In this document: positions 1 to 64,000 of the stretch, in pieces | Layout of the letters: each line of letters opens with the position of its first letter | Numbering within the stretch: position 1 is the stretch's first letter | DNA from: Proteiniphilum acetatigenes DSM 18083 | Lineage (GTDB): Bacteria; Bacteroidota; Bacteroidia; Bacteroidales; Dysgonomonadaceae | Direction of reading: 5' to 3' | Assembly (NCBI RefSeq): GCF_000380985.1 | Contig: NZ_KB905700.1 | Coordinates: 62,001-126,000, forward strand | DNA: 64,000 nucleotides | The notes under the pieces: model-generated | What the model was told of the DNA's origin: nothing | Database searches by the model: none | Seen by the model: the letters and a program-made list of their open reading frames with translations, nothing else | Made by a program: the position numbers and the translations under genes

Positions 1-832
1 CATAGGGAGCGAAACCGGCAATTTCACTTGTTCCGTCCCTGAGGTAAAACATTTTCTCTTTTTTCTCCTGCACCGCGAAGATACCGGTGGGTGTTTCTTG
101 TGCATAGGGCGGTTGATGAACACCAGTGGTAGCATGATTCATACTTAGTATCTGCCAGGTATCGTCATTTTTTTCCAGTGTGGCAATATTCTGATTTGTC
201 ACATCAACAGCTATCACTTTATTGAAACGAACGCTGTCGCGCCACGATATGATGTAACGGTTCGGAACCAGGAATTCACCCTCAAACGAAACCCCTTTTA
301 CCCTCACCATTTCAGTAGTGTCATTGTCCGGCAGTTTTACGATCCATCCGTCCCTTCCGTAACGTACCAATGTGGTATCTCCATCGACGGAATAGAGCGG
401 GGCCGATTGATAGCGCTCCACACCGAACTGGTCCGAAACCCGCCTATACTCGTTTCTTACGAAATCAGCGACTGTAGGGGCCTCTTTATTCATATTCCTG
501 TAATTGCTCAAGATACCCCAGTTGCCTTCTTCGGCTATCGCGTTCTCGATCACAGCGATCTGCTCCTGGATTTTCTCCCACTGAAAATGACGGATAGTGT
601 CTTTATAAGGGTATTCATCGTCAAGCAGGTATTTGTCGTACCGGATATTTTTCTCTAACCGGATATCCTCCCCTGTCAGTTCTTTTTTTATTTCTTCCTG
701 ATCATCGACGAAAGTGCTATCAGGGCTGGAACTAAGTTGATCGTCGCTTGATTGATCGGATTTACAGCCGACTGTGAAAAAAAATAATCCAATGAAAAAG
801 ATAAAAAGAGATAATTTACCTGCTCGTCTCAT
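1..832 (-). CDS. L,D-transpeptidase-like lipoprotein, C-terminus outside window
   Basis: The frame is open from the ATG at 832 to the window edge, giving 277 residues and no stop. The N-terminus has a basic start, a phenylalanine-rich membrane stretch and a lipobox-like TVGC with Cys23, so it is probably an exported lipoprotein. From about residue 195 the sequence resembles the YkuD fold (segment IAVDVTNQNIATLEK, then MNHATTG and ETPTGIF near residue 246). YkuD enzymes cross-link peptidoglycan stem peptides through an active-site Cys in an HGC motif; that motif would lie beyond position 1, so catalytic competence cannot be judged. The roughly 170-residue acidic region between lipobox and domain is unassigned. 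Confidence 0.72.
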   Translation of the reverse strand, partial: MRRAGKLSLFIFFIGLFFFTVGCKSDQSSDDQLSSSPDSTFVDDQEEIKKELTGEDIRLEKNIRYDKYLLDDEYPYKDTIRHFQWEKIQEQIAVIENAIAEEGNWGILSNYRNMNKEAPTVADFVRNEYRRVSDQFGVERYQSAPLYSVDGDTTLVRYGRDGWIVKLPDNDTTEMVRVKGVSFEGEFLVPNRYIISWRDSVRFNKVIAVDVTNQNIATLEKNDDTWQILSMNHATTGVHQPPYAQETPTGIFAVQEKKEKMFYLRDGTSEIAGFAPY

Positions 833-974
833 AGAGGTTTTGGCGTTTATATTTCAGAAAGAGCCCTTTTGTTCTTATTAACCTTAGCTGGCCCCTTTTT
901 TGTAAACTATAACGGTTTTTAAGGAGAGTTGTTCATTCCTGGTAATGGAAAAGAGATGAAACAGGAATAAAAGA

Positions 975-1661
975 TCAATACGGCGTTGTGGCACCGTTTA
1001 CATTCAATAATTCGATCTCTATCTCCCGGGCTTCGGCATATTTTTTCAATAACTCCACCGAATAATTGACCGCTTCCTGTAGGCCTTCCCTGCCGGAATA
1101 ACCGTTGATCAGCATCAGTACACGTGTTGTGCCGGAAGTGATCTTGGTGCGCTCTTCATCACTGGTGGGTGTCCCGATACCACCCGACTTATCGCGGTAA
1201 ACAGGTAACCCTTCAATGTTCAGCAATCCCCGCCCGATTGCTTCGAACTTCTCTCCGGCTTCACCTACCCCCAGTACCAGATCTCCCTGTATCTTTGCAT
1301 CGTCGAATCCTCCGATGGAATAGCCGGTTTTGAGAGAAATCAGGTTAATGAGATCGACCAGTGTATCGATGCGATAGAGTGGTTGCCCTTTCAGTATCCT
1401 GCGGCACAACGCTTCAGAAGAGGGACGATAACGATTGGGGTCTTTTCCCAGTTTTTTATATACTTGCCGTGTAGCATAAATGGCCGGACGCTGATTGATA
1501 TCTTCCATTTTATAGGTAGAGGCGAACCGGTTGTAAAAAGCGTCGATCTCCTGCCATAATCCGTTATTATAAGAGCTGTTCCTTACTTCGCATGCAATGG
1601 CGGCAACATGAAACCCGGGGCAGACTGCCGTGATCTGATCACTGATTGTTATATTCCTCAT
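975..1661 (-). CDS. B3/B4 tRNA-binding-domain protein (PheT-related, stand-alone)
   Basis: A 228-residue cytosolic protein without signal peptide or membrane segments. The central part (about 55-200; features include RPAIYATRQVYKKLGKDP, LINLISLKTGYSIGGFD and LVLGVGEAGE) resembles the B3/B4 domain of the phenylalanyl-tRNA synthetase beta subunit, which also occurs as a free-standing protein. Such proteins are often thought to act in editing or trans-editing, but no function can be fixed from sequence. It is transcribed divergently from the cell-division genes at 2092, separated by about 430 bp, and appears monocistronic. Confidence 0.7.
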   Translation of the reverse strand: MRNITISDQITAVCPGFHVAAIACEVRNSSYNNGLWQEIDAFYNRFASTYKMEDINQRPAIYATRQVYKKLGKDPNRYRPSSEALCRRILKGQPLYRIDTLVDLINLISLKTGYSIGGFDDAKIQGDLVLGVGEAGEKFEAIGRGLLNIEGLPVYRDKSGGIGTPTSDEERTKITSGTTRVLMLINGYSGREGLQEAVNYSVELLKKYAEAREIEIELLNVNGATTPY

Positions 1662-2040
1662 TTTATCCTTCCTATCCCTTTATCTTTTATCGTGCAAACT
1701 ACACTATCCTTAATCTTCTATCCCAACCCCAAAGGTACAAAATCCCGGTCAAAATGCTATAAATCGGATTAATTGAGTGATACAGGTCTATCTCCCGATT
1801 TGACTACGTCGATTTTCAATTCATTCAAGTTTCGTAAGTCGAGTGATTACAACTAAAGGTCTTCGCTTTAGTTATATGGACTATCTAAGGATACATCTGA
1901 GAGTTCAATAATCCATGATTTGATAAATAATATGCCGAAATTCAAAAAACGTCTTGTATTTTGATTCTTGACTCTTGGTTCTGTAAAAATCGTTTGAAAT
2001 AAAAAATAAACTGATCCTATGCAAAATAAGAGACAATTAA
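1662..2040. other. Intergenic region with one perfect hairpin and a word repeat
   Basis: No convincing gene was found. It contains a perfect 8-bp stem-loop (AACTAAAG at 1851-1858 against CTTTAGTT at 1866-1873, 7-nt loop) without a following T-run, so it is not a standard terminator. At about 1962-1981 it carries the phrase TTGATTCTTGACTCTTGGTT, which recurs in variant form near 48790-48812. Confidence 0.5.
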
Positions 2041-2072
2041 TTTGTTAAACTCCATTTCAATGTTTATATTTG
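2041..2072 (+). promoter_or_regulatory. Bacteroides-type promoter for the zapB-like/zapA genes
   Basis: A -33 TTTG (2041-2044), exactly 20 nt, then TATATTTG (2065-2072) matches the Bacteroides primary-sigma consensus TTTG-N19-21-TAnnTTTG. The predicted start of transcription, around 2079, lies after the GTG at 2074 and before the ATG at 2092. This argues for the ATG as the true start of the next gene. Confidence 0.75.
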
Positions 2073-2091
2073 CGTGAGTTTTTGTTTGCAT

Positions 2092-2382
2092 ATGGCTGAA
2101 GAACATAATAAGCTGCTTGTTGATCTGGAGGTACGAATAAAACAGGTGTTGTTTTTATGTGACTCTTTAAAGGAGGAGAATGCCCGGTTAAAGGCTGAAA
2201 TACGGTCCGGGCGAACCCATCTGGACGAGACGGTAAAAGAGTTAGAGCAGTTGAAGGCAAAATATGACAGTTTGAAAATTGCAAGAACTATCACTGCCGC
2301 TTCGGTAGATGTGGACACTGCTAAGGCAAAACTGTCGAAACTGGTGCGAGAAGTAGATAAGTGCATAAATTTGTTGAAATAG
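2092..2382 (+). CDS. ZapB-like coiled-coil cell-division protein
   Basis: A 96-residue, highly charged, almost entirely helical protein with heptad-like Leu/Ile spacing over residues 1-65 (LLVDLEVRIKQVLFLCDSLK...LKAEIRSGR...VKELEQLKAKYDSLK). It has no signal or membrane segment. The gene lies 20 bp before zapA, a pairing seen in Bacteroidales, where such proteins are taken to be ZapB-type partners of ZapA at the FtsZ ring. I chose ATG 2092 over GTG 2074 because of the promoter position. The role is inferred from size, coiled coil and neighbour. Confidence 0.72.
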   Translation: MAEEHNKLLVDLEVRIKQVLFLCDSLKEENARLKAEIRSGRTHLDETVKELEQLKAKYDSLKIARTITAASVDVDTAKAKLSKLVREVDKCINLLK

Positions 2383-2402
2383 TTTTCTGAAAAATTTATG
2401 TG

Positions 2403-2705
2403 ATGGGCGACGAAAAATTTTTATTGACATTAGAGATTGCCGGCAGAAAATATCCACTGAAAATCAAACGGTCGGAGGAGCAGGCATTCCGTGATGCCGC
2501 CAAAAAGATAAATAATAAAATAAACCAATATCGCGTTGTGTATGGAGGTGAGAACTCCAGCATGACAACACAGGATTTTGTGGTGATGACAGCCATTCAG
2601 GCATTGGCAGAAAATTTTTCTCTTGGAAGTAAGAATAATACGAAACCCTTTGAAGATAAGATAGATTCGTTGATAGGCGAGTTGGATAATTATCTGAAGA
2701 AATAA
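2403..2705 (+). CDS. zapA: Cell division protein ZapA
   Basis: A 100-residue protein of ZapA architecture: N-terminal beta-hairpin domain (FLLTLEIAGRKYPLKIKRSE), the helical segment FRDAAKKINNKINQYR, then a long C-terminal helix (TTQDFVVMTAIQALAENF...IDSLIGELDNYLKK) of the kind that forms the tetrameric coiled coil. ZapA bundles FtsZ filaments at the division site. ATG 2403 is used; the GTG directly before it only adds one Met. It follows the ZapB-like gene by 20 bp, probably on one mRNA, and is followed by a terminator-like hairpin before rny. Confidence 0.88.
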   Translation: MGDEKFLLTLEIAGRKYPLKIKRSEEQAFRDAAKKINNKINQYRVVYGGENSSMTTQDFVVMTAIQALAENFSLGSKNNTKPFEDKIDSLIGELDNYLKK

Positions 2706-2743
2706 TATATTCTATTGATATCCAGTAGAATGACAGACGCACC

Positions 2744-2789
2744 ATTTATATGCATCGGCCGAGATGTATGTAATTGAGTGTGTTTTTTT
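2744..2789 (+). terminator. Intrinsic terminator between zapA and rny
   Basis: Arms 2744-2756 and 2763-2774 can pair over about 11 bp (two G-U pairs), enclosing the loop GGCCGA and followed by seven T at 2783-2789. It probably ends the zapB-like/zapA transcript; rny would then need its own promoter downstream or readthrough. Confidence 0.6.
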
Positions 2790-2875
2790 ATTTAGTAAGA
2801 AGTAGAATTAAATCTCTTTCCGGAATCAGGAATTTTTCCGGTGAGTGTATAACAATCAATTTAATAATAGACAAT

Positions 2876-4405
2876 ATGGAAATAGTAATAGGTATTATCG
2901 GATTACTGATCGGAGCTGTTGTGGCCTGGTACGTGACCGGTAAGATGGCCAATTCACGCGCTCAGAATATTTTGAGCGATGCGGAGAAAGATGCCGAAGT
3001 AATAAAGAAGAAGATATTACTCGAAGCAAAGGAAGAGACGCTTCTGATGAAGACAGAAGCGGAGAAGCAGGCGAATGCCCGTACATCCAAGATCCAGATT
3101 ACCGAAAACAGGCTGAAACAGCGTGAGATGACGCTCAATCAGAAGCAGGAGGAACTGAATAAGAGGATGGCCGAGGTTGATGAGGTAAAACAGAATCTGA
3201 CAAATCAACAGGAGTTTCTCGATAAGAAAGGAGCCGAGTTGGAGCGTTTACACAGACAATCGGTGGAAAGACTGGAAACCATTTCCGGGCTTTCCGCAGA
3301 GGAAGCCAAAGAGCGGTTGGTAGAGTCTTTGAAAGAGGAAGCCAAGACCGGGGCACAGTCTTATATCAGCGAGATCATGGAAGAGGCCAAAATGACGGCC
3401 AACAAAGAAGCGAAGCGTATCGTTATCCAGAGCATTCAACGGGTAGCAACCGAGACATCTATTGAAAATGCGATAACGGTATTCCATATCGATTCCGATG
3501 AGGTGAAAGGCCGTATTATCGGACGTGAAGGACGTAATATCCGTGCTTTGGAAGCAGCTACAGGTGTTGAAATTGTGGTGGACGATACCCCTGAAGCCAT
3601 TGTCCTTTCTGGTTTTGATCCCGTCCGCCGTGAGATAGCGCGCCTGTCGCTACACCAGTTGGTAGCCGACGGACGTATTCATCCGGCCCGAATTGAAGAG
3701 GTGGTGTCGAAAGTGAAGAAACAGATTGAAGACGAGATCGTGGAGACCGGCAAACGTACGGTGATTGATCTGGGCGTGCACGGCTTGCATCCTGAACTGG
3801 TACGTATGGTGGGCAAGATGAAATATCGTTCTTCTTACGGCCAAAACCTGTTGCAACACTCCCGTGAGGTGGCCAATCTTTGTGCCATAATGGCTTCGGA
3901 GTTAGGCTTGAATCCCAAGAAAGCAAAACGCGCCGGATTGTTGCATGATATTGGGAAAGTACCCGACGACGAACCCGAATTGCCGCACGCAGTGCTGGGA
4001 ATGAAGCTTGCAGAGAAGTTCAAGGAGAAACCCGATATCTGCAATGCCATCGGTGCTCATCACGACGAGGTGGAGATGACAAGTTTGCTGGCGCCTATCG
4101 TGCAGGTGTGCGACGCTATTTCCGGCGCACGTCCCGGTGCCCGCCGCGAGATTGTAGAGGCTTATATCAAGCGGCTGAACGATCTGGAACAATTGGCGCT
4201 CTCATATCCGGGTGTGGTGAAGACATATGCCATTCAGGCTGGTCGTGAACTGAGGGTGATTGTGGGGGCAGACAAGATCGATGATCAGGATACCGAAAAA
4301 CTATCATCCGAAATCGCACGCAAGATACAAACCGAAATGACTTATCCCGGCCAGGTGAAGATCACAGTAATCCGTGAAACCCGTGCAGTAAGTTACGCGA
4401 AATAA
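2876..4405 (+). CDS. rny: Ribonuclease Y
   Basis: A 509-residue membrane-anchored endoribonuclease that initiates mRNA decay. In order: one N-terminal membrane helix (residues 2-23, [18 protein letters not shown]), a long charged coiled coil (about 28-200), a KH RNA-binding domain with [15 protein letters not shown] from residue 212, and an HD metal-dependent phosphohydrolase domain with His328 (QHSREVA) and His357-Asp358 (LLHDIGK). ATG 2876 places the membrane helix at the extreme N-terminus as in the family; the longer open frame from 2774 overlaps the terminator hairpin and adds no family sequence. Two hairpins follow the stop. Confidence 0.96.
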
Positions 4406-4453
4406 CGGGGGAGTGACTCCCGGTTATAGAACGACCATAATTAGAAATTGAGA

Positions 4454-4473
4454 GTTTGGGTTTGTTCCCAAAC
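4454..4473. other. Perfect hairpin downstream of rny
   Basis: GTTTGGG (4454-4460) and CCCAAAC (4467-4473) form a perfect 7-bp stem with a 6-nt loop. There is no T-run directly behind it, so it may protect the rny mRNA 3' end rather than terminate transcription. Confidence 0.5.
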
Positions 4474-4485
4474 GAAATAAATAAG

Positions 4486-4524
4486 AAAAGGGTGGATCAC
4501 AAATAAAAGTGTTTCACCCTTTTT
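4486..4524. terminator. Bidirectional terminator between rny and the GH57 gene
   Basis: AAAAGGGTG (4486-4494) pairs with CACCCTTTTT (4515-4524). A-run and T-run flank the two sides, so it can act for the rny transcript on plus and for the converging glucan operon on minus. Confidence 0.72.
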
Positions 4525-4547
4525 ATAGTATTGAAAATTTGTAATAT

Positions 4548-5885
4548 TTACTTCTCTGCTTTTTGTACTTTTGGGTTCTTTTCCACTAATAGTTCCTCGT
4601 TGGTTCCGATCACCTTTTTCAATTCCGACTGAAGACGTTTGATCTCCATTTCCTGATTATGGATGGTGGTAAGAAGTGCGTTCAACTCTTCGTTATCCAC
4701 CGTATCGGGATACTGTGCCTTTACACGGCCAATGAAGTCGCTCAGCACATTCATATAATTGTTGAAAGCGTCATAAGGCGACATATAGGGGCTAAACTGG
4801 CTTTGTCCGCTTCCGAAATGTTTGGTAGACATATAATGGAAATGGTCGCTGGTCTGCAGATAGATCCAATCCTGTTTGAGCCGGCGGTCGGTACACAAAC
4901 GAACCCTTTCACCTACTTCATACAATGATTGCAGTGCGCTCTTTTGGAGTTTATTGCCTACCCATGCACTCAGGTCACGCTCCTCATCCGTCCAGGAGAT
5001 AGGATTGGGCACGTTCATGATCCCAATAGGTTCATGGGAGTCTAATGCCTCGCCGGGTGTGGAGAATCCGATCCCGTTCTCAAAAGCAAAGCGGGGCATT
5101 GCTTTAAAGAATTCGAAAATACCGGTGTATGATGGTTGGAGGTTGCCGAGTGTTTCATAGTTCATAAAGAGGTTAACCACCTCTTCTTCGGCAGGAGTAC
5201 CGGCTATCCATGAGATAAACTTCTCTGCCGTCAGCGGATACTCATTCCAGCTATAATTCGAAAAACGATAGGCTATGTCATCGCTGAAACGACTGTTTTT
5301 GAGCAACAATTTCAGTTTTGGTTGTGTGGCTGCCTGATAGACATAATTAGGACTCTTCCATCCCAATATATGTTTGGCACCTTCGGTGATCATTTTCGAA
5401 TATCCCATATCATATACCATCTCAGCAATCTCATCGGAGTAGATCAGTTCCGTATTACGGAGAACGGTCGGCTTCTGTTCAAAAAGCATCTCCATCCTAT
5501 CGGAATGATGTTTTACCTGATTGCGGAACTCTTCAGGGTCGTAAAGGCTGGCCAGTGAATGGGCATAGGTTTCCGTCAGAAATTCTACACTTCCGGTTTT
5601 GGCCAGTTCGCGAAAACCGTCTATCACCTCCGGTGCATAAATTTCGAGTTGTTCTAAGGCTACACCCGAGATAGAAAAAGCCACTTTGAATTTTCCCTTA
5701 TATTGATTGACCAGATCGAGCAACATGCGGTTGGCAGGGACGTACGATCGGGTAGCAATCTGTTGCAGTATATCTTCGTTGGCATAGTCATCGAAATAGT
5801 AATGATCCCTGCCGATATTGAAAAAGCGGTATCTCTTTAACCGGAATGGTTGATGGAGCTGGAAATAAATGCAAATTGTCTTCAT
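4548..5885 (-). CDS. GH57 family alpha-glucan hydrolase or transferase
   Basis: A 445-residue protein without signal peptide, so cytoplasmic. It matches glycoside hydrolase family 57: an N-terminal HQP motif (YFQLHQPFRL, His11-Gln12-Pro13), the segment VEFLTETYAHSLASLY, and YSDEIAEMVYDMGYSKM, expected of the family's barrel. The last 45 residues are a charged helix. GH57 enzymes act on alpha-1,4 or alpha-1,6 glucans (amylase, glucanotransferase or branching enzyme). It is the last gene of a three-gene minus-strand block with a GT4 transferase and a debranching enzyme, so a glycogen role is likely; the exact specificity is not readable. Confidence 0.88.
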   Translation of the reverse strand: MKTICIYFQLHQPFRLKRYRFFNIGRDHYYFDDYANEDILQQIATRSYVPANRMLLDLVNQYKGKFKVAFSISGVALEQLEIYAPEVIDGFRELAKTGSVEFLTETYAHSLASLYDPEEFRNQVKHHSDRMEMLFEQKPTVLRNTELIYSDEIAEMVYDMGYSKMITEGAKHILGWKSPNYVYQAATQPKLKLLLKNSRFSDDIAYRFSNYSWNEYPLTAEKFISWIAGTPAEEEVVNLFMNYETLGNLQPSYTGIFEFFKAMPRFAFENGIGFSTPGEALDSHEPIGIMNVPNPISWTDEERDLSAWVGNKLQKSALQSLYEVGERVRLCTDRRLKQDWIYLQTSDHFHYMSTKHFGSGQSQFSPYMSPYDAFNNYMNVLSDFIGRVKAQYPDTVDNEELNALLTTIHNQEMEIKRLQSELKKVIGTNEELLVEKNPKVQKAEK

Positions 5886-5907
5886 ATTTCTTGTTTGTTT
5901 CTTGATT

Positions 5908-7164
5908 TTACATAAGGCTGTCGTAAATCCGGCGGACTTTTAATCCGGCATCTTCCCATTTTATATTGTCTACTTCTATCTTTCCTTCTACTTTCAGGTG
6001 CTCTGCCATTGCAGGGTAGGTACATATTGAGTAGATTGCATCAGCCATCGCATCCACGTCCCAATAATCGGTCTTGATGACATTATTAAGGATTTCTGAA
6101 CAACCAGACTGGTAAGAGATAATACTGGGTACACCGCATTGCATTGCCTCGAGAGGCGATATCCCAAAGGGTTCCGATACGGAAGGCATTACATAAACAT
6201 CGCTCGACTTCAGCATTTCATATACCTGTTTACCACGAAGGAAGCCGGTAAAATGAAATTTATGTGCGATACCACGGTCGGCCACCAGACGGATCATCTG
6301 ATCCATCATATCACCGCTGCCCGCCATCACAAAACGGATATGATCGGTCTTTTTAATTACCTGTGTAGCGGCGTCTACGAAGAATTCGGGTCCTTTCTGC
6401 ATGGTGATGCGTCCTAAAAAGGTAACCACTTTCTCTGAAACACCGGAAATTCGTTCAATAGCTTCTATTTCAGGACTAAGCGGTTCTACGGCATTATGAA
6501 CAGTGGTTACTTTCCAGTGAGGCTGATGATAGTTTTCAATGACTGTACGCCGCGTCAGATCGCTCACACAGATAATGTGATTGCAGTTATCCATTCCGTC
6601 TTTTTCAATTCCATACACCATCGGATTGGGCTTGCCCCTGCTGCGATCGAATTCAGTGGCGTGTACATGAATCACCAATGGTTTACCGGTAACACTTTTT
6701 GCATGGAGTCCCGCAGGGTAGGTGAGCCAGTCATGCGAATGGATGATATCAAAATCATAGGTACGGGCAATCACTCCTGCCACGATAGAATAGTTATTGG
6801 TTTCTTCCAGGATATTGTTCGGATACCTGCCTGAGAATTCGATGCATCCCAGGTCGTTTGTATGCATATAGTTGAAATCGGCGTAAATATTGTCCCGCAA
6901 CCGGTAGTATTCCTGGGGATCCATGAATTTTTCCAGTCGTGGTTTTACTGTTTCCCATGGTACATCCCGCCAGACAATAGGGGTGTTGTTGGCTCCTATA
7001 ATCTTCATAAAACTCTGGTCCTCATCACCCCAGGGCTTGGGAATCACGAAAATGGTCTCCAGATCTTCCTGCTTTGCCATCCCCCGTGTGAGTCCGTAAC
7101 TTGCCGTACCTAATCCCCCAAGTATATGTGGCGGGAATTCCCAGCCAAACATTAATGCTTTCAT
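5908..7164 (-). CDS. GT4-type glycosyltransferase, probable glycogen synthase role
   Basis: A 418-residue GT-B glycosyltransferase. It has a glycine-rich N-terminal loop (HILGGLGTASYGLTRG, GGLG at 16-19), IHSHDWLTYPAG in the first domain, then the nucleotide-sugar domain with FLGRITMQKGPEFFVDA and the E-x7-E region SEPFGISPLEAM near residues 329-337. It has no membrane segment. The gene lies 22 bp upstream of the GH57 gene and downstream of the debranching enzyme, the usual Bacteroidales glycogen arrangement, so elongation of alpha-1,4-glucan from a nucleotide sugar is the likely reaction. A separate polysaccharide role cannot be excluded. Confidence 0.86.
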   Translation of the reverse strand: MKALMFGWEFPPHILGGLGTASYGLTRGMAKQEDLETIFVIPKPWGDEDQSFMKIIGANNTPIVWRDVPWETVKPRLEKFMDPQEYYRLRDNIYADFNYMHTNDLGCIEFSGRYPNNILEETNNYSIVAGVIARTYDFDIIHSHDWLTYPAGLHAKSVTGKPLVIHVHATEFDRSRGKPNPMVYGIEKDGMDNCNHIICVSDLTRRTVIENYHQPHWKVTTVHNAVEPLSPEIEAIERISGVSEKVVTFLGRITMQKGPEFFVDAATQVIKKTDHIRFVMAGSGDMMDQMIRLVADRGIAHKFHFTGFLRGKQVYEMLKSSDVYVMPSVSEPFGISPLEAMQCGVPSIISYQSGCSEILNNVIKTDYWDVDAMADAIYSICTYPAMAEHLKVEGKIEVDNIKWEDAGLKVRRIYDSLM

Positions 7165-7272
7165 ATATTTATTTTAAATTCAAAATTCAAAATTCAAGAT
7201 TTTGAACTTCTCGATCTCTATCAATCTCTATCAATCTCATTGGCATATTATTCTTATTGGCACATTAAAAAC
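7165..7272. repeat. Short word repeats between debranching enzyme and glycosyltransferase genes
   Basis: Contains ATTCAAA-type repeats (about 7178-7196) and two copies of TCTCTATCAA (about 7212-7235). These belong to the low-complexity intergenic words found at several places in this window. Confidence 0.6.
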
Positions 7273-9234
7273 CTATCTCCCGTTTTCCAATTCAGTACTA
7301 TACCTACTGATAATCCGTTGTGCCCTCAGCAACTCACCTACACTCATGGCAAAGGAATATCCTCCATGGGCAATGAATGGTGGGTGTGAATCATAGAATT
7401 CCGAGATACTACCGATACAGTCGTTCTGCATCTGCCCCTCCATTTCTACCATGATCCTGTCTGCCAGAGATAATCCACTCATATGGAACAGGTTTAAATA
7501 AGCTTCAATATAGTGGGCGAATAACCATGGGAAAGACATCCCGTTGAAATAGGCGAATTTTTTTTCATTCTCCGTTCCTGTGTAATGGGGACGGAATTTA
7601 TCACTTTTCGGGGTAAGCGATCGTATACCACAGGCGGCCAGCAGTTCTTTGGTGATAAAATCGATCACTGATTTCTTTTGTCCTCTTTCCAGAGGCGAAT
7701 AAGGGAGTGATACGGCAAAGAGCATGTTGGGGCGTACATCCGGATCTTTATAGTTTCCGTCGACATAATCATAAAGATAGCCGGCAGGATTGAGGAAGAG
7801 TTCTTTAAAAGAATTACCCGCTAAGCGTGCACGTTCTTCAAAATCAGATGCCACTTTATCTTTATTTTTTGTCCGGGCTATTTCTTCTGAGAATTTCAAC
7901 GCATTGTACCAGAGTGCGTTAAATTCTACCAGATAGCCTGATCTGGGTACGGCCGGTTTGCCGTCGATGGAGGCATTCATCCAACTGACAGATACATCAC
8001 GGCCGTAGGTGGAAAGTAATTCGGTCTCTTGATCCAGAACCAGATTGGGATGCTTACCTGTGGTTATATAATCAATGATTTCATTTATGAAATCACTGTA
8101 TTTCTCCAGGAAAATATCCTTCTTCTCTTTCCAGAACTGCTGAAGCGCCCATATCACCCATAGTAATACGTCGGGATCGTCTATCTGCTTCAGATAGCTT
8201 TTCGATGGCTTGTCCTTCATAAAATCCCGCAAGTGAGGAATGGCTGTATCCATCATCAGTTCAAAATCCTGCGGTTTATCTACCGAAAGTGTACAACCGG
8301 GAAGAGCAATGAACTGGTCACGGGCACGCACTTTGAACCAGGGATATCCCGCCAGAAGGTAATATTCATCCTTTTGAGGGATATAATAAAACTGATGGCT
8401 TGAGTTCTTGAGGCAGTTATAGAAGTTGGAGCGTGGAGTTCGCTTATGTGTTTCATAATCAAACTCTTTTGCCAGGGTAGAGGTGTCTACCATAATATCT
8501 CCGGTAGAGAAGATAATCTCTTCACCTTTAGTGATAGACATTTCGAAGTAGCCCGGTACATAAAGGTCTTCCTGGAATGTGTCACCGCTTTGTAGATCTT
8601 GCAGATACTCAATGTCGCGATACCAGTCGGGATGATAGACAAATTCCGGTTTTTTATTGAACTGCATGAACAGTTCGGGGTAACCGAAATACATACAGGT
8701 ACTGATACCGTTTTCTACTTCGCGGTAGGATTTGTCTACCTGATCGTTTTCCCGTGTGAGTTGGGATATCTTTCTAAAAGCCAGGAAAGGTTTAAAACGG
8801 ATGGTAGTAGGGGAATGGGCGTCTAAAAGCGTATAGCGGATCATCAATCGGTTCTCTTTCGAGGAGAACATGATTTCCTTCGAAAGGATTACCCCTCCCA
8901 CACGGTAGATAGTTTTGGGTACGCTGTCGCAGTTGAACTCCCGGATATATTTGTGTCCCTTCGGGTTGTAATTGTCGCCGGCATAGCGGTGAATCCCGAG
9001 GTTAAATTCTGCCCCGTGCTGTATTACCGTTTCATCAAAAGAGGAGAGGATGAGATGATTCTCATCGTCAAGGTAAGGTACGGGCATTACAAGAAGCCCC
9101 TGGTATTTGGTTGTATTGCAGCCGGATATGGATGTATTCTGATAAGCTCCCCTTCGGTTTGTTCTCAAAACATTTCGGTATAGAGAATACTCCAGGTTAA
9201 TCATCAGGTCTTTGTCAAATTTCAAGTAACTCAT
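7273..9234 (-). CDS. Glycogen debranching enzyme (amylo-alpha-1,6-glucosidase type)
   Basis: A 653-residue protein with the two-part layout of bacterial glycogen debranching enzymes: an N-terminal beta-sandwich (NRRGAYQNTSISGCNTTKYQ at about 27-46, then SSFDETV) and a C-terminal (alpha/alpha)6 catalytic domain (LWVIWALQQFWKEK, SVSWMNASIDGKP, LVEFNALWYNAL, YFNGMSFPWLFAHYIEAYL). It removes alpha-1,6 branches from glycogen. I chose ATG 9234 (MSYLKFDKD) instead of the in-frame ATG at 9264 because family similarity begins there. It is the first gene of the three-gene glucan block and is divergent from the rhomboid gene. Confidence 0.9.
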   Translation of the reverse strand: MSYLKFDKDLMINLEYSLYRNVLRTNRRGAYQNTSISGCNTTKYQGLLVMPVPYLDDENHLILSSFDETVIQHGAEFNLGIHRYAGDNYNPKGHKYIREFNCDSVPKTIYRVGGVILSKEIMFSSKENRLMIRYTLLDAHSPTTIRFKPFLAFRKISQLTRENDQVDKSYREVENGISTCMYFGYPELFMQFNKKPEFVYHPDWYRDIEYLQDLQSGDTFQEDLYVPGYFEMSITKGEEIIFSTGDIMVDTSTLAKEFDYETHKRTPRSNFYNCLKNSSHQFYYIPQKDEYYLLAGYPWFKVRARDQFIALPGCTLSVDKPQDFELMMDTAIPHLRDFMKDKPSKSYLKQIDDPDVLLWVIWALQQFWKEKKDIFLEKYSDFINEIIDYITTGKHPNLVLDQETELLSTYGRDVSVSWMNASIDGKPAVPRSGYLVEFNALWYNALKFSEEIARTKNKDKVASDFEERARLAGNSFKELFLNPAGYLYDYVDGNYKDPDVRPNMLFAVSLPYSPLERGQKKSVIDFITKELLAACGIRSLTPKSDKFRPHYTGTENEKKFAYFNGMSFPWLFAHYIEAYLNLFHMSGLSLADRIMVEMEGQMQNDCIGSISEFYDSHPPFIAHGGYSFAMSVGELLRAQRIISRYSTELENGR

Positions 9235-9365
9235 CGTTGTATAATTTAGGGTAATATGTGCCACTTAATTCCTGCGAAAGATAATAAAATGAAATCTAAT
9301 CTACAAGCAAAGAATAAATAATTTTCGGTTTTCTACACTTGTGCGGGGGAGAAAAAAATAGTTTG

Positions 9366-9373
9366 TATATTTG
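9366..9373 (+). promoter_or_regulatory. -7 promoter element upstream of the rhomboid gene
   Basis: TATATTTG matches the Bacteroides -7 box TAnnTTTG, 36 nt before the ATG at 9410. No well-spaced -33 TTTG was found (nearest CTTG is 24 nt upstream), so the assignment is tentative. Confidence 0.45.
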
Positions 9374-9409
9374 TAAAAAACAGATGAAAAAGAGGGTATA
9401 TTCCAGAAA

Positions 9410-10099
9410 ATGAATATCGATAACTCATCATGGTACAATATAGAGAAGAAGCGGGCGCGGCTTGCTCTCCTGCCCGCCATTGTGTTTGTCGTCCTGGTCT
9501 GGGTGGCATTTATTGTCGACTATGCAGGGGTGTTTACATGGGACTTCTCACGTTTGGGGATATTGCCGGGAGTTGTTGACGGTTTGGTGGGGATCATCTT
9601 TTCACCTTTTATACATAGCTCTTTTTCCCATTTGCTGTCGAATACGCTCCCTCTGCTGATATTGATCTGGTTTTTGTTCTATTTTTACAGTAAGATCGCT
9701 TTTGGTGCTTTCATCTGTCTCTGGCTTTCAAGTGGATTTCTGACATGGATCATCGGACGCGGCTCTTATCATGTGGGTGCAAGCGGACTTGTGTTTGGGC
9801 TCCTTTTCTTTCTCTTCTTTAGCGGAATTTTCAGGAAGTATATCCCTTTGGTCGCGGTTTCCCTGATTGTTGCATTTATTTATGGAAGCACTATCTGGAG
9901 TATTTTTCCCATCACGGAGATGGTGGATGCTTCAATTTCATGGGAAGGGCATCTGTCGGGTGCCATTAGCGGTCTCATCTTTGCTATTGTTTTCCGCAAA
10001 CAAGGGCCACAGAAACCAGAAGTAGTGTGGGAGGAGGATAATGATGAGTTGGATAAGGGGACTGGGGAGAGACGGGGTGACTGGGAGACGGGGTGTTAA
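9410..10099 (+). CDS. Rhomboid-family intramembrane serine protease
   Basis: A 229-residue integral membrane protein with about six hydrophobic helices. The rhomboid catalytic signature is complete: HLLSN with Asn78, GASG with nucleophile Ser125, and His181 in EGHLSGAISG. Rhomboids cleave transmembrane helices of client proteins; the client is unknown. The C-terminal tail (about residues 217-229, GTGERRGDWETGC) is encoded by a G-rich repeat resembling intergenic words elsewhere, so the reading frame seems to have been extended or altered by a repeat. The gene converges with the sugar transporter at 10190 across a hairpin. Confidence 0.92.
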   Translation: MNIDNSSWYNIEKKRARLALLPAIVFVVLVWVAFIVDYAGVFTWDFSRLGILPGVVDGLVGIIFSPFIHSSFSHLLSNTLPLLILIWFLFYFYSKIAFGAFICLWLSSGFLTWIIGRGSYHVGASGLVFGLLFFLFFSGIFRKYIPLVAVSLIVAFIYGSTIWSIFPITEMVDASISWEGHLSGAISGLIFAIVFRKQGPQKPEVVWEEDNDELDKGTGERRGDWETGC

Positions 10100-10116
10100 T
10101 GTGATGGGTAGGAAAA

Positions 10117-10157
10117 TAAAAAGGATGATGGCTTCAACCCGTAGTGAACCATCATCC
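10117..10157 (-). terminator. Terminator of the rus-like operon
   Basis: A perfect 9-bp stem GGATGATGG (10123-10131) / CCATCATCC (10149-10157). Read on minus, the stem is followed by a T-rich tract (complement of 10113-10122), so it terminates the long minus-strand operon ending at 10190. Confidence 0.75.
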
Positions 10158-10189
10158 CAAAATAGATTATTTAAAGACTTTGCTTGCGT

Positions 10190-11200
10190 CTAACTTCCGC
10201 CGGAGACGACAATCATGGCCAATCCTGCGATAAACAGGATAAACATAAGCGTCAGTAACAGATTTACCGGCTTAGAAGCGCCTTTGAACTCTTTCCATAT
10301 GAATACACCCCATAACGCGGCGATCATGGGTGCACCCTGCCCCAGAGCATAAGAAATGGCCGGACCGGCTTTTCCTGCGGCAATATAGCTCAAAGCCGTA
10401 CCCACACCCCAGATAATACCACCTAAAATTCCCACTGAATGTGTACCCAGGCTGCCTTTGAAATATTGGGAATAACTCACCGGTTCTCCCATAAAGGGTC
10501 TCTTCATGACAACGGTGTTGAATATGAAATTACTTACCAATATCCCTAACGAGAAAATAAAGAATGCACCGTAGGGAGTCAGCATCCCGGGTGTGGGGTT
10601 CTCCAGGTTATTCAGATCCATAGCAGAAGCGACAAACCGATAGAAGAAAGACATCAGGATCCCGGCACATATGGCAATAGTAATCCCTTTCTTTTTGTTC
10701 CTGCCTGCTTCCGTTCCCGAACCCACTTTTCCTGAAGCAAGGCCGTTCAGAATAATAGCAATAACAATCAGGACTACACCTGCAAACAGGATGACAGGGT
10801 CGCCTTTCGGTGCACCGAAGTAATTGATAAATACACCTAATACAAGTGCCAATCCCACTCCCACGGGAAAAGCGACCGACATTCCTGCCAATGAGATGGA
10901 AGCCGACAATAATATATTGGATGCATTAAAAATAATACCTCCTACAAATGCACTCCGGAAATTATTCGCATCTACCTGTACGATATCGTCGGTAAAACTG
11001 CGCCCCTGCTCGCCAATACTTCCCAGCGTGAATCCCAAAATAAGGGAAAGGAGTACAATACCGATTACGTAATCCCAATAGAACAGTTCATACCGCCATG
11101 TCTTTGCGGCCAATTTTTGCGTATTGCCCCACGATCCCCAGCAAAGCATGGTAATAAGGCAGAGTAATACTGCTAACGGATAATTTTGTACGATAAACAT
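10190..11200 (-). CDS. GRP-family sugar (ribose/glucose) transporter, RusT-like
   Basis: A 336-residue inner-membrane protein with about ten hydrophobic helices and the N-terminal motif MLCWGSWGNTQKLA characteristic of the glucose/ribose porter (GRP, RhaT/DMT-related) family. Other landmarks are ISLAGMSVAFPVGVGLALVLG and the C-terminal helix pair GQGAPMIAALWGVFIWKEFKG. It is the last gene of the operon, 14 bp after ribokinase. That pairing makes ribose, or a ribose-containing breakdown product, the probable substrate, matching the transporter position in rus loci of Bacteroides. Substrate assignment is by context only. Confidence 0.84.
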   Translation of the reverse strand: MFIVQNYPLAVLLCLITMLCWGSWGNTQKLAAKTWRYELFYWDYVIGIVLLSLILGFTLGSIGEQGRSFTDDIVQVDANNFRSAFVGGIIFNASNILLSASISLAGMSVAFPVGVGLALVLGVFINYFGAPKGDPVILFAGVVLIVIAIILNGLASGKVGSGTEAGRNKKKGITIAICAGILMSFFYRFVASAMDLNNLENPTPGMLTPYGAFFIFSLGILVSNFIFNTVVMKRPFMGEPVSYSQYFKGSLGTHSVGILGGIIWGVGTALSYIAAGKAGPAISYALGQGAPMIAALWGVFIWKEFKGASKPVNLLLTLMFILFIAGLAMIVVSGGS

Positions 11201-11214
11201 AAATTCAATATAAA

Positions 11215-12141
11215 TTAATGGTTTGTTGTTTTCATTTTTAAGAAATTACGCACTTCGGTTTCTGTCGGTATAGAAGGCTGTGCTCCCATACGTGTGACAC
11301 AAATGGCGGCTGCTGCGGATGCAAATTCAAGCGTCTCATGCCAACTGCGACCTTTGCTTAGTTCTGCGGCTAAAGCACCGCAGAACGTGTCGCCTGCTGC
11401 TGTCGTATCTACTGTTTCCACAGAGAAAGCCGGTATCTGTAAATATATTTGGTCGTTTTTTACTATGCAGCCTTGTTTGCCCAATGTCAAAACAACTGTT
11501 TTTACGCCCAAAGCCAATAATTTGTCAACAATTCCGTCTTCACCGATATGCTCTATTATTTCTCCTGAAACGATTTCAGCTTCGGTTTCGTTTACGATCA
11601 GAATATCTATCTTTTTAATGATATCCTCATCTAACTTTCTCGCGGGCGCCACGTTTAACAGTATCTGTTTCTTATTTTCATAGGCAAGGTCGCAAATGAC
11701 TTTGACCGTGTCGTATGGGATCTCCATTTGCAGGACAATCAAGTCAGCCTCCAATATCTCTTTTTCGATTTCGCGGATATATCCGGCAGAAAGCATCTCA
11801 TTCGCTCCTGAGATTATTACAATGCTGTTTTCTCCTTTCTCGTCCACCCAAATCATAGCTATTCCTGAAGAGGTATCCTCGACAATCAAAGATAGAGAGA
11901 CATCCAATCCCTCTTCCTTATAGTATTCCAGAGAATTCAGTCCATTGGTATCTTTGCCCAGGCTGGTTACAAATTTCACTGTTCCCCCGAGCCGATGTGC
12001 AGCCACTGCCTGATTCGCTCCTTTGCCCCCCATCGCCTGGAGATAGGAGACCCCCTTAATTGTTTCACCTGCCTTGGGAAACTTTTTTACTTTCGCGATT
12101 AAATCCGTATTGGAACTGCCAATCACTACTATCTTACTCAT
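11215..12141 (-). CDS. rbsK: Ribokinase
   Basis: A 308-residue PfkB-family kinase that phosphorylates ribose to ribose 5-phosphate. It has the first PfkB signature around residues 36-48 (QAMGGKGANQAVAA, the ribokinase-type sugar-binding glycine-rich loop), the NTDL start motif, and the second signature DTTAAGDTFCGALAAE with catalytic base Asp251. Length and motifs are normal. It is placed between a beta-propeller lipoprotein and the GRP transporter with spacings of 10-15 bp, and so is translated from the same mRNA. It is the cytoplasmic endpoint of the ribose route encoded by this operon. Confidence 0.93.
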   Translation of the reverse strand: MSKIVVIGSSNTDLIAKVKKFPKAGETIKGVSYLQAMGGKGANQAVAAHRLGGTVKFVTSLGKDTNGLNSLEYYKEEGLDVSLSLIVEDTSSGIAMIWVDEKGENSIVIISGANEMLSAGYIREIEKEILEADLIVLQMEIPYDTVKVICDLAYENKKQILLNVAPARKLDEDIIKKIDILIVNETEAEIVSGEIIEHIGEDGIVDKLLALGVKTVVLTLGKQGCIVKNDQIYLQIPAFSVETVDTTAAGDTFCGALAAELSKGRSWHETLEFASAAAAICVTRMGAQPSIPTETEVRNFLKMKTTNH

Positions 12142-12151
12142 ATTATATAAA

Positions 12152-13294
12152 TTATTCTTTAACTATTTGACTTTTCCAAATATGGTATGTCCATTCCGCA
12201 TGGTTATTGCCTGAAGGTTGTACATCAGGAGCAGCTTTACTGACTGTAAAGTAAAATGTTGGTTTCTCCCAGTCTTGTAAGTATCCCAGATTATCTCTCA
12301 ATAGGGCTGCGTTGTGGTTACGCGGATATCCGGTATCTTCCGGTATAATGCGATATATAGGTTTCCAGCTACCTGTTTGATTCATAAAATCGGAAAGATT
12401 CATGTAATCGATTTCCAGTGAGGTGTTCAGGTAAGCCGGATAATCAGTCGGATGGGGTTGTACCGGACGGATCATTATGATCTTGTCGGCTTCTTTGTTG
12501 ATGGCAAAATCAGCGTTGCATGTGTAATCCGCACTTTGGTTGTCTATTGCTTTCAATCCGCTTTGTACGATAGTTTGAGGTGAAGTTATCGTATAGTTAT
12601 CCATATTGCTGAAATCCGCTTCCGACCATACAATCCGCGTACCGCCGATATCTCCGACGGTATATGTCAGTAGTACTTTGCCTTTTCCATCCAAAGATAC
12701 TACAGATGGTTGGCCTACTCCCCATGCTTTACCGGATCCGCCGACACTCTGATCCCCGGGTGTGGACCATGTCTTTTTTACAATCTGTTCCGGGTATTTT
12801 ACCCAACTGTCCGTATCCAGCTTGTTACTGAATGCTACGCCGATTTCATTGTAATATACTCCATACATATTGCCCAGGAAAAACATGGCATATTTATAGG
12901 TTACACCATCCCAGGTGAAATCGCCGGCAATAACCGAAGGATCACACGTATGATGGTCGTCCCATGAACCCGATACTCCGGGCTGCAGGACGCTTTTGGC
13001 ACCTGTCTTCGTACCATCGGGATTGATCTTTATATGATAAATATTATCGACCATGATCAGATTATTGGGATTTCCGCAGAAGAACATGTGAATACTTCCG
13101 TCTTCCTGTTGCAATACACTTGGACAATAAGAATACCTGCTTTCCCCCTGAAACCCGAATACGAATTCCGGGGTAGCTATAGCTGAAATCGGGTTTCCCG
13201 GCCCCGGCGGGTCAATAGGTGGCTCAATAGGATCCCCTTCCGAACAGGAAGATATAAACCATATTCCGATGAGTAGAAAGAAATATTTAATCAT
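12152..13294 (-). CDS. Beta-propeller lipoprotein, GH43/GH32-like fold (copy 1)
   Basis: A 380-residue lipoprotein (lipobox FISSC, Cys17) with a proline-rich linker to residue 35 and then repeated beta-strand blocks typical of five-bladed propeller glycosidases: YCPSVLQQEDGSIHMFFCG, DDHHTCDPSVI, AWGVGQPSVVSLDGKG, GYPRNHNAALLRDNLGYL. It shares these blocks in the same order with the protein at 15582, so the two are paralogues. No family-specific catalytic triad can be assigned with confidence. Its position beside nucleoside hydrolases and ribokinase resembles the predicted glycoside hydrolases of rus loci, suggesting release of ribose from a glycoside. This is inference. Confidence 0.75.
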   Translation of the reverse strand: MIKYFFLLIGIWFISSCSEGDPIEPPIDPPGPGNPISAIATPEFVFGFQGESRYSYCPSVLQQEDGSIHMFFCGNPNNLIMVDNIYHIKINPDGTKTGAKSVLQPGVSGSWDDHHTCDPSVIAGDFTWDGVTYKYAMFFLGNMYGVYYNEIGVAFSNKLDTDSWVKYPEQIVKKTWSTPGDQSVGGSGKAWGVGQPSVVSLDGKGKVLLTYTVGDIGGTRIVWSEADFSNMDNYTITSPQTIVQSGLKAIDNQSADYTCNADFAINKEADKIIMIRPVQPHPTDYPAYLNTSLEIDYMNLSDFMNQTGSWKPIYRIIPEDTGYPRNHNAALLRDNLGYLQDWEKPTFYFTVSKAAPDVQPSGNNHAEWTYHIWKSQIVKE

Positions 13295-13333
13295 GTTACT
13301 TATTGTTTTAGAGATGTGTTTGTGTCCGGATAT

Positions 13334-14377
13334 TTATTTGAAATTGGCCGGTTGCCGGCTGATCAATTCAATAAAATGTTGCTTGATATTCTCAGCCTGA
13401 ATGGAATCCACCATTAAATAATACCGATCACCTTTCTCATCGGCTGTAAAAGTAGTAGCTCCTTTATCCGTTACATCAATCTTGCCTGCAGGAGAAATAT
13501 TGAAATAAGAGGGACCTTCCACTGAATATAATACTGAAGTCAGATCCCAGGTAGGACGGTCATAAGGCATTTCCAGATAACATTTATAAGCCTCTACCAT
13601 CGGGTGTGCCGGTGCCCATCCGAAATCATTTTCAATGCTGGCGCCCGGATAGTTGATTGCAATTCCCACTTCAAAGGGGGAAGTTACCACACGTGTCGGC
13701 CATTCGGCAAAGACCTTTTTTGCGGCTGGAATGTCTTTCACGATGTTGTACTCATATAGATCCGGATTATTGAAGCATCCTGCCATGGTGCATAATAGCT
13801 TCACTTTCTTTGCAACCAACTCTTTTCCTGTCAGTGGTGAAAAATCATCTCCGGGAGTATCCAGTAAACGGGCCAGATTGGTAGAGAAACCTACAGAGAT
13901 AATTGTAATGGAATTATCGGGTTGTTTAGCCAATAGTTCACGATACAGCATATGCGCTTCCGGTAGAGTTGAATAGTCTTTGAGGGAACGGTGAAATATC
14001 GGCTCCCCGTTCTCTTTGTTCATCAGGGATACACATTTGGCATAATTGGTAGCATCATTCTCGCAGTCTGCGCCATTGTGTATGATACCAACAGGAATTT
14101 CAGGATAACCATACCAGGTATTCATAATGTCCGTATATTCAGGGGGATATATGCCTTCTTTGTTGATCATAATCCCTAACAAGTTTATGTCTCCTGCATC
14201 CATGTATTTATAGAGCATATCCAGCGCTAAGGCATCATCCACATCGTTGCCGATATCCGTTTCAAAGATAATTTTCTGTGCATCTGAAACAGTTTGTGTA
14301 CTCCGGTCTTTAGATGTGCAGCCGGACAAAGCGATCAGTAATAAAAGGCTTACTACATGAAATTTGTTGTCGGTCAT
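13334..14377 (-). CDS. Nucleoside hydrolase lipoprotein (IU-NH family, copy 1)
   Basis: A 347-residue exported lipoprotein (ALSGC, Cys20) of the inosine/uridine-preferring nucleoside hydrolase family, which hydrolyses the N-glycosidic bond of ribonucleosides to base plus ribose. The calcium-binding Asp-rich start motif appears as ETDIGNDVDDALALDML (residues 39-55); the first Asp of the usual DTD is Glu39 here, whereas the paralogue at 24656 keeps Asp. Other conserved parts include IMNTWYGYPEIPVG, ISVGFSTNLARLL and MPYDRPTWDLTSVLY. The paralogue has exactly the same length. It presumably acts in the periplasm on imported nucleosides. Confidence 0.88.
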   Translation of the reverse strand: MTDNKFHVVSLLLLIALSGCTSKDRSTQTVSDAQKIIFETDIGNDVDDALALDMLYKYMDAGDINLLGIMINKEGIYPPEYTDIMNTWYGYPEIPVGIIHNGADCENDATNYAKCVSLMNKENGEPIFHRSLKDYSTLPEAHMLYRELLAKQPDNSITIISVGFSTNLARLLDTPGDDFSPLTGKELVAKKVKLLCTMAGCFNNPDLYEYNIVKDIPAAKKVFAEWPTRVVTSPFEVGIAINYPGASIENDFGWAPAHPMVEAYKCYLEMPYDRPTWDLTSVLYSVEGPSYFNISPAGKIDVTDKGATTFTADEKGDRYYLMVDSIQAENIKQHFIELISRQPANFK

Positions 14378-14394
14378 AAATATATATTTTTGAG

Positions 14395-15585
14395 TTAATG
14401 ATTGGGTGAAATAGAGATATATAGTTCGGGAATCACCTTCTGAAATGCTTTCTCGTTCTCTTCAAGGTCAGGGCGATAGTAAATTTCTTTTTCAGACGGC
14501 TTATCGGTATATAAGAACTGGAAGCGCCCGTCATTTCTTATCTCGGTGATATTACAACGGCGCAGTTCGTTCTTTATTATCCGGTCGCCCTCCCTGACAT
14601 TCCCTTCTTTGATAAGGAAGTACTCCCCACCGGGAGTACACACGATTTCCCTTTGTGTCGCTTTTAACCAGATCGCACTTTCCCATACATGAAATGGTTT
14701 TGGATACTGGTCAATATTTATATTTACCGGATATGCAGCATCCATTGCCCGAAGAAAATCATATTGCAATTTCCGGTTGAAAGCAAAGTCCAGATATTGT
14801 CGTAACCGGGGATCCATTTGTTTGGTAAATTCCATATCAGGTAATCTCCAATAGGTGTTATTCTTATCTTTAATAAATCCTCCATCTTTACCTGCACACG
14901 GATAGATAGCTACCGGAAGATCGGATTGTAAGATTCTGGTAAAAGCAAATACATCCAGGGCCACGTTCCATTCTCCTCCCGGAATGGCATTCGCTCCTTC
15001 GTCGCTTCCTAATTCGTGGTTTTTACTTGCCGTCCCGGCACTCAGATGGATTTTACTTATTTTCTTTTTTAACAGGTCTGGATTGCGGTTATAGGCTACT
15101 GCCAGTATTCTTGCCGAACCAAAAGAAAGGATTTCAACGGGTTCTTCACATTCTGTTAATATTTTTATGAACAATGAAATCGCTTCTTGTTCATAATCAG
15201 GTAAATCTTCCATCTTATCCTCTTCCGATTTCATCATGGATAACGGGCCGAGTGCATATGGTATCTTTTTATTGAAAATATAGTTTAGTTGTTCCACCGG
15301 AATGATACCGGCCTCTCTCGGTCCTCTCGGATCTTTCCATAATGTCGGATGGTCGGCCGTATCCTTTCTGAAAGCATCTGTAATATCTAAAAGCACAGCT
15401 TTCAGGTCAACATCCGGTAAGCCGAACCCCATGATAAGATCCATATTATCTCCCGGATCCTGATAAGGATGGTATAAATCGGTAATGACCACTACAGGAA
15501 TATTATGCCGTTGTGCCCTTGTCTTCCCAAAAGGGAAGGCAAGGATATACACAAGACACAACATTAGAAATAGAGTTTTTCTCAT
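14395..15585 (-). CDS. Divergent nucleoside-hydrolase-fold secreted protein
   Basis: A 396-residue protein with a signal peptide (cleavage expected after TRA, about residue 24). The mature N-terminus VVVITDLYHPYQDPGDNMDL (31-50) resembles the Asp-rich metal loop of nucleoside hydrolases, but with a longer insertion: Asp36, then DPGDNMD (43-49). IPYALGPLSMM and VEILSFGSARILAVAYN match positions of the family core. It is likely a distinct subfamily acting on a nucleoside or ribosyl derivative; substrate unknown. The stop of the upstream gene at 15582 overlaps this ATG by 4 nt, indicating translational coupling. Confidence 0.72.
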   Translation of the reverse strand: MRKTLFLMLCLVYILAFPFGKTRAQRHNIPVVVITDLYHPYQDPGDNMDLIMGFGLPDVDLKAVLLDITDAFRKDTADHPTLWKDPRGPREAGIIPVEQLNYIFNKKIPYALGPLSMMKSEEDKMEDLPDYEQEAISLFIKILTECEEPVEILSFGSARILAVAYNRNPDLLKKKISKIHLSAGTASKNHELGSDEGANAIPGGEWNVALDVFAFTRILQSDLPVAIYPCAGKDGGFIKDKNNTYWRLPDMEFTKQMDPRLRQYLDFAFNRKLQYDFLRAMDAAYPVNINIDQYPKPFHVWESAIWLKATQREIVCTPGGEYFLIKEGNVREGDRIIKNELRRCNITEIRNDGRFQFLYTDKPSEKEIYYRPDLEENEKAFQKVIPELYISISPNH

Positions 15586-16613
15586 TTAAAATAACTTTTG
15601 AGATTAAATGTTGCTGAATACAGATCATAAGACCACAGCCAGTTTTCTCCTGTCATGGCCGGAGTAAAATACATTATGAGCTCGTCATCATTCAGCATAT
15701 ATCCTTTGGTATCGGTCAGAATACCGGGATTATGATTTCTCGGGAAACCCGATTCTTCAGGTCCGACATGTCCGATTTCTATCCAACGATTCTCTTCGGA
15801 AAACATATCTTCCGTTCTTGGCATATAGGCTAAACGAGAGACATCGCCTACCCAGGTAGGTATTTCCTCGATAGGACCAACACGCATCTCGGAAACCATA
15901 TATATATTCTTATCAGACATGGCCGGATAATTGTTGGATCCCATAAAACGGATCGGCTTCTCTTCTCCTATCACGATGTTATCCAGATCATTCATTTTGA
16001 TTTCACGCATGCAAAATCTGCCATTCTCGGTCGTGGAACTATAGAATAATTGGATGGTCGTGGAATCCTTGACAATTGTCGTACTCTGCCCGACTCCCCA
16101 TTTTGTTCTGTCTTCGTATGGTATCAAAGGATTACGATCGAATTTAATATAGGGTCCTTCAATGTTTTTGGAGATGGCCAGTCCGATCTGATTATGTTTA
16201 CTGTCCCATTGGTCAACACCTAAATAGGTCATAATCCAATTGTAAGTCTCTCCCTTATATGTGGTTTTAAACTCGCGGACATCCGGATCACAGATATGGC
16301 AGTTGTCCCAGCCTGTTTCGGAGGGAGCAATAATCTGAGTACCGGGTTGCCATACATAGCCATCGGCAGTAGGGATTCCCTTATACAGGTATACATAATC
16401 CACTATTTCGAAGGGATCACGGTTTTCACATATAAATCCATAACGGATCCCATACTGATCCTGTATGACGCTGGGGGCATAGTTGTAATGCCCTGCACCG
16501 CCACTGAATTCATATCTGATTTGAGGGGTAATAGTAAGAGGTCTCTCACTATCAGTTCTGCTTTGGCATCCCCAAAGCAGAACTACAATAAAACAGATAA
16601 AAAATGATTTCAT
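15582..16613 (-). CDS. Beta-propeller lipoprotein, GH43/GH32-like fold (copy 2)
   Basis: A 343-residue lipoprotein (LLWGC, Cys16). The strand blocks YAPSVIQDQYGIRYGFICE, NCHICDPDV, KWGVGQSTTIVKDSTT and GFPRNHNPGILTDTKGYML align in order with those of the 12152 protein, showing a within-operon duplication with strong divergence. The block order suggests a five-bladed propeller of the GH43/GH32/GH117 type. A catalytic role on ribosides is possible but unproven; it could also be a binding protein. It overlaps the next gene by 4 nt. Confidence 0.75.
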   Translation of the reverse strand: MKSFFICFIVVLLWGCQSRTDSERPLTITPQIRYEFSGGAGHYNYAPSVIQDQYGIRYGFICENRDPFEIVDYVYLYKGIPTADGYVWQPGTQIIAPSETGWDNCHICDPDVREFKTTYKGETYNWIMTYLGVDQWDSKHNQIGLAISKNIEGPYIKFDRNPLIPYEDRTKWGVGQSTTIVKDSTTIQLFYSSTTENGRFCMREIKMNDLDNIVIGEEKPIRFMGSNNYPAMSDKNIYMVSEMRVGPIEEIPTWVGDVSRLAYMPRTEDMFSEENRWIEIGHVGPEESGFPRNHNPGILTDTKGYMLNDDELIMYFTPAMTGENWLWSYDLYSATFNLKSYFK

Positions 16614-16630
16614 TCCGCATGCTTAATTAG

Positions 16631-17620
16631 TTAGTCTTCTACCTGAATATCTTTCACCGGCCGGATCATGGCTGCGCGTATTTTTTGCCCGTCACCCCAG
16701 CCCCATACGTCGCGGTAACCTCCGGCATCTCCCAGAGACATACCGCCATGTGTGGGACTTAATGATGTGCCCGTCCGAACAGCGCACAGCCATCCACGAT
16801 CGACCATCCCGGTTTCGTTACGCCATCCGCTTTGCGGAAGAAACAGGCAACCCAATTGTTTCAGATTATCTTTGTTGGCATTCGCTGCAATGGATGCGGG
16901 AACACCTATAATTAAGCCGTCCACGTTAAATCCGGTTTGCGCTTTTGACACCCAGGTTGCTCCGAGTTCCCAGAGTGCTACCATCTCTGCGGCGGTAGGG
17001 ACACGCCATCCTTCGGGAGAGGGATCGTTTTCAGGAAGCCAGTCGGTTCCGTCGTTTGTATAACTGGCCGGCCAGTTTTCCGGTGCCGGATCACCTTGCG
17101 GACCGCTGGGATAGCCTGTTTTCCGATTAAACTGATAATACATACCCGGATCATCCGGTGAAGAGGCAAATGCACCCGGTGCACCAATATTTTTGGTAGA
17201 CCATACCATACCATTTATCAACACTTCGTCTTCGCCAAGTACCATGGTTTCCTGGAGAACTTTTGATCTCAGCACTCTGTCATCCGACTTAACGTTTATA
17301 ATGATCGACCGCAATTTTACAAAAGAAGTGCTTGGAGTAACAGTGAGAGTGATTACTTTCTTGCCACTCCCCGAAGTCTCGCTTAATGTACACCAATCAA
17401 CAGCTGAACTGTTGGATTCGGTTAATTCGATGGTCCATGCTTCATTTCCGGTTATTGTCAGTTCGTATGTTCCTCCTTCGGCACTCACAGGGATCGCTAC
17501 CGGATACACTCCAAACCGGTTGGAGTCTGATTCGATTACATAACCGGAATCATTATCATCACATCCGGAAAGCATCAAAAGTAGCACGAATGTTCCTAAT
17601 AAATATTTTATATTGGTCAT
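16631..17620 (-). CDS. BACON/FISUMP-domain surface lipoprotein
   Basis: A 329-residue lipoprotein (LMLSGC, Cys20). Residues about 38-125 look like a BACON domain (strand pattern with WCTLSETSGSGKKVITLTV), a beta-sandwich common in SusD-linked lipoproteins. The C-terminal half contains GWRVPTAAEMVALWELG and GCLFLPQSGWR, matching the Fibrobacter major paralogous (FISUMP) domain. It sits 18 bp after susD, the position where surface glycan-binding proteins are usually encoded, so a ligand-binding role at the cell surface is likely. The ligand is unknown. Confidence 0.8.
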   Translation of the reverse strand: MTNIKYLLGTFVLLLMLSGCDDNDSGYVIESDSNRFGVYPVAIPVSAEGGTYELTITGNEAWTIELTESNSSAVDWCTLSETSGSGKKVITLTVTPSTSFVKLRSIIINVKSDDRVLRSKVLQETMVLGEDEVLINGMVWSTKNIGAPGAFASSPDDPGMYYQFNRKTGYPSGPQGDPAPENWPASYTNDGTDWLPENDPSPEGWRVPTAAEMVALWELGATWVSKAQTGFNVDGLIIGVPASIAANANKDNLKQLGCLFLPQSGWRNETGMVDRGWLCAVRTGTSLSPTHGGMSLGDAGGYRDVWGWGDGQKIRAAMIRPVKDIQVED

Positions 17621-17637
17621 AATTTGTAGATTTTCAA

Positions 17638-19206
17638 TTAGTATTTATCATTCTGATTTAAATTAGGATTGTTGTCAACCTCACTTTGCGGGATAGGCAT
17701 ACGGATAGACTTGCCAATAATGAAATTATTAAAGTCCGAATCACGTGCTTTTAACTCATTCAATGTCGCTTCATTATTTATTCCCCAGCGTTTCAAATCA
17801 ATCCATCGCACACATTCCATAGCCAACTCAAGGGCACGCTCAATTTTTAAATGTTCACGGAAAGCATCTTTATTACCCGTTATCTGAGTACCGTTATAAT
17901 AGGTGCTGTTTTGTATATTCGGTAAGTTTACGCGATTACGTACCCGATTGACACATTCAATGGCCTTGGCAGGCGGTGTGCCACTCAGTTCATTGAGCGC
18001 TTCGGCGTAAAGTAGCAGCATATCCGCATAGCGCAATGAACGGAAGTTATTATCGTTCCAGTAATACAACGGCATTGCATCCGTGCTGTATTTCCTTATA
18101 AAGACACGGTTTCCCCAATCGCTGTTCCAGGGCGCTCCATAAATCAATTGGTCAGGATATTCCGGAAAATCGGATGATGCACCGTCATACCACAAGGTAT
18201 GAAATAACCGGGGATCATATTTACCGTCGGTTGTTTTTTCGCGCTTAAAGTAATCTACCAACCAACGCCTTGCTTCTATATTGTTCCAGCCAATACCCGG
18301 AGGTGCTGCATTCATTTCGATTTGAGTACCTAATTGCGCATTCGGATCCAGGTAATTATCGGTCTGGTCGAATCCTACCCGGTTCACCAGAGAGAAATGT
18401 ATTTCATACAGCGCCTCTCTGTTGTTTTCCGTATGGTTACTGAAATTGCTTTCCCAGTCAGCTACCAGATCATAGTGGCTTTTCCCTTCGCCGTCGATAA
18501 GCCATTCAAGACACTCTTTCGCTTCTTCCCATTTATGATGTTGTGCATAAGCTTTGGCAAGCAATCCGTAGGCTGCACCTTTTGTAGGACGAGCGGTATT
18601 GTTTGCGTCACGTGTAGGAGGAAGCTTGCTGACAGCATCTTTCAGGTCTTCTTCTACCTGGGTAAGTACTTCCTCTTGCGTAGCTTGCATGGGGCGGTCG
18701 GCTGCAGATGATGTCTGTAATACAAGGGGGACATTATCCCAAAGCATAGTAAGGTAGAAATAATAGAAAGCACGCATAAATTTGGCTTGCCCTATTAAAT
18801 CCTGTTTATGGGTGTCATTGGCAAATGTGATATTCTCTATGTTATCCAATACCTGATTGGCACGGAAAATAGCCACATAATGCTCTCTCCATATCTTCAC
18901 ATTCGTTTCTCCAAAATTATAATTGGTAAAAATAAATTTGGTATATTCATTCAGTTCTGTCCAACCGGCATAACTTACTCCCTCATCCGCCATACCTATC
19001 ATTTGCGTGTAGATATTCCTTGTCCATGTACCCTGACGATAGAACATCCCATATATGGAAATAACGCCGGCTTCAATATCAGCCTCAGTCTTCCAGAATA
19101 CGCCCGTACTCAGGGTGTTTTCATTTTGAATATCCAGTAGAGAGGCATCGCACGATACGCACACTACCAGGATAAGACATAATATATAATTGATTATCTT
19201 TTTCAT
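17638..19206 (-). CDS. SusD/RagB-family lipoprotein of the rus-like locus
   Basis: A 522-residue surface lipoprotein (CVSC, Cys19) with the SusD organisation: N-terminal strand segment ENTLSTGVFWKTEADIEAGV, helical TPR-like repeats (GQAKFMRAFYYFYLTML, KGAAYGLLAKAYAQHHKWEEA), and the C-terminal SusD block RYADMLLLYAEALNEL...AIECVNRVRNRVNLP...LALECVRW-like ELAMECVRWIDLKRWG. SusD proteins cap the SusC channel and bind substrate. It follows susC by 132 bp. Given the companion enzymes, the ligand is probably a nucleoside or ribose-containing molecule. Confidence 0.95.
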   Translation of the reverse strand: MKKIINYILCLILVVCVSCDASLLDIQNENTLSTGVFWKTEADIEAGVISIYGMFYRQGTWTRNIYTQMIGMADEGVSYAGWTELNEYTKFIFTNYNFGETNVKIWREHYVAIFRANQVLDNIENITFANDTHKQDLIGQAKFMRAFYYFYLTMLWDNVPLVLQTSSAADRPMQATQEEVLTQVEEDLKDAVSKLPPTRDANNTARPTKGAAYGLLAKAYAQHHKWEEAKECLEWLIDGEGKSHYDLVADWESNFSNHTENNREALYEIHFSLVNRVGFDQTDNYLDPNAQLGTQIEMNAAPPGIGWNNIEARRWLVDYFKREKTTDGKYDPRLFHTLWYDGASSDFPEYPDQLIYGAPWNSDWGNRVFIRKYSTDAMPLYYWNDNNFRSLRYADMLLLYAEALNELSGTPPAKAIECVNRVRNRVNLPNIQNSTYYNGTQITGNKDAFREHLKIERALELAMECVRWIDLKRWGINNEATLNELKARDSDFNNFIIGKSIRMPIPQSEVDNNPNLNQNDKY

Positions 19207-19338
19207 ACGATTATTTTATTTTTTACATTATAGTGTATGGAACTCGCAATATTGACTGCGTCGATTACTTCGTAATTCATGTTGATGGGTGTAATGAGTT
19301 ATATGCTCGTTTCATACGATTAAAACTGTTTATTTTCG
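19207..19338. repeat. susC-susD spacer with a duplicated 13-mer
   Basis: TTTCATACGATTA occurs at 19201-19213 (including the susD start codon on minus) and again at 19310-19322. It looks like a small local duplication of the susD upstream end; no other structure was recognised. Confidence 0.5.
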
Positions 19339-22300
19339 TTAGAATGTAAATGATAAGGCAAATTGAACAGCCCGGGGATTGGGGAATGAGCAATTGTCTG
19401 CCCCTATGGTAAAGATACCGCCATCTGCAAATTCAGGATCCAACCCGGAATATTTGGTTAATGTGACCATGTTTTGCAGGGTTACCGATGCACGAACTCT
19501 GTCTATACCAAACTTTTCGCAAAAGGTAGCTGGAATGGAGTAGCCCAAAGTAATATCGCTTAAACGGAAGAATGAGCCATCTTCCAACCAGCGGCTCTGG
19601 TCACCGCGACTATTTCGGGAATCCCCATATACAATACGTGGGCGATCGTTCGAACGATATTCCTGTGTCCAGGGTCTGAGACCATTAAAGTTGTTTTGAT
19701 TATTGGCAAAATCACCAGCCGCTGCTGCCGATCCATTCCAGATGTCATGTCCGAATCGTCCATAACCATTGATCTTCAGATCAAAGTTTCTATAAGAAGC
19801 TCCGAGATTCAATCCCATTTCTAATTTGGGCCAGGGATTCCCTACAATCTGACGGTCGTCCGACGAAATAATACCGTCGTCGTTATAATCGTCATATTTA
19901 ATATCACCAGGCAAAGCATTCGGCTGGATTACTGTTCCTTCCGAATTTGTATAATTGCGGACCTCTTCTCCCGACTGGAAGATACCATTCATTTTGTACA
20001 GATACCACATTCCAAGCGATTGCCCAATTTCTGTTTTAGCCAAATCGGTGTAATAGACTGTCTGGCCGTATCCCAGATCTATCACCTTATTCTTTAAATG
20101 CGACACATTCAACGAGGCTGAATAGGAAAAATCTCCCACTTTATCATTCCATCCGATCTCTACTTCAACTCCTCTGTTTTCCAGGCTCCCGGCATTCACA
20201 GCAGGCGATCCTCCTTCATTTCCGGAGCTCATCAAAATAGGAAGATACACCAGCAGGTCTCCGCTCTTTGAATAAAAATATTCGGCTGAAAAACGTAACC
20301 GGTTATTCAGTCCTACCAGGTCAAAGCCGGCATTGGCTGTGGTTTTCTTCTCCCAAACGAGATCGGTATTGGTTAATCGGGACTGGATCATTCCGATCTC
20401 TTTTGTTTCCGGATTACCCATAATTGCCCGGGGAGCGGTATTAATGGTGGATTGATAATCCCAATAGCCAATACTGCTATTTCCCAGTGTACCATAATTA
20501 GCGCGTATCTTCAAATCATCAATAAACGGAACATCAAAGAACTCCTCTCCACTGATACGCCATCCCAATGAGACGGAAAGGAAATTTCCCCAACGTTTAT
20601 CTTTGGGTAAACGCGAAGTCCCATCACGACGGGCGGTTATCTGTGTCAGATATCTGTCATCATAGGAATAATTGATCCGTCCGAGATAGGATATCAGCGC
20701 AGATTCTCCGTAACTTCCTCCTGCGGTTGTGTTGCCGGTTGCGGCATCAAGCGATTTAATATATTTATCCCCGATCGTTAACGGATCTAACTTGGTAATC
20801 CAGCGGACTTCTTCGTGGAATTTATTATAAGTGATGCCGCCTAAGGCATTTACATCGTGCTTGCCAAACTTATGTTTAAAATTATAGGTTTGCTCTATCA
20901 GGATATCATGATTCTGTGCGCTGTTATATCCTAAATGCGCTGCATCATCTCCTTGTCCCATAACCCAGTTTCCTTTTTTGCGTAAGGTATTGGTAACACC
21001 CATATAGCTTTTATAAGCGACATTCAACCTGGCATCAAGCATATTGAAAAGCGATACCTGGCCAAAGACGTTACCGGTCAGGTATTCTTCTTCATTGTTT
21101 CGTTCCATTAAATCCTGCATTGCTACCGGATTCCGGCCATAAGAATTAGCCCGGTCAACATCCCCATAACCATATCCACCTGTGTGGGATTCATCATATA
21201 CCGGAATTGTGGGCGGCATAAAGATAAAATCATACCACGGATTACCATTCAGCAATGTCCTGTTTGATTTGGTATAATAGAAGTTCTCACCATAAGAGAA
21301 TATTCCTTTCTGTCCGCTTGTATTAAGACGGAATCCGTATTTGTCATACCCGGTACGATACAATGCTCCGTCGTCTACCATACGATTTAACGAAGTATAA
21401 TACTTTACAGTGTTAGAGCCGCCGGATAGTGAAATATTATAATTCTGTAATATGCCCGTCCCCAGCATCTCTTCCTGCCAATCCGTATCGCCATCGAAAT
21501 GATTCTGACGTTTTGTAATTCCTCCGACTCCGGCCAGAATCGCTTCTTCATAGGCCCGGTCATTATAAATCTTATAAGTGGAGGCGTCCATCAGATCATA
21601 ACGAGGTAGCCAGTTGAGTGTCAGTTGTGAGTCGAATTTCACTTTCAAAGGCCCCTCTTTCCCCTGTTTGGTGGTAACGATTACAACCCCGTTCGCTGCC
21701 CTCGACCCGTAAATCGCGGCTGATGATGCATCTTTCAGGATTTGAATAGATTCTATGTCTTCCACATTCACACCCAGATCGCTACCGCCGTAAGCCCCAT
21801 CAATAATAAATAAAGGATTGTTATTGGTCAAGCTCCCCAGACCGCGGATAATAATGGAAGCATTAGACCCCGGCTGACCACTTGATGTGATCTTTACGCC
21901 TGAAGTCAGTCCACGCATAGACTCTACTATGTTACCCGATACACGTTCTGCCAAAGCATCCTCTTTGACGACAGATACAGCGCCAAGCAAATCTTTCTTC
22001 TTTACAGTGCCATAACCTACGACCACTACCTCTTCTAAAGTCTCAATGTCTTCCTGAAGAATGATATTCAATATCGTTTCTCCATTCAAGGCAATGGTTT
22101 GTGAGATCATGCCTAAATAGGAGATCTCTAATATGCTGTTTGAAGGGATATTGGTTAAAGTGAATCTGCCATTTGTATCGGTAACAGTACCGGTTGTTTT
22201 TCCTGAAACCTGAATAGATACTCCAATTAGGGCTTCTCCTTTGGTATCAGTAACCGTTCCCTGTATGGTTATGCTTTGAGCGAACAGACACACGGAAGAT

Positions 22301-22356
22301 ATCCATACTAACATGAATAAGGTTCCTTTCCATAGATTTAATTTTTTTTTATTCAT
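19339..22356 (-). CDS. SusC/RagA-family TonB-dependent transporter of the rus-like locus
   Basis: A 1005-residue outer-membrane transporter with a signal peptide (to about residue 27, CLFAQ), a carboxypeptidase-regulatory-like domain (GTVTDTKGEALIGVSIQVSG), the TonB-box/plug entry EEVVVVGYGTVKKKDLLGAV, the plug motif FIIDGAYGG...IQILKDASSAAIYGSRAANG, and a beta-barrel ending in a terminal aromatic (FALSFTF). It is the first gene of a nine-gene operon whose other members handle nucleosides and ribose. Transcription probably starts near 22578 from a LacI-operator-containing promoter. Confidence 0.96.
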   Translation of the reverse strand: MNKKKLNLWKGTLFMLVWISSVCLFAQSITIQGTVTDTKGEALIGVSIQVSGKTTGTVTDTNGRFTLTNIPSNSILEISYLGMISQTIALNGETILNIILQEDIETLEEVVVVGYGTVKKKDLLGAVSVVKEDALAERVSGNIVESMRGLTSGVKITSSGQPGSNASIIIRGLGSLTNNNPLFIIDGAYGGSDLGVNVEDIESIQILKDASSAAIYGSRAANGVVIVTTKQGKEGPLKVKFDSQLTLNWLPRYDLMDASTYKIYNDRAYEEAILAGVGGITKRQNHFDGDTDWQEEMLGTGILQNYNISLSGGSNTVKYYTSLNRMVDDGALYRTGYDKYGFRLNTSGQKGIFSYGENFYYTKSNRTLLNGNPWYDFIFMPPTIPVYDESHTGGYGYGDVDRANSYGRNPVAMQDLMERNNEEEYLTGNVFGQVSLFNMLDARLNVAYKSYMGVTNTLRKKGNWVMGQGDDAAHLGYNSAQNHDILIEQTYNFKHKFGKHDVNALGGITYNKFHEEVRWITKLDPLTIGDKYIKSLDAATGNTTAGGSYGESALISYLGRINYSYDDRYLTQITARRDGTSRLPKDKRWGNFLSVSLGWRISGEEFFDVPFIDDLKIRANYGTLGNSSIGYWDYQSTINTAPRAIMGNPETKEIGMIQSRLTNTDLVWEKKTTANAGFDLVGLNNRLRFSAEYFYSKSGDLLVYLPILMSSGNEGGSPAVNAGSLENRGVEVEIGWNDKVGDFSYSASLNVSHLKNKVIDLGYGQTVYYTDLAKTEIGQSLGMWYLYKMNGIFQSGEEVRNYTNSEGTVIQPNALPGDIKYDDYNDDGIISSDDRQIVGNPWPKLEMGLNLGASYRNFDLKINGYGRFGHDIWNGSAAAAGDFANNQNNFNGLRPWTQEYRSNDRPRIVYGDSRNSRGDQSRWLEDGSFFRLSDITLGYSIPATFCEKFGIDRVRASVTLQNMVTLTKYSGLDPEFADGGIFTIGADNCSFPNPRAVQFALSFTF

Positions 22357-22469
22357 TTCATTTTTCTCTTAATTGTTTAAATTAATATGGTATATTGAAA
22401 ATAATCAGTCGTTGCTTTTAATATCCCGAACCTGCCCGAAGAGATTGCCTGTGGTCTGTCTATTATCAG

Positions 22470-22525
22470 CCGATAAAGGGTGGATCTCTGTCGATTGATA
22501 ACGATGAGAGTGATTACCCTATCGG
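22470..22525 (-). other. Structured 5' leader of the susC operon
   Basis: The predicted leader (about 22357-22578, read on minus) contains a long stem-loop: CCGATA (22470-22475) with TATCGG (22520-22525), GGGT (22478-22481) with ACCC (22516-22519), and inner CTCT/AGAG and TCG/CGA pairs. No T-run follows on either strand, so it is not a normal terminator. It may influence mRNA stability or hold a regulatory site. Confidence 0.45.
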
Positions 22526-22584
22526 TATACAGTCCCTGCGACAACAATTCTATTTAAATCCATGATATTTATATCAAATAAATG

Positions 22585-22622
22585 CAAATATATTGACAAT
22601 ATTAATTAGAACAAACGTTTTC
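22585..22622 (-). promoter_or_regulatory. Promoter plus LacI-type operator of the susC operon
   Basis: Read on minus: TTTG (22612-22615), 19 nt, TATATTTG (22585-22592). The -33 TTTG lies inside GAACAAACGTTTTC (22609-22622), centred on the palindrome AAACGTTT, a LacI-family type operator. The same module occurs at 27163-27200. Binding of the regulator would occlude the promoter, suggesting repression. Confidence 0.7.
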
Positions 22623-22711
22623 GCAATTATATTTAGTTAAATAAAGTTATTTACAGGCTTGTTGTCTGCTTATTCTGTTATCTCTGTTCGTTTTATTCCA
22701 AAAAATAGGTT

Positions 22712-22960
22712 ATAAAGCGCAAGTCAAACATAGTCGATATTGCCGGATGGTTAGTTGGGATTTTGTAGTATGGCGGTATCCATGTTTTGAATGGAAAAGC
22801 TGATAAATACAGGATAAGCAAAGCCACTCAAAAGGAAAATAAAACTTACGGGGTAGAAGTTGAATTTTTGAATGAATTTGTCCGAAATTTACGAACCGGT
22901 ATAAGTAAAACGATTGTGCTAATTTTTTCTTCTTTAAAAAATTCTTTTTTAGCAGAGTCT
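22712..22960 (+). pseudogene. Decayed 5' fragment of a duplicated lacI regulator
   Basis: The plus strand aligns without frameshift to the first 83 codons of the intact lacI gene at 27291. Matching stretches include KSNIVDIA, LNGKADKYRISKATQ and RNLRTG.SKTI. The ATG start is ATA (22712-22714), a TAG stop lies at 22766-22768 inside the helix-turn-helix, and the sugar-binding domain is missing. Upstream homology continues through operator and promoter (22583 onward against 27161 onward), but the forward -7 box TATCTTTG of the intact gene is degraded here. It is therefore a non-functional relic of a regulator-plus-control-region duplication. Confidence 0.9.
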
Positions 22961-23029
22961 ATTTAGATGATATATTTCTTTGGTAGCAGTTTCCCTGATC
23001 GGTGTGGGGCCAATGCCTGGTTAGCGGGA

Positions 23030-24583
23030 TTAAAAATATACGTGTTTTCCCGGATTTTTACTGGAATACACTATGAGTTCCCTGATATTAATATGGTAAC
23101 CATCGGGAATATTCCTTGTTTTTAATGTTATGGTATGTTCCCCTTCGGAAAGGTCATAGTTCCATGCCACATCATGTCTGCGAACAAGAGACAATGTTGG
23201 CATCTTGATCGTTTCGATAAAATTGTTATCAATATAAAGATCAGCTTCCAACGTATTATCTTCCTGGTTGTTTTGTACTGAAGCATATCCTGTGAGAACA
23301 AAACCACAACCGGTTATACCAAATGAAACTTCATTGTTTTGCTCAGTTAACCGGGTACTTATATCTTTCCTTTCAGTAGGATGGATCCCTTCAAAACCTA
23401 TTTCCAGAGCAACTGTTTGGGGAATCTGGTACCGGATAATAAATGAATCGTTATTCTCAATGCCTCCGTTTCTTTTGATCATTTCGGCAGCATGACGGAA
23501 TCCTATATCATAGACTTTGTTAAGGGACATTTCTGTATACTGGAAATTCATATCCTCCACTTTTTCAATACCCTGCATCCAATAATCAGGGATATTACTG
23601 TATCCTATCATTGTGCCCAGAATTCCGGCAGCATTGGCCGGATTACAATCCGAATCATAACCGCACCTTGTACTTATATCTATTGTTGCACCGTAATCAC
23701 CTTTACCGTAAAGTAATCCGATTACAATGTAGGCTGCATTGATCTTGGCATCGATATTGAACGGCATAAAAACCCCGTCGGGACATCCTTTATCATGTGT
23801 CCATTTTTTCTGCGCTTCGAACCATGCCGATTTCCAGTCGTCAGGATTGTTTTTATACCATTTAATTACATCTGCTATGCATTGATAAAATTCACTTTCG
23901 GCCGGGATAGTCTTCAAAGCCTCTTCCACTATAAATTCAATATCATTGTGAACGAAAGCAAGGGAATACATCGCAGCCACATAAATTCCGCCATAAAGGC
24001 CATCTCCGTAATTCATGATGTGGCCAATCCTGTCACAGATGGCAGCGGCCGAATTCACCATACCCGGGGACATCAATCCCGCGAAATCAGCCTCAATCTG
24101 AAAATCGATATCGTCGGCGTGCGGGTTATTTTTCCAATGCCCGGAAGCAGGAGGCATTATACCGTTAAGTATATTATAACGTGCAGCCTGATTGGCATGC
24201 CAAAGAGGATACTCAGCATGGGCAAATGCCAGTGCATGCAAAGAGTCGGGTGCATCAAGACCATGCTTTTCAAAAACATCCACAAAAGTCAAATCCATAT
24301 ATATGTCATCATACAGACCCGGAGAATTTTTATAATACCACAACATCCGGGTGTCATCCCATGGAATAGCTATATGGTCGTCAATCATTGTGCCGTTCCA
24401 ACGAAACTCAGTCGGACCACCGTATGTGCATCCGATTACCTGTCCGGCCCAACCGCCTTTGATCTTGTCCAGAAGTTCACTTTTGGAAATCGTTACTTCA
24501 TTTTTTTCTGAATAGCCCGTATTGCAGGATAATGTAATCATAAGTACCGACCACATTATGGCTGTTTTAAAGATGTTCTTCAT
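23030..24583 (-). CDS. ADP-ribosylglycohydrolase-family lipoprotein
   Basis: A 517-residue exported lipoprotein (MITLSC, Cys20) whose core matches the ADP-ribosylglycohydrolase fold: KIKGGWAGQVIGCTYGGPTE near the N-terminus, WDDTRM, and the C-terminal metal-binding signature GYDSDCNPANAAGILGTMIG. The last 130 or so residues form a beta-rich extra domain. The family removes ADP-ribose or related ribosyl groups with two Mg ions. Start ATG 24583 is chosen because it begins the signal peptide; the open frame extends further upstream without family similarity. It is the last gene of a three-gene operon with a nucleoside hydrolase, so it probably frees ribosyl moieties in the periplasm. Confidence 0.88.
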   Translation of the reverse strand: MKNIFKTAIMWSVLMITLSCNTGYSEKNEVTISKSELLDKIKGGWAGQVIGCTYGGPTEFRWNGTMIDDHIAIPWDDTRMLWYYKNSPGLYDDIYMDLTFVDVFEKHGLDAPDSLHALAFAHAEYPLWHANQAARYNILNGIMPPASGHWKNNPHADDIDFQIEADFAGLMSPGMVNSAAAICDRIGHIMNYGDGLYGGIYVAAMYSLAFVHNDIEFIVEEALKTIPAESEFYQCIADVIKWYKNNPDDWKSAWFEAQKKWTHDKGCPDGVFMPFNIDAKINAAYIVIGLLYGKGDYGATIDISTRCGYDSDCNPANAAGILGTMIGYSNIPDYWMQGIEKVEDMNFQYTEMSLNKVYDIGFRHAAEMIKRNGGIENNDSFIIRYQIPQTVALEIGFEGIHPTERKDISTRLTEQNNEVSFGITGCGFVLTGYASVQNNQEDNTLEADLYIDNNFIETIKMPTLSLVRRHDVAWNYDLSEGEHTITLKTRNIPDGYHINIRELIVYSSKNPGKHVYF

Positions 24584-24655
24584 AACTTTAAGTCTTATTT
24601 CATGATACAAATATTTTAATTGGATAAACTGACAATCAGTTGCAATCCACATCTA

Positions 24656-25699
24656 TCACTGATATTTCTTCGGCTTTTGGGTTATCAGGTCAATGAAGTA
24701 ATCCCTTATTTGCTCCCTTTGTTGTTCCGTGACAGTCAGGTATTTATGTTTCCCTTTTTCGTCGGGTGTAAATCGGGTAATCCCTTTATCATCAATACTT
24801 ATCGTACCTGCAGGTGACTCTCCAAAGAAACCTTTATCTGCTTCAACAACGTAAAGTACCGAGGTCAGGTCCCATGTCTGACGGTCGTAGGGCATCTCCA
24901 GATAGGCTTTATATCCTTCAACCAGTGGATTGGGTTCTTTCCCTTTGAAATCATTTTCGATGCTGGAGGCAGGATATAATATTGTTTCACCCAGTTCGAA
25001 GGGGGATACCACTATGGGGGTCGGCCACTCCTTGATTACTTTTTGAGCGGCAGGAATATCACAGTTGACATTGAATTCCGAAAAATTTTCGTCCTGAAAA
25101 TGTCCCATCATAGCGGACAGGATTTTCACTTTCCTGGCGATGAGTTCTTTCCCTGTAAGGGGTGAAAATTCATCTCCCTTGCTGTCCAGAAGCTGGGCAA
25201 GGTTAGTAGAAAAACCTACTGAAATAATATCTACCGAATTATCTTCCTGTGATGCTAATATTTTACGGTAGAGGGCTACTGAGGTAGGAAGTGCTTTATA
25301 ATCCTTCACTGTTCTTTCGAAAGCAGGTTTGCCTTCTTTCTCCATTTGACACACTGCACGTACGAAATTATCCTCATTGTCTTTTTCAGATCCATTGACT
25401 ACCATTCCTATAGGAATATCGGGATAGCCGTACCATGTATTCATAATATCGATATATTCAACGCAATAAGGACTTTTCTTTGTTGTAGGAATACCAAGTA
25501 ATTCTATCCTGTCCTGATCCAGGTATTTATATAACATATCCAATGCAAGCGCATCGTCTACATCATTACCCATATCTGTATCGAAGATTATGTCAATCTT
25601 TTGCCGGTCAACATCTCCTTTAGTTTTGCCTTCGGAGCATGATAAAAGAAATACGAAGACGATGAATAGCCACAATGTTGTTTGTATAACCTTTCTCAT
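24656..25699 (-). CDS. Nucleoside hydrolase lipoprotein (IU-NH family, copy 2)
   Basis: A 347-residue exported lipoprotein (LLSC, Cys21), paralogous along its whole length to the protein at 13334 and of identical size. It keeps the canonical Asp-rich loop FDTDMGNDVDDALALDML (Asp40, Asp42, then DVDD). Further shared blocks are IMNTWYGYPDIPIG, ISVGFSTNLAQLLDS, SPLTGKEL and MPYDRQTWDLTSVLY. Predicted reaction: nucleoside to base plus ribose. Its operon shares a promoter-operator module with the susC operon, so the two copies are likely co-regulated. Confidence 0.9.
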   Translation of the reverse strand: MRKVIQTTLWLFIVFVFLLSCSEGKTKGDVDRQKIDIIFDTDMGNDVDDALALDMLYKYLDQDRIELLGIPTTKKSPYCVEYIDIMNTWYGYPDIPIGMVVNGSEKDNEDNFVRAVCQMEKEGKPAFERTVKDYKALPTSVALYRKILASQEDNSVDIISVGFSTNLAQLLDSKGDEFSPLTGKELIARKVKILSAMMGHFQDENFSEFNVNCDIPAAQKVIKEWPTPIVVSPFELGETILYPASSIENDFKGKEPNPLVEGYKAYLEMPYDRQTWDLTSVLYVVEADKGFFGESPAGTISIDDKGITRFTPDEKGKHKYLTVTEQQREQIRDYFIDLITQKPKKYQ

Positions 25700-25770
25700 A
25701 TTGTAGTGTTTTTATTTATTTAAACGCATTGAATTCTCTTATACAAATTTTGCCTGATTACTTCATATCC

Positions 25771-27075
25771 TTATATACGGGGGAATTTCCATGGCTCTCT
25801 GTATTGAGGCTTTATATATTTATTTGCTTCAGCGATGTTGAACGACTTATTCTTATCGTCATATTGTAAAGAGACTCCGCTCATCCTGGCGGCAATATTC
25901 CCTAAATGAGCATATTTGGCGCACAAACTCCCTGTTTCTATCGTGCATGCCGTATTCCGGTCTCTTCTTTTCATGCATTCCAGGAAGTTGAACACATGAT
26001 CTTTGTGGTCCTGATAATCGGCTTTGACAATTTTCCCGGGAACCTTTTCCCTTTCGGGATAAACCTGCCAGTCATCTCTATTGGCCACCAATGTCCCGTT
26101 TTTACCGGTAAAGACTAATCCGTAATTTTTACCATACGGGCCGGATTCAATACCGGCATTATTCTCCCAGGTCAGTATATAATCATCAAACTGGTATAAT
26201 ACTGATTGAGTGTCAAAAGTTTCATGCATACCATCCGGGTAGAGAAAATTACCGGCATTGGCCTGTATACTATTGGGCATGGTATGTATTTTCTTCGCCC
26301 AAAGTGCCATATCCAACAGATGAACACCCCAGTCGGTCATAAGACCTCCCCCGTAATCCCAGAACATTCTCCATAAGCCGTGAAAACGTTGTCTATTGAA
26401 TGTCCGTTCCGGGGCAGGCCCCAACCATGTGTCAAAATCAACTCCTTCCGGGATATTTGAATCGGGAACAATTTCGGTTATTGCAGCATAATTGAAGTTG
26501 GCATATACATGTATACGGGATATTTCTCCCAATACACCCGAATCCAGGTAATCAATCATTTCTTTCCATAGCTTTGCACTTCTTTGTTGTTGACCTACCT
26601 GTACCACCCGCTGATATTTATTCGCTGCTTCGACCATCACATCGCATTCTGCTATCGAATTACTGACCGGTTTCTCAATATACACGTCTTTACCGGCCTT
26701 ACATGCATCCACAAATTGCAGGCAATGCCAGTGATCGGGCGTTCCGATTATGACTGCATCGATGTCCTTTCGATCGAGGATCCGGCGGTAATCACCATAT
26801 AGCTCGAATTTCTCTTTCTGCATGGAAGCCAATTCCTTTGCCCGTGACTCCATGACCGATTTATCAATATCACATAATGCCAAACATCGTACTTCATCCG
26901 ATAGCAGGAAATCCGATAAATTAGCCCATCCCATAGAGCGGCATCCGATTAATGCAACATTAATCTTATCATTCGCGGATACATTAATCGATGCGGCCCT
27001 TAAATAGGCGGGCATTGCCAGGCCTGCTGCCACAGTAGAGGATGTTTTCAGGAAAGAACGTCTTGTAATACTCAT
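25771..27075 (-). CDS. Gfo/Idh/MocA oxidoreductase with Tat signal
   Basis: A 434-residue protein with a twin-arginine signal (TRRSFLKTSSTVAAGLAMPA), so exported folded with its cofactor. The Rossmann domain shows VALIGCRSMGW and the family hallmark EKPVSNSIAECDVMVEA, followed by DWGVHLLDMALW in the C-terminal substrate domain. These enzymes oxidise or reduce sugars or polyols with NAD(P), and some are glycosidases of the GH109 type. It opens the three-gene operon with nucleoside hydrolase and ADP-ribosylglycohydrolase and is divergent from lacI across a shared control region. The exact substrate is unknown. Confidence 0.88.
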   Translation of the reverse strand: MSITRRSFLKTSSTVAAGLAMPAYLRAASINVSANDKINVALIGCRSMGWANLSDFLLSDEVRCLALCDIDKSVMESRAKELASMQKEKFELYGDYRRILDRKDIDAVIIGTPDHWHCLQFVDACKAGKDVYIEKPVSNSIAECDVMVEAANKYQRVVQVGQQQRSAKLWKEMIDYLDSGVLGEISRIHVYANFNYAAITEIVPDSNIPEGVDFDTWLGPAPERTFNRQRFHGLWRMFWDYGGGLMTDWGVHLLDMALWAKKIHTMPNSIQANAGNFLYPDGMHETFDTQSVLYQFDDYILTWENNAGIESGPYGKNYGLVFTGKNGTLVANRDDWQVYPEREKVPGKIVKADYQDHKDHVFNFLECMKRRDRNTACTIETGSLCAKYAHLGNIAARMSGVSLQYDDKNKSFNIAEANKYIKPQYREPWKFPRI

Positions 27076-27162
27076 AATAATAGTGTGCTAATTGTAAATT
27101 ACGAATCGGGCCATTTCTAAAAGATACAATTGTGTTTTTAATTTATTAATTGATACTAATTG

Positions 27163-27200
27163 CAAATATATGAACAATATTTATTTGAACAAACGTTTTC
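27163..27200 (-). promoter_or_regulatory. Promoter plus LacI-type operator of the oxidoreductase operon
   Basis: Read on minus: TTTG (27190-27193), 19 nt, TATATTTG (27163-27170). The operator GAACAAACGTTTTC (27187-27200) covers the -33 box. Spacing and operator are identical to the module at 22585-22622. The same operator also lies upstream of the lacI promoter on plus, which would allow autoregulation. Confidence 0.72.
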
Positions 27201-27224
27201 GTAATTTTACTTAGTTAAATAAGC

Positions 27225-27232
27225 TATCTTTG
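27225..27232 (+). promoter_or_regulatory. -7 promoter element of lacI
   Basis: TATCTTTG matches TAnnTTTG and lies 58 nt before the lacI ATG, just downstream of the operator at 27187-27200. No perfect -33 TTTG at standard spacing was seen. Confidence 0.5.
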
Positions 27233-27290
27233 TAGACTTAGTCTCTGCTTATTCCATTATTTCTGTTAGCTTTGTTAAAAAAATAGGATT

Positions 27291-28313
27291 ATGCATCATA
27301 AATCGAACATAGTTGATATTGCCGAAAAGTCGGGATTCTCTATTACTACTGTCTCCAGGGTTTTGAACGGCAAGGCAGACAAATACAGGATCAGTAAAGC
27401 TACTCAGCAGAAAATAAAGGCTCTGGCGGAGGAGCTGAATTATGTTCCGAATGAATTTGCCCGTAATCTCCGCACCGGTAAAAGTAAAACGATTGCGTTG
27501 ATTGTTCCTTCTTTAAAAAATCCTTTTTTTGCCGAGATAGCAAGCGTGGTAAATACAGAAGTGAGAAAATACAATTATATAACTATTATCGGAGACAGTG
27601 ATGACAATATCGAAAATGAAAAAACAGAAGTAATGCATTTGTCATCCAGAAATCTGGATGGAATGATCATTGTTCCTTGCGGGGATGAATGGGGACATCT
27701 GGAGAGGATGCAGGAGAAAGGACTTCCGTTGATCTGTATTGACAGGTATTTTGAAGGGTTGGATCTCTCCTTTGTTTCTTCGGACAATTATGAAGGTGCC
27801 TATTCAGCATCTAAATATCTGATTGAGCACGGTCATACTTCTATTGCCTGTATCCAGGGGGTCAGACACTCAACCCCTAATATCCAACGGGTAAGAGGTT
27901 TTGTGGATGCCATGATTAATTCCGGTATCACTTCATATACGGTGACCGGAGATGCTTTCAGTGAACAGAACGGATATCTGGAAACAAAGCTGTTGCTCCG
28001 GCAAAAAGTGAGACCTACTGCTATATTTGCCTTTAGCAATACTATCGCTATGGGATGTATAAAAGCGCTTAAAGAGGAGAAGGTGAAAGTACCGGAAGAT
28101 ATATCACTGCTTACATTTGACGATAATCCATACCTTAATTATATAGAGCCTCCGCTTACCTGTATATCGCAACCAGTGGAAGATATTTGCAAAATAGCTG
28201 TGAAGATACTGTTTTCCAATATACTGGAGCATGATACTTCTCCCAAACATGTTCTGTTAAAAACCCAGTTGAAAGTGAAAGCATCGGTAAGGAATTTAGG
28301 TCGTCCACTATAA
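27291..28313 (+). CDS. LacI-family transcriptional regulator
   Basis: A 340-residue regulator. Residues 5-27 hold the LacI helix-turn-helix (SNIVDIAEKSGFSITTVSRV), followed by the hinge with LNYVPNEFARNLRTGKSKTI and a periplasmic-binding-protein-like effector domain (IALIVPSLKNPFFAEIASVV ... GCIKALKEEKVKVPEDISLLTFDD). It is divergent from the oxidoreductase operon and is followed by unrelated housekeeping genes. The AAACGTTT-centred operators at 27187-27200 and 22609-22622 are its probable targets; a ribose-like sugar or nucleoside breakdown product is the plausible inducer. A pseudogene copy of its 5' part lies at 22712-22960. Confidence 0.93.
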   Translation: MHHKSNIVDIAEKSGFSITTVSRVLNGKADKYRISKATQQKIKALAEELNYVPNEFARNLRTGKSKTIALIVPSLKNPFFAEIASVVNTEVRKYNYITIIGDSDDNIENEKTEVMHLSSRNLDGMIIVPCGDEWGHLERMQEKGLPLICIDRYFEGLDLSFVSSDNYEGAYSASKYLIEHGHTSIACIQGVRHSTPNIQRVRGFVDAMINSGITSYTVTGDAFSEQNGYLETKLLLRQKVRPTAIFAFSNTIAMGCIKALKEEKVKVPEDISLLTFDDNPYLNYIEPPLTCISQPVEDICKIAVKILFSNILEHDTSPKHVLLKTQLKVKASVRNLGRPL

Positions 28314-28474
28314 GGTGGGAAGGTGGAAAAGTCAATTAAAAATTAAGTCTCAAATCCGACATCTCAAAATCGAAAGAGGTTTAGTCTGCCGTTCTGCTCA
28401 AAAAATACCGGAGATGAATTTTGTATGTGCATTGTTTTGCTTACTTTTGAATCCTCTAAAATATATTTGTTTTT

Positions 28475-29374
28475 ATGTCAGGAAAGATCAGAGCTGCCGT
28501 AGTAGGCTACGGAAATATAGGAAAATATGTGGTGGAGGCGTTGCAATCGTCCCCCGATCTTGAAATTGCCGGAATTGTCCGTCGCGATGCCGCGAATATT
28601 CCCGCCGAGTTGAAAGAATATGATGTGGTAAATTCCATATCGCAACTCGAAGATGTGGATGTGGCGATACTTTGTACCCCTACGAGAAGTGTAGAGAAAT
28701 TTGCATTGGAATGTCTGGAGTTAGGTGTCAATACGGTAGATAGTTTCGATATCCACGGTCAGATAGTACAATTGCGAGAATCGCTCGATGGAGCAGCAAA
28801 GAAGCACAACGCCGTTTCCATTATTTCGGCCGGATGGGATCCGGGAAGTGACTCGGTGATCCGTACCCTTATGGAAGCGATGGCACCACGTGGGATAACC
28901 TATACCAATTTCGGGCCGGGCATGAGTATGGGGCATACCGTGGCCGTAAAGGCTATCGATGGTGTAAAAGCGGCCCTTTCTATGACTATCCCTACAGGCA
29001 CAGGCGTACATCGCAGAATGGTCTATATTGAACTGGAAAAAGGACATGACTTTCAAACGGTAGCACAGGCTATTAAAGCCGATGATTACTTTGTCCATGA
29101 CGAAACCCATGTTTTTCAGGTGGAGGATGTGGAAGCCCTCAAGGATATGGGACACGGCGTGCTGATGGAACGCAAAGGCGTTTCGGGGAATACACAGAAT
29201 CAATTGTTTAAGTTCGATATGCGTATCAATAACCCCGCACTCACAGCACAGGTGCTTGTAGCTGTAGCTCGTGCGTCGATGAAACAACAACCGGGAGCCT
29301 ATACCATGATTGAAATTCCTGTAGTGGATCTCTTGCCGGGAGAAAAAGAGGCGTGGATCAGGAAATTGGTATAA
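28475..29374 (+). CDS. ddh: meso-Diaminopimelate D-dehydrogenase
   Basis: A 299-residue NADP-dependent enzyme that makes meso-diaminopimelate directly from tetrahydrodipicolinate, for lysine and peptidoglycan synthesis. Seen: N-terminal Rossmann motif AAVVGYGNIGKYVVEAL, then CTPTRSVEKFALECLELGVNTVDSFDIHG and the substrate-site block ISAGWDPGSDSVIRTL...NFGPGMSMGHTVAVKAIDGVK, all typical of Ddh. Length is normal. The ATG at 28475 fits the family N-terminus; a TATATTTG box ends only 5 nt upstream, which would make the message leaderless or point to a different promoter. Confidence 0.93.
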   Translation: MSGKIRAAVVGYGNIGKYVVEALQSSPDLEIAGIVRRDAANIPAELKEYDVVNSISQLEDVDVAILCTPTRSVEKFALECLELGVNTVDSFDIHGQIVQLRESLDGAAKKHNAVSIISAGWDPGSDSVIRTLMEAMAPRGITYTNFGPGMSMGHTVAVKAIDGVKAALSMTIPTGTGVHRRMVYIELEKGHDFQTVAQAIKADDYFVHDETHVFQVEDVEALKDMGHGVLMERKGVSGNTQNQLFKFDMRINNPALTAQVLVAVARASMKQQPGAYTMIEIPVVDLLPGEKEAWIRKLV

Positions 29375-29435
29375 GTCAATGTAATAATGTGACAAACAAC
29401 GTTCAACGGAATGAAACATAATTAAATTTGCCAAT

Positions 29436-29449
29436 CCCGATAAGTCGGG
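29436..29449. other. Small hairpin between ddh and lgt
   Basis: CCCGA (29436-29440) and TCGGG (29445-29449) form a perfect 5-bp stem with a TAAG loop. It is short and lacks a T-run; possibly a mobile intergenic motif. Confidence 0.3.
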
Positions 29450-29522
29450 GACAAGGTGTCTCGATTTATCAGGATTATCATATCATCACATCAGTAAATT
29501 ATCACATCATCACATTTTTCCT

Positions 29523-29530
29523 TATCTTTG
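29523..29530 (+). promoter_or_regulatory. -7 promoter element of lgt
   Basis: TATCTTTG matches TAnnTTTG; predicted transcription starts around 29537, so ATG 29549, not the TTG at 29528, is the likely lgt start. Confidence 0.5.
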
Positions 29531-29548
29531 TCGAAAATATCAATTCTG

Positions 29549-30445
29549 ATGGACATATTACTCACTGTAACCTGGAATGTAGATCCCACACTTTTTACCG
29601 TTTTTGGGCGCGAAATTCGGTGGTATGGCCTTTTATGGGTCATAGGGTTGATTGTTGCCGTGTATATGGTGCAGCGTATCTTTAAGCGTGAAGATCTTCC
29701 TGAAAAGTGGTTCGATTCGCTTTTCTTTTATATGATCGTCGGTATTATCGCAGGAGCCCGCCTGGGGCATTGCCTTTTTTATGAACCGGCTTATTATCTC
29801 GCCAATCCCGTTGAGATACTGAAGGTATGGGAAGGTGGCCTGGCAAGCCATGGGGGAGTGATCGGAATTATTATTGCCGTCTGGCTCTATTCGAGGAAGG
29901 TGACCAAACTCAGTATGTTGTGGACGTTCGACCGGGTGATGGTGCCGACGGGATTTACCGCTGCAATGATCCGTTTCGGAAACCTGATGAATCACGAGAT
30001 CTATGGAGGTCCGACCGATCAGCCGTGGGGATTCCGGTTTGTAACTAATCTCCACCAATGGATGCAGGGTGCTGAACCGGTTTATTCACAACCGTCGCAT
30101 CCCACGCAGATATACGAAGGGTTGGCCTATCTGGTTGTTTTTGCCGTCACCGTGTATATGTACTGGAAAACAGATGCCAAAGATAGAAAAGGATTGATTA
30201 CCGGCGTAGGTATCCTGCTGATTTTCCTGTTCCGTTTTTTCGTGGAATTTCTCAAGAATGTACAGGTCGAATCTGAAATAGCCATGCGTGATAATACCGG
30301 CCTGATCTTAGGTCAATGGTTGAGTATTCCCTTTATTATCTGGGGTATATGGCTGATATGGAACGCCTTGCGAAGACCAGCTCAGGTAGCAGATACTCCA
30401 AAGCAATCTCAAATGGCACAGCCCAGACCAAAGAAAAAAAAATGA
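29549..30445 (+). CDS. lgt: Prolipoprotein diacylglyceryl transferase
   Basis: A 298-residue inner-membrane enzyme that moves diacylglycerol from phosphatidylglycerol to the lipobox Cys of prolipoproteins, the first step for the many lipoproteins in this window. It has about seven hydrophobic helices, IRWYGLLWVIGLIVAVYMV near the N-terminus, and the Lgt signature around IRFGNLMNHEIYGGPTD, plus SHPTQIYEGL. The C-terminus is lysine-rich (PRPKKKK). ATG 29549 is preferred because the longer frame would start inside the promoter. Confidence 0.94.
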   Translation: MDILLTVTWNVDPTLFTVFGREIRWYGLLWVIGLIVAVYMVQRIFKREDLPEKWFDSLFFYMIVGIIAGARLGHCLFYEPAYYLANPVEILKVWEGGLASHGGVIGIIIAVWLYSRKVTKLSMLWTFDRVMVPTGFTAAMIRFGNLMNHEIYGGPTDQPWGFRFVTNLHQWMQGAEPVYSQPSHPTQIYEGLAYLVVFAVTVYMYWKTDAKDRKGLITGVGILLIFLFRFFVEFLKNVQVESEIAMRDNTGLILGQWLSIPFIIWGIWLIWNALRRPAQVADTPKQSQMAQPRPKKKK

Positions 30446-30609
30446 TTTGCTGATTTAGCGATTTGTTGATTTGATGATTGAGACTAAAGCGGGACAAGTC
30501 ATGTCAATGAGACTAATAAAGAACGACATTTGTAATTAGTCATTAGTAATTGGTAATTAGTAATTTATTAACATGTTGATTTGTTGATTAATTAGGGAAT
30601 ACGAAATAT
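30446..30609. repeat. Self-similar AT-rich words between lgt and the flavodiiron gene
   Basis: Variants of TGATTTG.TGATT occur at about 30444-30480 and again near 30573-30590, and TTAGTAATTGGTAATTAGTAA at about 30538-30562. No gene or clear structure is present. Confidence 0.55.
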
Positions 30610-31833
30610 ATGTACAAGCCGATTGAAGTAACAGAAGATATTTTTTATGTGGGTGTGAACGACCGCACCAAACATCTTTTTGAGAGTCTATGGCCCTTGC
30701 CGCAAGGTGTTTCTTATAACTCTTATATTGTCAGGGATGAAAAAACTACACTGATCGATACCGTCGATATTTGCTATTCAGATCTTTTTATGCGTAAGAT
30801 CCGGTCAGTGTTGGGTGATAATCCCATCGACTATCTCGTGGTGAACCATATGGAGCCCGACCATTCCGGTTCCATCGAATTCCTTGTCTCCAGATATCCG
30901 AATATCCAGATCGTAGGGAACAAGCGAACCCTTGAAATGCTGAAAGGTTTTTACGGGATAGTGGATAACGTGGTTGAAGTGAAAGATATGGATGAGATGA
31001 GTCTGGGAAAGCGTACGCTCCAGTTTTACATGACTCCTATGGTGCACTGGCCGGAGACAATGATGACCTATGTCAGGGAGAGCAGAACCTTGTTTAGTGC
31101 TGATGCCTTTGGTACCTTCGGCACACTCGACGGTGGGGTGTTAGACAGGCAGCTTTGTCCTGAAAGGTATCGTGACGAGATGATCCGTTATTACTCCAAT
31201 ATCGTGGGAAAATTCGGCTCCCCTGTGCAAACGGCCCTGAAAAAACTGGCCAATGTGGGTATCGACGCTATCTGTTCCACCCACGGTCCCGTATGGACGA
31301 TCCCGGAAAATATAGCCGGTGTGATTGCCTTGTATGATCGGTTAAGCCGTTATGATGCCGAAGAAGGACTGGTCATTGCCTACGGAAGTATGTATGGCCA
31401 CACCGAAGAGTTGGCTGAGATCATTGCCGGCGAAGCTGCTGAAAACGGGGTAAAGAGCATTGTGATGCACAATGTGTCGAAAAGCCATGAGTCGGATATC
31501 CTTCGTGATGCGTTTAAATACAAAGGATTGATCATCGGATCACCTACCTATAACAATAAATTGTACCCTGCGGTTGACAGTTTGATTTCCGCCCTGCAAA
31601 ACCGCGGACTGAAGAATCGATTCTTCGGTTATTTCGGTGGTTTTACCTGGGCCGACGCCACCGCCAGACAATTTGAGGCTTTTGCCGGAGCAATGGAATT
31701 CGAAACAGTGGCTGAGCCTGTAATCATGAAGCAGGCTATGCTGGCCGACGTAGTGGAGAAAGCCCGCAATCTGGGTCGTACCATGGCGCAGAAGCTGACT
31801 TCAGGTACAGAAGTAGTTTCACAATACGTCTAA
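30610..31833 (+). CDS. Flavodiiron protein (FprA-type A-flavoprotein)
   Basis: A 407-residue cytoplasmic protein with an N-terminal metallo-beta-lactamase-like diiron domain (His80-x-Glu82-x-Asp84-His85 in HMEPDHSG; further ligands in [16 protein letters not shown] and STHGPVW) and a C-terminal flavodoxin domain starting near residue 255 ([13 protein letters not shown]). There is no rubredoxin extension, so it is class A. Such proteins reduce oxygen to water or nitric oxide to nitrous oxide in anaerobes. It is consistent with an anaerobic or microaerobic host. Confidence 0.94.
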
Positions 31834-31853
31834 CTGTCAATAAATATAGAAAC

Positions 31854-32663
31854 ATGAGACTTATCATTCAGCCCGATGCCGATCAGATGGCACAATGGGC
31901 AGCCAATTACATTGCAGCAAAGATCAATAGTGCAAAACCGACGACAGAGAAGCCTTTCAAATTGGGATTGCCGACCGGATCATCACCTTTGAAGACCTAC
32001 AAGGCTTTGATCAAATTGTATGAAACAGGACAGGTATCATTTGAGAACGTGATTACGTTTAATATGGATGAGTATATCGGTTTGCCGGCAGACCACCCGC
32101 AAAGTTACCACACTTTTATGTGGGATAATTTTTTCAGTCATATCGATATTAAAAAGGAGAATGTATATATCCTCGACGGAATGGCAGAAGATCCGGAAGC
32201 TGAATGTGCCGCATATGAACTGGCCATAGCAGAGGCGGGAGGTATCGACCTTTTCCTTGGTGGGATCGGCCCCGATGGGCATATCGCCTTCAACGAACCC
32301 GGCTCTTCGCTTAGTTCGCGTACACGTGTGAAAACGCTTACCACCGATACGGTGATTGCCAACTCCAGATTTTTTGATAACGATGTGAACAAGGTACCCA
32401 AAACAGCGCTGACAGTAGGAGTAGGTACTGTACTTGATGCCAGGGAAGTGCTTATCCTCGTCAACGGACATCATAAGGCCCGTGCGCTATATCACGCTGT
32501 GGAAGGATCTATTAACCAGATGTGGACGATCAGTGCCTTGCAATTGCATGAAAAAGGGATCATTGTTTGCGATTACGATGCCTGCGCCGAACTGAAAGTG
32601 GGTACTTACAAGTATTTTCTCGATATCGAACATGATAATCTGAATCCGGATTCGCTACTGTAG
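31854..32663 (+). CDS. nagB: Glucosamine-6-phosphate deaminase
   Basis: A 269-residue enzyme converting glucosamine 6-phosphate to fructose 6-phosphate and ammonia. Phosphate loop GLPTGSSPL (38-46), FNMDEYIGL with Asp72, and the catalytic set Asp141, His143 and Glu148 in [12 protein letters not shown]; numbering coincides with the well-known E. coli enzyme. It lies 20 bp after the flavodiiron gene, so the two may be co-transcribed, and a strong terminator follows. Confidence 0.96.
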
Positions 32664-32718
32664 TGTATTGGTTGGTACATTGCCAATTCTATATAACCGC
32701 TACCGTTTAGAAGATAAA

Positions 32719-32746
32719 AAGTGTGGGCTCCTGCCTGCACTTTTTT
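32719..32746 (+). terminator. Intrinsic terminator after nagB
   Basis: AAGTGTGGGC (32719-32728) pairs with GCCTGCACTT (32733-32742) over 10 bp (two G-U), TCCT loop, then a six-T run (32741-32746). Confidence 0.85.
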
Positions 32747-32861
32747 CTTGATACCTTAACGTTTTTTACTTGATCTTTAACAAGTTCCGTCGATTATTAA
32801 GTGAACAAGACCCGTTTATTGTTTGTTTACCGAGAAATCACAGTATCAATCGCACAGAAAA

Positions 32862-33377
32862 ATGAACAAGGTAAAAAATATATTTCGTCTGCTTCCGGGC
32901 CTGCTGTTTCTGCTAATTCCTTTTCTCCTTTTTTCGGAAAACAGGAAAAGCGAAACAGAGATAAAAGTGGTCGATTTCAAACAACTTCAACCTTTGTTGG
33001 AACAAGAGGACGACACTATATATGTGGTGAATTTCTGGGCCACATGGTGTGCTCCCTGTCTCAAAGAGATTCCTTATTTTGAAGAATTCGGCGAAAAGTA
33101 CCGTGACAGGAATGTAAAGGTGCTTATGGTAAGCCTCGATATGCGTAGCCAGTTAGAAACGAAACTGATCCCCTTTATTGAAAAGGAGAAGATGAAGAAT
33201 GAGGTCATTCTTTTGGATGATCCCAGGTTCAATGATTGGATACCTTTGGTGGACAAGAGCTGGACCGGTGCTATACCTGCTACGCTTATCTATGGGAACG
33301 GGTTCAGGAAATTTTATCCGAAAGAACTCACCTTGGCTGAACTGGAAGAGATTGTACAACCTCTATTGGCTAATTAA
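32862..33377 (+). CDS. TlpA-like membrane-anchored thioredoxin
   Basis: A 171-residue protein with an N-terminal signal or anchor helix (LLPGLLFLLIPFLLF, 10-24) and a thioredoxin fold with the active site WCAPC (Trp62-Cys63-x-x-Cys66) in VVNFWATWCAPCLKEIPYF and a cis-proline region GAIPATLIY. It probably reduces periplasmic disulfides. ATG 32862 begins the basic signal region; the longer frame is not supported. It is followed within 20 bp by another thioredoxin-fold gene. Confidence 0.87.
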   Translation: MNKVKNIFRLLPGLLFLLIPFLLFSENRKSETEIKVVDFKQLQPLLEQEDDTIYVVNFWATWCAPCLKEIPYFEEFGEKYRDRNVKVLMVSLDMRSQLETKLIPFIEKEKMKNEVILLDDPRFNDWIPLVDKSWTGAIPATLIYGNGFRKFYPKELTLAELEEIVQPLLAN

Positions 33378-33397
33378 CATTTTAAATGACAGTAACA

Positions 33398-34000
33398 ATG
33401 AAACAGTTTTTAATTTTATCAGTTTTGACGTTGAGCGCATTATCGTTGAACGCGCAACCTATCGCGGTCGGTTCCGTTGCCCCCGATTTCTCACTGAAGA
33501 ATATCGACGGTACGACCGTCTCTTTGTCCGATTACGCAAATGAGAAAGGGGTGATGGTGATCTTCTCCTGTAACCCTTGTCCTTATGTGCAGGCTTACGA
33601 AGACCGTATGATCGCTTTGCATAATGAGTTTGCTCCACAGGGAGTTCCGGTGGTGTATATCAACCCGAACGATCCGGTACAATCACCTGCCGACTCTTTT
33701 GAAGAGATGAAAAAAAGGGCTGCTGAAAAGAACTTCCCTTTCCCTTACCTGGTGGATGAAGGACAACAGGTATATCCGGCATACGGTGCTACCCGCACTC
33801 CGGAGATCTTCCTGTTAAAAAATGAAGGTAATGGACGGTTTGTGGTAGTTTATACCGGAACCGTGGATGATAATTATCAGGATCCAGCGGCTGTGACCGC
33901 TCCGTATGCAGCGAATGCAGTACGTGCTTTACTGGCCGGTAATAACCCCGATCCTGCAACAACAGTAGCGATTGGTTGCACTATAAAGCCAAAGGGATAA
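33398..34000 (+). CDS. Secreted redoxin-domain protein (AhpC/TSA-like)
   Basis: A 200-residue exported protein (signal MKQFLILSVLTLSALSLNA, cleavage before Gln20). The mature part has the redoxin pattern GSVAPDFSLKNIDGTTVSLSDY and a CNPC pair (Cys58, Cys61) in VIFSCNPCPYVQAYE, then a conserved TRTPEIFLL with cis-Pro. This resembles peroxiredoxin-related thioredoxin-family proteins that lack a standard peroxidatic motif. ATG 33398 is preferred to ATG 33386, which would add MTVT before the signal peptide. Confidence 0.83.
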   Translation: MKQFLILSVLTLSALSLNAQPIAVGSVAPDFSLKNIDGTTVSLSDYANEKGVMVIFSCNPCPYVQAYEDRMIALHNEFAPQGVPVVYINPNDPVQSPADSFEEMKKRAAEKNFPFPYLVDEGQQVYPAYGATRTPEIFLLKNEGNGRFVVVYTGTVDDNYQDPAAVTAPYAANAVRALLAGNNPDPATTVAIGCTIKPKG

Positions 34001-34044
34001 TAGTTTTGGGTTATTAGAACGCAGAATAAATAATGCGGAATTTT

Positions 34045-34100
34045 ATCCGCCGGATTGCAATCCTCCTTTCGGGAAGTATGCAGGTTCCGGCGGATTTTTT
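34045..34100 (+). terminator. Intrinsic terminator after the redoxin gene
   Basis: ATCCGCCGG (34045-34053) pairs with CCGGCGGAT (34087-34095), followed by six T. The 33-nt loop holds a second small palindrome GGATTGCAATCC. Confidence 0.75.
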
Positions 34101-34161
34101 GCTTTTTTCAATAGCCGATGTTCGCCTTCAATTTTTTAAAGTTTACTTTATTTGATGACAT

Positions 34162-34506
34162 TCAGTTATTCTTGTCTTTCGGCTTAATACCACAGGCCTC
34201 TCCTGTGGGTTCATCTTTGGAACGATACCATATATCGTTGTAATCATCAGGGCGCCTGCGGAATTTTGCCAGGATATAGGAGCATGACGGGATTACCTGA
34301 TATCCATTCTCCCGTGCATAATTGACCATCTCATTGAATAATCTTCCGGCAATACCTTGCCCTTCCAGTTCTGGACGTACGCCTGTATGATAGGCGTTCA
34401 GCAGATTATCTTTTATTTCGAAATCCAGTTCAGCGACCTGCCGCCCTTCCTGTTCAATGAAAAAACTACCCCGGTTACTGTTGTCTATTCTGAATTGTAT
34501 ATCCAT
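34162..34506 (-). CDS. YjdJ-type GNAT family N-acetyltransferase
   Basis: A 114-residue small GNAT protein. The acetyl-CoA-binding block is VRPELEGQGIAGRLFNEMVNYAREN, with the preceding strand LNAYHTGV and the following YQVIPSCSYILAKF. No signal or membrane segment. The start is taken as ATG 34506; the frame could begin at TTG 34515. The substrate of this subfamily is generally unknown. Confidence 0.8.
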   Translation of the reverse strand: MDIQFRIDNSNRGSFFIEQEGRQVAELDFEIKDNLLNAYHTGVRPELEGQGIAGRLFNEMVNYARENGYQVIPSCSYILAKFRRRPDDYNDIWYRSKDEPTGEACGIKPKDKNN

Positions 34507-34723
34507 ATCATTCAATTTTAATTGTGACCTGTTTGTGACCTACTTTATTAAAACATATTCCTCTTCTGATTTGTTGAGTCGTAAAATGCTTTACTTGTTA
34601 AGCAAGGAAAAAAGATTGAACCAGTACGGAGTTTGTGGAAATGTTAAAAATGATATCCTTGTGAGTTGAAAATGAGATTTTTGTAATTTTATTCGAAAAA
34701 TACTATGAAAAAAGATATTATTT

Positions 34724-34757
34724 TTTGTGTAGAATGAACAAAAATGCATTACTTTTG
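34724..34757 (+). promoter_or_regulatory. Candidate promoter of the Cys/Met leader region
   Basis: TTTG (34724-34727), 22 nt, TACTTTTG (34750-34757). The -7 fits TAnnTTTG; the spacer is one nucleotide longer than the usual range. Transcription would start around 34764, 25 nt before the first leader GTG. Confidence 0.5.
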
Positions 34758-34788
34758 TTTTTGAAATATAAATAAAGACAAAACGATA

Positions 34789-34914
34789 GTGAGAATATTT
34801 TTACAAGATACAGCCGCAACAATATGTAACACTTCAGTAAAAAGGGGATGTTGCATGTGTATGTGTATGGACATGTGTATGTCCTTCAGGCGATGTTGTG
34901 TCGGAGTAGAATAA
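34789..34914 (+). CDS. Cys/Met-rich leader peptide 1
   Basis: A 41-codon mini-ORF starting with GTG. Codons 21-31 read CCMCMCMDMCM, ten of eleven being Cys or Met; Cys also occurs at 13, 36 and 37. No signal peptide or membrane stretch. Thirty-one nucleotides after the stop lies a strong intrinsic terminator. The start RIFLQDTAATIC resembles the start of leader 2 (KYFIQYNDNTC), so both arose by tandem duplication. The probable role is a ribosome-stalling leader sensing charged tRNA-Cys/tRNA-Met rather than a functional protein; a small metal-binding peptide is the main alternative. Confidence 0.7.
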   Translation: MRIFLQDTAATICNTSVKRGCCMCMCMDMCMSFRRCCVGVE

Positions 34915-34945
34915 AAGAACAATAGAATATATTACGTTAATATAG

Positions 34946-34984
34946 AACTCTCCTGGTACAATAAAATATCAGGAGAGTTTTTTT
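34946..34984 (+). terminator. Attenuator terminator 1
   Basis: AACTCTCCTG (34946-34955) pairs perfectly with CAGGAGAGTT (34970-34979), followed by seven T (34978-34984). It stands between leader peptides 1 and 2. The alternative partners of its 5' arm are CAGG (34887-34890) and GGAGT (34903-34907), at the end of leader 1. Confidence 0.88.
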
Positions 34985-35016
34985 ATCTTAGGGTTAGAGT
35001 CAATTAAAAAAATCAA

Positions 35017-35136
35017 ATGAATAAATATTTTATCCAATATAACGATAATACTTGTACTACATGTTGTATGACGATGTGTTGCTGTATGGCTATGTGTATG
35101 GTCAGGAATCATATCGTATTGGATAGGGGAAAATAG
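35017..35136 (+). CDS. Cys/Met-rich leader peptide 2
   Basis: A 39-codon mini-ORF starting with ATG. Codons 13-28 read CTTCCMTMCCCMAMCM: seven Cys and five Met in 16. The Cys/Met codons lie between two complementary RNA segments: region 1 (35032-35046, codons 6-10) and region 2 (35113-35124, codons 33-36). Region 2 can alternatively pair with region 3 (35172-35179) in the following terminator. The stop codon is 10 nt beyond region 2, where a terminating ribosome would mask it. This is the geometry of a ribosome-mediated transcription attenuator. Confidence 0.78.
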   Translation: MNKYFIQYNDNTCTTCCMTMCCCMAMCMVRNHIVLDRGK

Positions 35137-35165
35137 TATTATAATAAAAACATAAAACATAAAAA

Positions 35166-35201
35166 ACTCCACCGATACGGCTTCGGTGGAGTTTTTTTTT
35201 T
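35166..35201 (+). terminator. Attenuator terminator 2
   Basis: ACTCCACCGA (35166-35175) pairs perfectly with TCGGTGGAGT (35183-35192), loop TACGGCT, followed by ten T. The downstream gene starts 28-34 nt later, too close for an independent Bacteroides-type promoter, so that gene must depend on readthrough. CCGATACG (35172-35179) can instead pair with CGTATTGG (35115-35122). Confidence 0.92.
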
Positions 35202-35234
35202 GCTCAATATTAATTATTAAAAAAACGAATGACA

Positions 35235-36170
35235 ATGAAAAGATTTGGATTTATTAGGTTATCATTAGTAGTTGCTGTATTGTTTTCTACAAACGCTATA
35301 GCTCAGCAGAATTCCAGGGAAGTGATATACATTAAGAGTGCACGGTTTGCCATATCTCTAATAGAAAAATGGGCTTCTGAGTATGAAAAAGTGAACTCCC
35401 AAATAGAAATTAAGTTTGCGGAAGGGCAATCATCCGATGAAGATATCGATTTAAGCTTTATTACTTCCATCAATGAAGAGGGGGCTGAAAATGAAAATCA
35501 GATTGTATCATATACCGGACGATATGCTTTGCTTCCGGTTACCAATGCAGAAAATCCATTGTTAAACGAACTCAATCGTAAAAGATTGAACGGTAAAAGA
35601 TTGGAGAGTCTGTTCTTTGATAACGATATTCTCGATGAATATTCCGATTCGGCGAATAAGCAGAAACATGATATAACTATCTATTCGGGCACCAATACCA
35701 ATTCCTTTGCTGGAGCCTTTGCCTCTCACTTCGGATATTCTGCGGCTGATATCAGAGGACGAAAAATATCCGGCGACGATATTTTTCTTATAAATGCCAT
35801 ACAGAAAGATAATACGGGCATCACGTTTAATAATCTCAGCTATATCTTCGATATTGACACACGTGGATTGAAAAATGGCTTAGCCCTTATTCCGTTGGAT
35901 ATAAAAAAAGAACAACGTGAAATATTGCAGGAAGCCGATATCGACAAGACAATAGCCCTGCTCGAAAAAGAAAGCATATCACTTATTCCTGTTGAAAATA
36001 TCGGATTCGTTTATGAGGAGAATAATGTTCAGGCAAAAAGATTTTTGAAATGGATCCTCTCCGAAGGACAGAAATACAATCAGGAATACGGTTTTCTTAA
36101 GGCAGAAGAGACCATTTTGTCTGCACAGTTGAAGGAGATTGAGGATTTGCTTCTGACAGCTACTTACTGA
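35235..36170 (+). CDS. PstS-like periplasmic substrate-binding protein
   Basis: A 311-residue secreted protein with signal MKRFGFIRLSLVVAVLFSTNAIAQ. It resembles phosphate/sulfate-type solute-binding proteins (alternating alpha/beta; IEKWASEYEKVNSQIEIKFAEG near the start; the ligand-loop-like YSGTNTNSFAGAFASHFG). No ABC permease genes are nearby; instead susC/susD follow, so it may feed an outer-membrane rather than inner-membrane system, or act as a sensor. ATG 35235 begins the signal peptide; ATG 35229 is an alternative. It is the first gene after the double attenuator. The ligand is not identifiable. Confidence 0.72.
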   Translation: MKRFGFIRLSLVVAVLFSTNAIAQQNSREVIYIKSARFAISLIEKWASEYEKVNSQIEIKFAEGQSSDEDIDLSFITSINEEGAENENQIVSYTGRYALLPVTNAENPLLNELNRKRLNGKRLESLFFDNDILDEYSDSANKQKHDITIYSGTNTNSFAGAFASHFGYSAADIRGRKISGDDIFLINAIQKDNTGITFNNLSYIFDIDTRGLKNGLALIPLDIKKEQREILQEADIDKTIALLEKESISLIPVENIGFVYEENNVQAKRFLKWILSEGQKYNQEYGFLKAEETILSAQLKEIEDLLLTATY

Positions 36171-36218
36171 AGTGTTTGAAAATAAGAAATATATAAAATC
36201 ATTCGTTGCAACAAAAAG

Positions 36219-36265
36219 ATAAGCGCTCCCATTAGCCAATTGCAGTCGGACGCGGAAGCGCTTAT
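36219..36265 (+). other. Intercistronic hairpin between binding protein and susC
   Basis: ATAAGCGCT (36219-36227) and AGCGCTTAT (36257-36265) form a perfect 9-bp stem around a 29-nt loop, with no T-run. It could stabilise or process the mRNA between the two genes. Confidence 0.5.
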
Positions 36266-36288
36266 ATTCACTCTAAAAAAATTAGAAT

Positions 36289-39200
36289 ATGACAAATGTA
36301 TCACTTTTTTACAGGAACAGAAGATTATCCCTCATATTAAAAAAAGGTATTTACGTTTTTTTAATCCTTCTTTTGTGTTCTTTCAGTACTTATGGGCAGG
36401 AAACCATACGGGGTACAGTCGTTGATAAAGAGAATCATCCGCTTCCCGGAGTTGCTGTTGCTATAAAATCGACCACTATCGGAACAGCAACCGATATAGA
36501 CGGGAATTTCAGTTTTACCACAGACCAATCGCTTCCGCTTACATTGACAATTAACCTTTTGGGTTATAAGACACAGGAAATCGATGTATATGAGGCAAAT
36601 GAAATCATAAGGGTAATATTGTCGGAAGATATTAATTATCTCGACGAAGTGGTTGTGGTAGGTTATGGTACAGCCAAAAAGTCCAGTTATACCGGATCGG
36701 TCGCTGTGGTTGGAGCCAGAGAATTGGAAAAACTGGAAATCACTTCTGTCGGGAAGGCTTTACAGGGGACGGTCCCGGGACTTCAGTCAGTTTCTTCCGC
36801 GGGTCAGCCCGGTAGCGATGCTTCGCTGTATGTGCGCGGGATAGGCTCAGTCAATGCTTCCACATCGCCTCTGTATGTTGTGGATGGTGTTCCCGGAGCA
36901 AATCCCAATCAGATAAGCGGGAAAGATATTCAGTCGATATCGATACTGAAGGATGCTACTGCAAGTGCCCTTTATGGATCGAGAGGCGCTAATGGTGTAA
37001 TCGTTATCACCACTAAATCGGGAAATCTCAACACGAAACCGGTAGTCAATTTTTCGAGTAGTGTGGGGTTTACGAGCCGCGCCGTCAAAGACTACGAGTA
37101 TCTCTCTGCAAACGAATATTACGAATTGCAATGGGAGGCCATCCGCAATACCCAGTCAGACCAGGGTAGAACTGCTGCAGAAGCTGCTCAATATGCGACC
37201 GATTACCTCGTTGACGGTGCACTTAAAGTGAATATCTACGGCCCTCAGTATCCTAAGCCTGTCGGTACGGACGGAAAATTGGTTGCCGGAGCAACGCCGT
37301 TATGGAATGACGACTGGGGTAAAGCCATCTCACGACTCGGAATACGTCAGCAATACGATCTGAGTGTCAGTGGTGGAAGTGCTAATACAAGATATTTCCT
37401 GTCAGGAGGGTATTTAAATGAAGAAGGATGGATAAGAACTGCTGAATACGAACGTTTCAATTTCCGTACAAACATACAATCGAAGATCAATAACTGGTTC
37501 GAGATCGGTGGGAATGCCTCACTTTCGTCGGGTTATCAAAGATCTCCTAACCAAAGTGACAGTAACACGGGAAACTTTGCCAATTTCCAGCGCCTTATTT
37601 CAAACATTTATCCGGTTTATGAACGTAATCCCGATGGTTCGTACGTGTTGGACGAAAACGGGAATAAAAAATGGGATTATGGCATATGGCGCCCGACTAC
37701 GGCTGCCAGCGGAGTGAATATCCTTGGAAATGCGGAACATGCCATATCGGGTAGTAAAACAGAGGCTGCATTGCTTAGCACAAACTTCAATATCACTTTT
37801 CTACCCGGTTTATTGTGGAAGACGACAGCAAGTGTCGATTACAGGACAGGAAGTTCGCACTCTTATTCCCATTCCTATTACAGCACGGGGGTAATATCCG
37901 AAGGTGCAGGCACTGCCAGCAGGAGCGCAAGCCGCACACTTAACTATACGGTAAACAGTTTTATCGATTATAGCTTTGGCCTGGGTAAATCACATTCCTT
38001 TAATCTCCTCGCCGGACCGGAGGTATATGTAAATAATATAACATCATTGTCAGGAAGCCGCACCGGCTTCCAGGTACTGGGAAAAACCGAACCTTCGGCA
38101 GGTTCCACAAGCGGCATCTTCTACGGAACTTCCGACAATTACCGGTTGGCAAGTTGGTTGAGTAAACTGGATTACAATCTTCTTGATCGTTATCATTTCT
38201 CTGCCAGTTACCGCCGTGATGGCTCTTCACGTTTTAGTAAGGAGTCGCGCTGGGGTAATTTCTGGTCGGTGGGCGCCGCCTGGAATGTGAAGAGGGAAAA
38301 TTTCCTGCAGCATGTGAGGGATATCGACAACCTAAACCTTCGTTTCAGCTACGGAGCACAAGGTAACGACAATGTGGGTAATTATGCTTACGGCGGTTTT
38401 TATGAGATCTATAACAGTCTGGATATGCTGGGATTATTGCCGTCTGAGCTTCCAACGCCCGAATTGAAATGGGAAACAAACTTAAATCTCAATTTCGGGA
38501 TAGATATTTCCCTGTTCGAGAACCGGTTGATCGCCCAGATCGATGTGTATAACCGGCAATCGAAAGACTTGCTGTTTGAAAAACCGCTTTCTCCTTCCAC
38601 CGGTTATAGCGGCATCAATGCCAATATCGGTTCATTGAGCAACAGAGGTATCGACGGGCAGATAACCGGTACTCCTATCCGGAATAAAGATTTCAATTGG
38701 GATATTACTCTCAACTTCGGACATTATACCAATAAAATAACCAAATTGCCCCAGGAAGAAATACTTACAGGTTCGATAGGACAATTCGGAAATACCAAGA
38801 AAATGGTAGAAGGTGGCTCGGTCTATGACTTTTATATCAAGGAATGGGCGGGAGTCAATCCTGAAAATGGGAAAGCCACATGGTATAAAGATATTGTTGA
38901 CGAAAATGGAAATGTAACCGGACGGACTACCACCGAAGATCAGACAGAAGCCACGCAGTATTTCCAGGGAAGTTCATTGCCTGATTTTTATGGTGGTTTG
39001 AACAACCGGATTTCCTATAAAGGATTTGAACTGTCATTCCTTTTGTCGTACAGTATAGGAGGTAAGATATTTGATGGCGACCAACCGTTTATCATGCATC
39101 TGGGATATGCGCCCGGCCGGAACTGGTCGAAAGAAGCACATACGCGTTGGACGCCGGAAAACAGGGATACCGATTTTCCCCGCCTCTCTTATGTCTCCGA

Positions 39201-39465
39201 CCCGTGGAATACAATTCCATCGACTCGATTTCTGTATAGCGCTACATATGCGCGCCTGAGAAATGTTGTTTTTTCCTATTCATTCCCACAGCAATTATTA
39301 TCGAACTGGAATTTATCGGATCTGAGACTGTATCTCACTGGTGATAATATTCTGACTTTCTTCGGCCATAAGGGATTGGATCCCGAGCAAACCGTTTCCG
39401 GTTCGACATTCTACCGTTATCCCGCACAAAAATCATATTCACTGGGAATTAATGTGTCATTTTAA
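36289..39465 (+). CDS. SusC/RagA-family TonB-dependent transporter of the peptidase operon
   Basis: A 1058-residue outer-membrane transporter. Signal peptide ends near residue 35 (CSFSTYGQ), then a carboxypeptidase-regulatory-like domain (GTVVDKENHPLPGVAVAIK), plug entry EVVVVGYGTAKKSSYTGSVAV, plug motif PLYVVDGVPGANPNQ...ISILKDATASALYGSRGANG, and the beta-barrel ending YSLGINVSF. It pairs with the SusD at 39479. The surrounding peptidases suggest that the imported ligand is a peptide or amino-acid derivative rather than a glycan. Expression is presumably under the upstream double attenuator. Confidence 0.96.
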   Translation: MTNVSLFYRNRRLSLILKKGIYVFLILLLCSFSTYGQETIRGTVVDKENHPLPGVAVAIKSTTIGTATDIDGNFSFTTDQSLPLTLTINLLGYKTQEIDVYEANEIIRVILSEDINYLDEVVVVGYGTAKKSSYTGSVAVVGARELEKLEITSVGKALQGTVPGLQSVSSAGQPGSDASLYVRGIGSVNASTSPLYVVDGVPGANPNQISGKDIQSISILKDATASALYGSRGANGVIVITTKSGNLNTKPVVNFSSSVGFTSRAVKDYEYLSANEYYELQWEAIRNTQSDQGRTAAEAAQYATDYLVDGALKVNIYGPQYPKPVGTDGKLVAGATPLWNDDWGKAISRLGIRQQYDLSVSGGSANTRYFLSGGYLNEEGWIRTAEYERFNFRTNIQSKINNWFEIGGNASLSSGYQRSPNQSDSNTGNFANFQRLISNIYPVYERNPDGSYVLDENGNKKWDYGIWRPTTAASGVNILGNAEHAISGSKTEAALLSTNFNITFLPGLLWKTTASVDYRTGSSHSYSHSYYSTGVISEGAGTASRSASRTLNYTVNSFIDYSFGLGKSHSFNLLAGPEVYVNNITSLSGSRTGFQVLGKTEPSAGSTSGIFYGTSDNYRLASWLSKLDYNLLDRYHFSASYRRDGSSRFSKESRWGNFWSVGAAWNVKRENFLQHVRDIDNLNLRFSYGAQGNDNVGNYAYGGFYEIYNSLDMLGLLPSELPTPELKWETNLNLNFGIDISLFENRLIAQIDVYNRQSKDLLFEKPLSPSTGYSGINANIGSLSNRGIDGQITGTPIRNKDFNWDITLNFGHYTNKITKLPQEEILTGSIGQFGNTKKMVEGGSVYDFYIKEWAGVNPENGKATWYKDIVDENGNVTGRTTTEDQTEATQYFQGSSLPDFYGGLNNRISYKGFELSFLLSYSIGGKIFDGDQPFIMHLGYAPGRNWSKEAHTRWTPENRDTDFPRLSYVSDPWNTIPSTRFLYSATYARLRNVVFSYSFPQQLLSNWNLSDLRLYLTGDNILTFFGHKGLDPEQTVSGSTFYRYPAQKSYSLGINVSF

Positions 39466-39478
39466 TTAAGATAAGATT

Positions 39479-41002
39479 ATGAAGCAGAAATTTATATACA
39501 TACTGGTCACTTTGTCATTATTTACGTCGACTTTATTTACGTCGTGCAGCGACAGTTTTTTCGAGACTTCTCCGGCAACCCTGATTACTACACCGGAGGT
39601 TTTCTCTTCCGAGGACAATATCGATGCCTTTATTAACGGGGCGATTCGTTATTTGATGGAAAACAGTACATCCCAGGATAATCCGGGACTTCCTGCCATT
39701 TTTCTTACACATGAAGTAATGGGTGAAGATGCTTTTGCACGTGACGGGCGTTATGGATTTCGTGATTCATATCCATACCGTGATCCGTTTGATAATACGA
39801 CAAGACGGGCTTTGTTCTTCTGGACTTTACAATACACATCGATTGATCATGCAAACAATATAATTGCCAATATTGATATCGATGAGAGTACAAAACAGAG
39901 TATAAAACATCTCAAAGGACAGGCTTATGCTTTACGCGCATACAATTATTTAAACCTGGTACGTCAGTATCAGTTTACATATGTGAAAGATGCGAATACA
40001 AAAGCTATTCCCGTCTATACCGAGCCTACGACTCCCAATACCAACCCCAATCCCCTGTCGACAGTCAGTGAGGTATATGATTTGATTATTAAAGATCTGA
40101 CGGAGGCGGAGAAACTGCTTCCAGGATTTGAACGTACAGTGAAGAACCGTCCCGATATTAACGTGGTGTACGGATTATTTGCCCGTACCTATCTTACGCT
40201 TGAAAATTGGGAACTTGCAGCCGAGTACGCAGCCAGGGCCCGTGCAGGCTATCCTGTTATGACGCCTGAACAATATACCGGAGGATTTAATGATGTGAGT
40301 AATCCGGAATGGATCTGGGGGCATCCGCAAACCCAGACTCAGAACAAGGGAGGCGCGTCATATCTGGCATATATAGAAACAACGCCTTACACCACAGATG
40401 CAAACGGAACGAATCTTTATTACGGTTACAACAGCATCATGCCTGATCCCCATTTTATAGCTCTGTTTGACGATGGGGATATACGTAAATCGCTTTTCGA
40501 GATAGCCACGCAACCGGCAGAGGCACTGTATAGGCATTACAGGTATAAGAAATTCAGGAATAAATATCCTAATCACGACGGGCATATTGTTCTGATGCGC
40601 TCTTCGGAAGTATTACTTATTGAGGCTGAAAGCAAAGCCCGGTTGAATGATGTGAATGGTGCCGTTGGAACGCTGAATGAATTGCGCCGCAACAGAAATC
40701 TTTCCGATCTGTCGGCAACCGATTTTGACAAGGAGGGTATCATCGATGAAATACTGCTTGAACGTCGGCGTGAACTCTGGGGCGAAGGTTTCCGCCTGTA
40801 TGATATTCTGCGCTTACAAACAGCTCCTGTCCGTCGGGAGACAACGGAGACTTTTGTAGATGATGAGGGTAGAACGGTGTCTGTAAGAGGACATTGGATC
40901 ACCAGATTCCCCGATGGTACCGATTTAGTGCCTAACAGTAAGTATTATCTTTTCCCTATTCCATTAAACGAGATCAATAACAATCCTAATTTAGATCTGT
41001 GA
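39479..41002 (+). CDS. SusD/RagB-family lipoprotein of the peptidase operon
   Basis: A 507-residue surface lipoprotein (LFTSC, Cys23) with the SusD fold: SEDNIDAFINGAIRYLM, helical repeats (HLKGQAYALRAYNYLNLVRQYQF, VVYGLFARTYLTLENWELAAEYA), and the C-terminal RSSEVLLIEAESKARLNDV...LNELRRNRNL...ERRRELWGEGFRLYDILRL. It is 13 bp from susC and so tightly coupled. It binds substrate at the lid of the SusC channel. Confidence 0.95.
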   Translation: MKQKFIYILVTLSLFTSTLFTSCSDSFFETSPATLITTPEVFSSEDNIDAFINGAIRYLMENSTSQDNPGLPAIFLTHEVMGEDAFARDGRYGFRDSYPYRDPFDNTTRRALFFWTLQYTSIDHANNIIANIDIDESTKQSIKHLKGQAYALRAYNYLNLVRQYQFTYVKDANTKAIPVYTEPTTPNTNPNPLSTVSEVYDLIIKDLTEAEKLLPGFERTVKNRPDINVVYGLFARTYLTLENWELAAEYAARARAGYPVMTPEQYTGGFNDVSNPEWIWGHPQTQTQNKGGASYLAYIETTPYTTDANGTNLYYGYNSIMPDPHFIALFDDGDIRKSLFEIATQPAEALYRHYRYKKFRNKYPNHDGHIVLMRSSEVLLIEAESKARLNDVNGAVGTLNELRRNRNLSDLSATDFDKEGIIDEILLERRRELWGEGFRLYDILRLQTAPVRRETTETFVDDEGRTVSVRGHWITRFPDGTDLVPNSKYYLFPIPLNEINNNPNLDL

Positions 41003-41098
41003 ATTCAAGATTTAAGATTCAAAATTCAAAATTTTTAGTTTTGGTCCTTAACTCTTAGTTCTAGAAACGTTTATATACAAACAAGAAAAATTAATCAT

Positions 41099-42094
41099 AT
41101 GAAGAAGTATTTATTATTAATCGTGATAGCTTTTGTAGCATTTTCATGCAAGCAGCAAAGCAGCAATAATCTGATCCTCAACGGTAGTGTTGAGGGAGTA
41201 CAATCCGGTACGGTCTATTTGCAGAAATTCAGTAACAAAACATTTTTTGTAATAGACTCAGCAGCAATAACAGACGGGAAATTCCACCTTTCCAAAGATA
41301 TACCACTTCCTGAGATTTACGGATTAACATTAGATACATTGAAAAATTCCTTTCTCGTCTTTTTCGATGAAAATCCGGTGACGCTACATCTTGATTCTTC
41401 GCGTTATTACCGTAATACAAAAGTAGAAGGTTCGGAGTTGCACGATTTGTTTGTGGAATACAAAGCGCAACGCCATGTGAAGATCGACTCGTTTATCCGT
41501 CAACATCCTGCTTCACTGGTATCGGCTTATGCCCTTTATCGCGATTTTTCCTACCGGTTGTCACCTGAAGAGATCAGGTCAAATATTGAATTGCTTGATC
41601 CTTCTTTATGGAAAACGCCATACGTACAAACATTGGAAGAACTGATAAGTACTCTCGAAGTGGTAGCGATCGGTAAGCAAGCACCCGATTTTACGGTAAA
41701 TGATACGGAAGGGAATGCAGTAAAACTTTCGGACTATTTGGGCGAAGAATATGTGCTGCTTGACTTCTGGGCATCGTGGTGCGGACCTTGTCGTAGAGCA
41801 AATCCGGGTAAAGTGGCCGCGTATGCTAAATATAAGGACAAAGGTCTTGACGTTTTTTCTGTATCACTTGACAAAAGCAGGGAGAGATGGTTGGAAGCCA
41901 TTGAAAAAGATAACCTCACATGGACGCATACTTCCGACTTGTTACATTGGGATAGCGAACCGGCAAAATTATACGGTGTAAGAGCTATTCCTGCCAATTT
42001 CCTGATAGATAAAAACGGTACTATCGTTGCCAAAAACCTGAAAGGGGAAGACCTGGATAAAACATTGGATGATCTGTTGACAGTTGACAATTGA
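41099..42094 (+). CDS. TlpA-like lipoprotein thioredoxin with DUF4369
   Basis: A 331-residue lipoprotein (FVAFSC, Cys17). Residues about 25-125 are a DUF4369 beta domain (LILNGSVEGVQSGTVYLQKF), and residues 190-325 a redoxin domain with GKQAPDFTVNDTEG and the active site WASWCGPC (Cys228, Cys231). It is a periplasm-facing disulfide reductase. In the operon context it could reduce cystine or disulfide peptides, which would fit a sulfur-amino-acid theme. The last residues and the stop codon are encoded by the 14-bp repeat that follows. Confidence 0.88.
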   Translation: MKKYLLLIVIAFVAFSCKQQSSNNLILNGSVEGVQSGTVYLQKFSNKTFFVIDSAAITDGKFHLSKDIPLPEIYGLTLDTLKNSFLVFFDENPVTLHLDSSRYYRNTKVEGSELHDLFVEYKAQRHVKIDSFIRQHPASLVSAYALYRDFSYRLSPEEIRSNIELLDPSLWKTPYVQTLEELISTLEVVAIGKQAPDFTVNDTEGNAVKLSDYLGEEYVLLDFWASWCGPCRRANPGKVAAYAKYKDKGLDVFSVSLDKSRERWLEAIEKDNLTWTHTSDLLHWDSEPAKLYGVRAIPANFLIDKNGTIVAKNLKGEDLDKTLDDLLTVDN

Positions 42095-42146
42095 CAGTTG
42101 ACAATTGACAGTTGACAATTGATAATTGATAATTGACAGGTGATAA
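42077..42146. repeat. 14-bp tandem repeat, five units
   Basis: Three perfect copies of TTGACAGTTGACAA (42077-42090, 42091-42104, 42105-42118), then TTGATAATTGATAA and TTGACAGGTGATAA. The array starts inside the TlpA-like reading frame and supplies its stop codon. Confidence 0.9.
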
Positions 42147-42220
42147 TCAGTGAATCAGTGAATCATCAAATCGTCAAATTAAAAAAATGTCTTAGTTCTT
42201 GTATTTAAATTATTAATCGT

Positions 42221-44740
42221 ATGAAAAATGTATTCACTATAATTGTTATTTCGTTTGTTGTACTGTCAACGGTTCATGTCAGGGCAGAGAAAACTGATTA
42301 TTTCTTTGCGCCGGAAATAATATTCGATTCAACAATTCCGACTCCGGAAGAGTTTTTAGGTTATGAGATCGGTAGCAGGATTACCGAACACAGCCGGATC
42401 AATGCATATTACGAGAAACTCGCCGAACTATCCGACAGGACTTCTCTGATAGAGATCGGGCAAACGCATGAAAAGCGTAAGCTGTATGTACTGATCGTTT
42501 CATCACCCGAAAATATAAAAAATCTCGACAGGTATAAAGAAGCCCGCCAGAGAGTTCGCCAGGGAGAAAAGCCGGACAGACCGCTGATCGTCTTCCTGGG
42601 AAATACGGTGCATGGCAATGAAATTTCTTCTTCAGAAGCAGCGTTATTGTCGGCTTACTATTATGTAGCAGCACAAAACGATTTCGTAAAGAAACAACTT
42701 GAAGAGGGAATCTATTTTATCGATCCCGTCCGCAATCCCGACGGACAGGAGCGCTTCGCCTCATGGGTGAACTCCAATACAAGTGTAAATACCTGTAATA
42801 TTTCCCAGTTCGACCGTGAACATACAGAGGGTTGGCCCAGAGGCCGCGGCAACCACTATTGGTTTGACCTCAATCGCGATTGGGTGAATATCGTGCATCC
42901 CGAAAGTAAGGCCCGGGTCGCGTTTTATCAGGATTGGCTGCCTCATGTGCAGGCTGACCATCATGAAATGGGGACAAACAGTACCTTCTTTTTCGAACCG
43001 ACTGATCCTGATGGGAATGAGAGCCGCTTTGTTCCGCAATCAACCTATCAGCTTAACCGGCTTTTTGCAGATCATTACGCCAAAGCACTGGATAAAGTCG
43101 GTTCTTTTTATTATACAAAAGAATCTTACGACAATAAAAACCCGAATTTCGGTTCTACTTATCCCGATTATAACGGAGGTGTGGGAATCCTTTTTGAGCA
43201 AGGGTCGTCGAGAGGTCTGAAACAGGAATCGGATAACGGGATCGTAACGCTTCCCTTTACCGTAAGGAACCAGTTGGTAACAAGCATTGCGACGGTTGAT
43301 GCGGCTATAGCGCATAGAGAGGCTTTGTTTGATCTTCAGAAGGAATTTTTTACCCCGCTCCGGGGAAGGGAGGCTTCGAAATCATATATTATCGGTGATA
43401 GTTATGATTTGTCCCGATTGCATAAATTCGTTCAGTTGCTGCTCGACCACCGACTGGAAGTATATGAAAATTCAAACGACGTCACGATAGATAGCGTGAA
43501 ATATGAAAAGGGGAAATCCTATCTCATTCCGGCAGGACAAGCTAACAGCGCATTGGTGGGAATTATTTTCGACGATATAAAAGATTATGAAGATGCTTCA
43601 AAGTTAGGTTATGGAGCCGGTTTTTCCGTCGCTTATTCCACCGGGCTTTCTTATAATGTAACAACCTCTTCGCCACGGGGAGCAAGGATACAGGCATTAC
43701 CGCAAGTATATACCGGCAGTTTGCAACCGTCGGAATATGCCTACCTGGTGGATTATCGCGACTCAAAAAGCCAACAATTGCTTTTCAGGCTTTTGGAGAA
43801 AGATATTCTGGTTAAATCGGCCTTTAAACCGTTCTCCATAAGTACGGATAAAGGCGTGAAGGATTTCTCTTATGGTAGTCTGCTTATTCCCGTAAAAAAT
43901 CAAACCACCTCTTCCTCCGAATTATATGCGATATTGAAAGAACTGGCGGAACAGGAAAAAATTGATATTATTCCTGTCTCTACAGGCCTTAATGTGAAGG
44001 GAGTCGACCTGGGTAGCAGTGCTTTCAAGCGGATAGAAAAACCGAAAGTACTGGTAGTGACCGGCGGCGATGTATCATCGCTTGAAGCCGGCGAAGTGTG
44101 GCATCTGTTCGACCAGCAATTAAAATATCCGTTGGTACGCGTCGACTTTAATGTTTTCGGACGGGTTCCTCTGCATGAATTCAACCGGATTGTCTTTGTA
44201 AGCGGCAATTATTCGTTTTTGAATGAATCGGATATTGACAACGTAAAAAACTGGGTTAGAAACGGAGGTGTGCTGATCACCCTTAACGGAGCTTCCCGGT
44301 GGGCAATAACCAATAAAGTTGTTACTGCGAGATTTGCAGAGAGACCTGATACTGCCGCACAAAAGCAGGATGTAAATATCCGCTCCCGCTCGTTTGAAAG
44401 ATTTGCCACATCCATATTTCAGACTAAAATAGACCTGGAACATCCCCTGGCTTTCGGGCTGACAAGCGCGAAACTGCCGGTAGTACGGGAAAGCGCCTTG
44501 TTTCTTGCTCCTTCATCCAATGCGGTGTCAGTATATACTGACGATCCCTTGCTCAATGGTTATATCTCTGCCGAACATCTGGAGAGGCTGAAAAATTCTG
44601 CCTCTATTCTGGCTTATAACTCCGGCAGGGGGAGTGTGATCCTCTTTGCCGAAGATCCGTTGTTCCGTGGAATATGGGATGGAACGAGCCGCACTTTTGT
44701 GAATGCGGTTCTATTCGGAAATAATATTTCCGGAAGATAG
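42221..44740 (+). CDS. M14-family zinc carboxypeptidase, secreted
   Basis: An 839-residue exported protein (signal to about residue 22, STVHVRA). The peptidase M14 domain spans about 45-370: zinc ligands His131 and Glu134 in GNTVHGNEISSSE, RNPDGQERF, the third-ligand region HVQADHHEMGTNSTFFFEP, and a likely catalytic Glu in GILFEQGSSRG. The remaining 450 residues include a glutamine-amidotransferase-like (flavodoxin-like) region with VLVVTGGDVSSLEAGEVWHL, as in large Bacteroidota M14 proteins. It trims C-terminal residues of peptides outside the cytoplasm. Confidence 0.9.
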   Translation: MKNVFTIIVISFVVLSTVHVRAEKTDYFFAPEIIFDSTIPTPEEFLGYEIGSRITEHSRINAYYEKLAELSDRTSLIEIGQTHEKRKLYVLIVSSPENIKNLDRYKEARQRVRQGEKPDRPLIVFLGNTVHGNEISSSEAALLSAYYYVAAQNDFVKKQLEEGIYFIDPVRNPDGQERFASWVNSNTSVNTCNISQFDREHTEGWPRGRGNHYWFDLNRDWVNIVHPESKARVAFYQDWLPHVQADHHEMGTNSTFFFEPTDPDGNESRFVPQSTYQLNRLFADHYAKALDKVGSFYYTKESYDNKNPNFGSTYPDYNGGVGILFEQGSSRGLKQESDNGIVTLPFTVRNQLVTSIATVDAAIAHREALFDLQKEFFTPLRGREASKSYIIGDSYDLSRLHKFVQLLLDHRLEVYENSNDVTIDSVKYEKGKSYLIPAGQANSALVGIIFDDIKDYEDASKLGYGAGFSVAYSTGLSYNVTTSSPRGARIQALPQVYTGSLQPSEYAYLVDYRDSKSQQLLFRLLEKDILVKSAFKPFSISTDKGVKDFSYGSLLIPVKNQTTSSSELYAILKELAEQEKIDIIPVSTGLNVKGVDLGSSAFKRIEKPKVLVVTGGDVSSLEAGEVWHLFDQQLKYPLVRVDFNVFGRVPLHEFNRIVFVSGNYSFLNESDIDNVKNWVRNGGVLITLNGASRWAITNKVVTARFAERPDTAAQKQDVNIRSRSFERFATSIFQTKIDLEHPLAFGLTSAKLPVVRESALFLAPSSNAVSVYTDDPLLNGYISAEHLERLKNSASILAYNSGRGSVILFAEDPLFRGIWDGTSRTFVNAVLFGNNISGR

Positions 44741-44844
44741 TGCTGCTGGTTTTCTTTCTGTTTCTTGTAAATAAATCCGTAATGAAATAATGAACCACAA
44801 TATGCTGGAGAAACTGTTTAAGCGCAATAACCTGTTCATGCATT

Positions 44845-44940
44845 ATGCTGAAAAGATATATTGAAAATTTATCGCTGGTTTTGACATTATCATTGTTGGC
44901 CGTATATGCAGGCAATGATAAATCCGGTAAAAAGAAATGA
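44845..44940 (+). pseudogene. N-terminal remnant of an AbgB-like M20 peptidase gene
   Basis: A 31-codon ORF encoding a signal-peptide-like start (LSLVLTLSLLAVYA) and then GNDKSGKKK. Its TGA stop is followed one base later by the C39 gene ATG. The sequence resembles the beginning of Bacteroidota AbgB-like amidohydrolases, and a fragment resembling the C-terminus of the same family lies after the C39 gene (45727-45986). I therefore read it as the 5' stump of a broken gene; a genuine small secreted peptide is the alternative. A 24-codon ORF (44790-44864, other frame) overlaps it and is probably noise. Confidence 0.45.
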
Positions 44941-44941
44941 T

Positions 44942-45724
44942 ATGCAAATCAATATAATTATTACCGCTGTATGTATTGTTTTTGCCACAGGCAGCTGTAC
45001 AGGATCAACTGTCAGTGATAAGACTGTGTCATTTCAAAACAAGGAATATATACTTTCGGATTATACGGATGTACATAAAATTTCACACGACTCCGTATTA
45101 CCGCTGGATGGGGCGGCAAAATCAGAACGAAGGTTGGATATCAAAAATTCGCCTTACTTCACGTCCTATGATTTTTACAATATGGAAAGTGAGGGAACCC
45201 TTGTGCTGTTGAAGAATTTTAAAACGATCCAACAGGCTACAGAGGTCACCTGTGGTCCCGCATGTGTGCTTATGGTACTGGAATATTTCGGTAAAAAGGG
45301 GAATTACAATGAGAAAATGCTGAAAGAATTACAGGGTACTGACCAGGATACCACTTATCTGAGGCATTTGCTGAACATTTTTGAGGCGGTCGGAGGATTT
45401 AAATATGTTTCTACATTCGACTATAAGAAAAAGGAAGATACTCCCCAAAATTTATTCCCTGATTATTTGAAACGTGATATTCCCGTTATTGTCGGCTCCA
45501 ACGAATGGGAAGGGCATTGGCAGGTGGTAATCGGTTACGATACGATGGGGACGGAAACAAAAGCAGATGATATACTTATTTTAGCCGACCCATACGATAC
45601 AACCGATCATAATCAAGACGGATATATTATCCGTTCGTTTTGTCGATTTTATGAGGATAATTGGAAAAACCGGTATGATCCTGATTTTGACCGGGGGCTT
45701 TTTCTTGCTGAATGGCCGGAGTAA
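44942..45724 (+). CDS. C39-like papain-fold peptidase lipoprotein
   Basis: A 260-residue lipoprotein (FATGSC, Cys19). The catalytic domain shows Cys104 in ATEVTCGPACVLMVLEYFG, His192 in EGHWQVVIGYD and Asp216 in ILADPYDT, the triad pattern of peptidase C39-like domains. It probably cleaves peptides in the periplasm or at the surface. ATG 44942 gives a proper lipoprotein signal; the frame can be read from ATG 44906, but that start lies in the remnant ORF. It sits exactly between two pieces that look like one disrupted M20 gene, suggesting insertion or replacement. Confidence 0.85.
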   Translation: MQINIIITAVCIVFATGSCTGSTVSDKTVSFQNKEYILSDYTDVHKISHDSVLPLDGAAKSERRLDIKNSPYFTSYDFYNMESEGTLVLLKNFKTIQQATEVTCGPACVLMVLEYFGKKGNYNEKMLKELQGTDQDTTYLRHLLNIFEAVGGFKYVSTFDYKKKEDTPQNLFPDYLKRDIPVIVGSNEWEGHWQVVIGYDTMGTETKADDILILADPYDTTDHNQDGYIIRSFCRFYEDNWKNRYDPDFDRGLFLAEWPE

Positions 45725-45726
45725 AA

Positions 45727-45986
45727 AAGATTGTTTAGTAGGCGATATAAACACACTGAAAGAAGTAGAAGAGATAAAGCCATTGGAAGAAGAAAAACCC
45801 TCATTGGGCGGTAGATCAAGTGATGTAGGAGATGTATTTTCTCTTACGGCTATCGACCTGTATGCCAATCCAAAATTGATTGAAGCGGCCAAAGCGGAGT
45901 TTGAAGAACGAAGGGGTAAAGATTTCACCTATGTTTCTTTACCTGGAGACCGTGCTCCTGCCCTGGATTACCGGGTGAAAAAATAA
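45727..45986 (+). pseudogene. C-terminal remnant of an AbgB-like M20 peptidase gene
   Basis: The frame translates to a segment ending SLTAIDLYANPKLIEAAKAE...YVSLPGDRAPALDYR, resembling the C-terminus of AbgB-like M20 amidohydrolases. An upstream piece, GGRSSDVGDV, resembles a metal-site region that in intact proteins lies well before this end, so an internal deletion is also present. The open frame extends back into the C39 gene only by chance. There is no plausible own start. Confidence 0.6.
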
Positions 45987-46029
45987 ATTCACCAAATAAT
46001 TGACGAATAAAAAATTAAAAAAAAGTATT

Positions 46030-47331
46030 GTGAAACAAATAGTAAGAAAAGGGTCTTTCTGTAGAATGATAATAATAACGGCATTCATTATTTCTTCCCA
46101 GTTTTCCATCCCTGCACAAGAGACGATGAAAAAAGAAGCCGTTCTGGAAAAAGTAAATCAGATAGACAGTTATGTGCGTCAGATAAGAGGTTATTTGCAT
46201 GAACGTCCGGAATTATCTGCTCAGGAATTCGAAACCAGTCGCTTTCTTCAGGAAGAAGTAGAGAAACTGGGGTTGTCCGTCACAAAAGTAGAAGGGACGG
46301 GGTTTTATGCCGTGTTGGATACCCGCCGTCCCGGGAGAACTATTGGATTGAGGACAGATATCGACGGCCTGCCTATCGAAGAAAATCCGTTCAATTTAAA
46401 ACAGAAAAAACAGTGGATATCAAAAAATGAAGGCGTTTCTCATGCTTGCGGACACGACGGACATATGGCAATCCTGCTTGGCAGTATTAAAATCCTCAAC
46501 GATCTGAAAGACCAGCTTACAGGTAAAATAGTATTTATATTTGAAGAGGGAGAAGAGACCAATTCCGGTATTCATGCAATGATAGAAGCATTGCGGCCTT
46601 TGCAGATTGATGCGATTTATGGTAATCATTTGAATTCCAGATTGAATACGGGAGAACTTTTCATTCACGAAGGACCGATTATGGCGGGTACGGGAACCAT
46701 TGCGTTTGACGTGATTGGCAGAGGCGGACATGCTTCCCGCCCTGATTTGTCGATCAATCCGATTTTTGCTGCTGCAAATATATTAAACGGAATTTCAATA
46801 GCCTGGAACAATCAGCGTGACATCACCAAGACCCTTACATTGGGCGTTACACAAATACAGGGTGGAGAAACCTATAATGTAATTCCCAATTCGGTCTATA
46901 TTGGGGGTACAATACGTTTCTTCGACAAAGAAGAAGGAGAAAAAGGATTTGAATTGTTGCGGAAAGTAGCTGAAGATATTGCACGAGCACACAATTGTAC
47001 GGTTACATTTCATGATAAGATGGGGGTCGCTTTGAATCCGGTAGTCAATGATCCGGTATTGACGGTATTTACCCGCAATGCCGTAAAGGAGATATATCCT
47101 GATAAAGTTATTTCCGGAGAACAGCATATCTGGTATGCAGCTGAAACTTTTGCGAGATATAGCGAACTGGCTCCTGCCGTTTTTCTCTTTGTCGGCATCA
47201 AAAACGATGAACTCGGTAGCGGAGCGGAACATCACAATGACCGTTTCGATCTGGATGAAGATGCGCTGCAATATGGCGTGGGAGCAATGGTACAGTTTGC
47301 AGTGCAATACTTGCATTCATACACGGAGTAA
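46030..47331 (+). CDS. M20-family amidohydrolase/aminoacylase, secreted
   Basis: A 433-residue exported metalloamidase if started at GTG 46030, which gives a basic n-region and hydrophobic core (MIIITAFIISSQFSIPAQ); ATG 46066 is the other option. Metal-site motifs: RTDIDGLPI, HACGHDGHMAIL, FEEGEETNSG and GAEHHNDRFD, with the dimerisation domain GRGGHASRPDLSINP. The family hydrolyses N-acyl amino acids or small peptides. With M14 and C39-like enzymes upstream, it would complete the conversion of peptides to amino acids. Confidence 0.9.
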   Translation: MKQIVRKGSFCRMIIITAFIISSQFSIPAQETMKKEAVLEKVNQIDSYVRQIRGYLHERPELSAQEFETSRFLQEEVEKLGLSVTKVEGTGFYAVLDTRRPGRTIGLRTDIDGLPIEENPFNLKQKKQWISKNEGVSHACGHDGHMAILLGSIKILNDLKDQLTGKIVFIFEEGEETNSGIHAMIEALRPLQIDAIYGNHLNSRLNTGELFIHEGPIMAGTGTIAFDVIGRGGHASRPDLSINPIFAAANILNGISIAWNNQRDITKTLTLGVTQIQGGETYNVIPNSVYIGGTIRFFDKEEGEKGFELLRKVAEDIARAHNCTVTFHDKMGVALNPVVNDPVLTVFTRNAVKEIYPDKVISGEQHIWYAAETFARYSELAPAVFLFVGIKNDELGSGAEHHNDRFDLDEDALQYGVGAMVQFAVQYLHSYTE

Positions 47332-47401
47332 CTGCAAAATAAATCATCCGGTGAAGATAGTTTTATTATTCTCATTTCATCAATTATAATTAAAAACAGT
47401 A

Positions 47402-48598
47402 ATGAAACGAATCTTTTCAAATACAAGTTTCCGTTTATTTCTGGCGGTAATTGCCGGATTGGTGATAGGCCGGTTCGCCACAGAAGGAGTGATCGCCGTC
47501 ATCCTCCCGATAAAGCATATATTGGGACAGATCATCTTTTTTCTGATCCCCCTGATTGTTTTCGGATTCATTACTCCTGCTATTACCCGTCTGAAAAGCA
47601 ACGCCTCAAAGCTCCTCACGCTATCGCTTGTTTTGGCGTACCTGTCATGTGTCGGTAGTTCGGTGTTGGCGGCCTTAGTTGGTTACAACACCATACCATT
47701 GATCGATATTACACCGGATGATGAAGTATCAAAAGTGCTCCCACAGATGATATTCCGTTTGGATATTCCGCCTTTGATGCCGGTATTGAGTGCGCTGGTA
47801 CTGGCTTTTCTGGTAGGCATAGGAATACTTTTGACAAAATCCCGGAAAATAGAGAATGCTTTATACGAGTTTCAGGATATTGTATTTGTTATGGTTAAAA
47901 GAGTGCTGATACCGCTTCTTCCCTTTTTTATCGCGGCAAATTTCAGTGTGTTTGCCTATGAAGGAAATTTAGTATCAAGATTACCTGTTTTTTTACTGAT
48001 CATCCTGATTACAATTCTTTGCCATGCCGCATGGCTCACCTTCTTATATGTCTCGGCGGGGATATACTCAGGCAAGAATCCCTGGCAGGTGCTTAGATAT
48101 TACGGACCGGTAGTATTGACCGCGTTAGGATCCCAATCGTCGGCAGCAAGCCTGGGCGTTGCTATCGAAGAGACCCGGAAAAGCCCTGTATTGAAGCCGG
48201 AAGTAAGGGATTTTTCTATTCCCTTGTTGGGTAATATTCATTTTCCCGGCTCTGTGTTAGATATTGTCTTTTTGGCATTGGCCGTGTCGTATCTGTTAAA
48301 TGGAACGATGCCGGACATCGAAAAAATGGTTCTCTTTATTCCGCTTCTTGCCATTTTTGGTGTGGCTGCACCGGGACTCCCGGGAGGAACACTTTTTGCT
48401 TCACTTGGGCTGATACAGGCTGTACTGGGAATAGGTGAAGAGGGAATTGCCCTGATGATCACTATCTTTGCTTTGCTGGATAGTTTTGGTACAACCCATA
48501 ATATCACGAGCGACGGCGCATTATCGTTGATCCTGACAAAATATTCCGATAAGAAGGAGAGAGCTAAATCTGTCGGAATAGAACCTGGAGTAATTTGA
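47402..48598 (+). CDS. Dicarboxylate/amino acid:cation symporter (DAACS)
   Basis: A 398-residue inner-membrane protein with about eight helices and DAACS/SLC1 features: FFLIPLIVFGFITPAI, the first hairpin-type loop TALGSQSSAASLGVAIEET (serine-rich), and LDSFGTTHNITSDGALSLILT corresponding to the C-terminal substrate and cation site. The family moves glutamate, dicarboxylates or cystine; the TcyP subgroup transports cystine. As the only inner-membrane transporter in the operon it probably takes up the amino acids released by the peptidases. Confidence 0.88.
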   Translation: MKRIFSNTSFRLFLAVIAGLVIGRFATEGVIAVILPIKHILGQIIFFLIPLIVFGFITPAITRLKSNASKLLTLSLVLAYLSCVGSSVLAALVGYNTIPLIDITPDDEVSKVLPQMIFRLDIPPLMPVLSALVLAFLVGIGILLTKSRKIENALYEFQDIVFVMVKRVLIPLLPFFIAANFSVFAYEGNLVSRLPVFLLIILITILCHAAWLTFLYVSAGIYSGKNPWQVLRYYGPVVLTALGSQSSAASLGVAIEETRKSPVLKPEVRDFSIPLLGNIHFPGSVLDIVFLALAVSYLLNGTMPDIEKMVLFIPLLAIFGVAAPGLPGGTLFASLGLIQAVLGIGEEGIALMITIFALLDSFGTTHNITSDGALSLILTKYSDKKERAKSVGIEPGVI

Positions 48599-48827
48599 AC
48601 TCTAAAATTGGACATATCTTTTTCTGTTTTTTGTATCTTTGGGGAATCAATTCTAATGTGCTAATGTGCCAATGAGATTAATGAGCCAATATGACTAATT
48701 AGGAAAGAAGTCAAGAAGTTCAGAAATTGAGAAGTTATTATTTAATTCTTCACTTTTCACTTTTAATTCTTCACTTATAAGTCTTGGCTCTTGGCTCTTG
48801 ATTCTTGGTTCTAATAATAATGATACA
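48599..48827. repeat. Word-repeat intergenic region before the esterase gene
   Basis: Contains GTGCTAATGTGCCAATGAG-type words (48658-48690), TTCACTTTTCACTTTTAATT and TCTTGGCTCTTGGCTCTTG (48782-48812). A TATCTTTG box at 48634-48641 could mark an internal promoter, but a matching -33 box is not at standard distance. Confidence 0.55.
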
Positions 48828-49646
48828 ATGAAACGGTGTGTGCTTATTCCCCTGCTATTAGCCTTATTCGTTGTAGGAGTCTTTCCTGCAACGGTCGATA
48901 CGGTAAGTGTTTTCAGCAAAAAAATGGAAAAGGAAATCAAAACGGTTGTCATTAAACCGCAATCGTATGACGGGGAGAATACTTTCCCCGTTCTCTATTT
49001 GTTGCATGGTTATAGTGACCGATATGACGGATGGGTAAATAAAGTGCCTAAAATCAGGGAATTGTCTGACCAATATGGAGTGATTATTGTCTGTCCCGAC
49101 GGCGCTTTCGGAAGCTGGTATTTCGATAGTCCTGTCGATCCGGTGTTTCAGTTTGAGACATTCGTATCAAAAGAGCTGATTACATGGGTGGATAACAATT
49201 ACAAAACCGTTGCTTCGCGTGAAGGACGAGCTATTACCGGCCTGAGCATGGGAGGCCATGGCGGGCTCTACCTGGCTTTCCGGAACCAGGATGTGTTCGG
49301 TGCATGTGGAAGCATGAGCGGCGGCGTGGATATTCGTCCCTTTCCCAACAATTGGGATATCGCCAAACGGATTGGTTCACAACGTGATTATCCCGAAAGA
49401 TGGGAAGAAAACACCGTCATGGGATTGTTACATTTGTTGACACCAGATGCATTAAAAATCATTATCGATTGCGGGACGGAAGATTTCTTTTTCGCTGTCA
49501 ACGAGCGGCTGCATGATGAACTGCTGTATCGGAACATACCACACGATTATATTACCCGTCCCGGAGCACATAACTGGGAATACTGGAGCAATGCAGTGAA
49601 ATACCAGGTGCTCTTCTTCAGTGAATATTTTAAATCCCGGCAATAA
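48828..49646 (+). CDS. Secreted esterase (esterase D/feruloyl-esterase-like)
   Basis: A 272-residue exported alpha/beta hydrolase (signal to about residue 21). Motifs: LYLLHGYSDRYDGWV oxyanion region, nucleophile Ser140 in TGLSMGGHGG, an acidic residue in IDCGTEDFFF, and His in RPGAHNWEYW. The family hydrolyses short acyl or acetyl esters. ATG 48828 begins the signal; the in-frame ATG 48798 lies in the repeat. Its role in a peptide-oriented operon is unclear; it may be a separate unit with the next gene. Confidence 0.86.
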   Translation: MKRCVLIPLLLALFVVGVFPATVDTVSVFSKKMEKEIKTVVIKPQSYDGENTFPVLYLLHGYSDRYDGWVNKVPKIRELSDQYGVIIVCPDGAFGSWYFDSPVDPVFQFETFVSKELITWVDNNYKTVASREGRAITGLSMGGHGGLYLAFRNQDVFGACGSMSGGVDIRPFPNNWDIAKRIGSQRDYPERWEENTVMGLLHLLTPDALKIIIDCGTEDFFFAVNERLHDELLYRNIPHDYITRPGAHNWEYWSNAVKYQVLFFSEYFKSRQ

Positions 49647-49673
49647 GAGTTTAACCAATCAATAACAGGAAAG

Positions 49674-51530
49674 ATGAAGAAATGGGTATTATCTTGTCTG
49701 GCGGTAGGCATCAGCCTGTTGCTTTCCGCCCGGCTCTCAGAACCTTTCAGGTTTGCACTGGTTACCGATATACATGTCAGCAATCCTGAGAACAATGAAG
49801 ATCTCCGGCGTACGGTAAGAGACATCAATTCGCTTACAGATATCGCTTTCGTGATTGTATCGGGAGATGTGACCGAATTCGGTTCATATGATGAACTGCA
49901 TACAGCGAAAACGATGCTGGATAGTCTGAACGTTCCTTACTATACAATTCCCGGGAATCATGACTCCAACTGGTCGGAAAGTGGAACCAACGATTTTTTG
50001 CGGATTTTCGGCAATGAAACATTCGGCTTTGAGTATAACGGTTACAAGTTTCTCGGACTGGCATCAGGTCCCAATATGCGTATGGGACCGGGGCAGATAC
50101 CACGGGAGAACCTCACCTGGTTTTTTGAAGAGCTGGAGAAAACCGATACCGATATGCCTGTTATTTATGTGAACCATTATCCTATGGATAACGGGTTGAA
50201 TAACTGGTTCGAAGTGATGGATGCGCTGCGGCCCTATAATGTACAACTGATGCTGTGCGGACACGGGCATGCCAATCGGGCAATGAATTTCGAAGGAATC
50301 AATGCGGCGATGTGCCGCTCCAACCTGCGGGCCAAAGAAGAGTATGGAGGATATACTATTATCACTGTGGATGCCGATTCTATTACTTTGCAGGAACGCA
50401 AAGCTTCGGGCGAGACACTTGCTCCCTGGCTTACCTACCCGGCAGGACAACGACCTCAATGGGAGACCAATCCGCCTCGTCCCGACTATTCTTTTAACCG
50501 GAATCATCGCTATGTTTCCGAAATATGGAATATACAGGAAAAAAGCGATATGGGTAGCGGCATGGCACTCCATAACGACCTGCTGATATATACCAACACG
50601 GCCGGAGAGGTCAGGGCGGTGAAGGAAGGAGATGGTACCACGGTATGGACCTATAAGACCGCAGGCAAGATCTATTCTACTCCTGTTGTGCATGAAAACC
50701 GCATATGGGTTGCCTCTTCCGACTCCTACCTGTACGGACTGCGTGTGCAGGATGGAAAAAAACTTTTCCAACTGAAAAATGATAAAGCGGTGGTTTCTTC
50801 TCCCGCCTGTTCCGGAAACAAGGTGATGCTCGCCGGTGGAGACGGTCACTGCCGGGCATGGGATGTCTCGACAGGAAAGCTCCTTTGGGAGTTTGATAGT
50901 GTGAAGAACTTCGTGGTGACCCGTCCGCTTGTAAAAGATGAAGTGGTCTTTTTCGGCAGTTGGGGCAATGAATTCTATGCCCTTGATATTGAAACCGGAA
51001 ACCCACGCTGGATCTGGAACAGCGGACACTCGAACCGGATGCTGTCACCCGCACAGGTGGTGCCCGTTGCAACGCATGGACGGATCTACCTGGCATCCCC
51101 CGATAGGTATATGACTGTTTTGGATGAAGTGACAGGAGAGGTGATATGGCGGTACAATGATCCGGAAAACAGGGTGCGTGAGTCAATCGGCATGTCGGAA
51201 GACGGCAATACTGTCTACGCCAAGACTATGGATGGAAATATCCTTGCTATTGACGCGACTGTTACCGAAAGAAAAATAAAATGGATCTCTTCGGGAGAGG
51301 ATATGGGCTATGAACTTACTCCTACGCCGGTGGTGGAGAAAAACGGAGTCGTCTATGCGCCTACCGATAAGGGGCTGATCTATGCCTACCGCGCTTCTGA
51401 TGGTACGTTTCTCTGGAAGTACCGTATTTCCAACGGACTCATCAATATGATCCTGCCGACGGACGGTAACGAATTATTTGTCTCGGCAATGGACGGTCGG
51501 TTGGTGAAGTTAAGAGTGAGCCCTTATTGA
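49674..51530 (+). CDS. Metallophosphoesterase fused to PQQ-type beta-propeller
   Basis: A 618-residue exported protein. Residues 25-255 carry the calcineurin-like phosphoesterase motifs LVTDIHVSN (Asp32, His34), VSGDVTEFG, IPGNHDSN, VNHYP and CGHGHANR. Residues 285-615 hold repeated propeller blades with the tryptophan-docking pattern (DGTTVWTYKTAGKIYSTPVV, DGKKLFQLKNDKAVVSSPA, TGKLLWEFDS, TGEVIWRYND, DGTFLWKYRIS). The propeller probably binds a ligand or anchors the enzyme. The substrate is unknown. It starts 27 bp after the esterase and converges with the helicase gene. Confidence 0.9.
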   Translation: MKKWVLSCLAVGISLLLSARLSEPFRFALVTDIHVSNPENNEDLRRTVRDINSLTDIAFVIVSGDVTEFGSYDELHTAKTMLDSLNVPYYTIPGNHDSNWSESGTNDFLRIFGNETFGFEYNGYKFLGLASGPNMRMGPGQIPRENLTWFFEELEKTDTDMPVIYVNHYPMDNGLNNWFEVMDALRPYNVQLMLCGHGHANRAMNFEGINAAMCRSNLRAKEEYGGYTIITVDADSITLQERKASGETLAPWLTYPAGQRPQWETNPPRPDYSFNRNHRYVSEIWNIQEKSDMGSGMALHNDLLIYTNTAGEVRAVKEGDGTTVWTYKTAGKIYSTPVVHENRIWVASSDSYLYGLRVQDGKKLFQLKNDKAVVSSPACSGNKVMLAGGDGHCRAWDVSTGKLLWEFDSVKNFVVTRPLVKDEVVFFGSWGNEFYALDIETGNPRWIWNSGHSNRMLSPAQVVPVATHGRIYLASPDRYMTVLDEVTGEVIWRYNDPENRVRESIGMSEDGNTVYAKTMDGNILAIDATVTERKIKWISSGEDMGYELTPTPVVEKNGVVYAPTDKGLIYAYRASDGTFLWKYRISNGLINMILPTDGNELFVSAMDGRLVKLRVSPY

Positions 51531-51567
51531 AGAAATACCCTTTCCCTAGTATTTGCCCCTATTCCCT

Positions 51568-54500
51568 TCATCCTGACAACGGGCATTTCACGATCTTTCC
51601 CGATTTCACGTAAAAGATGTATCCCGATACGTTTTCGTAGCCTATTTCCTGTATATGTTGTATATAACGACGCACCTGACGGATATGTTTTGTCTCTTCC
51701 AGCTCTCCGAATTTGTAATCGGCTACGATTACTTCGTCGGGGCCGATCATTACCCGGTCGGGGCGGCTGAATCCGGTGTCGGGATGTAGCACCTGGGTCT
51801 CATTCAGTACGGTATATTTGCCGGAATACCAGTCTGAGATCTCCGGTCGGGATAAGATCTCTGTCAACCGATGGATCGTATTTTCCCTTTCTTCTTCTGC
51901 CAACTCCCCTGCGGAGACCTTTTGTTCTACTGCCTGCGGAATATCCTCCAGGGTCTTCACATTGCTTACAATGTCGTGCATCATCGTGCCATAATCGCGA
52001 CTGCCATCGTCACTGAAATATCCAATGGAATTGAATCGCAATTGTAGCCGGTCACCAAAAGGAACCGATTGCCATTTCCCTGTCTTATCGCTGTCCGCGA
52101 CCGCTTTTTCTTCCGGTTTCTCTATTGTTGCCGGTTTGCCATATTCAAAAACGGATTCAACTTCACCCTCATTGAAATATTCGTTTAGGGGAATATAGTC
52201 TCTTTGATGACCGGGGTTTGTAGACACTGGATTTGTGGATTCCGGGGAAGCGGTGTGCCCGGTTAGCACCGAAGCGGGTGGGGGAGCAGTGTCGGTAATA
52301 CTTCTCCATAAGAGATCTGCTACATCGGATATGGTTTCCGGTTTCCGGGGGATGGGGGCGAAAGCGATAAGCCGGTGTTTCGGACGGGTAAATGCCACGT
52401 AGAGCAGGTTCAGGTTGTCGATATAGGTGAACCGTTTTTCTTCCAGATAGCTATCCCTGAAGATGGTGTCTTCAAGTCCTTTTCCGTATTTCAGCGGCGC
52501 AACACCCAAAATGTTGAACGGCGCGGATCCGGGTTTGCACCAGATAATATCGTTATGATATGTATTGTGGTCCATACCCCAGCTCACGAATGGCATGATC
52601 ACAGCACCAAATCCCAACCCTTTCGATTTGTGGATGGTAATCAACCGGATGGCGTCCTGGTCTTCCGGAGAGAAAAGGGCTTTCCTGTGGCCGGTCTCAT
52701 CCCACCAGTCCAGAAAGTCGTTTAAATCCGCAGTAGCACTCTCTTTGAATTTAAGGACTATATCCAGAAAAGCCTGTACATAGGCATTCTCTTTGGCATC
52801 CAATGCATCGGCCGTCAATGTGAAGAAATGCTCGGTCATTTCGTAAAAAGGCATGGATACCAGTTCACCGAGATGACCTTTTATCTCGTCGGGGAAATCG
52901 CCGCGGCCTTCTTCACGATAGAACTGTAGAGCCTCGTCCGGAGAAGAGCGGCGTTGAAACCGGTAGAATTCGTAGATTGCCATCATTCTGCAAATTTCAT
53001 CTTTCGGGTTCCGGAAATGTCGCATCAGTGCGATGATGGCTTTCACGCTTTGGGCACTGCGGACAAGAAGCGCTTCATTGGAAATAATATCGTAACGGTA
53101 AGGCGATTCCGGGTGTTGTTCGCGGTAAGACAACAGTGTCTCAGCTACCTGTACCGCTTCATGGTTCCATCGTACTACTATGGCGATGTCTTTCAGAGCG
53201 AACCCCTGATCCTGGAGTGCTTCGATCTCCTGCGGCAGCCGCTCCAGTACATCTGCTTTCCAGTCTGTCTCCTTATCATCCTTCAGAAAGGTGATCCTCA
53301 CTTGTCCGCCACTGTCCGCTTTTTTTGGAGGAACCTGCTGATAGAGGTCGGCGTAGGCATTAGTGATTTGTGTATCAATGTTGTGCCCGTTATTGTCACC
53401 CCCTTCTGTATGCTGCGGACTTTCGGAGGAGGTGTTAAAATCGTTTTGCAGGTTGATAGCGGCTTTCGTGAAAAAAGCATTATTGAATTGCACGATATGT
53501 GCGTCGCTTCGCCAGTTAGTATCTAATACATGCTCCCGGATATTGTCGGCCTGAAAATCCTCTTTTACCTGTTCCTCGAGCAAACGCCAGTCGGAATTGC
53601 GGAAACGGTAGATACTCTGCTTCACATCACCCACGATCAGGTTTAGGTTTCCGGAGGCAAGGCTTTCTCCGATCAACGGCCGGAAGTTTTCCCATTGCAT
53701 ACGCGAGGTATCCTGGAACTCATCTATCATATAATGATGGACGCGGGTGCCCGTCTTTTCATAGATAAAAGGGGAGTCGGTACCGGCAATGATGTCGTTC
53801 AGCAGTTCCGTTGTGTCGGAGAGAAACAGGGTATTGTTTTCCTGTTGCAGTTTGCGCAGCCGTTGTTTGATATCGTTGAGGATACCTAAGGTATAGAAAT
53901 TACGGAGCAGATGCTTTGCAGTCTGGTATTCCCGGTCGTTATCGGACAGGTAAATGATTTGCTTTACACAATCGTTGAGGCCATCCGCATAAGCCGATCG
54001 GATAGCACTCTCTTTCTCCTTGCCGCTGTACCACAGGTCGATATTATCTGCCAATGCGATAAGACGTGTGGATGGTTTCTCCACGTTTCCACCTGCCAGT
54101 TTGGTGAATAGCAGGAAACCGGAATTCCTTTTGTGTTTGAAGTCGTCATATGATAATCCGTATTGCTGCATGATGCTGAGCGCCTTTACTCCTATCGATT
54201 TCACCTCGTTCTCGTAGCTCTTTACGATACGCATAAGCATCTGTTTGTAGGCCTCGAGCTGTTCCTTATCCTGAATGGTCGACTGCTCCTCATCGGTAAA
54301 CGATTTATATGTCTCGTTGAACAATTGCTTCGCCAGATCCAACACCTGCCGGTCGATCTTCCAGCTTTTCCCCTCTTCTATATTATGCTGCATGAATCGG
54401 AGGAGCCATTCCGCCAGCGTCTTGTTCTCCGGTTTATCCAGTTCGGAAAGCATCAGGTCGATAGTTTCGGTCAACAGGGATGTCTCATCCAACTCGATAT

Positions 54501-54909
54501 TATATCCTCCCGCCAAACCGGTCTCACGGGCAAAGGTGCGCATGGTCTGCTGGAAAAAACGGTCGATGGTGCTGATAGAGAAAGATGAATAGTCGTGTAG
54601 AATAGTTTCCAGAACGGTTTTTGCTTTTGTGCGGACATCTTCCTGACGCATGGAGAAATCGTCCATCAGTTCCGCCAGATAAGAGGAGTCTGCACCCGAA
54701 GCCAGCCGGTACAACTCTTCCACGATGCGCGACTTCATCTCATCGGTCGCCTTGTTGGTAAAGGTTACGGCCAGGATATGGCGGTGATTGTTTGGCGCTG
54801 AAAAAAGCAAACGGAGATATTCACCTGTCAGACGGTGTGTTTTGCCCGATCCGGCAGATGCTTTGATCACGTGGAGCAGATGTCTGTCTAATGACTGCTG
54901 ATTTTCCAT
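51568..54909 (-). CDS. RecB/AddA-like helicase-nuclease
   Basis: A 1113-residue UvrD/Rep superfamily 1 helicase with a C-terminal nuclease. Walker A is ASAGSGKT (17-24); further helicase motifs are AVTFTNKATDEMKSRI, MIDEFQDTSRMQWENF (Walker B), GDVKQSIYRFRNSD, TIHKSKGLGFGAV and LLYVAFTRPKHRL. The end has a RecB-type PD-(D/E)XK nuclease: GTMMHDIVS, then RPDRVMIGPDEVIVADYKFG. Such proteins process double-strand breaks with a second subunit; no AddB-like partner is encoded in this window. It follows the SUI1 gene by 36 bp. Confidence 0.92.
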   Translation of the reverse strand: MENQQSLDRHLLHVIKASAGSGKTHRLTGEYLRLLFSAPNNHRHILAVTFTNKATDEMKSRIVEELYRLASGADSSYLAELMDDFSMRQEDVRTKAKTVLETILHDYSSFSISTIDRFFQQTMRTFARETGLAGGYNIELDETSLLTETIDLMLSELDKPENKTLAEWLLRFMQHNIEEGKSWKIDRQVLDLAKQLFNETYKSFTDEEQSTIQDKEQLEAYKQMLMRIVKSYENEVKSIGVKALSIMQQYGLSYDDFKHKRNSGFLLFTKLAGGNVEKPSTRLIALADNIDLWYSGKEKESAIRSAYADGLNDCVKQIIYLSDNDREYQTAKHLLRNFYTLGILNDIKQRLRKLQQENNTLFLSDTTELLNDIIAGTDSPFIYEKTGTRVHHYMIDEFQDTSRMQWENFRPLIGESLASGNLNLIVGDVKQSIYRFRNSDWRLLEEQVKEDFQADNIREHVLDTNWRSDAHIVQFNNAFFTKAAINLQNDFNTSSESPQHTEGGDNNGHNIDTQITNAYADLYQQVPPKKADSGGQVRITFLKDDKETDWKADVLERLPQEIEALQDQGFALKDIAIVVRWNHEAVQVAETLLSYREQHPESPYRYDIISNEALLVRSAQSVKAIIALMRHFRNPKDEICRMMAIYEFYRFQRRSSPDEALQFYREEGRGDFPDEIKGHLGELVSMPFYEMTEHFFTLTADALDAKENAYVQAFLDIVLKFKESATADLNDFLDWWDETGHRKALFSPEDQDAIRLITIHKSKGLGFGAVIMPFVSWGMDHNTYHNDIIWCKPGSAPFNILGVAPLKYGKGLEDTIFRDSYLEEKRFTYIDNLNLLYVAFTRPKHRLIAFAPIPRKPETISDVADLLWRSITDTAPPPASVLTGHTASPESTNPVSTNPGHQRDYIPLNEYFNEGEVESVFEYGKPATIEKPEEKAVADSDKTGKWQSVPFGDRLQLRFNSIGYFSDDGSRDYGTMMHDIVSNVKTLEDIPQAVEQKVSAGELAEEERENTIHRLTEILSRPEISDWYSGKYTVLNETQVLHPDTGFSRPDRVMIGPDEVIVADYKFGELEETKHIRQVRRYIQHIQEIGYENVSGYIFYVKSGKIVKCPLSG

Positions 54910-54945
54910 CGATCGTTCTGCTGTGTTGTGAACCGATTTCCGTGG

Positions 54946-55284
54946 TTAGATGATACGTGATTTGGCATATCCTTCCTTCTGCAGGATACCCAGTACCTTC
55001 TCGCGGTGATCGCCCTGGATGATGATCTCTCCTTCTTTGGCCGATCCGCCCACGCCGCATTTTGTCTTCAGCATCCTGCCCAGTTCCTGCAGATCGTCGT
55101 CATTTCCAATAAATCCGGTGACAAGCGTTACAGCCTTTCCTTTGCGATTCCGTTTGTCGAGGCTGATGCGAAGCAACTGTTTCTCTTTCGGCTGTGTATT
55201 ATCTTCCTCGCTTCCCTCTTCCTTGTAGTGGTAATCGGGATTGGTGGAGTAGACAATATCTAATCTTTTTTTCCAGTCGTTCAT
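54946..55284 (-). CDS. yciH: SUI1/YciH-type translation factor
   Basis: A 112-residue protein whose C-terminal 75 residues form a SUI1/eIF1 domain (LRISLDKRNRKGKAVTLVTGF, LQELGRMLKTKCGVGGSAKEGEIIIQGDHRE, VLGILQKEGY). Bacterial YciH acts like eIF1 on start-site selection under stress, based on work in E. coli. It is upstream of, and probably co-transcribed with, the RecB-like gene. Confidence 0.92.
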   Translation of the reverse strand: MNDWKKRLDIVYSTNPDYHYKEEGSEEDNTQPKEKQLLRISLDKRNRKGKAVTLVTGFIGNDDDLQELGRMLKTKCGVGGSAKEGEIIIQGDHREKVLGILQKEGYAKSRII

Positions 55285-55323
55285 ATTATTCCGGAATTTA
55301 TATGTTCAATAAATTTAGTCGTT

Positions 55324-55381
55324 TTGAGTCGCCTTCGCTCCTCGATTGGTAATTGAGTCGCCTTCGCTCCTCGATTTTCAA
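55324..55381. repeat. 29-bp tandem duplication upstream of yciH
   Basis: Two nearly identical units (55324-55352 and 55353-55381) sharing the 22-mer at 55326-55347 / 55355-55376, which contains CGCCTTCGCTCCTCGATT. It lies in the minus-strand leader of yciH. The open frame crossing it is not a credible gene. Confidence 0.85.
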
Positions 55382-55510
55382 TTCTCGCAATGGCATAATG
55401 TAAACAAGTTTGCCTTCTGCTCATATTGCTTAACGAAAACGTTCGTCCCACACGCAATGCGGCAACTATATCCTGTTGCATGCAGGAACTACGAAGATAC
55501 GCATTTTCCC

Positions 55511-57328
55511 TTAAATATGCTTTACCTCTAACGATTCAATCACGTTCATGATATAATCTCCCATCCGTTCACATTCCGAGACGATATCCATATAGAAAAC
55601 GCCGTTTTGATATGAGTAGAGATTCTGGTTCAGATTCTCTACGTTCTCACGCTTCAGGAGATTCCGCTTTTCATTGATACTGTTTTCGATATGTTTGCTG
55701 TGCAATAATTCCGATTCCGTTATTTTCTGATTTTTGAGCAGGACCTGCATGTTTTCAAATGCCTTATCCAACAGTTCGTACATGCAGTTGATATTGGTGA
55801 TAATAATTTCTTCAAAAACAACATCGGCTTCCATCTTTCGTTTCAAATGCCGGGCAATATTACAACTTGAGTCGGCAATGCTTTCTATTTCCGTCACTCC
55901 GCGGAGGATGGCACGTACGCGCTCTTTACTCTGATTACTGAGCCTTCCCTCTGCCACTTTACCCAGATAAGAACCTATCTCGACCTCCATCTGGTCGCAG
56001 ATATCCTCATATTTCTCAGTACGGTTGTACAGTTTAAGGAACTTCTTGTCGTGATGATTCAAATTGGTTAATTTCTTAACGAAACCAAACATTTTCCGGA
56101 CACGCTGCACATATACTTCCACCTCTTTTTCAGCCTGGAGGATGGAAAGTTCATCTGTAGAGGCCATTCCCGTGGAGATATACTGAAGTATGAATTCTTC
56201 GTCTTCTTCTTCGCCTCGTTTGGGTCTGATAACTGCGAGACAGATCTTTTCATACAATTTTACAAACCATATCATAATGAGTACATTACAGATGTTGTAA
56301 AGTGTATGGAATAGCGATAAGCCATACGAGGTAGAGGCTTGATAATTAAGGTATTCACTTTGCAAGGCGGCAAGTTCGGGCGAAAGTTCCGATCTGGAAA
56401 GTGTAGTGATCTGTGTGTATTCCTCGGGTGAGAGCGAGGCGAGAAATGACTGCATCCCGCTGGGGTTGACGGATGTAATTCCTCCAATGATCGTGTCGAC
56501 AAGCTCCACAAAGAAATTAAACGCGATTGTCAACCAGACAAGGCCTAACACATTGAATATGAAATGGGCGAATGCGGCCCTTTTTGCCGAGATATTTGCA
56601 GGAATAGCCGCAAGATTAGCGGTAAGGGTTGTGCCGAGATTTTCTCCCATCACCATCGCGGCGGCACTTGGAAAGTCGATCCATCCTTTTGCTGCCATGA
56701 TCAGGGTAAGGGCAACCGTAGCGCTTGAAGATTGGACGATGATTGTCAGTATTGTACCGACAATCAGGAAAAATAACATGGATAGAAGTCCCCTGTCAGT
56801 AAAGTTTTGTAGGAAAGATAATACTTCGGGATTGTTTTGCAGGTCGGGCATGGAATTTTGCAGAAAATCAAGCCCCATAAAAAGAAAGGAAAATCCAAAA
56901 ATGAATTCTCCCAATGATTTATTTTTGCTTTTTGAGGAAAAAATAAGCGGAAGCGCAATCCCCATCAAAGGAATTGCGAGTGCGCTGATCGATAATTTCC
57001 CGAATCCGAAAAAAGCGATTATCCATGCGGTAAGTGTGGTTCCTATGTTGGCACCCATGATTACGCCGATGGATTGAACCAGACTTAGTAACCCTGCGTT
57101 CACAAAACTCACTACCATTACCGTGGTGGCGGATGATGATTGGATAAGGGCGGTGATTAGTATCCCGGTCAAAACTCCCGTCAGACGGTTTTTTGTCATT
57201 GCTGACAGGATATTCCTGAGTTTATTACCGGTAAGTTTTTGGAGGCCTTCGCTCATGGTTTTCATCCCATAAAGGAAGAGTGCCAGCGAACCTACAAGCT
57301 TTAAAAAATCGAAGAAACTGTAGTCCAT
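55511..57328 (-). CDS. Na/Pi cotransporter family protein with PhoU-like domain
   Basis: A 605-residue protein. The membrane half holds the duplicated NptA repeats with QSSSAT motifs (GILITALIQSSSATTVMVVSF and GTILTIIVQSSSATVALTLIM) and LVQSIGVIMGANIGTTLTAW. The C-terminal 200 residues are helical and PhoU-like (EKYEDICDQMEVEIGSYLGK, VTEIESIADSSCNIARHLKRK). It probably exports or imports phosphate with sodium. Start ATG 57328 (MDYSFFDF) is chosen; the open frame continues upstream only because the 69-bp repeat array keeps it open. Confidence 0.92.
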   Translation of the reverse strand: MDYSFFDFLKLVGSLALFLYGMKTMSEGLQKLTGNKLRNILSAMTKNRLTGVLTGILITALIQSSSATTVMVVSFVNAGLLSLVQSIGVIMGANIGTTLTAWIIAFFGFGKLSISALAIPLMGIALPLIFSSKSKNKSLGEFIFGFSFLFMGLDFLQNSMPDLQNNPEVLSFLQNFTDRGLLSMLFFLIVGTILTIIVQSSSATVALTLIMAAKGWIDFPSAAAMVMGENLGTTLTANLAAIPANISAKRAAFAHFIFNVLGLVWLTIAFNFFVELVDTIIGGITSVNPSGMQSFLASLSPEEYTQITTLSRSELSPELAALQSEYLNYQASTSYGLSLFHTLYNICNVLIMIWFVKLYEKICLAVIRPKRGEEEDEEFILQYISTGMASTDELSILQAEKEVEVYVQRVRKMFGFVKKLTNLNHHDKKFLKLYNRTEKYEDICDQMEVEIGSYLGKVAEGRLSNQSKERVRAILRGVTEIESIADSSCNIARHLKRKMEADVVFEEIIITNINCMYELLDKAFENMQVLLKNQKITESELLHSKHIENSINEKRNLLKRENVENLNQNLYSYQNGVFYMDIVSECERMGDYIMNVIESLEVKHI

Positions 57329-57356
57329 GTTCGAAAAATAGCGTATATTAGCGTGC

Positions 57357-57630
57357 AAATATAGTGAAAGCCGAGAGAAAAACCAAGCTTGCCTGAGTTT
57401 TTCCGAGGTGCCTCCTATATTCTGGAAATATAGTGAAAGCCGAGAGAAAAACCAAGCTTGCTTGAGTTTTTCCGAGGCGCCTCTTATATTATTTAAATAT
57501 AGTGAAAGCCGGGAGAAATGCCAAGCTTGCTTGAACTTTTCCGTTAAGAGAGAGCAGAACGAGTTTACTTGTTTTGCCGAACGTAGGAAAAGTCTAACTC
57601 GTTGAACTTTTCCAAGGCCTATATTATTCA
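57357..57630. repeat. 69-bp tandem repeat array, three units plus a degenerate fourth
   Basis: Units start at 57357, 57426 and 57495, each beginning AAATATAGTGAAAGCC and containing CCAAGCTTGC. The third unit diverges after about 45 bp, and a degenerate remnant (about 57564-57630) ends GGCCTATATTATTCAAA. Each unit can fold imperfectly (GAGAAAAACC ... GTTTTTCCGAG). It lies between divergent genes for the Na/Pi transporter and the nucleoside kinase. Confidence 0.88.
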
Positions 57631-57685
57631 AAATTAGATAAAAATCGTTGTGTGCAAATAAATGTGAAAAGTAAAAAATAACAAT

Positions 57686-59353
57686 ATGACAGATACTGTA
57701 CGTGTGCATTGTCTTAACACAGATGTATATAAAGAGGTGAAAATCGGTTCAACATTAGAGGAATTGATTGATGTTTTCGGGGTTACATCGCCTTACCTGA
57801 TTACGAATGCAAAAGTAAATTACAAGACGGAATCACTTGATTATAGAATATATCGGCCGAAAACAATAGAGTATGTTGACCTTACCCATTCTTCTGCCAT
57901 GCGTACCTATGTAAGGTCACTCTGTTTTATTCTTGCCAAAGCGGTGGATGATACCCTGCCCCATGCCGAAACCTATATTGAACATGCTGTAGCCAGAGGA
58001 TATTATTTTCAGATAGAAGCGGAAGTACCCGTCGGCAAGCCTGAACTGGATGCTATTCGTAAAAGGATGCGGGAGATCGTGGACGCGGATATTCCTTTCG
58101 TGCAGGTAGAAGAGGAAACTGCTAAAGTGGTGAAATTGTTCCGTGAACGGGGGATGGAAGATAAAGCCCGGTTGCTTGAAACGTCCGATTTCCTTTATTC
58201 CCGCTATTCAAAACTGGAAGAGTATATCGACTATTTTTATGGTAGCCTGACACCCTCTACCGGTTATATTACCCTGTTCGATATTCAGCCGCACAACGGA
58301 GGTTATCTGTTACGGGTGCCCAACCGGGAAAATCCGGTGGAACTGGAACCCGAAATACAGCAGGAGAAATTGTTGAAAGTGTATCGGGAGCATCTCCAGT
58401 TTTTAAGGATAAGCCAGTTGGATAACGCAGGAGACCTGAACCGGGCGAAACAGGAGAACCGTATGTCTGAAGTGATCCAGGTGGCGGAGGCCTATCAGGC
58501 AAAACAAATTGCGGCGATCGCCGAGGAGATCACCAACCGGTTCAGGGAGGGAGTGCGTGTCGTCCTGATATCAGGACCCTCTTCTTCGGGAAAGACTACC
58601 TTCCGTAAACGGCTTGAAGTGCAATTGCTGGTGAACCTGCTGAAGCCGGTGGGTATTTCTCTGGATGACTATTTTATCAACAGGGATCAAACGCCTTTGG
58701 ATGAACATGGTGAGAAAGATTATGAATCGATTTATGCGCTCGACCTGGCGTTGTTCGAACAGCATATGCTCGCGCTTATGGCGGGAGAGGAGATTGAACT
58801 GCCGTTTTATAATTTCATGACCGGTAAGCGTGAGTTTAAGAAGAACTACCTGAAGATGGAGGATAACAGTATCCTGATCGTGGAAGGTATCCATGGCTTG
58901 AACCCGGAATTGACGGAGCATATCCCCCCTGAGAAGAAATTTATGGTCTATGTCTCTGCGCTGACGACCATTTCACTGGACGACCATAACTGGATCCCCG
59001 CTTCCGATAACCGGCTGATACGCCGTATTGTACGTGATTATCGTTACCGTGGTTATTCGGCGGAACAAACCATTTCCCGTTGGGATAGTGTCAAGCGTGG
59101 TGAAGATAAATGGATCTTTCCCTACCAGGAGAATGCCGACGTGATGTTCAACTCAGCCATGATCTATGAACTGGCAGCTATCCGGCGCCATGCAGAACCC
59201 ATCCTGCAGCGTGTACCACGTACTGTACCCGAATATTCCGAAGCGTACCGCTTACTCAAATTCCTGGGTTATTTCAATTATATTACCGACCGCGAACTGC
59301 CGCCTACTTCATTACTCAGGGAATTTGTGGGAGGAAGTAGTTTCAGGTATTAA
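57686..59353 (+). CDS. TGS-domain uridine-kinase-like nucleoside kinase
   Basis: A 555-residue protein. Residues 1-60 resemble a TGS ubiquitin-like domain (VRVHCLNTDVYKEVKIGST), and residues 65-210 the threonyl-tRNA synthetase second additional domain (AETYIEHAVARGYYFQIEAE). From residue 297 comes the P-loop GPSSSGKTTF of a phosphoribulokinase/uridine-kinase domain with SLDDYFINRDQTP and VEGIHGLNPELTEHIP. This fusion is common in Bacteroidota and Firmicutes and annotated as nucleoside kinase. It is a possible link to pyrimidine salvage. Confidence 0.9.
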   Translation: MTDTVRVHCLNTDVYKEVKIGSTLEELIDVFGVTSPYLITNAKVNYKTESLDYRIYRPKTIEYVDLTHSSAMRTYVRSLCFILAKAVDDTLPHAETYIEHAVARGYYFQIEAEVPVGKPELDAIRKRMREIVDADIPFVQVEEETAKVVKLFRERGMEDKARLLETSDFLYSRYSKLEEYIDYFYGSLTPSTGYITLFDIQPHNGGYLLRVPNRENPVELEPEIQQEKLLKVYREHLQFLRISQLDNAGDLNRAKQENRMSEVIQVAEAYQAKQIAAIAEEITNRFREGVRVVLISGPSSSGKTTFRKRLEVQLLVNLLKPVGISLDDYFINRDQTPLDEHGEKDYESIYALDLALFEQHMLALMAGEEIELPFYNFMTGKREFKKNYLKMEDNSILIVEGIHGLNPELTEHIPPEKKFMVYVSALTTISLDDHNWIPASDNRLIRRIVRDYRYRGYSAEQTISRWDSVKRGEDKWIFPYQENADVMFNSAMIYELAAIRRHAEPILQRVPRTVPEYSEAYRLLKFLGYFNYITDRELPPTSLLREFVGGSSFRY

Positions 59354-59582
59354 GAAGGTGGGAAGGTGGGAAAGTGGGATAGTGGGATAGTGGAAATGTG
59401 AAAAGTGAAAATTCCGTGTATCGTCCTAAAAATAATTTGCACGATACTTGTTAAATACCTGTCAAATACGTGACATGTTAATACGTAATTTTCCAATTAC
59501 TGCCAAATGCTCGACACACCCATAGGTAATTTTACTGATTTATTGATTAGATAAGAGTCCCCGGTCAGACTGGGGCATAAAT
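59354..59582. repeat. G-rich word repeat and spacer before mnmE
   Basis: AAGGTGGGAAGGTGGGAAAG (59355-59374) followed by GTGGGATAGTGGGATAG; a similar word, AGGTGGGAAGGTGG, occurs right after lacI at 28314-28327. Nothing else was recognised in the spacer. Confidence 0.6.
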
Positions 59583-60971
59583 ATGACAGAAGATATAATT
59601 TGTGCGATATCTACTCCTCCCGGCATGGGAGCGATAGCTGTTATCCGCCTTTCAGGCGAAGGAAGTTGTGCGCTGGCCGACCGGATATTTCACTCTCCTT
59701 CCGGAAAGAAACTCAGCGAAGCTGCTGCCAATACCGTCCATTTCGGGAGGGTCATGGTGGACGATGAAGTCCTGGATGAGGTGCTGGTTACGGTTTTCCA
59801 TGCCCCCCATTCCTTTACGGGTGAGGAGAGTGTAGAGATCTCCTGTCATGGATCGGTGTATATCCAGCAGAAGATTATGGAACTATTACTTGCCAATGGA
59901 GCCCGGTTGGCAGAGGCGGGAGAATTCACCCGTCGCGCATTCCGTAACGGGAAGTTCGACCTGAGCCAAGCCGAGGCGGTTGCCGATCTGATTGCTTCTT
60001 CCTCACGGGCTTCGCACAGGGTTGCAATGAACCAGATGCGGGGAGGTTTTGCCAAAAAACTGGCCGACCTGCGTGATAAGTTATTACAGTTTGTTTCTCT
60101 GATCGAGTTGGAACTCGATTTCTCGGAAGAAGATGTGGAGTTTGCCAACCGGGAGCAACTCTATTTGCTGACCGAAGAGATTGAACAGGAGATCGGAAAA
60201 CTGGTCAATTCGTTTCGGTTGGGAAATGCCATTAAGAGCGGTATTCCCGTGGCCATTATCGGCGAGACCAATGCCGGTAAGTCGACCCTGCTGAACCTGC
60301 TTTTGAATGAAGAGAAAGCCATTGTCAGCGATATCCACGGCACCACGCGCGACGTGATAGAAGATACCATGAATATCGGGGGCGTCACGTTCCGGTTTAT
60401 CGATACGGCCGGTATCCGCCAGACTTCCGACACCATTGAGACGATGGGAATTGAACGCACATTTCAGAAGATCGAACAAGCCTCTATTGTGCTGTGGGTA
60501 ATCGATCTGACTACACCACGGGAAAAGATCGAGACGTTAGCAGAATCCATTGTTCCGAGAACAAACGAAAAACACCTTATTCTGCTGTTCAACAAAGCCG
60601 ATCTGATGCCGGAAGAAGAACGGAGAGAAATGGAGAACCTCCTTTCCGGAGTGGGGGATAACAGGCTATTTATTTCAGCCAAGCAGCATTACAATACCGG
60701 CCGGTTGCAGGAGTTGTTAGTCAAAGCCGCCGCTATTCCTTCCATTAACGAGGAAGATGTAATCGTAACCAACCTGCGACATTATGAAGCCCTCACCAAA
60801 GCCTTTGAAGCTATCCTCCGTGTAAAAGAAGGTCTGGAGATCGGCATCACCCACGATTTCCTCTCCCAGGACATCCGTGAGTGTATGTTCCACCTAGGTG
60901 AGATCACCGGACAAATATCTACCGATGAAATACTCGGCAATATTTTCAGTAAGTTCTGCATCGGTAAGTAA
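59583..60971 (+). CDS. mnmE: tRNA modification GTPase MnmE
   Basis: A 462-residue protein that, with MnmG, makes the 5-carboxymethylaminomethyl modification of wobble uridine. N-terminal tetrahydrofolate-binding domain (IICAISTPPGMGAIAVIRLSG), helical domain, and an inserted GTPase domain with G1 GETNAGKS (227-234), G3 DTAG, G4 NKAD and SAKQH. The C-terminus ends in the family motif CIGK (Cys459). Confidence 0.97.
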   Translation: MTEDIICAISTPPGMGAIAVIRLSGEGSCALADRIFHSPSGKKLSEAAANTVHFGRVMVDDEVLDEVLVTVFHAPHSFTGEESVEISCHGSVYIQQKIMELLLANGARLAEAGEFTRRAFRNGKFDLSQAEAVADLIASSSRASHRVAMNQMRGGFAKKLADLRDKLLQFVSLIELELDFSEEDVEFANREQLYLLTEEIEQEIGKLVNSFRLGNAIKSGIPVAIIGETNAGKSTLLNLLLNEEKAIVSDIHGTTRDVIEDTMNIGGVTFRFIDTAGIRQTSDTIETMGIERTFQKIEQASIVLWVIDLTTPREKIETLAESIVPRTNEKHLILLFNKADLMPEEERREMENLLSGVGDNRLFISAKQHYNTGRLQELLVKAAAIPSINEEDVIVTNLRHYEALTKAFEAILRVKEGLEIGITHDFLSQDIRECMFHLGEITGQISTDEILGNIFSKFCIGK

Positions 60972-61034
60972 TTACTTTACTATTTATTGGTTGTTTAAAA
61001 GTGGTGGTAATACCGCCACAAATAATACAAAATC

Positions 61035-61297
61035 ATGAAAACAGAAGAATTGAAAATCGGTAATAGCCAAATTATTATTTATCAAACACAAGATGGTCAC
61101 ACAAATTTGGATGTGAGGCTTGAGAATGATACTGTTTGGTTAACTCAGAAACAGATCGCAGAACTGTTTGGAACAAAGTGACCAGCGATAACAAAACATT
61201 TAGGGAATATATTCAATTCAGCAGAATTGGAAGAGAATTCAGTTAGTTCCATTTTGGAACATACTGCAAATGATGGTAAGGTTTATCAAACGTACTA
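61035..61297 (+). pseudogene. RhuM-family N-terminal remnant
   Basis: Starting at ATG 61035, the translation contains VWLTQKQIAELFGTK and ITKHLGNIFNSAELEENS, the N-terminal signature of RhuM-family proteins. An in-frame TGA at 61179-61181 interrupts it, and similarity ends abruptly at about 61297 (DGKVYQTYYN). It is therefore a broken fragment. Confidence 0.75.
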
Positions 61298-61411
61298 CAA
61301 TCAAAAGAGTTATCTGACATTCTTGATATAACCACAGATGGAGTTAAATATTATTTGCGAAATCTGGTTCGTGAAGGAATTATTATTCGTGAAGAATTAT
61401 CACAAACTTAA
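61298..61411 (+). pseudogene. Winged-helix C-terminal fragment fused to the RhuM remnant
   Basis: In the frame beginning at CAA 61298 the sequence reads SKELSDILDITTDGVKYYLR then LVREGIIIREE to a TAA at 61409-61411. This is a winged-helix of the kind found at the C-terminus of Fic or AlbA-type ATP-binding proteins. It does not belong to RhuM, so the junction near 61297 looks like a deletion joining two genes. Confidence 0.55.
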
Positions 61412-62665
61412 CAGCCATTTCCATACTGGAACGACTTCAATTGTTTTATCATCAGACTCCAGTATCTGTTCACTCTCTCTTGTAATAATCATCAACTTTT
61501 TACATTCTAATACACTAGGAAGTTTCAATAATGCACCAACCTCTCTATCAAATGTGCCATCGCTATTATCAAGATTATAGCACACTTGAATAGCAACGGC
61601 TTCATCAGGGATATAAAAATCTACTTCAACTCCTTTGTTGTAGAAAAAAACCGCATCATTGCGTCCGTATTTACGCAACAGGTTTATGGCTACTAAATTT
61701 TCCAATAACGAAGTATTTCCATCCAGTAAGAAAAGGTTCAGAATCCCATTGTCAGGAAAATAATATTTTGGATTTGTTTCTTTATCAACAAGTTTACCAG
61801 CTATATTTTGTAACGAAGAAATCAGCCAAGCGTCTTTTGCATATTCTATATATTTGATTATAGTGGTTTTGCCTACTTTCACTCCGGTTGATGACACAAT
61901 ATTGGCTACTCTTGAAAATGACAAGGGTTGCTTTACGCTTTCAGCCAGTTTTTTGAACATGATACGCAGGGCAAACGTATTGTCCACTGAATGCCGGGTA
62001 GCGATATCTCCTAAATATATTTTTTGATAAACACTTGTCAAGTAATCCCGTTTGGCTGTAAATTCTGCACTTTCAGGAAATCCTCCGAAAAAAAAATAAT
62101 CATTGAATTTTCTTAGAATTTCTGCTTTCCCTTCCGTTGAAAGCAAAGATTCTTCACTGATACTGATTCCGTTTGCAGTCAGGAACTCTTTGAAATTATA
62201 CGGAAAAACATCAATGGGGATATAACGACCTCCAAGAGTGGTTTGAATATCCTGACTTAACATTTTGGCATTACTCCCGGTAATATAAACCCGGTGTTTA
62301 GTATCAGCCATACGACGGGCGAATTTTTCCCAACCTGCAATGTTCTGTATCTCATCAAGAAAGAGTATCGGCTTCTTTCCATACATCTCTAAATGGACTT
62401 CCAAAAGCAGATTCAAATCTTCCAAAGACATACCGACAAGACGTTCATCCTCAAAATTAACATACAGCATTTCGTTCCAGCTAACTCCTTGTGCAAGTAG
62501 CTGCTGCATCCGTTGATAGAGTAGGAATGATTTTCCCGCTCTTCGAATGCCAACAAAAACGTAATTCCCAAATTCTTCAAAGATGAAATCTCTTGGAATT
62601 ACCTTGTATTTAGGCACTTCTATTTGATTGTCAGTAATAACCGTTTTCAGTATATTTTTATCCAT
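61400..62665 (-). CDS. AAA ATPase with DUF4143 domain
   Basis: A 421-residue ATP-binding protein. Walker A GIRRAGKS (39-46), Walker B PILFLDEIQN with Asp104-Glu105, sensor-like ITGSNAKML, then the C-terminal DUF4143 region (VVNTGVKVGKTTI-like SSTGVKVGKTTIIKYIEYAKDAWLI, PKYYFPDNGILNLFL, VDFYIPDEAVAIQVCY) resembling a restriction-endonuclease-like fold. Members are frequent in accessory regions with unknown function. Its 3' end overlaps the winged-helix remnant by 12 nt in convergent orientation. Confidence 0.88.
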   Translation of the reverse strand: MDKNILKTVITDNQIEVPKYKVIPRDFIFEEFGNYVFVGIRRAGKSFLLYQRMQQLLAQGVSWNEMLYVNFEDERLVGMSLEDLNLLLEVHLEMYGKKPILFLDEIQNIAGWEKFARRMADTKHRVYITGSNAKMLSQDIQTTLGGRYIPIDVFPYNFKEFLTANGISISEESLLSTEGKAEILRKFNDYFFFGGFPESAEFTAKRDYLTSVYQKIYLGDIATRHSVDNTFALRIMFKKLAESVKQPLSFSRVANIVSSTGVKVGKTTIIKYIEYAKDAWLISSLQNIAGKLVDKETNPKYYFPDNGILNLFLLDGNTSLLENLVAINLLRKYGRNDAVFFYNKGVEVDFYIPDEAVAIQVCYNLDNSDGTFDREVGALLKLPSVLECKKLMIITRESEQILESDDKTIEVVPVWKWLLSL

Positions 62666-62898
62666 AATTATTTCCGTCTTATTGATGAGACAAATATAGC
62701 TAGTTTTTGTCTTATATGCAAGACGAAATTATAATTTATTATTTGGGGAGTGACTTTAACTTAACAATTAATCACTGATCAGGAATTAGAAAAACCAACT
62801 GTAGAAAAAGTGCTTTCCGCAACAAATACTTTGAACAATTTCGAAATTAGGCAAAAGGTTCCTGCCCAATAACAAACGCACATTGTTAATTCTTTTTT
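62666..62898. other. Spacer with a possible gene-end remnant
   Basis: No gene. An open stretch on plus (about 62773-62871) reads TDQELEKPTVEKVLSATNTL and more to a TAA, which I could not assign; it may be the tail of a lost gene. Confidence 0.3.
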
Positions 62899-63363
62899 CT
62901 ATATGTCCCAATCCTGTACACGCCATATTCCCTTTTTGTCAGGAACACGGACAAAAATGTTTGGGTTTAGCATCTTCAATTCCTCAATAAACTCTTTCTC
63001 CCTAACCGGTGAAATTAGCATGTACGGGAATTTCGCTTTTCCATCGAGACTAATACTCAATCTCTTGAGAGAAGCGGCAGGTGACGAAAGAGGATTATAC
63101 GAACGTTCCACCGAAATGATATTCGTGATTTTCACACTTCCACAGGGAATATTTCCTATTTTCACGAACAGTTTGTCCCCTGATATGATGTAGCGCATTC
63201 CTGTAAACAGAATGACTATAAACAAAAATGAACCGCCCATAATGAACAGACCTGGTATTATCATATGTTTAATCATCGGTATGGTACAAGGGATAAATAT
63301 TGCCAATGTGAAGCCGAGTAGCAATACGCTAATGCGCGACCTGAATACTTTTTGATCTTCCAT
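62899..63363 (-). CDS. Bacterial PH-domain membrane protein
   Basis: A 154-residue protein with two N-terminal membrane helices (SVLLLGFTLAIFIPCTIPMI; IPGLFIMGGSFLFIVILFTG) and a C-terminal bacterial PH-like domain (MRYIISGDKLFVKIGNIPCG, ITNIISVERSYNPLSSPAAS, LISPVREKEFIEELKMLNP). Function unknown. It is the kind of small gene often carried as accessory cargo, and an attc-like element lies directly upstream. Confidence 0.75.
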   Translation of the reverse strand: MEDQKVFRSRISVLLLGFTLAIFIPCTIPMIKHMIIPGLFIMGGSFLFIVILFTGMRYIISGDKLFVKIGNIPCGSVKITNIISVERSYNPLSSPAASLKRLSISLDGKAKFPYMLISPVREKEFIEELKMLNPNIFVRVPDKKGIWRVQDWDI

Positions 63364-63414
63364 TATTTACTATATTATTATATTAATTTTCAGTCTTCTA
63401 TATCGTTGTGCCGG

Positions 63415-63556
63415 CTTACATACAACGGGCCGCGGCTTGGCGTTCGGGCGGTTCGCGGGACGAAGTCCTGTCAACCGGGGCGAACGCTTATGCGGGAGAC
63501 GAAACCCCAAAATCGCAATTCGGTAAACCTAACGCTAAACCCCTTGTTAGACGCCA
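63415..63556. other. GC-rich structured element, possible attC-type recombination site
   Basis: A strongly GC-rich island in AT-rich surroundings. Centre: nested stem GCGTTCG (63440-63446)/CGAACGC (63481-63487), GGTT (63450-63453)/AACC (63473-63476), GGAC (63458-63461)/GTCC (63465-63468) with a GAA loop. Ends: ACAACGGG (63422-63429) and CCCCTTGTTAGACGCC (63540-63555), the latter with a GTTRRRY-type box (GTTAGAC). It sits between two small minus-strand genes, as cassette recombination sites do. No integrase is present in the window. Confidence 0.45.
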
Positions 63557-63577
63557 CCTATTAGCTTTCCCGTGATC

Positions 63578-63991
63578 TTATTCCTGAATTACATATATTG
63601 CTCTTCCCTGTGCGAGTATTTTATCACTCGAACCACCTCCATAAAAAATACCATTAGAATAATATCCCGCTGTTCCTACTGACTGGCTTCCTGTATTGGT
63701 TAAAAGCACTCCATTAGCTCCAACTTTAGCTGCTCTCGACTTCAAAGCTTCCATTGCTTTATCTTGTGCTGTTTGTCTTGAAAATATTACATCACTAGAA
63801 ACTTCAATTATTCCAATACTTTCGTATTCCGCAGGAGGATCAAGATAAATTTTCACTTCATTTGGACTAATCGCGGATCTTTTCGTTCCGGTAATAATTG
63901 TAGAACCAGTTGCGCAACCAAATAACGATCCAAGAATAAAAATTGCCGTGATCATATTAAGCACTCGTATACTTTGTTTCTTTTTCGGCAA
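63578..63991 (-). CDS. Small lipoprotein of unknown function, start uncertain
   Basis: A 137-residue protein with a lipobox (LGSLFGC, Cys26) and a compact domain: VKIYLDPPAEYESIGIIEV, SRQTAQDKAMEALKSRAAKVGANGVLLTNTG, then a Gly/Tyr-rich segment (YYSNGIFYGGGSS). It resembles DUF4156-type lipoproteins. The start could be TTG 63991, ATG 63955, or a codon beyond the window, since the frame is open to the edge. Confidence 0.6.
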   Translation of the reverse strand: MPKKKQSIRVLNMITAIFILGSLFGCATGSTIITGTKRSAISPNEVKIYLDPPAEYESIGIIEVSSDVIFSRQTAQDKAMEALKSRAAKVGANGVLLTNTGSQSVGTAGYYSNGIFYGGGSSDKILAQGRAIYVIQE

Positions 63992-64000
63992 ACTAATGAT

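Follow-up and report, generated by a model that had tools for sequence, protein, structure and literature searches.

Two complete leader units stand in series before a SusC/SusD and peptidase operon of Proteiniphilum acetatigenes DSM 18083, and each combines a short open reading frame rich in cysteine and methionine codons with an intrinsic terminator whose 5' arm can also pair with the tail of that frame. We propose that both act as ribosome-mediated transcription attenuators of the trp/his type and respond to sulfur amino-acid supply, most likely through charged tRNA-Cys with methionine as a second input, and from the sequence we put the probability of this reading at about 0.85. Throughout, the window is the whole stretch of 64,000 nucleotides that was analysed; the leader and operon features described below all lie on its + strand.

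Tandem leader units and the operon behind them

Leader ORF 1 (34789–34914) encodes 41 residues from a GTG start, and leader ORF 2 (35017–35136) encodes 39 residues from an ATG start. Each contains a cluster of putative control codons, the first at 34849–34881 (CCMCMCMDMCM, codons 21–31 of ORF 1) and the second at 35053–35100 (CTTCCMTMCCCMAMCM, codons 13–28 of ORF 2). The Cys/Met densities given in the initial annotation, 10 of 11 codons and 12 of 16 codons, respectively, are exact. Across the six frames of the 64-kb window, we observed eight or more Cys and Met codons in 27 of approximately 68,300 stop-free stretches of 16 codons, and all 27 lie inside ORF 1 and ORF 2. Among 20 leader units from this and related loci, 480 residues include 89 Cys and 91 Met; because the two codons are equally frequent, Cys is not singled out by the leader sequence.

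Intrinsic terminator 1 spans 34944–34981, with a T-run on to 34984, and terminator 2 spans 35161–35197, with a T-run on to 35201; each has 15 pairs including G–T pairs. Both had been described as perfect 10-bp hairpins, a description that holds for the core and fails for the full arms, as complementarity between the 13-nt arms of terminator 1 is 92%. The gap between leader stop codon and terminator is 19–31 nt in a set of 20 units examined for tail–arm pairing. The first in-frame ATG of the first structural gene (35229–36170) lies 31 nt 3' of terminator 2, in agreement with the distance of about 30 nt noted earlier, and an alternative second ATG is present at 35235. A putative −7 promoter element (TACTTTTG, 34750–34757) fits the Bacteroidota −7 consensus TAnnTTTG and is the single strict match within 900 nt upstream of 35229. 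Since the strict-consensus scan finds no further box 3' of 34750 up to 35229, a second promoter is not suggested, consistent with the earlier proposal that the first gene lacks a promoter of its own. ORF 1 starts 32 nt 3' of the −7 box and is therefore not leaderless by position.

A known RNA family was considered and rejected: a search with the families of Rfam 15 (T-box, SAM riboswitches and others) gave no match at the gathering score in the whole window, and a permissive scan of 34500–35400 returned only sub-threshold matches, the best with an E value of 0.011 on the minus strand. No plasmid DNA relatives of 34700–35300 were found by distant blastn.

The first structural gene is predicted to encode a protein with a periplasmic-binding-protein (PBP) fold, PstS-like by structure. 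The protein has no Pfam or NCBIfam match; its model has a mean pLDDT of 83.9 and query-normalised TM-scores of ~0.43–0.60 among the 50 matches listed, with phosphate-binding proteins of 10–15% identity as the best structural matches in the PDB. The genes that follow encode a SusC/RagA-type TonB-dependent transporter with plug and carboxypeptidase-regulatory-like domains (36289–39465), a SusD/RagB-type lipoprotein (39479–41002), a TlpA/ResA-like thioredoxin-fold protein with DUF4369 (41099–42094), an M14 zinc carboxypeptidase family protein (42221–44740), a C39-like peptidase family protein (44906–45724) and an M20 amidohydrolase/peptidase (46000–47331), whose membership of the same transcript is putative. 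PDB sequence searches gave no relatives of the C39-like protein at E ≤ 0.01 and no match for the PBP profile or the M14 protein. The combination of a thiol-reductase-like protein with peptidases suits the import of Cys-containing peptides, which are a putative substrate.

The order PBP, SusC, SusD, TlpA, M14 is kept in five loci of the same genus (L070–L073 and L075) for which ~10.9 kb of downstream sequence was covered, a range beyond which the last operon genes lie; 30 of the 79 loci were tabulated, and more distant ones mostly keep the PBP gene and a divergent SusC. We also observe a 111-aa ORF at 45651–45986 that overlaps the end of the C39-like gene and has no Pfam or NCBIfam match; five of the 30 tabulated loci have 39–46% identical matches 3' of their PBP gene.

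Under the proposed mechanism, RNA polymerase would start at one promoter near 34750 and pass leader ORF 1 and then ORF 2. With Cys and Met plentiful, the ribosome would reach the stop codon and cover the last ~25 nt of the ORF, so that the terminator would fold and transcription would end. With these scarce, the ribosome would stall in the Cys/Met cluster, and the free ORF tail would pair with the terminator 5' arm once this had been made, allowing the polymerase to read on. Both terminators would have to be passed before the PstS-like/SusC/SusD/TlpA/peptidase operon could be made, and a low basal level with a steep response would follow from two terminators in series. A two-signal response had also been suggested; a tandem that answers one and the same signal is more likely, given that Cys and Met codons are mixed alike in the two ORFs.

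Antiterminator pairing, modelled stall geometry and conservation

In unit 1, the antiterminator strand in the ORF tail (34893–34910) pairs with the terminator's 5' arm at −13.2 kcal/mol (p 0.064 against shuffled tails), and in unit 2 the corresponding strand (35113–35130) does so at −16.2 kcal/mol (p 0.0005). Such pairing is present in all 25 units compared, with energies of −11.5 to −21.6 kcal/mol; p is at or below 0.05 in 23 of the 25 and at or below 0.01 in 16, the two above 0.05 being the first unit of the window and that of L015 (0.105). The comparison comprises 14 units of the window-operon type, eight from termite-gut Tannerella-type loci, two before a PF01053 gene and one before another SusC. 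It leaves out L012, which is identical to the window, L099 and L125, which have a terminator and no leader passing the filter, and L100, which has a leader and no terminator by the scan; L026 (34 nt upstream only) and L214 (incomplete) were dropped. The scan missed the unit 1 terminators of L014 and L019, which were positioned by eye. In 24 of the 25 units, the exception being unit 1 of L023, the tail pairs better with its own arm than with every arm of the other family. The eight termite-gut Tannerella-type units form a second version of the tail–arm pairing in unrelated-looking sequence.

Within a 14-row alignment, 92.9% of cells are paired for an 8-bp antiterminator, as opposed to 30.4–50.9% when it is slid along the alignment, and both sides have changed at three pairs. 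The covariation is modest, since three doubly changed pairs are reached in 67 of 500 shuffles and the covariation score in 42; the paired percentage is reached in 11. The terminator is paired in 97.4% of cells, with both-side changes at six pairs; because the arm is common to both structures, part of the antiterminator pairing may reflect constraint on the terminator. Among the terminator-type units, the ORF tail RNA keeps its pairing despite tail peptides as different as IVLDRGK, CCVGVE and RTAYDS.

Seven units were modelled with an assumed ribosome leading edge of 15 nt. A stall within the Cys/Met cluster leaves about 8–13.5 antiterminator pairs, with the exception of the last Cys of the L110 cluster, which leaves 3.1, and a ribosome at the stop codon leaves none in all seven. 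Tail Cys codons close to the stop leave 0 to 5.6 pairs. Once the transcript is complete and at equilibrium, the terminator prevails over the antiterminator in 7/7 units, and the switch must therefore be kinetic. Given the tail–arm pairing and the stall geometry, the leader would work like a trp/his-type attenuator. Ribosome-mediated attenuation, proposed initially from the layout, is the best-supported reading; the antiterminator, which the initial annotation lacked, is present and conserved, and the predicted stall geometry fits.

Relatives of the first gene occur in 27 of 101 genomes of the family, 11 of the 27 in the same genus. The comparative check came out in favour of the initial annotation: the mini-ORFs and terminators are kept in all ten same-genus loci (nine distinct) that retain the first gene and have a readable upstream region, the eleventh (L026) having too little upstream sequence to be included. 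Six of the ten carry tandem units (the window, G053, G088, G075, G069 and G077) and four a single unit (G054, G065, G055 and G074). G053 matches the window exactly over 960 nt and is not an independent case; counted by distinct loci, the tandem is found in five of nine. A leader-peptide profile at E ≤ 1e-6 matches 10 of 39 genomes of the genus, and these are exactly the ten with the leader-bearing loci.

Between the window and L013, ORF 1 differs at nine codons (five synonymous, four non-synonymous), none of them a Cys or Met codon, and ORF 2 differs by frame-preserving insertions and deletions. First-unit terminators are split from second-unit ones with a support of 0.994, and the second-unit ORFs form a clade with a support of 0.996; because units 1 and 2 group separately in both respects, the duplication predates the species compared. 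L015 and L017 combine second-type terminators with ORFs outside the second-unit clade, a pattern that a deletion fusing ORF 1 to terminator 2 would explain.

Two further leaders were observed outside the operon. A copy of leader unit 2 with its terminator (L188:1441-1638, in G088) precedes a second SusC ~10 kb from the first operon. The genome of the window holds another Cys/Met leader, MVNIYTPYNYNRISICDMMCCCMHMSGGYIVSG (L189:1498-1599), for which no terminator was found; it is followed at the contig end by what appears by eye to be the start of an insertion-sequence transposase, and is possibly an interrupted attenuator.

The proposed sulfur signal and its alternatives

Of 79 orthologous loci fetched, one with only 19 nt of upstream sequence (L123) was left out. 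Among the remaining 78 genes, 34 are preceded by a Cys/Met-rich leader ORF, as against 12 of 1560 shuffled upstream regions and 1 of 78 antisense ones; the 34 include the L127 leader (MWCIYCCCF), which is probably a chance occurrence. Besides the terminator-type leaders, we observe a second class, here called MRMC-type, in Dysgonomonas, Bacteroides luti, Paludibacter and others, in which Cys codons lie near the stop and are preceded by Arg-Met. All 17 distinct MRMC-type leaders examined (L021, L022, L024, L025, L027-L031, L033, L078, L087, L096, L101, L118, L136 and L138) carry two or more Cys codons in final position or close to it. Their Arg codon is CGA in 17/17, across genera and with varying neighbours, and the sole CGT (L132) sits in a terminator-type leader; the invariant CGA suggests a role of the rare codon or one at the RNA level. 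No intrinsic terminator was found by the scan used between MRMC-type leaders and their genes, and C exceeds G in the 80 nt downstream in 16 of the 17. Rho-dependent control of these leaders is a guess.

The pattern ATGCGAATGTGYTGY has 12 sites in 11 of 393 order-level genomes, as against five for the reversed control. Four of the 12 are in a relevant context, two before a PBP gene, one before MetY and one before SusC, and the others look like chance. In another family, an MRMCCCC leader (L216, in G340) lies 121 nt upstream of MetY (O-acetylhomoserine sulfhydrylase; TIGR01326 above cut-off).

Evidence on the signal also comes from a palindrome, ATACC-N8-GGTAT, which as WATACCRN6YGGTATW is present in five of the six Dysgonomonas genomes searched. 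There it lies upstream of the PBP operon, of a pyridoxal-phosphate (PLP) enzyme of Cys/Met metabolism (L149, L160) and of cysK followed by metY (L151), as well as upstream of an SDF-family symporter (L161) and a SusC (L153). The CysK scores above its NCBIfam cut-off; the PLP enzyme is above none and is assigned by PF01053 only. Five other Dysgonomonas palindromes (L150, L152, L156, L162 and L163) have no sulfur context and were set aside as probable chance matches.

At 9 of 10 bases, the palindrome occurs at 60 of 78 orthologous loci and in 26 of 1560 shuffles, and it lies exactly 40 nt 5' of the −7 box in 42 of the 45 pairs that are 30–50 nt apart. The arrangement can be seen in the upstream regions of L070-L148, for example in L078, with the palindrome at −448 and the box at −408. 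In most Bacteroidales loci, the palindrome before the PBP gene is likely the activator site of a predicted sulfur regulon.

Leaders and this operator are distributed unevenly. Of the 34 loci with leaders, 29 also have the operator, and the five without it (L070, L071, L072, L076 and L080) all belong to the same genus as the window; the site called as operator at L073 is an imperfect match at −577 that probably arose by chance. Thirteen of the 78 loci have neither, nine of these being the most distant rows (L140-L148). No palindrome was found in 900 nt at the operon of the six tandem loci, and L016 and L018 retain one 77 nt from the −7 box. The strict pattern is absent from the window's genome, and the cysK gene of that genome has ATACCATAATTATGCTAT, a 9/10 match located 40 nt before its −7 box. 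Five of eight cysK orthologues examined have such a site. Because cysK keeps this match, the regulator is probably still present, and the change of control has affected only some genes. The strict scan of nine same-genus genomes gave three sites in two genomes and missed C-flanked sites and the 9-of-10 cysK sites; the reported counts come from the relaxed scan.

In G088, and likewise in the window's genome, a further leader with a terminator precedes the PF01053 PLP enzyme of Cys/Met metabolism. The profile matches of these leaders are weak (E values of 0.148 and 0.036), so the case is built on the ORF, the terminator, the tail–arm pairing (p 0.025 and 0.044) and the context. In 10 genomes of the family, the PF01053 gene has a leader with terminator in two, the palindromic operator in four and neither in four, one of which has a Cys-containing ORF and no terminator; both occur together in none. 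The leaders before this enzyme, together with the operator shared with cysK–metY, point to a Cys/Met signal, and operator and attenuators appear interchangeable within one sulfur regulon.

We can extend this picture tentatively, although we hold the extension as a whole to be somewhat less probable than even. The operator, with its ATACC-N8-GGTAT palindrome 40 nt 5' of the −7 box, and Cys/Met leader attenuators would be interchangeable across a Bacteroidales sulfur amino-acid regulon, of which some lineages would have kept both, others the operator alone, and Proteiniphilum would have swapped the operator at individual genes for attenuators, later duplicated in series to restore tight control. 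The second leader class (..CGA-AUG-(N)-Cys codons-stop, no intrinsic terminator) would work by Rho-dependent termination or by arrest at the nascent chain or CGA codon.

The clusters hold as many Met as Cys codons, as would be expected if the signal were methionine alone, or a general sulfur limitation sensed mainly at Met codons. We consider this unlikely, since Met starvation should also block initiation, every leader needing Met to start, and since the MRMC-type leaders place at least two Cys codons at or near their ends.

Binding of metal by the peptide is improbable. The nascent or finished Cys/Met-rich peptide would, on this account, bind Cu(I) or another soft metal and thereby alter leader translation and expression of the TonB-linked importer, or would itself be a small metal-binding protein. 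Cu(I) ligands do resemble runs such as MCMCM and CCC, and leader-peptide control by copper is reportedly known in other phyla. However, the order and spacing of Cys and Met differ between units, the terminator-type units keep the RNA pairing of the tail across different tail peptides, and no metal gene was found near the operon among nine proteins examined. The leader before a Cys/Met-metabolism enzyme and the alternative operator before cysK–metY indicate sulfur and not metal.

It is also quite improbable that the terminators are fixed dampers or the 3' ends of small RNAs, with leader ORFs that regulate otherwise (by reinitiation, translational coupling or Rho) or not at all. The stem has enough strength for unaided termination, and MRMC-type relatives do without an intrinsic terminator by the scan used, yet the cluster ends exactly where a stalled ribosome would begin to mask the antiterminator, and ORF and terminator have been retained jointly and duplicated jointly. 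Chance ORFs in AT-rich intergenic DNA, for which one could cite the shortness of the ORFs, their absence from the annotation and the GTG start of ORF 1, are ruled out by their conservation in relatives, by the window scan and by the excess of leaders over shuffled upstream regions.

Comparison with known attenuators

Should the attenuation reading be correct, amino-acid-sensing attenuation in Bacteroidota would reach beyond biosynthesis into nutrient import by SusC/SusD systems, and a set of transporters of uncertain substrate could be given a Cys/Met supply signal. It would also provide a clean case of regulatory replacement, in which one genus controls by RNA attenuators the very genes that another controls through a protein operator, making the how and why of such swaps testable. 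A same-signal serial pair would be a simple natural way of steepening a response.

Classical ribosome-mediated attenuators control the trp, his, leu and thr amino-acid operons. The units described here share with the trp/his type a run of control codons, an antiterminator strand in the ORF tail, a terminator that uses the same 5' arm, and, on the proposed reading, the logic of starvation. They differ in that the classical systems govern biosynthesis operons, whereas here Cys and Met codons precede an import and peptidase operon of the SusC/SusD kind, with two complete units in series.

Mycobacteria are said to have polycysteine leaderless uORFs (Canestrari 2020). We rejected this type for the window because ORF 1 is not leaderless by position and terminators are present. 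According to the passages of one study covered here, Actinobacteria have Cys-run leaders, and intrinsic terminator and antiterminator are missing from the cys leaders of Mycobacterium (PMC1262725). As far as these passages go, the leaders would have in common with ours the use of Cys codons to sense Cys supply before sulfur genes, and the MRMC-type leaders resemble them in having Cys codons at the stop, pyrimidine-rich flanks and no terminator. They belong to another phylum, and the window's units differ from them in mixing Cys with Met and in having an intrinsic terminator and an antiterminator.

For Bacteroidota, there are clues that leader peptides attenuate amino-acid biosynthesis operons in Flavobacterium psychrophilum (PMC9723704), and in B. 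thetaiotaomicron short ORFs occur within long 5' UTRs, which that study marks as unvalidated (PMC7366714). In the passages covered, PMC13236596, PMC4833913 and PMC12596196, like the other papers cited in this section, describe no such Bacteroidota system, and the open PMC literature, which mostly lacks subscription papers, yielded no report of comparable Cys/Met leaders in the phylum.

The closest parallel to the tandem layout is the mgtCBR leader of Salmonella, in which, by the covered part of the source, mgtM and mgtP answer different signals (ATP and proline) in what is called a singular example (PMC3641672). There, as proposed for the window, a single leader contains two short ORFs, and every ORF has an attenuator to itself. 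They differ in that mgtCBR responds to two signals, whereas the two units of the window carry the same codon types and do not suggest different ones.
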